In this document: positions 1-38,947 of the stretch, piece by piece
Position numbering within the stretch: the stretch's first letter is position 1
Layout of the letters: each line of letters starts with the position of its first letter
NCBI GenBank assembly: GCA_016219105.1
Contig: JACRCI010000108.1
Span: 1-38,947, forward strand
Length of the DNA: 38,947 nucleotides
Direction: 5' to 3'
Origin: Deltaproteobacteria bacterium
GTDB lineage: Bacteria > Desulfobacterota > GWC2-55-46 > DRQE01
Program-made: the position numbers and the translations under genes
Notes under the pieces: model-generated
The model's database searches: none
Told to the model about the DNA's origin: nothing
Seen by the model: the letters and a program-made list of their open reading frames with translations, nothing else

Positions 1-46
1 AAATACTACCACCTCCCCGGCTAACAGGGAAGAAAAAACTCGACCG

Positions 47-772
47 TTACGACGCTAAATCCCCGCGCCAATAGTCCCCGGCGCCTTCCGCATCACTGAG
101 AAGCTCTTTTAGCGGGATTATACCCTTACCGAGGGCCTCATCCGCGGCCTCCATGGACAGCGCCCCGTCCAGCTTGAACCTGCCGCTCCTTGTGCGGATA
201 AGCCTCGCCAGATGCGCCCCGCATCCGAGGGATTTACCCGCGTCATGGCAAAGCGTCCTCACATACGTGCCCCTTGAACAGCCCATGCTGAACGTGGCGT
301 AAGGGGGCGAAAAATCAAGGAACGTGATGGAATGGACTTCTATCTCCCTGGGCTCGCGCTCCACGACCACGCCTTTACGGGCGAGCCTGTAAAGGGGAAC
401 CCCCTGCCTCTTGACGGCCGAAAACATCGGAGGGATCTGATGTATCCTCCCCACGAAACCCATAAGGACGTCCCTCAAGCCGCCCTCTGTCACCGATGCC
501 GCGTCCGACGCCCCGACGACCCTGCCGTCGGCGTCGTAGGTGTCCGTCTCCACGCCGAGCTTCATGGTCGCGAGATACTCCTTTACGCCGCCCTGCAGAA
601 CCCCCGCGTATTTCGTGGCGCGGTTCACCACAAGCGGCAACACCCCGGTCGCCATCGGGTCGAGCGTGCCGAGATGCCCCACCTTTGAGGCCCCAAGCCT
701 CCTCTTTATCCTTGAAACAACGTCATGGGAGGTCATCCCGGTTGGTTTATTTATGACGAGAACGCCGTCCAT
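47..772 (-). CDS. truB: tRNA pseudouridine(55) synthase TruB
   Basis: MDGVLVINKPTGMTSHDVVSRIKR...VGHLGTLDPMATGVLPL is the TruB catalytic signature; followed by the rbfA/infB/nusA cluster. Confidence 0.97.
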   Translation of the reverse strand: MDGVLVINKPTGMTSHDVVSRIKRRLGASKVGHLGTLDPMATGVLPLVVNRATKYAGVLQGGVKEYLATMKLGVETDTYDADGRVVGASDAASVTEGGLRDVLMGFVGRIHQIPPMFSAVKRQGVPLYRLARKGVVVEREPREIEVHSITFLDFSPPYATFSMGCSRGTYVRTLCHDAGKSLGCGAHLARLIRTRSGRFKLDGALSMEAADEALGKGIIPLKELLSDAEGAGDYWRGDLAS

Positions 773-775
773 ACG

Positions 776-1789
776 TTACCCTCTTGCGGCTTCCCCAGCC
801 GTATTGCCGGAGGTCGAAGCGCCGCCGAGCGAAGAGTTGAGCGCCAAGACCACCCGCCTTTTTACGTCTTCATAGCCGCCCTTTATGTTGAACCCGGCGG
901 CATGGCAGTGTCCCCCGCCGCCGAAACCCCCGGCCACCGCCGCCACGTCCACGTCCCCTTTTGACCTCAGGCTTACCTTGTATTCGTCCTGGCCGCATTC
1001 CCTGAAAAGCACTCCAACCTCTACCCCCTCGATGGCCCTGGCGAAGTTCACGAACCCGTCGGAGAGGTCTTTGTCCCCCCCGACCTTTTTGAGCATATCG
1101 AGCGTTACGCTGAGCGCCGCGACCCTGCCGTTGTCGAGAATATCGAGCGTGGAAAGCACCATGCCGAGGAGCTTGAACCTCCCTGCCGGATAGTTCTCGT
1201 AGACCCTCCTCGATACGTCCCACGGGTCGGCGCCAAGCCTTACAAGCTCGCCGGCCTTTTTAAACGCCTCGCAAGTGGCTGAACTGTAACGGAAAGAGCC
1301 TGTGTCCGTGTGTATGGCGACGTACAGGTTGGTGGCGACGTCCTTCGTTAGCTTTATATCCGCGCTGAGGAGAAGATCGAACACCATCTCCCCGGCCGCG
1401 GCGGCCTCCGGCGAGATTATGTTTATGTCACCGAAGTTGTCGTTCGACACGTGATGGTCTATGTTGACGAGCGTCCCTCTGCCCTTAAAGGCCGTAAAAC
1501 CCCTGCCCAGCCTTTCGATCTGTCCGCAGTCAACGGCAAACGTGGCGTCCACCGGGGCCATGCCATCAAGCGAGTGGACGACTGAATCCGCGCCGGGCAG
1601 AAACCTGTAGAGCGCGGGAACGGGGTCTTCGAGATACGGCACCACATCCCTGCCCGCCCCCTTAAGCGCGAGGGAAAGACTGAGGAGCGAGCCCACGGCG
1701 TCGCCCTCCGGGCTAAGATGGGAAACCACCATGAACCTTTTTCCTTTTTTAATTCTCTCTACCGCGGAGGCGAACTTCGTCCTGTCCAT
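776..1789 (-). CDS. nrnA: DHH/DHHA1 phosphoesterase, NrnA-type oligoribonuclease/pAp phosphatase
   Basis: HLSPEGDAVGS, VNIDHHVSND and C-terminal GGGGHCHAAGF (DHHA1) motifs; between truB and rbfA as in many bacteria. Confidence 0.9.
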   Translation of the reverse strand: MDRTKFASAVERIKKGKRFMVVSHLSPEGDAVGSLLSLSLALKGAGRDVVPYLEDPVPALYRFLPGADSVVHSLDGMAPVDATFAVDCGQIERLGRGFTAFKGRGTLVNIDHHVSNDNFGDINIISPEAAAAGEMVFDLLLSADIKLTKDVATNLYVAIHTDTGSFRYSSATCEAFKKAGELVRLGADPWDVSRRVYENYPAGRFKLLGMVLSTLDILDNGRVAALSVTLDMLKKVGGDKDLSDGFVNFARAIEGVEVGVLFRECGQDEYKVSLRSKGDVDVAAVAGGFGGGGHCHAAGFNIKGGYEDVKRRVVLALNSSLGGASTSGNTAGEAARG

Positions 1790-1796
1790 AGGCGCC

Positions 1797-2153
1797 CTAC
1801 AAACCCTTATCTTCCTTTATTTCCTTTATGACCCTCTCTATGCGGTCCGAGTATTCGAGCGAATGGTCGAATACGAAACCGACCGAGGGGATATGCCTCA
1901 GCTTGAGACGCTTTGCCAGGATTCTCCTTATATAGCCGCTTGCGCTCTCAAGGCCGGCCCTGGTCTTTTCCACGTCCTCCGCGTTGCCCAAGGTGCTGAA
2001 AAAGACCTTCGCCGCCTTCATGTCGCTACCGAGGACGACCTTCGTTATGGTTACGAAACCGATCCTGGGGTCCTTTATCTCGCCGTGCAGTATCATGGAG
2101 GCTATCTCCTCCCTGATGACGTCCCCCACCCTCTCCGAACGCTTATACACCAC
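1797..2153 (-). CDS. rbfA: 30S ribosome-binding factor RbfA
   Basis: KRSERVGDVIREEIASMILHGEIKDPRIGFVTITKV...DMKAAKVFFSTLG is typical RbfA. Confidence 0.95.
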   Translation of the reverse strand: MVYKRSERVGDVIREEIASMILHGEIKDPRIGFVTITKVVLGSDMKAAKVFFSTLGNAEDVEKTRAGLESASGYIRRILAKRLKLRHIPSVGFVFDHSLEYSDRIERVIKEIKEDKGL

Positions 2154-2197
2154 TGCATACGCTCCGCGCCTGACAACAGGGAGACTTCCGCCGGGCT

Positions 2198-2497
2198 CTA
2201 TCGAGGAGACGAGCAGTTTATCAACTCGATATCATGCCCGATTATCTCCACGACATGAAGACCCTCTATGAAATTGACGACCCTGTCCACGACCGAGTTG
2301 ACCGCGGCGCCGTCGGTACCCACGGCCGAAATCCCTATCTCGGCCCTCTGATAGAGGTCATGGAAACCGACCTCGTTAACGGACACGTTAAAACTGTTCC
2401 TGACCCCGTCCACAATCTTCCTCAAGACCTGCCGCTTGTCCTTGAGAGAGTGGTTGCCGTGCATGAGAAACTCTATGTGGCAGACTCCGACCACCAT
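2198..2497 (-). CDS. DUF503/YlxP-like protein
   Basis: MVVGVCHIEFLMHGNHSLKDKRQVLRKIVDGVRNSFNVSVNEVG matches the DUF503 pattern; lies between rbfA and infB. Confidence 0.88.
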   Translation of the reverse strand: MVVGVCHIEFLMHGNHSLKDKRQVLRKIVDGVRNSFNVSVNEVGFHDLYQRAEIGISAVGTDGAAVNSVVDRVVNFIEGLHVVEIIGHDIELINCSSPR

Positions 2498-2540
2498 GTT
2501 CGAAAATATCTTTTCTTCCGGCGTCGGTGGAAGGGCGGCG

Positions 2541-4880
2541 CTAAAGCCTCGCGGCCTCCTCTTTCAGCTCATACGCCTCGATTACATCCCCGGCCTTTAT
2601 GTCGTTATAACCCTCTATGGACACGCCGCACTCATATCCGGCCTGAACCTCTCTGGCGTCCTCCTTGAACCTCTTGAGCGACGACACCTTGCCGTCGTAT
2701 ACGACCACGTTGTCCCTTATAAGCCGTACCTTGGAGTTCCTGACTATCTTTCCGTCGGTCACGTAACATCCGGCGATACTCCCGACCTTTGACACCTTGA
2801 AGACCTCCCGTATCTCGGCCCTGCCCAGCACCTCTTCCCGCACGACCGGCGCGAGCATGCCCTCCATGGCGTTTTTGACGTCGTCCACGAGGTTGTAGAT
2901 TACGTTATAGAACCTTACGTCTACTATCTCGCCTTCGGCCAGAGCCCTGGCCTTTGCCTCGGGCCGGACGTTAAACCCTATTATTATGGCGTTTGAGGCG
3001 GCGGCGAGCATCACGTCCCCCTCGTTTATCCCTCCAACGGCGCCGTGTATCACCTTAAGCCCGATCTTGTCGGAGGAGAGTTTCCCGAGGGCGTCTTTCA
3101 CGGCCTCTATGGAGCCCTGCACGTCGGCCTTGACCACCACGCTCAATTCCCTCACCTCTCCCTTTTTTATCCTCTCGTAGAGGTCGGCGAGGTTCACCTT
3201 GGCCGTCTTAAGCCTCTCCCTCTCCTGCGCCTTCCTCTGCCTCATCGCGGCTATCTGCCTCGCCGTGGCCTCGTCCTTCACGACGCTGAAGGTGTCGCCG
3301 GCCTCAGGCACGCCGGCAAGCCCGAGGACCTCGACCGGCATCGAGGGGCCCGCCTCGGAAATCCTCTTGCCCCAGTCGCTTATCATAGCCCTCAATCTTC
3401 CCGAATAAAGCCCGGCCACGCACGCGTCCCCGACCCTGAGCGTGCCGTTCTGTATAAGGACCGTTGACACGGGGCCCAGGCCCTTGTCGAGCTTCGCCTC
3501 GATTATGACCCCTTTTGCCGGGATGGACGGGCTTGCCTTGAGCTCAAGCATCTCCGACTGCAGGAGTATCATCTCAAGCAGTTCCTTTATCTTTATCCCC
3601 TTCTTTGCCGAGACCTCGACGAAAATGGCCTCTCCGCCCCAGTCCTCGGGGACGAGTCCGTACTCGGTAAGAGCCTGTTTCACCCTCTGCGGCTCGGCCT
3701 GAGGGAGATCCACCTTGTTCACGGCCACTATTATAGGGACCCCGGCGGCCCTTGCGTGGTTTATGGCCTCAACGGTCTGGGGCATGACCCCGTCATCGGC
3801 CGCCACAACGAGCACGACCAAGTCGGTCACCTTCGCCCCCCTCGCCCTCATGGCCGTGAAAGCCTCGTGGCCCGGCGTGTCGAGAAAGGTTATATCGCCC
3901 CTGTCGAGGTGCACGTGGTACGCGCCGATGTGCTGGGTTATCCCTCCGGCCTCGACGCTTGCGACATTGGTCCTCCTTATCGCGTCAAGGAGCGATGTCT
4001 TGCCGTGGTCCACATGCCCCATGACGGTCACCACAGGGGCCCTCGGCTTCAACTCGACGGGAACGGCCTCGGCGGGAGCGGCCTCGAACAGGGCCTCTTC
4101 CTGGACGGCGACGTTTTCTATCTCATAGCCGTATTCCTGCGCTACGAGCGCGGCCGAATCAGCGTCTATGAGATGGTTCACCGTAGCCAGGATGCCGCGG
4201 CCCATGAGCCTTTTGATTATCTCGCTCGCCTTCACCCCTATCCTCTGGGAGAATTCGGCGACGCTTATGGCCTCTTCTATCTTTATAACCCTTTTTTCAG
4301 CGCTGGGTACGGTAATCTCGGTCTTTTTAAGCGGCCTTGCCGTCTGGAGGGCTTGCTTGCGGGACGACCCTTCCCTGAGTTCGTAATGTCTGCCTTTTCT
4401 GAAAACCTGCCTCGGAGGATGTATCCTCTCCCCCTTGGTTTCCTTACCGAAAATCTTTACTTCCCTCTTGTGGACCTTTGCCGGTTTTTCCTCCGGAGCC
4501 TTGGCCGCGGCCGGTGCTTGCGCGGCCGGGACCTCCGCCTCGATTTTCCTTACGCCCTTTTCCAGGGCGGCCCTTGAGGTTTTTTTGGCGCCGGCCTTTG
4601 CCCTTGCGGTCTTTTTCTCGCCGGCGAGGCCGGCTGGTTGGCCGGCGGCCTCTTTAACGGACGTTTTCTTTTCTTTGACCTTTGCCTCGGCCTCAGGCTT
4701 CTCGGAGGAAGACGCAACAGGATGGGCGGGGGCCTCCTTCTCCTCTTTCTTCTCGGGAGCCGGCTTTTCCGCCACGGCCGCGCGCCTCCTGATAACGGCC
4801 GGCTTAATCCGCTTTTCTTCCACCCCGCCCCTGGGCGGGCTATCGGACTGGGCTGTTTTTGTGTTTTCCTTCTCTGTCAT
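2541..4880 (-). CDS. infB: Translation initiation factor IF-2
   Basis: GTPase motifs [36 protein letters not shown]; long charged N-terminal linker. Confidence 0.98.
4621..4650 (-). repeat. 21-bp palindromic repeat family, copy in infB
   Basis: CCGGCGAGGCCGGCTGGTTGGCCGGCGGCC; first 19 nt identical to 22068-22086. Encodes [10 protein letters not shown] in the IF-2 linker. Confidence 0.65.
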
Positions 4881-4894
4881 GGCGTATGAAAATC

Positions 4895-6202
4895 TTACTT
4901 TCCGGCGAATTCTCTGGCGGCCTTTATTATGGCCCCGGCCTTTTTCTCGCCTATTCCGTCTATCTCCTGAAGGGCCTCGGAGGTTGTCTTGAGAATGTCT
5001 CCGACGGTTTTATACCCGGCCTCCGTAAGCGCCTTGTGCGTCTTCTCCCCTATTCCGCTAAGTTTCGTTATATCCTCGGATAGAAGGGCCTCCTCGGCCT
5101 CCCTCGTGGCCGCGGCCTCGACCTCTCTCCTCAATGCCTCATCCGGAGTCATCCCCTCTTTCTGCGTGCCTTTCGCCTCGGTCTCGGTATGGATGTCTAT
5201 CTTCCAGCCTGTGAGCTTGGCGGCGAGCCTGACGTTCTGCCCCTTTTTCCCTATCGCGAGCGAAAGCTGCTCGTCCGGGACTATCACCTCGAGGCTCCTT
5301 TCGTCCTCGTCCACTATCACCTTGCCTACCTGAGCCGGAGAAAGGGCGTTCTTGGCGAGTACGGCCGGGTCTTCGGACCAGTGGATGATGTCAATCTTCT
5401 CGCCCTTGAGTTCCTGCACAACGGCCTGCACCCTCGAACCCTTAAGCCCCACGCACGCCCCGACCGGGTCAACGTCCATGTTGTTTGAAACCACGGCTAC
5501 CTTGGCCCTCTCGCCCGGCTCGCGCGCGGCCGCCTTTATCTCAACGATACCCTCGTATACCTCGGGCACTTCCATCTGAAAGAGCTTCATGATAAATCCG
5601 GGGTGGGTTCTGGACATTATGACCTGCGGCCCTTTGGCCTCGGTCCTTACGTCCAGCACAAGCCCCCTTACCCTCTCGCCCTGACGGTAGGTTTCCCTTC
5701 TGACCTGCTCCTTACGGGGCAACAGGGCCTCTGTCCTTCCGAGGTCCACCACTATGTCCCCGCGCTCGAACCTCTGGACTATGCCGGTTATCACCTCGCC
5801 TTTTTTCTCGCTGTACTCCCTGAATACTATGTCGCGCTCCGCCTCCCTGACCTTCTGGATTATAATCTGCTTGGCGGTCTGCGCGTCAATGCGGCCAAAC
5901 TCACGGGAGTCGAGCTTGAGCCCGAGGCTATCGCCGAGGACGGCCTCGGGGTCGTGTTTATGCGCCTCTTCGACCGAAATCTCGACGTCGGGATTTTCGA
6001 CCTTCTCAACCACCGTCTTGAAAACAAAAAGCTCTATCTCGCCGGCATCCTCGGCGTATCTGGCCTCTATCATCTTGTTCGGGCCGAACCGCTTCTCCGC
6101 CGCCTTGAGCATCGCGGACTCAAGCGCCTCTATGAGTATCTTTTTGTCTATACCCTTGTCTTTTTCAACCTGCTCTATGATATGCGTCAGATTGCCGAAC
6201 AT
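4895..6202 (-). CDS. nusA: Transcription termination/antitermination factor NusA
   Basis: S1/KH architecture ([28 protein letters not shown]) and C-terminal helix-hairpin-helix. Confidence 0.97.
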
Positions 6203-6262
6203 CCCCGTGCTTCCTCCTTGAAAAAACTTTTATCGCCCGCGCCGCAAACGGCGCCTTGCCGC

Positions 6263-6748
6263 CTAAATGACCACCTCAAGCCGTGCCCTCTCTATGTTCG
6301 AAAATTCCACCTGATAGAGCCTGCCCTCGGAGTCCCTTACCACAATGCCTTCCCGCCCGGCCGCCTCCAGCGTCACCTTGAAATTACTCCGGCCCTCGAT
6401 GGGCGCTTTCGTCTTTACGTATATCTTCTTTCCGACCGCGAGGGTAAAATCCTTTTCGCGCACCAAAGGCCTATCGAGCCCCGGGGACGAGACCTCGAGA
6501 CAATAACTGCCCGGCACGGCGTCCTCCACGTCGAGGATCTTGCCTGCCTCACGGCTTACCCTCTCGCAGTCACCCACCGTCACGCCTCCGGGCCTGTCTA
6601 TGAGGATGCGGAGTATCCTCCTGCCCCCTTCGGCGGCAGACACGACGTCCACGAGCTCGATGCCGAGGTCTTCGGCAACCGGCCCGACGAGCCTCGCCAC
6701 CCTGTCTTCCAGACGCTCTGAGTTGAAAACCCGGCCCTGTTTTTCCAT
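6263..6748 (-). CDS. rimP: Ribosome maturation factor RimP
   Basis: LGIELVDVVSAAEGGRRILRILIDRPGGVTVGDCERVSREAGKILD...YCLEVSSPGLDRPL is RimP signature; upstream of nusA. Confidence 0.96.
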   Translation of the reverse strand: MEKQGRVFNSERLEDRVARLVGPVAEDLGIELVDVVSAAEGGRRILRILIDRPGGVTVGDCERVSREAGKILDVEDAVPGSYCLEVSSPGLDRPLVREKDFTLAVGKKIYVKTKAPIEGRSNFKVTLEAAGREGIVVRDSEGRLYQVEFSNIERARLEVVI

Positions 6749-6756
6749 GCCTCAAA

Positions 6757-6784
6757 GAAAAAAGTGGGCATCCGCCCACTTCTT
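6757..6784 (-). terminator. Intrinsic terminator-like hairpin just upstream of rimP (candidate leader attenuator)
   Basis: Minus strand reads AAGTGGGC-GGAT-GCCCACTT followed by TTTTCTTT, about 9 nt before the rimP ATG. Confidence 0.65.
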
Positions 6785-6890
6785 AATACGTTAATTTATC
6801 ACACAAAAAATTCCTTTGCAAGGGAAAAGTAAAAACCGCCATACGCCGGCGCGCGCCATGAAATAATGGGGGAAAACCGTCAAACCGCCC

Positions 6891-6919
6891 TTGTCCGCCG
6901 CTGAGATATCTGCTATACT
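6891..6919 (+). promoter_or_regulatory. Predicted sigma70-type promoter for the BON-domain gene
   Basis: TTGTCC (6891-6896), 17-nt spacer, TATACT (6914-6919) with extended -10 TGC. Confidence 0.6.
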
Positions 6920-6930
6920 GCCTGTGTCCC

Positions 6931-7635
6931 ATGTCCGGCATGAATAACATGAAAGAAAACCCCGTCATAAAAAAGCTCGGCGCGCTTCTTACCGAAAAAC
7001 TCCATATTGATTTCAGGAAAAACCCCGTCCATCTAAAGATGGACGGAGACGCGATCGTCATGGATGGGACGGTCGAAAAGATAGCGCACAAGAAAAGGGC
7101 TCTTCTCCTCGCCATGGGCATGGAAGGGACTTCAGGGGTGATTGACAGGCTGAGGGTAAGACCCTCGAAACATATGACGGACAGGGAGATTTACAATCAC
7201 CTCGTTCATGCCATAAACGGAGAGCCAGCCCTCGTTGGCGCGGACATAAAAGTCGAGGTCAAAGACGGCGCCGCGGACATAGAGGGCACGGTGGGGAGCT
7301 TAAGCGCGAAGCGTCTCGCGGGCGTGCTCGCGTGGTGGGTTCCGGGCACCGCCGACGTCATAAACAGTCTTGAGGTCCTCCCGCCGGAGGAGGACTCTCC
7401 CGATGAGATAAACGACGCGTTGAGGATTGTGTTCGAAAAAGACAGCCTCGTGGACGCGTCCTCGATAAAGGTTTCCACGAACGGATGGGTCGTCACCCTC
7501 TCCGGCACGGTGAAAAGCCATTCTGGAAAAGAAGCGGCGGAGGATGACGCATGGTATGTCTGGGGGGTAAACGACGTGGTAAATAACATCCAGGCCGCCG
7601 GCCCACCAACCGGCCACGCCGGCCCCCCGGCTTAA
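6931..7635 (+). CDS. BON-domain protein (about three BON domains)
   Basis: Repeated BON-like segments (VEVKDGAADIEGTVGSLSAKRLA, IKVSTNGWVVTLSGTVKSHSGKEAAEDDAWYVWGVNDVVNNI). The only clear plus-strand gene; start could be an internal Met. Confidence 0.85.
   Translation: MSGMNNMKENPVIKKLGALLTEKLHIDFRKNPVHLKMDGDAIVMDGTVEKIAHKKRALLLAMGMEGTSGVIDRLRVRPSKHMTDREIYNHLVHAINGEPALVGADIKVEVKDGAADIEGTVGSLSAKRLAGVLAWWVPGTADVINSLEVLPPEEDSPDEINDALRIVFEKDSLVDASSIKVSTNGWVVTLSGTVKSHSGKEAAEDDAWYVWGVNDVVNNIQAAGPPTGHAGPPA
7600..7627 (+). repeat. 21-bp palindromic repeat family, copy at the 3' end of the BON gene
   Basis: GGCCCACCAACCGGCCACGCCGGCCCCC; core CCGGCCACGCCGG at 7610-7622. Confidence 0.65.
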
Positions 7636-7644
7636 GCGCGCCCC

Positions 7645-8235
7645 CTACTCTATTATCCTGACCTTTATTTCGACCCTCTCGTCCGGCATGTCCCTCGAAT
7701 CGCGCGGCAGCGCCACTATCTTATCCGCCACGTCCATCCCCTTTGTAACCTCGCCGAAAACCGTGTACTGCCTGTCGAGCGATGGCGAGTCCTTTACCAC
7801 TATGAAAAACTGGGAACCGGCGCTATTGGGGTCGCTTGAGCGGGCCATGGACAGTATCCCGCGCTTATGCGGTATTTCGTTGAACTCGGCGTTTACCTTG
7901 GAACCCGGCCCGCCCAAGCCGTACGTGGACCTGTCCGGCCCCTTTGTGTTGGGGTCCCCGCCCTGGATTACAAACCCCGGTATGACCCTGTGGAATATCG
8001 TCCCGTCGTAAAAACCCTCTTTCGCGAGCTTTACGAAATTCCTGACGTGGTTCGGCGCCGCGTCCGGGAAGAACTTCAACTCTATCTCGCCGAATCTGGT
8101 CTCTATGACGGCCCTCACCTTCTTTAAATCCTTCACTTCCCTTACCTCCTTATCCGCGCCGCGGCCCGCGGCCGGAAAGAACGCGAGCATGAAAAACACC
8201 GCAACCAGATACCTTACCGTTTTTTTGACGACCAT
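7645..8235 (-). CDS. Cyclophilin-type peptidyl-prolyl cis-trans isomerase, exported
   Basis: FHRVIPGFVIQGGDPNTKG and GSQFFIV; hydrophobic N-terminus after MVVKKTVRYLVAVFF. Start moved from 8289 to 8235 to fit the signal peptide and reduce overlap. Confidence 0.92.
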   Translation of the reverse strand: MVVKKTVRYLVAVFFMLAFFPAAGRGADKEVREVKDLKKVRAVIETRFGEIELKFFPDAAPNHVRNFVKLAKEGFYDGTIFHRVIPGFVIQGGDPNTKGPDRSTYGLGGPGSKVNAEFNEIPHKRGILSMARSSDPNSAGSQFFIVVKDSPSLDRQYTVFGEVTKGMDVADKIVALPRDSRDMPDERVEIKVRIIE

Positions 8236-8270
8236 AGAGCCTTTCTCCTTTTTACGGGTGTGTTTTATCT

Positions 8271-10031
8271 TTAATACCTTCGCGGACAAAAATCAACTGT
8301 TTTTTTGCCTCTCTCTTCGCTTTCTGAGACTTTAAGCCATTTCCGTATATGTCTTACCGCGTCCTTTTTGCCGCGCACCGTCCCTTCCTCGAAGGCCGAA
8401 CACAGCTCCCTCATTATTCTGCCGACAACCGGCCCCTCGGCCACGTTGAACGTATCCATTATCTCGCCGCCTCCCAGAATGGACTCTGCCCCGCCCCTGG
8501 CGTAGACGTTAAAATAAAACTCCAACATCTCTTTTACCACGGATAGAAGCCTCCTGTCCTCGCTCCCTCTCGTGGCCCTGGCGTCGGCAAGGCCGAGCAT
8601 CAACAAAAAAAGGCCCGTCTCCCCGCCGGCCTGCCAGCCGGCCTTGCCGGCGGCGTTGAAAAAATGCGCCCGTGTCCTGCCGGATGGTTCGGAAAGAGAC
8701 GCGAGAGTGAAAATGCGGTGGTGGTTCCTGACGATTGCGGCCACGGCCCTTATGACCCTGCGGGAGAATTTAAGCCTCCGTAAAATCTTTTTTACGAGGA
8801 TCTCGCCCTCCACGTCATGCCCCATGAAACTCAACCCTGATAGACGGCCCTGCCGGCCAACACTCCGTCCTCGACGGCCAACCAGCCGTCCCTGCCGGTC
8901 CTCGCCTTCCGCCTTCATGGTAAGAGGCTTGCCTATATCGTGGAAAAAGGCCGCGAGTTTGAACGTAACAGTCCTTTCCGCCTGCCGGCCCATGCCGCCT
9001 TCGAAATCGAAAAACCCCTTAAGCCCGCCGTTGAGTTTTTCCGCGCGGCCAACACTCCGTCCTCGACGGCCCGCCAGCCGGCCTTGCCGGCCAGAGGCGA
9101 GATAATCCGCTTCTTTAAGCGTTTTCAGGGAATGCGAGGCGATGTCATAGCTTGCGGCCTGCCAGCCGGCCTCGCCGGACTGCCAACCATCCTCGCCGGA
9201 CTGCCAGTATTTCAATTCCGGGATGATTGTCCCCAAAAGGCCGAGGGTAAAAAGCGTTTTCATGCTTTCCGCGGTTCCGGGATGCGCGAACATCAGGGTC
9301 ATCTCATCCCGTATCCTTTCCATCGCGCTCTTTTTAATGAGGCGGGCTTTTTCCTTAATCCACGCCCTCGTGGATTTTTCCACCTTGAAGGCATACTGCT
9401 GAGACAGCCTTACGGCCCTTAACATCCTCAGGGGGTCTTCGTCAAAGACCATAGCGGACACCGGGCGCAGTATCCGCTTTTTCGCATCTTCAATCCCTTC
9501 GCAGGGGTCTACGAGAGATGGCCTTTCGTTCTCAAAAACGTCCCTTATATCGAGGGCTGTCGCATTGACGGTGAAATCCCTTTCTTTCAAATCCGCGGTT
9601 ATACCGCTTCCCCTTACCGGCGCAATGTCAACCGTGCGTTGGATATCTCCCTTTACCGCTATCCTCCATGTAGAGGATTCCTCATCGAGCAGGAAAAAGC
9701 TTCCGCCGAGGGCTTCGGCGAGCCTCCGGGAAACCTCCCTGACCGTGCCTCCCTTCAGCCTATCGGCCCCGCCCTCCACGCACAGGTCATAGTCAGCACC
9801 CGGGGCTTCTCCGATGAGGAGGTTCCTTAAAACCCCGCCCACAAGATATATCTTTACTCCGGCTGACCGTCGAAGACGGCTGGTTGGCACGGCGAGGGCG
9901 TATATTTCCTTAATTACCGGGTCTTTTCTCAACGCCTTAAAAAGGCCGCCTGAAAAAGAAAAAGCCGACTTTTGCGGTCGGCCATTTCCTTTTCCCCTGA
10001 CGGAGATGCGGGTTTTTCTCTCTTCCATCAT
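8271..10031 (-). CDS. tRNA nucleotidyltransferase / poly(A) polymerase family protein with HD domain
   Basis: YLVGGVLRNLLIGEAPGADYDLCVEGG, RDFTVNATALDI and AAFFHDIGKP (HD). Contains several 21-bp repeat-derived inserts. The 10031 start is doubtful because of a terminator-like hairpin at 9964-9982. Confidence 0.9.
   Translation of the reverse strand: MMEERKTRISVRGKGNGRPQKSAFSFSGGLFKALRKDPVIKEIYALAVPTSRLRRSAGVKIYLVGGVLRNLLIGEAPGADYDLCVEGGADRLKGGTVREVSRRLAEALGGSFFLLDEESSTWRIAVKGDIQRTVDIAPVRGSGITADLKERDFTVNATALDIRDVFENERPSLVDPCEGIEDAKKRILRPVSAMVFDEDPLRMLRAVRLSQQYAFKVEKSTRAWIKEKARLIKKSAMERIRDEMTLMFAHPGTAESMKTLFTLGLLGTIIPELKYWQSGEDGWQSGEAGWQAASYDIASHSLKTLKEADYLASGRQGRLAGRRGRSVGRAEKLNGGLKGFFDFEGGMGRQAERTVTFKLAAFFHDIGKPLTMKAEGEDRQGRLVGRRGRSVGRQGRLSGLSFMGHDVEGEILVKKILRRLKFSRRVIRAVAAIVRNHHRIFTLASLSEPSGRTRAHFFNAAGKAGWQAGGETGLFLLMLGLADARATRGSEDRRLLSVVKEMLEFYFNVYARGGAESILGGGEIMDTFNVAEGPVVGRIMRELCSAFEEGTVRGKKDAVRHIRKWLKVSESEERGKKTVDFCPRRY
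8625..8653 (+). repeat. 21-bp palindromic repeat family, copy in CCA enzyme
   Basis: GCCGGCCTGCCAGCCGGCCTTGCCGGCGG; core at 8638-8650; encodes AGKAGWQAGGE. Confidence 0.75.
8842..8900 (+). repeat. 21-bp palindromic repeat family, three tandem units in CCA enzyme
   Basis: Cores at 8844, 8865 and 8886, exactly 21 nt apart; encodes RQGRLVGRRGRSVGRQGRLSG. Confidence 0.9.
9045..9093 (+). repeat. 21-bp palindromic repeat family, two tandem units in CCA enzyme
   Basis: Cores CCGTCCTCGACGG (9057) and CCGGCCTTGCCGG (9078), 21 nt apart; encodes GRQGRLAGRRGRSVGR. Confidence 0.9.
9155..9207 (+). repeat. 21-bp palindromic repeat family, two tandem units in CCA enzyme
   Basis: Cores at 9166 and 9187, 21 nt apart; encodes YWQSGEDGWQSGEAGWQA. 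Confidence 0.85.
9861..9894 (-). repeat. 21-bp palindromic repeat family, inverted copy in CCA enzyme N-terminus
   Basis: GGCTGACCGTCGAAGACGGCTGGTTGGCACGGCG; core CCGTCGAAGACGG at 9867-9879. Confidence 0.65.
9954..9982 (-). terminator. Terminator-like hairpin downstream of the TPR gene, inside the annotated 5' end of the CCA ORF
   Basis: Minus strand: GCCGAC-CGCAAAA-GTCGGC followed by TTTTTCTTTTTC. Confidence 0.55.
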
Positions 10032-11815
10032 AAAAGCTCTACTTCCATCATGTCGTCGCCCTTCGGGATGCCGCGGGGCTCCTCCTCGGACAAAGCAGCC
10101 TCCACCCTGTCCGCGACCTCCCTGTATTCCGGGTCTGTTTCATGGATTGACCTGAATATCTCCATGGCCTCGGACTGATTCCCGGCTTCATCGTATGCCA
10201 GCGCAAGCTCGTACATAAGCCCCTTTCTCTCCTCATCGCTCCTGCCGCCGGCCTTCAACGCCTTGAGATAATAGCTTATCGCGTCACCAGTGGAGCCGGA
10301 TGCCTTTGAGCAAAGCCCGCTCCTGGTGTAGGCCTCGAACTCAAAAGAGGCGTCCTGCGCCGAAATCTTGAACTCCCTTATGGCATCGTCGTACAGCCCC
10401 ATTTCCATGTAGGCTATCCCCATATTGTGGTGCGTCTCAACGTCCTCGCGGAAAAGCTGCTTGCCGATGCCGGCCCTTATCTCCTCAACAGTCTCTATGG
10501 TCGAGTCCTTTGACCATGGGCCTATCAACTTTTCAACGGCCTCTTCCATGCCGAGTTCCCTGGAGAGGTCCACGAAATCCTCCTCTCCTTTTTCCTCCTC
10601 TTCCTGCCCCTCTATGCTCTCGGCGGCTTTTTCAACGGCCTCGCCGGCCGCAGCCGTTTCTTCCTCCGTTATCCCGGCTTCCGTTTCAACGGACGCCGCT
10701 TCAGACGGAAAACCGCCCTGCGGCAACGCCTCGCCGTAGCCGGCCGGCACTCCGTCCTCGACGGCTTCCTCTTCCTCCGCAGGTATCTCGAACCTCGGGA
10801 TCCCGCCGGTGAGACTGGATGGATGGCCCGCGGCCTCTTCCACCGCCTCCTCAATCATCTCGACGGGTTCGAGCACCTCTATTTCTTCCTCCATCGGCTC
10901 GACAACGAGCTCTATCGTCTCCTCCTCCTCGACCGGAGCGGCAACGGCTTCAGTCCTCAACCAGATGGGTTGAGGGCCGGCTTCCGCCTTTATCTCCGCC
11001 GGCTTCTCAGGCTCCGCCAATTCCCCGGCTTCGCGCGTAAACTCCCTTGCCTTTTCGTCATGCGGCTCCAATTCGAGTATCGCCTTCGCGACGGCCTTCG
11101 CCTTTTCCCTGTCCCCCTTCCCAACGCTCACGCCGAGAAGCTCCCTTGCGTACTTCAAGAAATGAAACCTTTCGCCCTTTACCCTGTAAAACTCCATGAG
11201 GCAGTCCAGCAGCCTTAAGTCCCCGGGATAAGACGGATAAAGCTCGGAGAGTATCTTCTCGGCCTTGTCGGTTTTACCCTGTCCGAGGAACCTGCGGGAC
11301 ACCCATAGGTACTCATCGAGGGCGTCGTCCATGTAGCCAAGCTTTTTGTGCGTATCGGCGAGCTTGAGCTTCAGCCCAACGTTCTCGCGGTCTATATCCG
11401 CCATCTTTTTCAAGAGGTCCAGACAATCTACGTTCCTCCCCTTTTTCTCGAATACGCCCAGGATGTGGCTGTACTCGCCTATGGCGTCAACTATGAGCCT
11501 CTGCCTCGCATACAGGTCGGCGAGCTTGTAGTGGACGTCGAGGTTCGATTCGTCGAGCTTCATTATCTGCTTATAGACGGCTATCGCCTTGAGATAGAAG
11601 CCCTTCTGCGCGTTTACCTTGGCTACCTCGCCGTACTCTTTTATGGCGTCTTCCTTCCTGCCGGACTTTACGTAGAGCTCGCCAAGCCTCAGACGCACGG
11701 AGATATCCGCCGGGTCCATCGCGGTTATCGCCCTGTACTCCTCGATGGCCTTGTCCAGATAGCCCTTCTGGATGAACTTTTGCGCCCTGTCTATAGCCTT
11801 TTCTTTTTTAGCCAT
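10028..11815 (-). CDS. Tetratricopeptide repeat protein
   Basis: Repeated TPR-like helices (GYLDKAIEEYRAITAMDPADISVRLRLGELYVKSGRKEDAIKEY...) flanking an acidic low-complexity linker. Confidence 0.88.
   Translation of the reverse strand: MAKKEKAIDRAQKFIQKGYLDKAIEEYRAITAMDPADISVRLRLGELYVKSGRKEDAIKEYGEVAKVNAQKGFYLKAIAVYKQIMKLDESNLDVHYKLADLYARQRLIVDAIGEYSHILGVFEKKGRNVDCLDLLKKMADIDRENVGLKLKLADTHKKLGYMDDALDEYLWVSRRFLGQGKTDKAEKILSELYPSYPGDLRLLDCLMEFYRVKGERFHFLKYARELLGVSVGKGDREKAKAVAKAILELEPHDEKAREFTREAGELAEPEKPAEIKAEAGPQPIWLRTEAVAAPVEEEETIELVVEPMEEEIEVLEPVEMIEEAVEEAAGHPSSLTGGIPRFEIPAEEEEAVEDGVPAGYGEALPQGGFPSEAASVETEAGITEEETAAAGEAVEKAAESIEGQEEEEKGEEDFVDLSRELGMEEAVEKLIGPWSKDSTIETVEEIRAGIGKQLFREDVETHHNMGIAYMEMGLYDDAIREFKISAQDASFEFEAYTRSGLCSKASGSTGDAISYYLKALKAGGRSDEERKGLMYELALAYDEAGNQSEAMEIFRSIHETDPEYREVADRVEAALSEEEPRGIPKGDDMMEVELL
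10740..10766 (+). repeat. 21-bp palindromic repeat family, copy in TPR gene linker
   Basis: GGCACTCCGTCCTCGACGGC; core at 10752-10764, shared CACTCCGTCC end subtype. Confidence 0.65.
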
Positions 11816-11818
11816 ACT

Positions 11819-12628
11819 TTAGATGTTTACCGCCGATATCCGGCTTTCCATATCCCCGTCGTCCCCGTTGAGGTTCCACTCGCCCCTTGAGTATCTGCGC
11901 TCGGCTATGACGCCTTTTAAATAGACCTCGCCCCCGCTGAGCGTATCTTCAATGAACTCGACTCCGAGGCCCTCTTCCATCCTCCTTACGAACGCGGCCG
12001 CAAGCTCCTCTTTCCCGGCCGTTGAAAAATCCCTGACCCATCCAATCTCGCCGATTGCGGCGCCGTCAAAGACACGGGCAAAAAGGCCTTTGTCAACGTC
12101 CATGAGGATGGAGCCGTGCTGCAGAAACGCATTTTTAAAACGCCTCTGGGCGCTGCCAACGAGCTTTCTTCCATTGACGAGGATTTCATGCCTTGCCGGG
12201 GCGTGGAAGCACGACTCTCTGAGGGTTGCCCCCCTCCTCCGTCCGGGCGACAACGCGGCCTCTATCCCTATATCCCTGAGCGCGTTCAGTATGCAGCCGC
12301 TCAGTATCGAATACGCGCCGCCGATCCCGGCTGAAAAAAGCGGGTGGGAGACGACGCACACGACCGAATAGGTCATCTCCATGTGGTGCATCACCGCCCT
12401 GCCGCCGGTTATCCTCCTTACAACCGGCACGCCGCAGCCCTGCGCGCGATGAATGAACCGGGCGGGGTCCTGCGTGTAGCCTATGGAGATGGCCGGCCTG
12501 TCCCACTCGTATAGCCTGAGCGTGGGGGCAACGGCGCCTTTTTCAACGGCCCGGAGGATCGCCTCGTCCGAGGCCATGTTCCCGGCCCCGTCCGCCGGAG
12601 CGTCCTGAATAAGCCTCCAGTTTCGCAT
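11819..12628 (-). CDS. Lipoate-protein ligase A / BPL-LplA family protein
   Basis: NMASDEAIL, LRLYEWDRPAISIGYTQ, PVVRRITGGRAVMHHMEMTYSVV and GRKLVGSAQRRFKNAFLQHGSI are LplA/LipM-like motifs. Confidence 0.9.
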   Translation of the reverse strand: MRNWRLIQDAPADGAGNMASDEAILRAVEKGAVAPTLRLYEWDRPAISIGYTQDPARFIHRAQGCGVPVVRRITGGRAVMHHMEMTYSVVCVVSHPLFSAGIGGAYSILSGCILNALRDIGIEAALSPGRRRGATLRESCFHAPARHEILVNGRKLVGSAQRRFKNAFLQHGSILMDVDKGLFARVFDGAAIGEIGWVRDFSTAGKEELAAAFVRRMEEGLGVEFIEDTLSGGEVYLKGVIAERRYSRGEWNLNGDDGDMESRISAVNI

Positions 12629-12659
12629 CTTCCGGAAATCCCCTCCTCCTTGAAATAAG

Positions 12660-12682
12660 CTTTACGCCGTAACGGCGTAAAG
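12660..12682. repeat. 23-nt near-perfect palindrome between accC and the lipoate ligase gene
   Basis: CTTTACGCCGT-A-ACGGCGTAAAG, 11-bp arms. Confidence 0.6.
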
Positions 12683-12690
12683 ATTCTGTT

Positions 12691-14025
12691 TTACGAAAAC
12701 CTCGACAGGAACTCTATGTCCGTGTTTCCCGCGATGAACTCGTGGTCTTTCATTATCTCCCTGAGAAGCGGCATGTTCGTCTTGATGCCGCCCACGTGGA
12801 ACTCATCGAGCGCGCCGGCCATTTTCTTTATGGCCGCCTCCCTCGTGGGGGCGTGCACTATGAGTTTCGCAAGAAGCGGGTCGTAGTGGCTGGGGACGGT
12901 ATAGTTGCAGTAGATGGCCGTATCCACCCTCACTCCCGGCCCGCCCGGAAGACGCAGCTCGGTAATCCTGCCGGGGGATGGGATGAAGTTTACGGGGTCT
13001 TCGGCGTTTATCCTGCACTCGATTGAGTGCCCCTTCATCGCTATATCCCCCTGCCTGAAGGGGAGCTTCCCCCCGGCGGCTATTTTTATCTGCTCTTTCA
13101 CCACGTCCACCCCGGTCACAAGTTCAGTCACCGGGTGCTCCACCTGGACCCTCGTGTTCATCTCCATGAAATGAAAATTCTTCTGCCTGTCAACGAGGAA
13201 TTCGACCGTGCCGACATTCGTGTATCCTATCGCCTTCGCCAGGCGTATGCTTGCCTCTCCCATCCTATGTCTGAGCTTCTCATCAACGGCCGGAGATGGC
13301 GCCTCCTCCACTATCTTCTGGTGCCTCCTCTGGATGGAGCATTCCCGCTCGCCCAGGTGAACGACGTTGCCGTGCTCGTCCGCCATAATCTGTATCTCTA
13401 TGTGCCTCGGCCTTTCACAGTACCTTTCCATGAAGACCTCGCCGTCGCCAAACGCGCTCAACGCCTCCATTGCGGCCATGTGGAAGGCGCTCCCCAAGGC
13501 GGCCTGCGTGTGCACGAGCTTCATCCCCCGGCCGCCCCCGCCGCTTGCGGCCTTTATGATAAGCGGAAAACCGATCTTTTTGGAAACCTCCATGGCGTCT
13601 TTCTCGTCCTTCAGGGCGCACCCGCTCCAGGGCATGACCGGGATACGCGCCTTCTCCGCCTCTTTCTTGGCCTGGATCTTATTGCCCATGAGCCTTATGA
13701 CGCTGGAGGCGGGGCCTATGAACCTTATCCCGCATTTCTCGCATACCTCCGCAAAGGCCGCGCTCTCCGCCATGAACCCGTAACCAGGGTGCACCGCGTC
13801 CGCGTCAACGACCTCCACGGAACTTATTATTGACGATATATTGAGATAGCTCTCGGAACTCCTGGCCGGGCCTATGCATATCGCGCCGTCGGCAATCTTG
13901 ACGTGCAGGCCCTCCCTGTCCGCCTCGGAATACACCGCGACCGTCTTTATGCCAAGCTCCCTGCATGCCCTTATGACCCTTACGGCTATCTCACCTCTGT
14001 TGGCGATAAGCATTTTGTTGAACAT
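12691..14025 (-). CDS. accC: Acetyl-CoA carboxylase, biotin carboxylase subunit
   Basis: MFNKMLIANRGEIAVRVIRACRELGIKTVAVYSEAD; ATP-grasp motif KAASGGGGRGMKLV; EMNTRVQVEHPVTE. Confidence 0.98.
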   Translation of the reverse strand: MFNKMLIANRGEIAVRVIRACRELGIKTVAVYSEADREGLHVKIADGAICIGPARSSESYLNISSIISSVEVVDADAVHPGYGFMAESAAFAEVCEKCGIRFIGPASSVIRLMGNKIQAKKEAEKARIPVMPWSGCALKDEKDAMEVSKKIGFPLIIKAASGGGGRGMKLVHTQAALGSAFHMAAMEALSAFGDGEVFMERYCERPRHIEIQIMADEHGNVVHLGERECSIQRRHQKIVEEAPSPAVDEKLRHRMGEASIRLAKAIGYTNVGTVEFLVDRQKNFHFMEMNTRVQVEHPVTELVTGVDVVKEQIKIAAGGKLPFRQGDIAMKGHSIECRINAEDPVNFIPSPGRITELRLPGGPGVRVDTAIYCNYTVPSHYDPLLAKLIVHAPTREAAIKKMAGALDEFHVGGIKTNMPLLREIMKDHEFIAGNTDIEFLSRFS

Positions 14026-14134
14026 TGGACTTTAGACCCTTCCGTTAAGGAAATTATACCGCGCGGGAATATGCCGTAGCCGGGATTTTGAAAAGGCCGG
14101 AGGATCTGCGTAATGCGCCTGAACAGGGCTCCGT

Positions 14135-14569
14135 TCAGATCTCGATATTGAAGAGCGGCTCTCCGTACTCCACGGGCTGGCCGTTCTCAACGAGCACCGC
14201 CACGACCCTGCCCGTATACTCGGACTCCACCTCGTTCATAATCTTCATGGCCTCTATTATGCATACCACCTGCCCGGTCTTCACCTCGCTCCCGGCCTCG
14301 ACAAACGACTCGGCCTCCGGCGCCGACGACCTGTAAAACGTGCCGACCATGGGAGAGGTTATGGTCTTCAGGTTGCTTTTAAGCTCCTCCCTCGTCTCTT
14401 CCTTTTTACCGCCCTCGGACGGCTTTGGCAACGCCCTCGTCTCCGGGGCGCCTTCAGCCGCCTGAAGTAATCTCATCTTGACTTTCCCGCGTGAATCCTC
14501 AAGCTCGAACTCGACGATGTCCGTAGTCTTCAAGAACCTGTAGAGGGCCTTTATGTCCTTGATATCCAT
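14135..14569 (-). CDS. accB: Acetyl-CoA carboxylase biotin carboxyl carrier protein
   Basis: Biotinylation motif CIIEAMKIMNEVES and C-terminal PVEYGEPLFNIEI. Confidence 0.97.
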   Translation of the reverse strand: MDIKDIKALYRFLKTTDIVEFELEDSRGKVKMRLLQAAEGAPETRALPKPSEGGKKEETREELKSNLKTITSPMVGTFYRSSAPEAESFVEAGSEVKTGQVVCIIEAMKIMNEVESEYTGRVVAVLVENGQPVEYGEPLFNIEI

Positions 14570-14577
14570 GCTTCCTC

Positions 14578-15687
14578 CTATTCGATGATGCGCAGTCCCG
14601 CGGCGACCCCGGCCAACCGGCCGGCCTCGCCGGTCAACACCTCCGCCCCATCCCGCGTTACGAGCGCCATATCTTCTATGCGTACCCCGCCAAAGCCCGG
14701 TATGTAGATGCCCGGCTCCACGGTCACGACCATACCCTCTTCGAACACGTCCGTACTCTGCGGGCTTATGTGCGGCCTTTCATGCACGTCAAGCCCGACG
14801 CCGTGGCCTGTGCCGTGGCCGAAATATTTGCCGTAGCCGGCCTTCCTTATGCACGTCCTGGCCGCGCCGTCCACGTCCTTAGCCCTGGCCCCCGGCCGTA
14901 TCGCGTCTAAAGCCCTCATCTGGGCGTCCTTCACGGTAGAGTATATCTTTTTTTGCGCGGCGGTGGCACTGCCCACCGCGTATGTGCGCGTCTCATCGGA
15001 CCTGTAGCCGCCGAGCTCCACCCCCATGTCAACGATCACGAGTTCGCCTTTTTTAATCCTTTTGCCCGAGGCCACCGCGTGCGGCATGGCGCTTCTGAAG
15101 CCGGATGCGACGATCGTTTCAAAAGAGAGCGCATCCGCCCCGGCCTTTTTAACGGCCGCCTCTATACGGATGGATACCTCTTTCTCGGTCACGCCGCCTA
15201 TACCCCTTTTTTCAACGCTTTCAAAACCCTTCCCAGCGGCGGCTATAGCCCCGCGGATATATTCTACCTCATCGGCGTCTTTAACCGCCCTTTTTCCTTC
15301 AACCGCGTCCGGGGAGGACTTGAGCCGCACCGCGGGAAGGAGCTTTTTAAGCCTCCTGAAAGTATCGTAGCTTAAGTTCCTTCCATCAAAGCCGACCCTT
15401 TTAAGCCCGAGCCCCTTAACCGTGCCCGCAATCTCCTCGATGGCCTTTTTGTATATCGTTATCCTTAACCCCTTTACCTCGCCTCTGGCCTGCAGGGCGT
15501 ATCTCGAATCGGTAAAGAAAAAACCGGCGGCTCCGGCATGACTGGCTTTGAGGCTCGTCAAAAGCACATAACCGCTCGTCCCGGTAAAACCGGCGAGATA
15601 CCTTACGTTCTTGAGGTCAGTGACCAGTATCCCGTCGAGACCGCGGCCTTCGAGTCCGGCCCGCATGATTTTTATTCTGTCTGTCAT
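14578..15687 (-). CDS. Xaa-Pro aminopeptidase/dipeptidase (M24 family)
   Basis: VDMGVELGGYRSDETRTYAVG, GHGTGHGVGLDVHERPHIS, VTVEPGIYIPGFGGVRIED metal-binding motifs. Confidence 0.95.
   Translation of the reverse strand: MTDRIKIMRAGLEGRGLDGILVTDLKNVRYLAGFTGTSGYVLLTSLKASHAGAAGFFFTDSRYALQARGEVKGLRITIYKKAIEEIAGTVKGLGLKRVGFDGRNLSYDTFRRLKKLLPAVRLKSSPDAVEGKRAVKDADEVEYIRGAIAAAGKGFESVEKRGIGGVTEKEVSIRIEAAVKKAGADALSFETIVASGFRSAMPHAVASGKRIKKGELVIVDMGVELGGYRSDETRTYAVGSATAAQKKIYSTVKDAQMRALDAIRPGARAKDVDGAARTCIRKAGYGKYFGHGTGHGVGLDVHERPHISPQSTDVFEEGMVVTVEPGIYIPGFGGVRIEDMALVTRDGAEVLTGEAGRLAGVAAGLRIIE
14610..14640 (+). repeat. 21-bp palindromic repeat family, copy at the 3' end of the Xaa-Pro peptidase gene
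   Basis: CGGCCAACCGGCCGGCCTCGCCGGTCAACAC; core at 14621-14633. Confidence 0.65.
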
Positions 15688-15693
15688 ATACAG

Positions 15694-15740
15694 CGCCGGC
15701 CAACACTCCGTCCACGACGGACAACCACCGGACCGTCGCT
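15694..15740 (+). repeat. 21-bp palindromic repeat family, intergenic copy
   Basis: GCCGGCCAACACTCCGTCCACGACGGACAACCACCGGACCGTC; core at 15708-15720. Confidence 0.8.
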
Positions 15741-16104
15741 ATCTCAAAAGCTCCTTTCCGGCGCGGGATGCGGCCTTGCGCACGAGATACCTCGCCTTTC
15801 CGAGCGCGGCGCCTCCCCTCACCGCAAACGCCAGAAAATAATCGGGAGTTACAATCCTCAGTATAACCCTGTTGCCGCCCGATGATATCACAATTTCCTC
15901 GGCATCGCCAAGTTTCAATACCCGAGATGCCTTCCGTATCTCATCGAGCGCCTTGCCGTACTCCACACCGAGGGTCTCTATATCGCAGCCAGAGCCTTCC
16001 CTTACGTAGTCCTCGACCGTAATGCCGCCTTTTTCCATTATCGTGCCGGCGTATCCCCCGTCCACGCCATCAACCATCTCTCTCAATATCCCCTTGAATT
16101 CCAT
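15739..16104 (-). CDS. Roadblock/LC7-like domain protein
   Basis: LREMVDGVDGGYAGTIMEKGGITVEDY...LGVEYGKALDEIRKASR...VILRIVTPDYFLAFAVRGGAALGKARYLVRKAA fits the Roadblock/LC7 fold pattern. Confidence 0.65.
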   Translation of the reverse strand: MEFKGILREMVDGVDGGYAGTIMEKGGITVEDYVREGSGCDIETLGVEYGKALDEIRKASRVLKLGDAEEIVISSGGNRVILRIVTPDYFLAFAVRGGAALGKARYLVRKAASRAGKELLR

Positions 16105-16133
16105 TGCCCCGAGACCCCGCGATATTGACGTTA

Positions 16134-16376
16134 TTAACCCCTGTTAAAACCGGCCCCTTGTCCCAACAGCCCCCTGTTTCCCCTTTTCCCGTGCTGTCCG
16201 GCAAGTTCCTTCAGCCTCTTCACCATCTCCGCCGTGGCGGAGTCCTCCGGGTTTGAATCGGAAAGGATCTTGTAGATAGTAAGCGCGTCCTCCATGCGTC
16301 CCTGTTTTTCAAGTATCTCGGCCATGGTGCGCGTGAAGAATATATCGTCTTTCCTGGCAAGCCTGAGTTTGTTCAT
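16134..16376 (-). CDS. Small TPR-like protein
   Basis: RTMAEILEKQGRMEDALTIYKILSDSNPEDSATAEMVKRLKEL resembles one TPR unit; co-directional with neighbours. Confidence 0.6.
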   Translation of the reverse strand: MNKLRLARKDDIFFTRTMAEILEKQGRMEDALTIYKILSDSNPEDSATAEMVKRLKELAGQHGKRGNRGLLGQGAGFNRG

Positions 16377-16428
16377 AACGTCTAAAAATTATTAGAGATT
16401 CCCCTCCAAGTCAAGGAGAAACTCGGCA

Positions 16429-17526
16429 TCAGCCGCGGCCGTGGCAGTATAACTCAAGAAAATCCTTGAGTTTTTTCCCTTCGACATCCTTCACGGCAAC
16501 CCTTCCCATATCTTCGACCAGCACAAATCGGATATTGCCGGCCTTGACCTTTTTATCCAGCCTTACGGTCTCGATAAAGTCCGAAGGCGCGATACCGGGG
16601 GCATCCACGGGAAGCCCAAACGCGACCAAAAGATTTTTTATCCGCTTCTGAACGCCTTCGGTGGTCACGGCGAGGTAGAGGGAGAGTCCGGCCGCCATGA
16701 CCATGCCTATAGACACGGCCTCCCCGTGCCTGAACGCGGTATAGCCGGTCCGCGCCTCTATCGCGTGGCCGAAGGTATGCCCGAAATTAAGGATGCCCCT
16801 TAAGCCGCTCTCCCTTTCGTCCTTCATCACTACCTCGGCCTTTATCCGGCACGACCGCACGATGGCCTCGACTATGGCGCTCTTGAGGTTTAAAAGCCCG
16901 TTTACATTAGCCTCGATGAACGAAAAAAAAGCCTCGTCCCGTATGACACCGTATTTCACCACCTCGCTCAGGCCGGCGCGGAGTTCCCTTTTATCGAGTG
17001 TCTCCAACGCGTCCGGGTCTATGAAAACCCCCCTGGGCTGGTAGAAGGCGCCTATGAGGTTTTTCCCTTGCGGATGGTTTACCCCGGTCTTGCCGCCTAC
17101 GGAACTATCCACCTGCGCAAGGAGCGTTGTCGGCACCTGCACGTAAGGAACCCCTCTTAAGAAGGTCGAGGCGACGAACCCGGCCATGTCGCCTACGACC
17201 CCGCCGCCGAGGGCTATTATCGAGGAGTCCCTGTCTAACCTTTCCTCGAGCAGGCGGTCGTAAACGCTTGCGACGGTTGAAAGGGTCTTGTGCTCCTCGC
17301 CGTCCGGTATCTCGATAAGGGCGGCGAGGAAGCCGGCGTCCTTAAGCGAATCCATGAGCCTCTTTGAGTAAATCGCGCCGACCGTGGGGTTTGTGACGAC
17401 CGCGCATCTGCCGGACAGGCCGAGCCCTTTCATCCCGGCGCCTACTCTGTCGAGAATACCCCTTTCAATCACTATTGGATAAGAACGGAAAACGGCTCCG
17501 GTGAGTTCGACTTTAACGGTGCTCAC
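16429..17526 (-). CDS. aroB: 3-dehydroquinate synthase
   Basis: IPDGEEHKTLSTVASVYDRLLEERLDRDSSIIALGGGVVGDMAGFVASTFLRGVPYVQVPTTLLAQVDSSVGGKTGVNHPQGKNLIGAFYQP. Confidence 0.98.
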   Translation of the reverse strand: MSTVKVELTGAVFRSYPIVIERGILDRVGAGMKGLGLSGRCAVVTNPTVGAIYSKRLMDSLKDAGFLAALIEIPDGEEHKTLSTVASVYDRLLEERLDRDSSIIALGGGVVGDMAGFVASTFLRGVPYVQVPTTLLAQVDSSVGGKTGVNHPQGKNLIGAFYQPRGVFIDPDALETLDKRELRAGLSEVVKYGVIRDEAFFSFIEANVNGLLNLKSAIVEAIVRSCRIKAEVVMKDERESGLRGILNFGHTFGHAIEARTGYTAFRHGEAVSIGMVMAAGLSLYLAVTTEGVQKRIKNLLVAFGLPVDAPGIAPSDFIETVRLDKKVKAGNIRFVLVEDMGRVAVKDVEGKKLKDFLELYCHGRG

Positions 17527-18053
17527 GGGCTGCCGCCTTTTCCGGGCCTCGGCGATGATAAAAACCTCACTATCTTCTCGATGACCTCCTCCGCGCCATT
17601 TTTTGACGTGTCTACCATGAGGTCTGAGTCCCTGTAGGCCGCCTCCCTTTTTTTAAGGAGCGCCTCGGCCTCCTCCCTTTTGTCCGCCCCGTCCAAAAGC
17701 GGCCTTTCGTCGCCGGAACCGACCCTCTTTAAAATAGTCTCAACGTCCGCGGTAAGACAGACAACCGTGCCCCACGACCTTAACGACCGCCTCGTGGAAT
17801 CGTCCGCGACCGCTCCTCCGCCGGTTGAAAGCACCAGCCCATCGCTCGATGAGATAATGCCGTCAATCACCTCTTTTTCGAGCCTGCGGAAACGGGTCTC
17901 GCCGAAACGGCCGAATATGTCCTTTATAGTCATGCCGGCCCTGGCCTCGACGAGGTCGTCCGTGTCGGCATACTTAAGGCCGAGCCTTTCGGCAAGCCTC
18001 CTTCCAACCGATGACTTGCCTGTCCCCATGAATCCCGTAAGGACGATGTTCAT
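17523..18053 (-). CDS. aroK: Shikimate kinase
   Basis: MNIVLTGFMGTGKSSVGRRLAERLG Walker A; YADTDDLVE; FRRLEKEVI; STGGGAV. Confidence 0.96.
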   Translation of the reverse strand: MNIVLTGFMGTGKSSVGRRLAERLGLKYADTDDLVEARAGMTIKDIFGRFGETRFRRLEKEVIDGIISSSDGLVLSTGGGAVADDSTRRSLRSWGTVVCLTADVETILKRVGSGDERPLLDGADKREEAEALLKKREAAYRDSDLMVDTSKNGAEEVIEKIVRFLSSPRPGKGGSP

Positions 18054-18100
18054 ATTGATTTCCGGATAGGCAAAACGGAAAAAGGAGACGCCGGGGCGGA

Positions 18101-19288
18101 CTAAAACTTTTTCAGTTCGCCCAGGTAACCCGCGTAATTGCCCTTTATCTCCCTTATCGAATCACCGCCGAATTTTTCAAGAAACGCGCGCGCTACCTCG
18201 AATGAGACCACGGCCTCGGCTACCACGCTGGCGGCCGGGACGGCGCAGACGTCGCTCCTCTCGACAGCCGCCTTGAATGGTTTTTTGGTCAGGATATCAA
18301 CGGAACGGAGCGGCCTGTAGAGGGTCGGTATGGGCTTCATCGCCGCCCTGAGGACTATCGGCTCGCCGTTGGTCATCCCGCCCTCTATGCCGCCTGAGTT
18401 GTTGGTCTTCCTGTAAAAGCGCTTTTTGACGGGCCAGTAAGGGCCTCCATCTTCGCCGCCGTCTCCGTAAAATATCTCATCGTGCACCCTGGAGCCGGGC
18501 GTTGAACTTACCCCCATTCCCATCCCTATCTCAACGGCCTTTATCGCCTGTATGCTCATGAGAGAGCGCGCCAGAGTTCCGTCGAGCTTCATGTCCCACT
18601 GCGTGTGGCTTCCGAGCCCCGGAGGGACTCCCGTCGCGACCACCTCGAACACCCCGCCGATAGAGTCGCCGGCCGCCTTCACTCTGTCTATCTTTTTTTT
18701 CATCCTGTCCGTCGTTTTTCCGTCCGGACACCGCAGAGGAGAACCCTCCGCCAGTTCAAAAAGACGGCGCGGCTCCCGGCCGGCGCCGGGGGAATACCTC
18801 ACCCCGCCTATCTCAACGACCCAGCTGAAAACCCTTATGCCGAACTCCGTAAGGAGCCTCTTTGCCACGGCCCCTACCGCGACCCTCGCCGCGGTCTCCC
18901 TCGCGCTCGAACGTTCGAGTATGTCCCTTATGTCTCGCGTCAGATACTTCAGCGCCCCGGCCAGGTCCGCGTGTCCGGGCCTCGGACGGGTGACCTCCGC
19001 CGACGGCGCCGACGGCTCCGCCGTCATCTCGACCTTCCAGTTCTCCCAGTCGAGGTTCGGTATCTGCATGGCTATGGGCGAGCCGAGAGTGCGGCCGAAC
19101 CTTACGCCGGAGGTTATATCAACCCTGTCTTTTTCGATTGCCTGACGGCCGCCTCGTCCGTAGCCCCCCTGCCTGCGCGAAAGCTCCCTGTCTATGTCGG
19201 CCTTCGAGAGGATAAACCCGGCCGGCACGCCGTCGAGTATGGCGGTGAGGAGCTTCCCGTGCGATTCTCCTGCTGTAAGGTACCTCAT
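18101..19288 (-). CDS. aroC: Chorismate synthase
   Basis: MRYLTAGESHGKLLTAILDGVPAG (start set to the conserved Met; ORF extends to 19306); RPGHADLAGALKY; SSARETAARVAVGAVAK. Confidence 0.97.
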   Translation of the reverse strand: MRYLTAGESHGKLLTAILDGVPAGFILSKADIDRELSRRQGGYGRGGRQAIEKDRVDITSGVRFGRTLGSPIAMQIPNLDWENWKVEMTAEPSAPSAEVTRPRPGHADLAGALKYLTRDIRDILERSSARETAARVAVGAVAKRLLTEFGIRVFSWVVEIGGVRYSPGAGREPRRLFELAEGSPLRCPDGKTTDRMKKKIDRVKAAGDSIGGVFEVVATGVPPGLGSHTQWDMKLDGTLARSLMSIQAIKAVEIGMGMGVSSTPGSRVHDEIFYGDGGEDGGPYWPVKKRFYRKTNNSGGIEGGMTNGEPIVLRAAMKPIPTLYRPLRSVDILTKKPFKAAVERSDVCAVPAASVVAEAVVSFEVARAFLEKFGGDSIREIKGNYAGYLGELKKF

Positions 19289-19306
19289 TTTATATGCGTC
19301 CCTCAA

Positions 19307-19333
19307 AAAAAATGCACCCCGGAGGGTGCATCT
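19307..19333 (-). terminator. Intrinsic terminator downstream of pilQ
   Basis: Minus strand: GATGCACCC-TCC-GGGGTGCATTTTTTTT; hairpin plus T-tract between pilQ and aroC. Confidence 0.8.
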
Positions 19334-19350
19334 TCAAGACATCACGGCCC

Positions 19351-22263
19351 CTAACCCCTGGTCTTGTCTTTTATAATGGTCGGGGTTATGAATATCAGCA
19401 ACTCCTTCTGGCTATCGGAGATGGATTTGCCCTTGAATATCCACCCCAATACCGGGATGTCCTTAAAGAACGGGATGCCCCTTTCGCTCCTGTTCGTGTC
19501 CGACACGATGATGCCGCCCATGACCGTGGTCTCTCCGTCCCCGACCAGCACGTTTGTGGTGGCCTCTTTTTTATTTATGCTCGGCTCCCCCCCTGACGTG
19601 CGGAAACTTCCGATCGAGTTTCTGTTTGCCTTTATCTCCATCAGCACGCTCCCGTCGGGCGTTATCTGCGGCTTGACCGTGAGGCTCAAGTTCGCGTCTA
19701 TGAATATCGTCTGGGTGCCGGTGGCCGACGTGGTCGAAAATGGTATGGACTCGCCCTGCGATATCTTGGCCTCCTTGTTGTTCATCGTCACTATCCGCGG
19801 CCTTGAGATGGTCTTTACGAGACCGTCCTGCTCGCCGGCGGATATCCTCAAGTCCAGGAGCATCGGGTTTGCGCCTACCCTGCCAAGGATGAACCCCAAC
19901 GCGCCGAGCGTGCCGGCGGTGCCGGAGGCCGGCAGGTTGACCGCGTAGTTCGTAACGCCAAGGTCGGAGGTGAAACCGGTTTTATCAGTCGCGGCAACCC
20001 CCTGGCCGGTCGCCGGCCCGGTCTGAGTCGCAGGCTGCGGCGCCTGCTGGCCGAAACTTTCCGCGCTTCCGAAAACGCTCGTATGAACCCTGTTGCCGGC
20101 CCCTCTCTGGTCAATGCCCCACTGGATCCCGAGGTCCCTGGCGAAGCTGGATTCGGCCTCGACTATGCGGGCCTCTATGAGCACCTGCGGTATTGGTATG
20201 TCCACCTTCCGTATGTAAAACCTGGCGCCTTCTATGGCTGATTTCACGTCTTTTATGACCAGGGTGTTCGTGGGCTCGTGCACCGTTATGCTGCCGCGGT
20301 CGGAAAGGACGCTTTTAACCTGCGCGGAGAGCGAGGCCGCCTTGTCGTAGTTTATCCTTATGTACTCGGTCTGGAGTTCCTCGAGTTTCTCCGCGGCCTT
20401 CCTGGCCGCAAGGACGGCCTCTTTCTCCTGCCGGATATTGTCAAGCGGGGCCACCCTCACGATGTTGCCTTCCTGTATCTTGTCCAGCCCCCTTACCTTC
20501 AGTATCAGGTCAAACGCCTGGTCCCACGGCACGTCGGTTAGCCTCAGGGTTATCGTGCCGACGACGTCCCCCGAGGCTATGATGTTTAAGTTGCTCACCT
20601 CGGCCAGGAGCTTCAATATGTCGGTGACCTTCGCGTCAACCATGTCTATGCTTATCCTGCGCCCCGTGTATTTCTTCTCCGGCAGCGGTTCCTTGCCACC
20701 CGCGGCAATAACAACGGCGGTCGGCGCGCCTGACTCTTTCTCAGCCTCAACCGCGGACGCTTCCGCGGGCTTCTCCGCGGATTTCTGCGGGGCCTTTACG
20801 GCCATGGCCGCCCGTGCCGGGAAATCCACGTTTATCGCGCCGTTATCCTCGGTCACTTCATAAGACGCCCTCTCCGAGAGCCTTACAAGCACCCGCACCC
20901 TCCAATCCGGCGCCGGGGAGGACTGATATGCACTTATCGTCGAGACCGGCGTGCCGAGGTCCGCGGCATCGAGGGTCATCTTGAGTTCTTCGGGTATGAC
21001 CGCGGACTGGATGTCAACCGTAACGGTCTTCCCGTCCAGAGACTCCTTGACCTGGTAATCCGCATGGGCTGAATTTACTATCGTAAGCCTCGCCGTATCC
21101 TTAAACTTCTTGAAATCCACCTTTTTAACCGTCGTGGACGGAGTGCTGGCCACAACCAGCGCCGCATTCGCCGTTTTTTCATCGGAACGCCGGGCCACGG
21201 CCGGAGAAACCGTCTCAGATGGAGTGCCGGCCGTCGTGGACGGCTGGTTGGCCGTCGTGGACGGAGTGATAGCCGCCTCAGGCGCGGCCTCTTTGGCCTT
21301 TTCAGCCGTTTTCGCCTCCGGCGCCCCGGCCACAACCACCAGGGGCAATGCCTCTTTCTTCTCCGCGCCGAAGATCACTACAAGGGCGCTCCCGGCCTTT
21401 TCCACGTGATAAGGGGGCACGGCCTTCCCGCTCGAGTCCAGTACGAACCTGACCTTGTCGGCGTATGACCCGACCCTTACCCTGTCCACCATGGGGAGGC
21501 CGACCTGGACGTTCCTTTTCTTCATGGCGCTCTTGACGTTCCATACGTCTATGACAACCCGCGCCGGATCGTCGAGGGCAAACGTGTTGTAGTTGCCGAC
21601 CCTGCCGTCGCCCTCGATCCTTACGACGGTGTTCGAGCCTTCCCTCGTTGCCGTGACATCCGTAATCGTCGTGGCAGTGGGACTCGTTTCCTCCCGCTTC
21701 CCTTCCGTTAACGCGGCCTCTTTCTCATCGGCCGGCGTAACGGCATCGGCCGCGGCCCCGGCGCCTTCTTTCGAGAGTTCTATCAGTATGCTTTTATCGC
21801 CGGATTTAATATCGTGCCCGACGCCCGCCTTCAGGCCTATCTCTATCCTCCCTATCGCATCGCCGCCGATGCCGTATGTCGAGGCGAGTATTTCCGTAAT
21901 GAAATCGTTATTGACGGCAATAGGGCTCTTTACGTTCTCAACGCTGGCGCCCGGCATGTCCACTATGACCCTGGGCGGATCGGACAGCCCGAAGGCCGTG
22001 TATTTCAACGGAACGTCCGACTCGATAATGACCGCGTTGCCGGCCCCCACGACGCTTGCGAGAACGACCGGCGAGGCCGGCTGGTTCACCCCGGCCGCCG
22101 GAGCGGGCGTTTCGCTTCCCTTAACCGCGGCCTGCTCCGCCGCGCATCCGGCCGCGAGCAAAAAGACGACCAGGACAAAACTCGCGAGAATGCCCCTTGA
22201 ACGGCCGGCACTTTGCCTGTGACGGCCAGCCAGCCATCCGTCATGGTTTCCTTTTATATTCAT
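19351..22263 (-). CDS. pilQ: Type IV pilus secretin PilQ with AMIN domains
   Basis: C-terminal secretin (VLIEARIVEAESSFARDLGIQWG; SRPRIVTMNNKEAKISQGESIPF; VLGWIFKGKS..KELLIFITPTII); STN/AMIN-like N-terminal regions. Confidence 0.95.
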   Translation of the reverse strand: MNIKGNHDGWLAGRHRQSAGRSRGILASFVLVVFLLAAGCAAEQAAVKGSETPAPAAGVNQPASPVVLASVVGAGNAVIIESDVPLKYTAFGLSDPPRVIVDMPGASVENVKSPIAVNNDFITEILASTYGIGGDAIGRIEIGLKAGVGHDIKSGDKSILIELSKEGAGAAADAVTPADEKEAALTEGKREETSPTATTITDVTATREGSNTVVRIEGDGRVGNYNTFALDDPARVVIDVWNVKSAMKKRNVQVGLPMVDRVRVGSYADKVRFVLDSSGKAVPPYHVEKAGSALVVIFGAEKKEALPLVVVAGAPEAKTAEKAKEAAPEAAITPSTTANQPSTTAGTPSETVSPAVARRSDEKTANAALVVASTPSTTVKKVDFKKFKDTARLTIVNSAHADYQVKESLDGKTVTVDIQSAVIPEELKMTLDAADLGTPVSTISAYQSSPAPDWRVRVLVRLSERASYEVTEDNGAINVDFPARAAMAVKAPQKSAEKPAEASAVEAEKESGAPTAVVIAAGGKEPLPEKKYTGRRISIDMVDAKVTDILKLLAEVSNLNIIASGDVVGTITLRLTDVPWDQAFDLILKVRGLDKIQEGNIVRVAPLDNIRQEKEAVLAARKAAEKLEELQTEYIRINYDKAASLSAQVKSVLSDRGSITVHEPTNTLVIKDVKSAIEGARFYIRKVDIPIPQVLIEARIVEAESSFARDLGIQWGIDQRGAGNRVHTSVFGSAESFGQQAPQPATQTGPATGQGVAATDKTGFTSDLGVTNYAVNLPASGTAGTLGALGFILGRVGANPMLLDLRISAGEQDGLVKTISRPRIVTMNNKEAKISQGESIPFSTTSATGTQTIFIDANLSLTVKPQITPDGSVLMEIKANRNSIGSFRTSGGEPSINKKEATTNVLVGDGETTVMGGIIVSDTNRSERGIPFFKDIPVLGWIFKGKSISDSQKELLIFITPTIIKDKTRG
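21129..21152 (-). repeat. 21-bp palindromic repeat family, inverted copy in pilQ
   Basis: CCGTCGTGGACGGAGTGCTGGCCA; encodes VASTPSTTV. Confidence 0.8.
21210..21272 (-). repeat. 21-bp palindromic repeat family, three tandem inverted units in pilQ
   Basis: Cores at 21210, 21231 and 21252, 21 nt apart; encodes TPSTTAN-QPSTTAG-TPSETVS (7-aa periodicity). Confidence 0.9.
22068..22086 (-). repeat. 21-bp palindromic repeat family, partial inverted copy in pilQ
   Basis: CCGGCGAGGCCGGCTGGTT, identical to 4621-4639. Confidence 0.6.
22201..22248 (+). repeat. 21-bp palindromic repeat family, degenerate two-unit copy in pilQ signal-peptide n-region
   Basis: GGCACTTTGCCTGTGACGGCCAGCCAGCCATCCGTCATGG; core CCATCCGTCATGG. 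Confidence 0.65.
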
Positions 22264-22287
22264 AACCCCCCTCCGTAATGAACCTTC

Positions 22288-22306
22288 CCAAAGCTTGGCT
22301 TTGGGG
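22288..22306. repeat. Hairpin upstream of pilQ
   Basis: CCCAAAGC-TTG-GCTTTGGG, 8-bp arms; AAAGCTTGGCT recurs at 22356-22366. Confidence 0.6.
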
Positions 22307-22332
22307 TATCATGGGACATCGTTCCAAACAAC

Positions 22333-22355
22333 CTAACCAGCCGTCCTCGACGGTT
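22333..22355 (+). repeat. 21-bp palindromic repeat family, intergenic copy between pilP and pilQ
   Basis: CTAACCAGCCGTCCTCGACGGTTA; core at 22341-22353. Confidence 0.8.
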
Positions 22356-22423
22356 AAAGCTTGGCTATCGAGGAATCAAACCCGCGTCGCGGGATTAACT
22401 CCATTATTGCCTTACGCGCAAAC

Positions 22424-22954
22424 TTATCTGCCCGCCTTTTCCTTATCTTTATCTTTCTCGCCCGGCAGCGCGAGTTCCACCCTCTGGGTGAAAACAACCC
22501 TGCCCTCGGCGTCCTTCTCCACCTCTTCCACTATCACGCCCTTTTCCTTGACGGCCACTATCCTGCCGTCCCTGACGCCTATGCGGTCGCCCTTGCGGGC
22601 CGTGTAGGTCTTGCCCTCGGGCACCTGCACGAGCACAAGCGGCTCGTCTGTGCCGACCATTACGGCCAGGACCTTCAAGGCGCTCAGGTCGCAGCACTCA
22701 AGAGGGGTCTTCACCCGCTCCTCCCTCTTCGTCTCCTCGGCGAGATAGCTGAGGAACGGATTACGCTTTACCGTGACGAACGACTGCGTCGAGATTGCCA
22801 TACCCTCTACAGTCTGCGGCCTCAATTGCGTCGCCGGGGCCGCTGGCCGCTGTATGGAGGCGGCCTCCTCCCCGGTTTTTTTCCCCTTGCACGCGCTCAA
22901 GACAAGCGGCAGGAGGAGGACCGTCGCGCATAATATCCGGTGGTGTCTTATCAT
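22424..22954 (-). CDS. pilP: Type IV pilus assembly lipoprotein PilP
   Basis: Lipobox LPLVLSAC; RNPFLSYLAEE; PEGKTYTARKGDRIGVRDGRIVAVKEKGVIVEE. Confidence 0.92.
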   Translation of the reverse strand: MIRHHRILCATVLLLPLVLSACKGKKTGEEAASIQRPAAPATQLRPQTVEGMAISTQSFVTVKRNPFLSYLAEETKREERVKTPLECCDLSALKVLAVMVGTDEPLVLVQVPEGKTYTARKGDRIGVRDGRIVAVKEKGVIVEEVEKDAEGRVVFTQRVELALPGEKDKDKEKAGR

Positions 22955-23586
22955 TTTGATTCGCCCCTGGCCTTTGCCGGCTCGGCGCCCTGACCCTCGT
23001 CCGGCACGAACCTGAAGGTCATGGCGATGAACTTCGCGTTAATGCCGGGTGCCGGGTTTGTAAAAGTCTTCATGTCCGACAGCGTGACGTTTATCCCTTC
23101 TATGTTCACTATCCTCGGAAGCCGGCTGACCTTTTCGCAAAAACCATACAGGCTGTCGTACGTGCCCTCAACCTCCATGTCCACCGGCACCTCCGCGTAG
23201 AAGCCCTTGGGGGTCTCGGCCTTCGGCCTGAAGAGAAGTATCTTGAGGCCCGATTTCTTGGCCGCGTCGCTTACGCTGTCTATAAGGCTCGGTATCTCCT
23301 TTTCGTTCGGAAGCTGGGCAAGCGCGTTTTTGAGCTGCCCTTCGAGTTCCTCTTTTTCCTTCTCAAATGCCGGTATGTCCTTGGCTATCCTCCTGCTGTC
23401 GTCAAGCTGCGCCGTAAGGTCATTGACCGTATTCCTCAGCCCGGCCACCTCGTCCCTCTCGGGCCCTATGAGGAACTGATAAAAGAGAAGGGCTATGACG
23501 ACGTCAAGGACCGCCACGATGATTATCTTTTTCGAGAGCGAAAGCTTGAGTATAAAATCTATCTTCAGCAGGCTCTTTATCGCCAT
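22951..23586 (-). CDS. pilO: Type IV pilus assembly protein PilO
   Basis: Single TM near N-terminus, coiled coil, LPNEKEIPSLIDSVSDAAKKSGLKILLFRP. Confidence 0.93.
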   Translation of the reverse strand: MAIKSLLKIDFILKLSLSKKIIIVAVLDVVIALLFYQFLIGPERDEVAGLRNTVNDLTAQLDDSRRIAKDIPAFEKEKEELEGQLKNALAQLPNEKEIPSLIDSVSDAAKKSGLKILLFRPKAETPKGFYAEVPVDMEVEGTYDSLYGFCEKVSRLPRIVNIEGINVTLSDMKTFTNPAPGINAKFIAMTFRFVPDEGQGAEPAKARGESK

Positions 23587-24129
23587 CTACTGCCTCTCAA
23601 CCACTATCGTGAACTCCACGAGGTCTCTGCCCGCGGTCTTTGTCTTTGACCTCTGGGCCACTATCAACTCCACCTTCTTGAACGCGCCGTAGCCCTCAAA
23701 GCCCCTCATGAATTCGGCGACGTCCTCGTCCTTCCCGGCGTATCCGTTGACGGTTATGACCTTGCCCCTGTCCTGGAGCGAATATATCCACGCCCTCTGC
23801 GGGACGCTGCCGGCGACCTTCGTGAAAAGCTCCACCGGCCCGGTCCTCGCGCCCTCGAGCCTTTTGACCACGCCGAGCTTGCTCTCTACCACGCGTTTTT
23901 GCTCCTTGAGCTTGGAGAGCTCGCCCACCTGCCTCTTGAGGTCCTGCAGTTCCTTGCCGGCGCTGTCGATGTCCATCTTGAGGAGTGAGGCGTCGGAGCC
24001 GAGCTTGAAATAGGCCGCGACGGATATCGCGATGACGCTTACGGTTACAAGGCCGGCCACGGTAAGCTGGAACCTTACCGACTCTTTTTTCTTCGCCGCC
24101 CTTACCGGAAGCAGGTTTATCCTTATCAT
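23587..24129 (-). CDS. pilN: Type IV pilus assembly protein PilN
   Basis: MIRINLLPVRAAKKKESVRFQL; PilN/PilM gene order with 4-nt overlap. Confidence 0.94.
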   Translation of the reverse strand: MIRINLLPVRAAKKKESVRFQLTVAGLVTVSVIAISVAAYFKLGSDASLLKMDIDSAGKELQDLKRQVGELSKLKEQKRVVESKLGVVKRLEGARTGPVELFTKVAGSVPQRAWIYSLQDRGKVITVNGYAGKDEDVAEFMRGFEGYGAFKKVELIVAQRSKTKTAGRDLVEFTIVVERQ

Positions 24130-25190
24130 CTGTCGCCCAGCCTCCTCGTGGCAAGCCCCACCGCGACGCCGAACGACGGGGCCATCTCGCCGAGCGTGCC
24201 GGCGTCAAAACTTTTGGGGTTAGAGGCCACTCCGTTGAACGGGTTCACCGGCTCAACCGGGATATCGGTCCTCTCCTGCATCAGTTCCCTGAGGCCGGAA
24301 ACCTTCGCCCCGCCGCCGCACAGGAATATCCTGCTTATCACCCCGCCCGGCGCGCCGCCCAGAAAAAAATCAACCGACCTCTTCACCTCCATGGTTATGT
24401 TCGCGGAGACGGCGTTCATGACCCCGGCGAGCTCCGAGGGCTCGCCTGGGGGTTTGGCCCTGCCGAGCTTTATGTCCTCGGCCTCCTTGAAGCTTATGTT
24501 GAAGCTCCTCTGTATCTCCTCGGTGTACTGGTTGCCGCCCATGGGGATGCTCCTCGTGAACGTGGTGACGCCGCCGGCCATGACGCTTATGCTCGTTATG
24601 CCGGCGCCTATGTTCACCATCGCGACGCTCTCCCCCGGCGCCAGGGTATAGTTTATCTCCATCATGTTCTCGAGCGCGAAGGAGTCCACGTCCACGACGA
24701 CCGGATTAAGGCCGGCCTCCTTTATGACGTTCGTATAATCGTTTATGACGTCCTTTTTCACCGCGACGAGCATGACCTCCATCTGCCCCTTGCCCTCGCC
24801 GTGCTCCCCGAGTATCTGAAAGTCTATGTTGACGTCGCTCATGGGGAACGGGATATACTGCTCGGCCTCCCACTGGATGGACTCGGCCAGTTCCTCCTCG
24901 GTCATGGCCGGGAGGCTCACCTTCTTTATTATGACCGAATGGCCGGTGAGGGAGGAGACGACGTCCTTCACCTTGACGCCCTGCTCCTTTATAAGCCCGG
25001 AGATTGCGTTGGTGACGGTCATGGAGTCTATTATGGAGCCGTCCACTATCGCCTCGGGCGGGAGGTATGCGATGCCGAGCTTCTGAAGCTCCCAGCCCTT
25101 CTTGGCCTGCCTGAGCTGGACGAGCTTTATGGAGTGCGAGCCTATGTCCAGCGCCACGACGTCTTTTTTCTTGAAAAACGACAGTCCCAT
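24126..25190 (-). CDS. pilM: Type IV pilus assembly protein PilM
   Basis: DVVALDIGSHSIKLVQLRQAKKGWEL; actin-like fold motifs. Confidence 0.96.
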   Translation of the reverse strand: MGLSFFKKKDVVALDIGSHSIKLVQLRQAKKGWELQKLGIAYLPPEAIVDGSIIDSMTVTNAISGLIKEQGVKVKDVVSSLTGHSVIIKKVSLPAMTEEELAESIQWEAEQYIPFPMSDVNIDFQILGEHGEGKGQMEVMLVAVKKDVINDYTNVIKEAGLNPVVVDVDSFALENMMEINYTLAPGESVAMVNIGAGITSISVMAGGVTTFTRSIPMGGNQYTEEIQRSFNISFKEAEDIKLGRAKPPGEPSELAGVMNAVSANITMEVKRSVDFFLGGAPGGVISRIFLCGGGAKVSGLRELMQERTDIPVEPVNPFNGVASNPKSFDAGTLGEMAPSFGVAVGLATRRLGDR

Positions 25191-25253
25191 TATTTATCGT
25201 CCCTCGGCCCCGGGAGCCATGAAAGACCTCCGGTCCGCCTCCGTAAATCCCCC

Positions 25254-25463
25254 TCAGTGCGCCTTGCCGAAGATCATGTCCTTGTCCGAGAGCTTGAAAC
25301 CGAGCGCCTGTATTATCTTCCTTTTCGTGTCAACCCTGCACGTATAGCCCTTCTCTATCCTGTCAATGGTAAGAGGGGACACCCCGGCCTTGCGCGCGAG
25401 TTCGGACTTGGTAATGAGCATACCCTCCCGTATCCTCTTCAGCCTGTTCTTATCCCTGCCCAT
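25254..25463 (-). CDS. XRE-family helix-turn-helix regulator
   Basis: MGRDKNRLKRIREGMLITKSELARKAGVSPLTIDRIEKGYTCRVDTKRKIIQALGF is a Cro/C1-type HTH. Start chosen at MGRDKN; ORF extends to 25505. Confidence 0.88.
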   Translation of the reverse strand: MGRDKNRLKRIREGMLITKSELARKAGVSPLTIDRIEKGYTCRVDTKRKIIQALGFKLSDKDMIFGKAH

Positions 25464-25498
25464 CTTGAACTCCGGTAAAAAAAGCCTGACCGCGCCCG

Positions 25499-25558
25499 GC
25501 GCCACTTTCCATCGCCGAGTCCGTGCAGGATAATAAGGATGGTGCTGGGAAGTGGCGC
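25499..25558. promoter_or_regulatory. 11-bp inverted repeat in the XRE/pilM leader (candidate operator or RNA structure)
   Basis: GCGCCACTTTCC (25499-25510) and GGGAAGTGGCGC (25547-25558), arms complementary with one mismatch. Confidence 0.4.
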
Positions 25559-25610
25559 TGGACGCGCATCTTTCAGCCGTCCGTGCCGACGTCCCCGAAA
25601 ACTACGCTTA

Positions 25611-25639
25611 ACTGTATTCTATAACGGCTAATTTGTCAA
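25611..25639 (-). promoter_or_regulatory. Predicted sigma70-like promoter for XRE-pilMNOPQ
   Basis: Minus strand TTGACA (25634-25639), 17-nt spacer, TACAGT (25611-25616), in an AT-rich patch. Confidence 0.5.
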
Positions 25640-25765
25640 GAATTTTTTACAATTAGGCATAATTTATATTAAATTATAACCCCCGCCCCATCCACCGGGC
25701 ATCGAGGCGCTGTGCCTTTTTTCTACGATTGCAAGGATATTGAGGGGGGAGGCAAAAGTGAAACT

Positions 25766-25890
25766 CCTCTCACCTTTGTCCCCCTCACCCTACCCTCTCC
25801 CCGCCGGGGAGAGGGAGAAGAATACGGATAATGCCCTTTACTGTAATCTCCTCTCCCCCTTTAAGGGGGAGAGGAAAAAGGTGAGGGGGT
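25766..25890. repeat. Composite GC-rich palindromic intergenic repeat (nested inverted repeats)
   Basis: CCCTCTCCCCGCCGGGGAGAGGG (25793-25815) and CCTCTCCCCCTTTAAGGGGGAGAGG (25850-25874), flanked by CCCCCTCACC (25780-25789) / GGTGAGGGGG (25880-25889). Confidence 0.85.
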
Positions 25891-25997
25891 CATCTGAGAG
25901 TGCGGCGAGGACATTATGAATGCAGTCGCCAATAAGGCATGGACGTGGTGCGGCGCTCTTCCTCGCAATGACAAAAATAGAATTAATCAGAGGTTCC

Positions 25998-27215
25998 CTA
26001 ACGCTTCGCCCACCTGAGGAGCTTCGGGATGCCGATATTGTCCGCGATGCCGGAGACCAGTTCCTGGCTCCCCTTGGACGTCAAGTTCCCGTTGAACTCG
26101 ACCTCGGTGTTGGACATGACCGTGCCGTAGACGGTCGCGGTGCCCTCTATCTCGAGCTCTCCCATGACGTATATCATGCCCTCCCACAGGAAGTTGCCTG
26201 TTATCTTTAACTCCCCCGTCACGATGAGCAGCCCCCTGCCCGAGCCCCCGGTTATCTTGGCCTCGCCCCCCTGGGTGTCTATGAATATTATCTTGGCGTC
26301 GTTGCCGCAGATATGGTCCGCCGCCGGAAGGGATGGGTCGGTGCTGCACGCCGTGCCCCATTGCGACGTGTCGTATACGACCTCATTCTGGGTCTGGGTG
26401 TATGGGGACGGCGGGTCTCCGAAGGCCTTCAGGTCCGCGAGGTTAAGCCCGAGGTAGTTCATCATGTCGGCGTCCCCGGGGTAGCTCCCCGCGGCGGCGC
26501 ACACGTTGGTGCATCCCGCGCCGCACCCGGTGACCGCCTCGGCGCATACGCTGCCCAAGACGCTCGATGAGCCCTGCTGCTCCACCTCCTCGTTGGCGAA
26601 TACATCGCCGGCCGGAGGTATGAGGTTCAGCCTGCTCGCGGTTATATAGCTCCGAACCTTGACCTCTGTCCCGCCCGGCGCGGTCGTGCCGGTTGCGTCT
26701 ATCTTGTAGACCGGCACGGCCTTCGCGCAGGAGTTCGGCACCCCCAGGCCGGTGAACCCGAAGTCCGCGCAGTAGACAACCGTCTCGCCGTTGCATCCGT
26801 CGCTGTCGCACCATGTGTCCGAGCCTTCGGTCGCGTAGGCGACCGTAACGTCGTAACGGCCGCCCGTGCCAACGAGGTTGAGTCCGTTCGCGCCGTCCGA
26901 GGCGAAGGTGTTGCCGGTATAGGTCGGCGCGCCGCCGTAGCGCGCCTGCTTCTGGGCCGAGGTCTCCCCGACGAATCTTGCGTGGGCGTCCGCCAGGTCC
27001 ATCCTGTCTATCGCCTCCTGCATGCCGCTTTCGGCGAGGAAGAACGCGCCCTTGGCCTCGCGGTCGTTCCTCGCTATCATCATGTCCGTGGTCGAGGTCA
27101 TGACGGACAGTATGCCTATGGCGGTCATGGCCGCCATGACGACCAACGAAAGCACGAGCGCGAAGCCTCTTTCGCCTTTTATCGCGTCAATTGCGTCTTT
27201 ATACGGCAGTTTCAT
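25998..27215 (-). CDS. PilX-like type IV pilus assembly/minor pilin protein
   Basis: GERGFALVLSLVVMAAMTAIGILSVMTSTTDMMIARNDREAKGAFFLAESGMQEAID matches the PilX N-terminal pattern. Confidence 0.85.
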   Translation of the reverse strand: MKLPYKDAIDAIKGERGFALVLSLVVMAAMTAIGILSVMTSTTDMMIARNDREAKGAFFLAESGMQEAIDRMDLADAHARFVGETSAQKQARYGGAPTYTGNTFASDGANGLNLVGTGGRYDVTVAYATEGSDTWCDSDGCNGETVVYCADFGFTGLGVPNSCAKAVPVYKIDATGTTAPGGTEVKVRSYITASRLNLIPPAGDVFANEEVEQQGSSSVLGSVCAEAVTGCGAGCTNVCAAAGSYPGDADMMNYLGLNLADLKAFGDPPSPYTQTQNEVVYDTSQWGTACSTDPSLPAADHICGNDAKIIFIDTQGGEAKITGGSGRGLLIVTGELKITGNFLWEGMIYVMGELEIEGTATVYGTVMSNTEVEFNGNLTSKGSQELVSGIADNIGIPKLLRWAKR

Positions 27216-27236
27216 ATATCCGCCTTAATCCCGGCC

Positions 27237-30200
27237 TCAACTCCGCGTCTCGTTGACGGTGTTGGAGTATGGACTCTTGTTGGACGTCGGAGAGCATGTG
27301 TCGTATGCCTTCACCTTGTAGTAATAGATGTAGTTCTTGAAATTGCCCGGCTGGTCCGGGGTTACGATCTTATTGACCGGACTGGTGGTGATAGGGCTCG
27401 GGACCACGGCCGGGTCTATGACCGCCCAGTCGGCCTGTATGTCGCCTCCGGTGCAGTTGGGTTTGTCCTTTTTGCAGGCCTTTCTCCAGACCTCGTAGCC
27501 CGCGAGGTCCGAGGCCGCGGGCTTGGTCCACCTAAGCGTCACCTGCGCGTCGGTCTGGGTGGGTATACTGAGGCTCGTCGGCGCGTCCGGGATATCAAGG
27601 CACGGGTTGGCCACCACGGTTATCGTCTGTGGCGAGTTGCTCGCGTATGGATACGTCACGTTTATCGTGTCGCTTGAGTTGACCTGCAGGGTGCCGGCCC
27701 CTCCGGCCGCGGAGGTCTGGACGGTCGTCTGGAACGTGGCGGTCTTAAAGCCGGTCTCCGTGAGCGCGGGGGGATAGTAAATCGTGTCGTCCGCGGTTGA
27801 GCCGGTGTTCTTGGTCGCCGTGTTCTTAAGCGAGGTAGTTCCCGCGGCTATATCGGTGGACGCGCTGTTCACGTAGTCCAGATGACCTTCGTGCCCGCTC
27901 TCGGCCGCGAGGCAGTCTATCAGGGTAATGGTGTAGCTCAGGCCCTGCTGTATCTGGCTCGTGCCCAGGGTTATCTTCGCCTGGCCGAACGTGCTGCCGA
28001 TGCAGACGGTCTCATTGGCAGAGGCCGCGCCCGTATTTGGACAGGTATTCTTTGCCTTCACGCTGTAGGTGTACACGCCGTCACCCGGGACCGTATCGGT
28101 GCAGGATGTCCCGGAAATAGACGGCGAGGAATCGCAGCCCCCGGCGGTTATAAGTCCTATGTCGGAACGATAGACTTCGTAGCTTATGCTGTCGCCGGGC
28201 TGGATGGCCACGCCGTTTGAGTACGTGGTGACCGCGTTCCACGTCAGTGTCACGTCAAGCCCGGACTTGGAGACCGGGTTGGCCGGCCACGTCGGCTGGG
28301 CGGGCCACACGCTGCATACGCTGAAGGTCTTCTGGTCGTAGACATACGCGCCGTGGTTTATCTCCGGGTCCCTGTCGAAATTGCCGTCCGCGTCGGTTGC
28401 GATGATAAATGACCACACCCTGTAGCCGTCCTCGGCCGGGATGGTCCCGGAGCACGTCCCGCTCACGGCCGTGCCCGGAACGGCGCAGGGGCTTCCGCCG
28501 TTGTCGAGCATCGTGACCTCGGTGTAGTTATAGACGGAAGGGTCGGGCGCTGTAACGACCGTCTTTGGCGTCACGGCGTAGTAGAGCTTGACGCCGGTTA
28601 CGTCCACCCTCTGCTGGGTCTGCTCGTTCATGGTGTTGGTGGTTATGACGGCGGACACCTTTACCTGGACCATCGAATCGGCTATGACAGGGCCGTCAAC
28701 GCCGGACTGCACCTGATTGTTGCCAGTGGCCCCGGGCACGGCGTAGCCGGTCGTAGGGTTTACGGGCTGGTCCTGCTGTGTCGCGGTTATTATCGGGCCG
28801 GTCGGCACAGTCACTCCGACGAGCGTCTGGGATACCGTCAGGTAGCTAACGCAGGTCGTGGTGAGGGTTATGCCGGAGCCGCTCTTTATGTTGAACGTGA
28901 CCCTGATTCTATCGTCCCTCATGTCAACCACCGGGTCGCCTTCGTCGTCCTTGAACTCGAACGTTACGGGCACGTAGAGCGCCGAGGCCGGGACTACTAT
29001 GTTGGAGAGGTCAACGTCCGAAAGGGTCCGCGTGTAGGGGTCATCCGCGGTCGGGGTAAGGGACGTCGGGTTGGCCGATATGCTCCTGGACGTCGCTCCC
29101 ATGACGCTCCTGCCGCCTCCGACCGTGACCGTCCTTAAGTACGCGTCGGAATTGACCCAGCTTATGCTCATCGTCTGTATGGTGAGCGCGTCCGCGCTCG
29201 TGTTCCTCAAAAACATGGTTACGCTGTTATGCCGGTACGAATCCGCGGTCCATGCCGTAATCCTTGCGGGCGAAGCCGCCGTGGTGACGCCGGAGGGGGA
29301 ACTGTTGTTGGAGCCGTCAATATCAACGCCGGTCAGGACCTCCCTGTGGTCGTCCTGGGTGCAGCTTCCGGCGCCCGGGCACTTCTCGTCCCTCTGTATC
29401 CTTCCGGGGTACACTGGCCCTATGACCTCGGAATGGATGACGTTCCCTATCATGTCGGTCTTTATAGTGCTCTCGTTGGGGTTAAGCTTCTCGTACGGGC
29501 AGTCGGTCGTCGCGACCCTGTAATAATACGTCGAGCCGTCGGTTGCGCCGGTATCCGGGAACGAGCCGCCCCAGAAGGGCGCGCTCCCTGATATCATCGT
29601 GGACGAACTGAAGTCGGAGGACGTGCTCCTGAATACCCTGTAGCCCGCGAGGTCGTACGGGTTGGCCGGCGAGGAGGACTGGGATAGATCGCTCGATACC
29701 TGGGTCCACGACAGCACAACCCCCGCGGGCTCGGCGCCGCAGCAGACAGGGTCGCTGTCGCAGCACGCGGCCGCGAGATTGGTCACCTTGGGCGGCTTGG
29801 GATGGTCAACGTTGTTTGAGGGGAAGGCCGCCACCGCCGGGTCCTCGCCGCACAGGGTGGTTGTATCCTGGGCCTGCGAGGGGTTGGAGCCGTTGCCGCA
29901 CAGGTCGAATGAGACCGCCCTGTACGAATATGTCCCGCTCTCGACCAGCGACGGCTGGGACGGGGTTTCCTGCGTCATGGAGTCGTGCCAGAAGGCCGTG
30001 GGTTGACCCTGGCTCAACTCGCTTACGGTATACACCCCGCCGGAGTCCGGGACCAGCGCCGCGTTGGGGGTGCCGGTCATCGGGCTGGTATCCACCTGAT
30101 AGCAATTATACGCGTCCTTGGACGATAGAAACGCCGGATAGCTTGAACTCTCCGGGTTTACGTAGACGCAGGTCTGGTCAAGGTCAGCGGAACTCGGCTG

Positions 30201-31859
30201 CGTAAGCGACACGGCGACCCTCTTCCAGCCGGCCCTCACGCCGAGGCCGGGCGCCGTTGGCGCGGTCGTGTCCGGCGGCGCGGTGTCTGACCCCGAAGGC
30301 GAATCAACGCCCGGGCCGGCGCCGTCGCCGTAGGTTATGGCGTAGTCGGACGCGCCGTATTTCTTGTCGGCCGGGTCGGAACCGGTATCGTCGGTTACGA
30401 GCGTGGCGTCGCAGTTCACGGGCGCTATGGCGTAGTAATATACGTAACATCCGAGCTCGGAGGTGTCGGTATACTGGAACGCCGAGCCTGCCACGCCCGT
30501 CTCGCTGACTATCCAGTCCACGCCCCCTCCCGGCATTATCGGGTAAGAGGAGAAATCGGACCCGCTCTTCCTGTATATCCTGAAACCGCTTACGTCCGGG
30601 TACGTCGTTGCGCTATACGCGGTCCAGTTCAGGACGACCTTGTTGTCGCTTGCGCCGTCAACGCCGTAGAAGCCCGTTACCGCCGGCAGTTTCGATGGGT
30701 TTACGGTCGTGTCGTTTGCCCCGCCGTCGCCGAACGTTGAAGTCCCCCTCGATGGAGAGGGGTTGCCGCTCACCTCGTTTGAAAGAAGGCTTGCGTTGTG
30801 CGAGCTGTCGTATGCCCTTATGCCTATGGTATAGGTCTTGATGCTCGATCCGTCCGAGGGCGTGTGCTGGAGGTTCCAGTCGCCGCTCGTTGAGTCCTTG
30901 CCCGGGGCCAGGGTGGCCTCGTACTGCGTGCCGCCGACGACAGTCAACTGGCTCAGGAGCACCCTGTAACTTTTCTGCACGGCGCCGAGGGTGTAGAATA
31001 TCTTGTAATACGCGAGGTCCGTCTCGGCGCCCTTATCCCACCGAAGCCTGAGCCTGCCGCATACGCCGGTCCTTCCGCCGACCACGTCCTCCCTCACCTC
31101 AAGCACGGTGGGCTGGGCCGGCGCGACAAAATCCCCGCCGGTGCTCGATGCGTAGAGGTTCCGAAGCCTGACCTCGGTCTCCGCGACAACCGATTTGGCG
31201 GCGCCCGTGGCGGCGAGCACCTCCTTGGTCTTCGTGGTGAGCGTTATCTTTATGAACCGTATCTTGCCGACGTCGGCCGCCGCCACGGGGGCCGCCATGG
31301 CGTTGCCGTCCTCGTCATAATAGGCGAAGACGAGCCCGCCGCCTGCTGCGGAGGTATCGATGTTGTCTATCACCGTATACCAGTTCGGGTCAACGCAGGT
31401 GCTCCATTCATCGTCCTGTTCGCACGCCTGCCTGGTGAGGGCCTTTGTGGCCGCGTTGACCCTGTAGCTGACCTTGAGCCTTCTGTTGTCTATCGGGTTA
31501 CGGTAGCGGAACTCCACGTCGCTCGCGGAGGCCGTCGGGATGAGCGTGACCGTCGCCCCGAGGGGGGTCCTCTCCGGGACGTTGTGCCCGGTGAGCGTAA
31601 GCTCCTTTTCGAGCATGTTTATGCCGGCCCTGACGTTCTGCTGGGCCTCGATGAGGAGGTCCTGCTCGGTCGTCTTTTTAAAAAACGTGTTGTAAAGGCC
31701 GTATATGCTCGCCATGAGCACCGTGGTGATGGCAAGCGCTATGAGTATCTCAACGAGCGTGTACCCGCGCTCGTTGAGCGTGGGCCAGCCAGCCGTCCCT
31801 GACGGCCAGCGGCCTCTGCCGCGTCTCATCGCATCACGCATATAATGTCCTGCGCGCAT
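27237..31859 (-). CDS. Very large PilW-like prepilin with multiple fibronectin type III-like domains
   Basis: Prepilin motif NERG|YTLVEILIALAITTVLMASIYGLYNTFF followed by about 1,450 aa with repeated FN3-like segments (VLNWTAYS..VSGFRIYRKSGSDF; VTLRWTKPAASDLAGYEVWRKA). Start revised from 31976 to 31859 to avoid overlap with the pilV-like ORF. Confidence 0.88.
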   Translation of the reverse strand: MRAGHYMRDAMRRGRGRWPSGTAGWPTLNERGYTLVEILIALAITTVLMASIYGLYNTFFKKTTEQDLLIEAQQNVRAGINMLEKELTLTGHNVPERTPLGATVTLIPTASASDVEFRYRNPIDNRRLKVSYRVNAATKALTRQACEQDDEWSTCVDPNWYTVIDNIDTSAAGGGLVFAYYDEDGNAMAAPVAAADVGKIRFIKITLTTKTKEVLAATGAAKSVVAETEVRLRNLYASSTGGDFVAPAQPTVLEVREDVVGGRTGVCGRLRLRWDKGAETDLAYYKIFYTLGAVQKSYRVLLSQLTVVGGTQYEATLAPGKDSTSGDWNLQHTPSDGSSIKTYTIGIRAYDSSHNASLLSNEVSGNPSPSRGTSTFGDGGANDTTVNPSKLPAVTGFYGVDGASDNKVVLNWTAYSATTYPDVSGFRIYRKSGSDFSSYPIMPGGGVDWIVSETGVAGSAFQYTDTSELGCYVYYYAIAPVNCDATLVTDDTGSDPADKKYGASDYAITYGDGAGPGVDSPSGSDTAPPDTTAPTAPGLGVRAGWKRVAVSLTQPSSADLDQTCVYVNPESSSYPAFLSSKDAYNCYQVDTSPMTGTPNAALVPDSGGVYTVSELSQGQPTAFWHDSMTQETPSQPSLVESGTYSYRAVSFDLCGNGSNPSQAQDTTTLCGEDPAVAAFPSNNVDHPKPPKVTNLAAACCDSDPVCCGAEPAGVVLSWTQVSSDLSQSSSPANPYDLAGYRVFRSTSSDFSSSTMISGSAPFWGGSFPDTGATDGSTYYYRVATTDCPYEKLNPNESTIKTDMIGNVIHSEVIGPVYPGRIQRDEKCPGAGSCTQDDHREVLTGVDIDGSNNSSPSGVTTAASPARITAWTADSYRHNSVTMFLRNTSADALTIQTMSISWVNSDAYLRTVTVGGGRSVMGATSRSISANPTSLTPTADDPYTRTLSDVDLSNIVVPASALYVPVTFEFKDDEGDPVVDMRDDRIRVTFNIKSGSGITLTTTCVSYLTVSQTLVGVTVPTGPIITATQQDQPVNPTTGYAVPGATGNNQVQSGVDGPVIADSMVQVKVSAVITTNTMNEQTQQRVDVTGVKLYYAVTPKTVVTAPDPSVYNYTEVTMLDNGGSPCAVPGTAVSGTCSGTIPAEDGYRVWSFIIATDADGNFDRDPEINHGAYVYDQKTFSVCSVWPAQPTWPANPVSKSGLDVTLTWNAVTTYSNGVAIQPGDSISYEVYRSDIGLITAGGCDSSPSISGTSCTDTVPGDGVYTYSVKAKNTCPNTGAASANETVCIGSTFGQAKITLGTSQIQQGLSYTITLIDCLAAESGHEGHLDYVNSASTDIAAGTTSLKNTATKNTGSTADDTIYYPPALTETGFKTATFQTTVQTSAAGGAGTLQVNSSDTINVTYPYASNSPQTITVVANPCLDIPDAPTSLSIPTQTDAQVTLRWTKPAASDLAGYEVWRKACKKDKPNCTGGDIQADWAVIDPAVVPSPITTSPVNKIVTPDQPGNFKNYIYYYKVKAYDTCSPTSNKSPYSNTVNETRS
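31783..31810 (+). repeat. 21-bp palindromic repeat family, copy in pilW prepilin leader
   Basis: GGCCAGCCAGCCGTCCCTGACGGCCAGC; encodes RWPSGTAGWP before the NERG|YTLVE cleavage motif. Confidence 0.8.
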
Positions 31860-31867
31860 CTTCAAGG

Positions 31868-32446
31868 TCAGCCCTCTGTCCCTATGATAAGCGGCGGTCC
31901 CCCGCCTATGGTCCCGACCACCCTCGACCTCAGGGACTGAAGCGTGGTGGTGTGCGCTCCGAAGATGTCGGCCCATGTGACCGTCACGTCAATCTTTTTC
32001 ATGTCGTTCTGGTCTATGGCCGGGTTGGTCGAATAGTAGACGCCGTCGTTATCGAGGTCAACGTATCTTACGGTCCACCACCACGTGAACTGCATGTTGT
32101 CCGCGGGCGACGGGGAAAAGGTGCCGGCCGTGGGGGTGCACGTATAAAGCGGCGGGGTTGGCGTTGTAAGGACGCAGGTCCTCGCGATATTCCCGTCGGC
32201 CGTCAGGTCCGCTCCGTTGGTTGTCTGCACGTTCGCATACGGTATGGCCTGAAGGGCCTCCATCTTCTCGCTTGCGAGGTTCAAGGCCTGCGTAAGCCTT
32301 TTGCCGCTTTCAGTCGCCTTCATGCTCTGGGTGGCGAGGCCGGCCAGGGCGATGAGCGCCACGGAAAGCATCGCGAGCGCTATCAGTATCTCGAGTATCG
32401 TAAAACCCCTGTCGTCCATGCCGTTATCTCCCGCGCCAAGACGCAT
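31868..32446 (-). CDS. PilV-like minor prepilin
   Basis: DDRG|FTILEILIALAMLSVALIALAGLATQSMKATESGKRLTQALNLASEKMEAL; start at MRLGAGDNG or MDDRGF (32419). Confidence 0.85.
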   Translation of the reverse strand: MRLGAGDNGMDDRGFTILEILIALAMLSVALIALAGLATQSMKATESGKRLTQALNLASEKMEALQAIPYANVQTTNGADLTADGNIARTCVLTTPTPPLYTCTPTAGTFSPSPADNMQFTWWWTVRYVDLDNDGVYYSTNPAIDQNDMKKIDVTVTWADIFGAHTTTLQSLRSRVVGTIGGGPPLIIGTEG

Positions 32447-32451
32447 ATTCG

Positions 32452-33048
32452 TCAACCACCCGTCATGATTATGTTGCCGGTATACGTGTTGAGGTGCAGC
32501 TTCCTCGAAAAACCGCCGCTTGTGCCCCTGACCTCGACTATCTCCACGTCGTTCGACGGGCCGCACACGCCCGAGCCGTCGGCCGTGCCGTTTTCGTAGA
32601 ACTCGACCCTGTCGCCCGCGCACCCCGCCGGCAGTATATCCACGTCCGCCGCACCCTCGGCCACTATACCCACGCTGTCCCATGTTGCGCCGTTAAACTT
32701 AACGACCCTGTAGCTGTCAATGGCGCCGGTAAGGGTAAACGCGACCCCGTATATTTTATTCTCCTGTATGGCCCTCATCCTCGCCATCATGAACTTCGCC
32801 TGTATGTCTCTGACCGTGCCGTTGACGTGCCATTTGGGCATCTGCGACATGAGCATCGGAATGGCTATCGCGAGGGTTATCGCGATAACCGCCACAACGA
32901 CCAGCAATTCCACCAATGTAAAGCCTTTCTCCATATCATCCAACATATCTGGCTTTATAAGGGATGCAAGAGGTGTGCCGGAACTTATCTCTTTGATTTT
33001 TAAAGGTTTTGTATTTTGAGGCTGGAGGAAACTACGCAATTTTTTCAT
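32452..33048 (-). CDS. GspH/FimT-like prepilin
   Basis: MEKG|FTLVELLVVVAVIAITLAIAIPMLMSQMPKWHVNGTVRDIQAKFMMARMRAIQ; true start may be at an internal Met. Confidence 0.85.
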   Translation of the reverse strand: MKKLRSFLQPQNTKPLKIKEISSGTPLASLIKPDMLDDMEKGFTLVELLVVVAVIAITLAIAIPMLMSQMPKWHVNGTVRDIQAKFMMARMRAIQENKIYGVAFTLTGAIDSYRVVKFNGATWDSVGIVAEGAADVDILPAGCAGDRVEFYENGTADGSGVCGPSNDVEIVEVRGTSGGFSRKLHLNTYTGNIIMTGG

Positions 33049-34385
33049 AGTCCGTAACTTTTCACCTTGTAGAGGAGCGCCCTGTGGCTTATCTCGAGGA
33101 GTTCCGCGGCCCTGGTCTTATTGCCATTTGTCATCTCGAGGGCCTTTTTTATAAGTTCCCGCTCTATGGCCTCCTCGGCCTTTTTAATCGAAAGCATGTC
33201 ATGGCCGGAGCGGACCTGCGCAGGATCCCCTTTTTTGAAGAACGGGAGGTTCTTGAGCTGTATCGTATCCGTATCCTCGAGTATGACCGCCCTTTCCATT
33301 ACGTTTTCGAGCTCTCTTATATTGCCGGGCCAGCGGTACGAACTCAATGCATCCATGGCGTCGTTAGCCGCGGCCTTTATCCGCTTCGAATATTTCCTTG
33401 TATATCTACCAATGAAAAGCCTGACCAGCCCGGGTATGTCGCCTTTTCTCTCCCTCAGGGGCGGCAGATGCACCGGCATTACGTTGAGCCTGTAGAAAAG
33501 GTCTTCCCTGAACGCCCCCTTTTTTATCTCCTCTTCGAGGTCCCTGGCGGTCGCGGCCACGACCCTCACGTCAACCCTTGCGGATTTCGTGTCCCCTACC
33601 CTCCTTACCTCGCCTTCCTGCAGGACCCGGAGCAATTTTACCTGCAATTCCTTCGGCAGTTCCCCTACCTCGTCCAGGAAGATAGTCCCATGGCTTGCCT
33701 CGTGGAAAAGCCCGTTCTTGGTCCTTACCGCGTCGGTGAACGCGCCCCTTACGTGGCCGAAAAGCTCGCTTTCAAGCAGTTCTTCCGGTATCGCGCCGCA
33801 GTTTACGGCCACGAAAGGGGCCTCCCTCCTTTTGCCGCCTTTGTGTATCGCGCGCGCTATAAGCTCCTTGCCAGTGCCGGTCTCCCCGGTTACAAGGACG
33901 GTGGTGTCGTAGTCGGACACCTTTCTCACGAGTTCGAGCACCTCGACCATCTTTCTGTCCGCGGCGTAGATTTCCTCGTAATCCCGGGCCGCCTCCCTTC
34001 TCAGGCGGTCGTTTTCAGCCCTCAGGTTTTCCCTCTCCTCGGCCTTTCTGATGGTCAGCATTATCTCGTCGGGTCTGAAGGGTTTTGATATGTAGTCATA
34101 CGCCCCGAGCCTCATGCACTCAAGCGCCGTATCCATCGTACCGTAGGCGCTCATCATTATGACGGCGGGGTGTATGTCCAGCTTTTTAAGCTCCCTCAGA
34201 AATCCCGGCCCGTCGAGCCCGGGCATCTTTATGTCGCAGAGTATGAAATCGAACGGGTCTTTTTCGAGGGCCCTGAGCGCCGAGGCTCCGTCGGCGGCAG
34301 TGGCGGCCTCGCAGCCCTCTTTTTTGAGTATGACCGAGAGCATGTGGCGCATGCCTTCTTCATCGTCCACGACGAGTATCCTCAT
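33045..34385 (-). CDS. pilR: Sigma-54-dependent response regulator, PilR-like
   Basis: Receiver domain (ILVVDDEEGMRHML), AAA+ (GETGTGKELIARAIH; GAFTDAV; FLDEVGELP), Fis-type HTH; adjacent to a sensor kinase and pilD. Confidence 0.92.
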   Translation of the reverse strand: MRILVVDDEEGMRHMLSVILKKEGCEAATAADGASALRALEKDPFDFILCDIKMPGLDGPGFLRELKKLDIHPAVIMMSAYGTMDTALECMRLGAYDYISKPFRPDEIMLTIRKAEERENLRAENDRLRREAARDYEEIYAADRKMVEVLELVRKVSDYDTTVLVTGETGTGKELIARAIHKGGKRREAPFVAVNCGAIPEELLESELFGHVRGAFTDAVRTKNGLFHEASHGTIFLDEVGELPKELQVKLLRVLQEGEVRRVGDTKSARVDVRVVAATARDLEEEIKKGAFREDLFYRLNVMPVHLPPLRERKGDIPGLVRLFIGRYTRKYSKRIKAAANDAMDALSSYRWPGNIRELENVMERAVILEDTDTIQLKNLPFFKKGDPAQVRSGHDMLSIKKAEEAIERELIKKALEMTNGNKTRAAELLEISHRALLYKVKSYGL

Positions 34386-35986
34386 TACGCCTCTCCCGGC
34401 ATCTCTGGAATGAGCACCCGGAAAACGCTCCCCTCGCCGGGCGCTGATTCAACCTCTATCGTGCCGCCGCAGGCCTTTACGATGGTCTGCGACATGAAAA
34501 GCCCCAGACCCGTGCCGAGGCCCGGCGGCTTTGTCGTATAGAAAGGGTCGAATATCTTTTCCATGTCTTCCTTTTTTACGCCGCGGCCCCCGTCGGCCAC
34601 GCTTACGGCCACTGACCGCCTCTCAGCCCTGCCCGCCAGCCGGCCCTGCCGGTTATCCATGACGGCCGGAAGAGGCCCCGGGTCGTCCTTGCGCACCCGG
34701 ACCGGGGTTTTGACCGCAACGGGCCGGCTTACGGCCGAGGTCTCGACCGTAACCACGCCGCCTCGGGCGCCCGTGGCCTCGGCCGCGTTGATGAGGAGGT
34801 TCAGCAATACCTGCCTGAGCCTGTCCCCGTCCATATTAACAGGCGGGAGATTGTCCTGCAATTTAAGCTCCGTTGTCACGCCCTTGAAGGCGGCATCGCA
34901 GGAAAGGAGCGCCGACGTCTCTTTAACTATCGCGTTCACGTCCGCCGCATGGGCGGGCGCTTTCGGGGGCCGCGATATGTAGAGGAACTCCTTCACTATC
35001 CTGTCTATCCTTGATATCTCCCTTACCGTCCTTTCGATTATGTCCTTTTCCTCGGCCCTGTCACATAAGCCCTTGGCCAGGACTCCGAGATAGCCGCTCA
35101 CCGCGCCGAGCGGATTCCCTATCTCATGGGCTATACCGGCGGCAAGCCTTCCGACCGAGGCAAGCGTCTGGGTCCTCAAAAGCTCCTCCTGCGTGTCCAT
35201 GAGTTCACCGTTCACCCTGCCGAGCCTTTCTATCTCCAATTGGAGCCTCTCGGCCATGGAGTTGAACGCCGAGGCCAGGCGGCCTATCTCGTCGTTGCCA
35301 ACGACCTCGGCCCTTACGCCGAGGTCCCCGCCCGATATGCGCGTTGCCGCCGTCTCAAGCCTCTTTACCGGCCTTATTATGAAACGCGACAGGAAATAAA
35401 TCCCGAGGGCCATGATGATAACCGAGTCAACGACCGCGTAAAATACTATGACCCTGCGCATGGTCGAGGAGTAAAGGGCTATGTCCGAAAGCGATACCGT
35501 GAACTCGGCCCTCAACGCCTCGGCCCCGCCCGTGCCCTCGGCCACGGTCACGCGTAGCAGCCTGCCGGGCCCCCCGAACCAGTCAGTCGTCCACGACGGC
35601 CAACCAGCCGTCCACGACGGCCGCCCGTGGCCGAGCCTGTGTATCTTGACACCGTTCTCGAAAAAAACGCTCTCGCCCTTTTCGGCTGGAAGGTCTCCCT
35701 CGGAAAAGACCGCGTTCCCGTCCCTGTCTCTTATGACCATGGCGGATATGCCGGAGGCGCGCATAACGCCCCTGGCGTACCCTTCAATGCCCGAGGGGTT
35801 TTTAACGTCCAGGACCGTAACGCGCAGGATATTCGCGACCTTGACGGCCTCGCCTACCTTGAGGGTCAGGGCGTTGGTCTGAAGGAGCAAAACGCTCAAG
35901 GCCCCCACGAATCCTATGGCGGCGAGCGTCGTTACCACGATGCCTGAGATGAGCTGCGCCCTTATGCCCGTGGTCGTAAGCTTCAT
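34385..35986 (-). CDS. pilS: Membrane sensor histidine kinase, PilS-like
   Basis: MKLTTTGIRAQLISGIVVTTLAAIGFVGAL TM, HAMP, H-box GRLAAGIAHEIGNPLGAVSGYL, N-box VLLNLLINAAEA, VADGGRGV, GTGLGLFMSQTIV. Start revised to 35986. Confidence 0.9.
   Translation of the reverse strand: MKLTTTGIRAQLISGIVVTTLAAIGFVGALSVLLLQTNALTLKVGEAVKVANILRVTVLDVKNPSGIEGYARGVMRASGISAMVIRDRDGNAVFSEGDLPAEKGESVFFENGVKIHRLGHGRPSWTAGWPSWTTDWFGGPGRLLRVTVAEGTGGAEALRAEFTVSLSDIALYSSTMRRVIVFYAVVDSVIIMALGIYFLSRFIIRPVKRLETAATRISGGDLGVRAEVVGNDEIGRLASAFNSMAERLQLEIERLGRVNGELMDTQEELLRTQTLASVGRLAAGIAHEIGNPLGAVSGYLGVLAKGLCDRAEEKDIIERTVREISRIDRIVKEFLYISRPPKAPAHAADVNAIVKETSALLSCDAAFKGVTTELKLQDNLPPVNMDGDRLRQVLLNLLINAAEATGARGGVVTVETSAVSRPVAVKTPVRVRKDDPGPLPAVMDNRQGRLAGRAERRSVAVSVADGGRGVKKEDMEKIFDPFYTTKPPGLGTGLGLFMSQTIVKACGGTIEVESAPGEGSVFRVLIPEMPGEA
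34633..34670 (+). repeat. 21-bp palindromic repeat family, copy in pilS ATPase domain
   Basis: CCGCCAGCCGGCCCTGCCGGTTATCCATGACGGCCGGA; encodes MDNRQGRLAGR. Confidence 0.8.
35579..35625 (+). repeat. 21-bp palindromic repeat family, two tandem units in pilS sensor region
   Basis: Cores at 35587 and 35608, 21 nt apart; encodes GRPSWTAGWPSWTTDW. Confidence 0.9.
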
Positions 35987-36774
35987 ACCTGCCACACGCT
36001 CGTAATGTACCACCAGAAGAGTTTCTTGCCGTAGAATATATACGTGACCGCGCCGAAGGCCAGAAACGGGCCGAACGGTATGGCATACTTGGATTTTTTC
36101 CCCCACACGAGCATGAGCGCCGCGCCCACCGCCGCGCCGGCGAACGAGCCGGCGAAGAGCGTGAAAAGCACCCCCTTCCATCCGAGAAAGGCCCCTATCA
36201 TGGCCAGCAGTTTAACGTCCCCGCCTCCCATGCCCGCCTGTCTGGCCACAAAATAATATGCGGCTGATATCGCGATAAGAACCACGCCGCCCGCGGACAA
36301 CCCTAAGAGCGAAGACGCCGCGCCTGAATACACGTCCGGATAGGACGCGATGACCGACATGATAAACCCGGCCGCTATGCCGGGCAGGCTTATCACGTTG
36401 GGGATTATCCTGTGCCTTAAGTCTATGAAGGTTATCGCCACAAGGGCGGAGACGAGGATGAAATTGAGCGCGAAGGCGGCGGTAAGCCCGAACCATCCGT
36501 AAAGGAACACCCCGGCCGCGGCAACGAGGAGTTCCACCAGCGGATACTCGGCGGATATCGGGGCGTTACAGTTCCTGCACCTGCCGAGGAGAAATACGTA
36601 GCTTATAATCGGGATATTGTCGTAGAAGCGGATGGATGAACCGCAGGCCGGGCACCTTGAGCCGGGTGAGACGACGGATATGCCGCGCGGGATTCTGTGT
36701 ATGCATACGTTGAGGAAACTGCCCACCGCCGCCCCAAAGGCGAATATGAACGCGTATTTCAGAGCCTCTGGCAA
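35983..36774 (-). CDS. pilD: Type IV prepilin peptidase/N-methyltransferase
   Basis: GAAVGSFLNVCIHRIPRGISVVSPGSRCPACGSSIRFYDNIPIISYVFLLGRCRNCNAPISAEYPLVE; GGGDVKLLAMIGAFLGWKG. Confidence 0.96.
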   Translation of the reverse strand: MPEALKYAFIFAFGAAVGSFLNVCIHRIPRGISVVSPGSRCPACGSSIRFYDNIPIISYVFLLGRCRNCNAPISAEYPLVELLVAAAGVFLYGWFGLTAAFALNFILVSALVAITFIDLRHRIIPNVISLPGIAAGFIMSVIASYPDVYSGAASSLLGLSAGGVVLIAISAAYYFVARQAGMGGGDVKLLAMIGAFLGWKGVLFTLFAGSFAGAAVGAALMLVWGKKSKYAIPFGPFLAFGAVTYIFYGKKLFWWYITSVWQV

Positions 36775-36807
36775 CGTGTGTTACCGATCCTCCGTCGGGT
36801 GAGCGGC

Positions 36808-36849
36808 CCGGCCGGCCACGCCGGCCAACCAGCCGTCTATGACGGCTAA
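36808..36849 (+). repeat. 21-bp palindromic repeat family, two tandem units at the HEPN gene 3' end
   Basis: CCGGCCGGCCACGCCGGCCAACCAGCCGTCTATGACGGCTAA; cores at 36812 and 36833, 21 nt apart. Confidence 0.9.
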
Positions 36850-37268
36850 ATGGTTTCGGGCATATAGTTTTTCCTTGTCTCCTCGACCATCCTTATTATG
36901 TCGGCGGCCGTGCGCACGGATTCTCTGGCGTCTTTCTCGGTTATCACCTCGGCCGGTATGCCGCCGGGTATGGCGTCCGGGAAGCGGGAGGTCTTGTAAT
37001 AGATGTCGAGCCTGCCTGAGGATTCCACGTACCCCTTGAACGCCTCGTCATAGGTAATGGCCCTGCCCAGGAGTTCTATCACCGAGCGGGTTTCCCTCGC
37101 GTCCTCTTTCTTGAAAAAGAGAAAGGCCCTCAGGCCCTTTGCCGCGGCCTGCTGCGCCCAGAAGCACGCCGGCGCGAAAAAACCCCCTTCAAGGTTCCAT
37201 TCCGAAACCCTGAGATCGTATTCAGCCTGCCTGAGCCACCTGTCGGATTCCTTTGCGATGATTTCCAT
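36846..37268 (-). CDS. HEPN-domain protein
   Basis: SDRWLRQAEYDLRVSEWNLEGGFFAPACFWAQQAAAKGLRAFLFFKK is typical HEPN. Start MEIIAKES at 37268 (ORF extends to 37307). Confidence 0.88.
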   Translation of the reverse strand: MEIIAKESDRWLRQAEYDLRVSEWNLEGGFFAPACFWAQQAAAKGLRAFLFFKKEDARETRSVIELLGRAITYDEAFKGYVESSGRLDIYYKTSRFPDAIPGGIPAEVITEKDARESVRTAADIIRMVEETRKNYMPETI

Positions 37269-37321
37269 AACGCCCCCTTGAAGAGTTCCGGTGAAGAGCT
37301 CCGGCATAGCCGGCCATTTAA

Positions 37322-37384
37322 CAACCGGCCTCGACGGCCCACCAGCCGTCCATGACGGCCTACCAGCCGGCCACGCCGGTCAAT
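37322..37384 (+). repeat. 21-bp palindromic repeat family, three tandem units between the HEPN gene and argJ
   Basis: Cores CCGGCCTCGACGG (37325), CCGTCCATGACGG (37346), CCGGCCACGCCGG (37367), exactly 21 nt apart. Confidence 0.92.
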
Positions 37385-38586
37385 CAACTCCTGTAAGACG
37401 AATTTATCCTTACATAATCATAAGAGAGGTCGGATGTCCAGAGCCTTGCGCCCCCTCTTCCGAGTTTAATGTCCACCATTAACTTTATCTCTCTTTTCTT
37501 CATGGCCGCGGCCGCGGCCTTCTCCATGCCGGTATCAACGCCGTTTTTAACGACCTTGACTCCGTTGATGGATATGTCCACCCTGTCCTCTTTAAGCCTT
37601 ATGCCGCAGGCGCCCACGGCCGCCATTATCCTGCCCCAGTTCGGGTCTTTGCCGAAAAGGGCCGTTTTCACAAGGAGCGACCCGGCGATCCTCCTTGCGG
37701 CCGCCTCGGCGTCGGACCTGCTCCTGCAACCCGCCACCTCTATCTCGGTAAATTTAGTCGCTCCCTCTCCGTCCCTCACTATCATGTGCGAAAGCTCGAG
37801 CGAAAGCCCGCTGAGGAGTTCGCGGAATTGATTAAACCCGGCGCCTCCGGCGGCGAGAGAACCTCCCCCGGCAAGACCGTTGGCGAATATGAAGACGCAG
37901 TCGTTCGTGGATGTGTCGTTGTCAACGGTTATGCGGTTGAAGGACTCGTCCGTGGCCGAGAGGAGGGCCTTTTTAAGGGACTCCGGGTCTACAGGGGCGT
38001 CGGTCGCGAAAAACGCGAGCATGGTCGCCATGTCCGGACATATCATGCCCGCGCCCTTCGCAATGCCGACGATGTTTATGGATCTTCCGTTGATCTTTTT
38101 CCTGCCCGAGGCCGTCTTGGGGAAGGCGTCGGTGGTCATTATGGCCTCGGCGGCATCCATCCAGCCGTCGGGCCTCAGGCTCCGGACAAGGCCGGGGAGC
38201 GAAGAAATAATTTTTCCCGCGGGAAGCGGGACTCCTATGACGCCGGTCGAGGCGACGAGCATGTCCCCTTTTTTTACGCGAAGGTTTTTTTCCGCGGCCT
38301 TTGCCATATCCCCGGCAAGGCGAAGCCCCCTCTTGCCGGTGCACGCGTTGGCGTTGCCGCTGTTGATTATTACCCCCCTCGCGCTCCCCTTTTTAACCCT
38401 TTCGATGGAAAGAAGAACCGGCGCGGCCCTGACCGCGTTCCTCGTAAAAACCCCGGCGACCGCGGCAGGCACGTCGCTCACTATGAGGGCAAGGTCTTTT
38501 TTACCGCCCTTTTTTATGCCGGATGCTACGGCCCCGGCCCTGAAACCCCGGACGCGAAAACCCGGGTCTGAACGTTTTTTATCCAT
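37384..38586 (-). CDS. argJ: Bifunctional glutamate N-acetyltransferase / ornithine acetyltransferase ArgJ
   Basis: RGVIINSGNANACTGKRG; VASTGVIGVPLP; KGAGMICPDMATMLAFFATDA; DNDTSTNDCV. Confidence 0.97.
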   Translation of the reverse strand: MDKKRSDPGFRVRGFRAGAVASGIKKGGKKDLALIVSDVPAAVAGVFTRNAVRAAPVLLSIERVKKGSARGVIINSGNANACTGKRGLRLAGDMAKAAEKNLRVKKGDMLVASTGVIGVPLPAGKIISSLPGLVRSLRPDGWMDAAEAIMTTDAFPKTASGRKKINGRSINIVGIAKGAGMICPDMATMLAFFATDAPVDPESLKKALLSATDESFNRITVDNDTSTNDCVFIFANGLAGGGSLAAGGAGFNQFRELLSGLSLELSHMIVRDGEGATKFTEIEVAGCRSRSDAEAAARRIAGSLLVKTALFGKDPNWGRIMAAVGACGIRLKEDRVDISINGVKVVKNGVDTGMEKAAAAAMKKREIKLMVDIKLGRGGARLWTSDLSYDYVRINSSYRS

Positions 38587-38620
38587 GCTCCCTATACGGC
38601 GTCTTTAAAAGATAAGACCC

Positions 38621-38947
38621 TTACTTCCCACAGCATTTTTTGTATTTCTTGCCGCTTCCGCACGGACACGGGTCGTTGCGGCCGACCTTGTCCGCGCCGC
38701 GCGTAACCGGCGCCTGTCTTGTCTCTTCGGCGGCCGGGGCGAGTTCGCTCCGGCTCAAGACGACCTTCCGCGGCCGGGGCCTTTCGTCCAGTTCCTTCAC
38801 GGACTGCTCGCCCTCTACCTCGACCCTGAAGAGCCTCTCCGTGACCTCGCTCTTGAGCCTGAATATCATGTCGGAGAACAGGTCGAAACCCTCTTTCTTG
38901 TATTCGTTCAGGGGGTCTTTCTGCCCGTAACCCCTCAGTCCTATCCC
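38621..38947 (-). CDS. secA: SecA preprotein translocase, C-terminal fragment (truncated by window edge)
   Basis: Reading from the window edge: [33 protein letters not shown]...[21 protein letters not shown] (SEC-C zinc motif). Confidence 0.93.

Follow-up and report, generated by a model that had tools for sequence, protein, structure and literature searches.

Probable copies of a dispersed 21-nt hairpin repeat form five in-frame inserts in a bacterial CCA/poly(A) polymerase-type gene

Introduction

In Nostoc and its relatives, the small dispersed repeats (SDR) treated by Elhai et al. 2008, a paper cited in PMC3116915, are reportedly hairpins of 21–27 nt with compensatory changes. They are said to be dispersed, to have no known transposase and to occur as nested or adjacent copies. 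To our knowledge, they are not known for systematic in-frame insertion of 7 codons.

Protein-coding palindromic repeats have been described in Rickettsia (RPE), Wolbachia (WPE) and Methanocaldococcus jannaschii, where they lie in frame in unrelated housekeeping genes as well as between genes and are tolerated by the proteins (PMC10969869, PMC2229807, PMC2996958). RPEs are about 100–150 bp in size and form a long stem-loop (PMC2229807, PMC10969869). PARCEL repeats are palindromic protein-coding DNA as well and encode amphipathic protein domains of 25 residues (PMC2996958). REP-type repeats are short, species-specific hairpins located near the 3' ends of genes, some of them within genes of several species; the CGTC-tagged REPs have a stem of 8–9 bp, a loop of 4–5 nt and a 3-bp tail, form head-to-head dimers with negligible head-to-tail arrangement and are without a dedicated transposase (PMC3733652). 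REPINs are tied to RAYT transposases (PMC3116915).

The present work concerns a stretch of 38,947 nt of an uncultured Deltaproteobacteria bacterium (contig JACRCI010000108.1, assembly GCA_016219105.1), hereafter the window. A sequence-only reading had claimed five separate repeat-derived inserts in its CCA/poly(A) polymerase-type gene. All five are there and coincide with whole units of one dispersed repeat (Table 1). The inserts are very probably copies of a single non-autonomous hairpin repeat which has spread genome-wide, is frame-neutral and is tolerated under selection.

Table 1. Features of the window discussed in the text.
Feature	Position	Strand	Remarks
CCA/poly(A) polymerase-type nucleotidyltransferase gene with HD domain	8271-10031	minus	586 aa; carries five inserts
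Insert 1, one unit, CCGTCGAAGACGG + CTGGTTGG	9867-9887	+ (antisense to CCA gene)	residues 49-55 PTSRLRR; 7-residue gap in homologues
Insert 2, two units, peptide SGEDGWQSGEAGWQ	9158-9199	-	C-terminal side of RNA-binding region; 13 extra residues
Insert 3, two units, peptide RQGRLAGRRGRSVG	9049-9090	-	14 residues plus 1-2 of local slack
Insert 4, three units (third imperfect), peptide RQGRLVGRRGRSVGRQGRLSG	8836-8898	-	21 extra residues, within HD domain
Insert 5, one unit, peptide KAGWQAG	8630-8650	-	exactly 7 extra residues
Repeat match in translation initiation factor IF-2 gene	4621-4644	+ (antisense to gene)	
Three-unit array in pilQ-like secretin gene	21210-21275	+ (antisense to gene)	peptide TPSTTANQPSTTAGTPSETV
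Two-unit array in histidine kinase gene	35577-35620	-	peptide PSWTAGWPSWTTDW
Intergenic unit	36822-36845	-	then partly matching hairpin at 36802-36821
Two-unit intergenic array	37335-37379	-	same 21-nt register

Results and Discussion

The CCA protein and its inserts

The CCA protein consists of the nucleotidyltransferase head (Pfam PolyA_pol, residues 61–189), the RNA-binding region (215–275) and the HD domain (356–442), all with the conserved motifs of class II nucleotidyltransferases (CCA/poly(A) polymerase family). Its closest solved structure is 3wfo. When aligned by MAFFT with 27 homologues taken from relatives, it keeps 72 of the 73 near-invariant columns, the sole change being E to D at position 309. 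The catalytic residues are thus spared, as had been expected, and on this evidence the enzyme looks functional despite its five inserts.

The five sites hold 7, 13, 14, 21 and 7 extra residues, aligned with gaps in essentially every homologue, and comprise 1, 2, 2, 3 and 1 whole 21-nt units, respectively. Conserved counterparts of the peptides in homologues, which would have refuted the sequence-only reading, were not found: the insert peptides are missing from all 27 aligned homologues. The peptides quoted in the sequence-only reading are real as well, except that they overlap the flanking native residues by 1–3 positions. Over 45 nt, insert 3 matches insert 4 with 91% DNA identity, and the two have an unusual spacer order in common (in insert 3, the CTGG type followed by the AGTG type); this likeness suggests local copying. 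Two further segments, residues 87–94 (about 8 extra) and 347–349 (3 extra), are longer than in the homologues and contain no recognisable units; these length differences could be decayed repeat copies.

The presumed location of the inserts in surface loops is only partly supported. Among the insert sites, the length at 465–471 varies naturally in 4 of the 27 homologues, and that at 279–291 in 1 of the 27. Insert 1 sits immediately ahead of the NT domain. The 21-residue insert 4, on the other hand, falls between H364-D365 and G404-H405 of the HD domain, beside highly conserved columns (mean identity up to 0.84). Judged by the alignment, the inserts avoid the catalytic residues, yet some of their sites have no obvious permissiveness. 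The single-sequence AlphaFold model of the protein (pLDDT 34.7) was not usable.

Neither a second PolyA_pol gene nor a separate gene of an A-adding enzyme was found in the genome, which is 95% complete (about 5% is missing). Relatives possess a second nucleotidyltransferase-like gene coding for about 430–950 aa. Since no counterpart of it was found here, the CCA enzyme may be the only one of the genome, or the other gene may belong to the missing 5%. The designation of the gene as essential-type is therefore plausible.

Structure of the repeat unit

The unit is 21 nt long and is composed of a 13-nt hairpin CCGKC-RNG-GMCGG (5-bp stem, 3-nt loop) and an 8-nt spacer (CTGGYTGG or AGTGYYGG). Around all strict copies the spacer is mostly CTGGTTGG and at times AGTGCCGG or AGTGTTGG. 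Units are arranged head to tail, one to four per array. A full hairpin precedes the spacer in 54 of 65 cases, but a second full hairpin comes after only 89 of 180 hairpins with their spacer, so the left end of the array is fixed and the right end is variable. In 49%, the position just ahead of the first unit is occupied by A. The 21-nt period is observed in 38 of 43 coding arrays and also in 25 of 26 non-coding ones, which means that this length is intrinsic to the repeat and is not imposed by reading frames or coding selection.

The two arms of the hairpin covary. The variable stem pair is T-A in 168 cases, G-C in 123, T-C in 19 and G-A in 7; it is thus of Watson-Crick type in 87.7%, against 48.1% expected from the column make-up if the positions were independent. 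This covariation argues that the hairpin itself, beyond the sequence alone, is maintained or copied as such. The folding energy of the copies in the CCA gene is no better than that of shuffled sequences (RNA folding z-scores not significant), and no Rfam match was found in the window.

The same data bear on the possibility that the inserts originated at each site separately, a short GC-rich sequence having undergone slippage or tandem duplication there with no dispersal. The unit is capable of tandem arrangement and arrays of 2–4 units do exist, but 162 of 211 arrays have a single unit, and near-identical units are found on either strand at over 200 places. Moreover, adjacent units of an array hardly exceed random ones in similarity (7.14 vs 6.91 of 11 sites). 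On the strength of this dissimilarity plain slippage was rejected as the origin, and an origin at each site separately is very unlikely in general.

Abundance in the genome

The strict pattern of the unit has 204 copies on both strands of the 1.87-Mb genome and 0 in the reversed control. Further statistics were collected from 1.02 Mb of stretches, the window included. With up to 3 mismatches allowed, this sample contains 245 arrays as compared to 41 clusters in the reversed sequence. Predicted genes harbor 164 of the 245 arrays, in either orientation, and 105 of 974 genes (at least about a tenth, 11%) are affected; these rates may be slightly high, as the stretches were picked partly for hits, and they depend on genes called by a simple codon-usage script of our own, not by a standard gene finder. 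Four or more arrays were found in eight genes, among them those of GlnE and of a MiaB-like radical SAM protein; UvrD has two arrays at up to two mismatches. The CCA gene had been proposed as the best test of how a protein tolerates repeated insertion. With at least seven other genes in the sampled half of the genome carrying four or more arrays, it does not stand out in this way: it is a good example of the repeat-insert family and not a unique one.

Arrays are clustered along the genome, with a variance-to-mean ratio of 2.25 in 5-kb bins against a simulated maximum of 1.34, and those less than 1.5 kb apart are more alike than random ones (7.98 vs 7.18, sd 0.17). The local clustering is in line with partly local spread but might also mirror regional tolerance. 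The array density is 5.9 nt per kb in coding and 19.8 nt per kb in non-coding DNA, i.e. 3.4 times lower in coding DNA.

The higher density between genes, together with the covariation of the arms, would also be expected if the units were functional DNA or RNA sites (a REP-like terminator, an mRNA stabiliser or a binding site of a chromosome-organising protein) and were retained by selection at any location, genes included. In line with this, the distance to the 3' end of a predicted gene is no more than 5 nt for 19 of 66 intergenic arrays, and 16 of these 19 begin right at the predicted stop codon in the gene's own orientation, as REPs often do. However, two thirds of the arrays are genic and have either orientation, and the sequence is missing from nine genomes of the same family. 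Such a function would leave the origin of new copies unexplained and is in itself compatible with mobility. As a replacement for a mobile repeat it is rather improbable.

A second, unrelated dispersed repeat is present in the sampled host genome (loci L061-L168). It is AT-richer (CGAAGCAATCTCGT... and TGTCATGCTGAACTTGTTTCAG) and has ~50 core-word copies in 1.02 Mb.

Effect on the encoded proteins

Of 23 well-aligned arrays, 11 show a net gain of exactly 7n residues over homologues in relatives (mostly from one same-family genome), with about 3 expected; the quality cut was chosen after the table had been seen, and 4 of these 23 arrays are inserts of the CCA protein. The six possible frames are used unequally (n=114, p = 8e-6): GQPAVLD 32, NQPSSTA 26, PSRTAGW 23, VEDGWLA 21, RRGRLVG 9 and PTSRPRR 3, the two arginine-rich frames being the rarest. 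Spacers containing TAG are scarce within genes (3 of 143) as compared to the DNA outside them (9 of 71; p = 0.003). The frame bias and the scarcity of TAG suggest that the inserts are translated and that selection has sifted them.

It could be supposed from the frame bias, which indicates that the peptide matters to fitness, that the peptides are adaptive modules such as binding or localisation tags on many proteins; in the window, arrays do occur in several genes for the pilus and the envelope. Nevertheless, at least four quite different peptides are found, and they occur in unrelated cytoplasmic enzymes. The rarity of the arginine-rich frames looks like loss of bad inserts and not like the choice of one good peptide. 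We regard an adaptive role of this kind as highly doubtful.

Presence in other genomes

No copies of the unit were found in nine other genomes of the same family, none of which belongs to the host's genus. A single copy each was found in two of 99 relatives up to the phylum level. When 85,488 species were scanned, a set from which near relatives are possibly absent, only isolated single matches in unrelated genomes and no second expansion were obtained, and no copies were found in viral contigs. The repeat family is real and striking and apparently restricted to its lineage. The same-family genome G006 (loci L169-L205), compared over about 0.62 Mb, has a different repeat of its own, ACCAATGTCTGCGCACAACTCACAA, with 11 core copies in that length.

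The host genome is an assembly of 137 contigs with 95% completeness, a circumstance which might raise the suspicion of an assembly or binning artefact. The units are, however, distributed over many contigs, leave reading frames open, lie within conserved genes having homologues in relatives and show covarying arms, so that an artefact is extremely improbable.

Origin and spread

The preferred explanation, a dispersed hairpin repeat, can be outlined as follows. The 21-nt hairpin repeat would be copied across the genome into intergenic and coding DNA alike. The inserted length corresponds to a multiple of 21 nt, or 7 codons, and in none of the six frames does the consensus unit contain a stop. 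An insertion of either orientation and any phase would therefore leave the gene intact and lengthen its product by 7n residues. Selection would then purge harmful copies, and the surviving ones would be found in places tolerated by the protein and in frames giving less arginine-rich peptides. We infer that the copies were mobile, that they behave as selfish DNA and serve no purpose in the protein, and that their spread was partly local.

Several candidate movers were considered. In the 95% complete genome no match was obtained for Y1/RAYT (PF01797; control genomes were positive), for a reverse transcriptase gene or for the IS110-type transposase (PF02371), and RAYT, reverse transcriptase and IS110 were rejected as movers of the repeat for want of a matching gene. 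It is conceivable, though we put this forward only tentatively, that the unit belongs to a hitherto undescribed class of mobile hairpin elements of very small size: an exact 21-nt unit, open in six frames and frame-neutral, spreading through genes as far as selection allows by a mechanism outside the transposase and reverse transcriptase families tested. The question raised by it is which agent copies an element as short as 21 bases.

The repeat family amounts to a natural insertion-scanning experiment across a whole proteome. Many conserved enzymes (the CCA enzyme, GlnE, the MiaB-like enzyme, UvrD, IF-2 and others) have defined inserts of 7n residues in known frames; hence the insertion tolerance of real proteins can be read directly and tested by removal of the inserts. 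Beyond Rickettsia and Wolbachia, it provides a further type of genome where new protein sequence is created from repeats.

Comparison with known repeat systems

Like the Rickettsia palindromic elements, the 21-nt repeat is palindromic, dispersed and placed in frame in unrelated protein genes. It differs from them in size, having a 21-nt unit with a 5-bp stem in head-to-tail arrays of 1–4 units, and in that it uses any frame and either strand and reaches at least 11% of the sampled genes. With PARCELs it shares the coding of protein by palindromic repeat DNA, but its products are low-complexity peptides of 7 residues in several frames.

With REPs the 21-nt repeat shares a short hairpin apparently confined to its lineage, copies close to gene 3' ends and others within genes. 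As with the CGTC-tagged REPs, no dedicated transposase was found for it; its structure is different, with a 5-bp stem, a 3-nt loop and a head-to-tail period of 21 nt. The REPIN/RAYT system differs as well, as no RAYT was found in the host genome, of which about 5% is missing. MITEs are characterised by the terminal inverted repeats of a parent transposon and by target-site duplication; for comparison with them, two transposase families were searched, IS110-type (PF02371) and Y1, and neither had a match in the host genome.

The cyanobacterial small dispersed repeats appear to be the nearest known system in size and behaviour. They too are said to be dispersed units of about this length with compensatory stem changes, as seen here in the excess of Watson-Crick pairs. 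Their lineage is different, and their sequence appears to be so as well. Most probably, the repeat works by a principle shared with RPEs and SDRs, namely selfish hairpin DNA tolerated in frame; what differs would be the 7-codon unit and the head-to-tail arrays.
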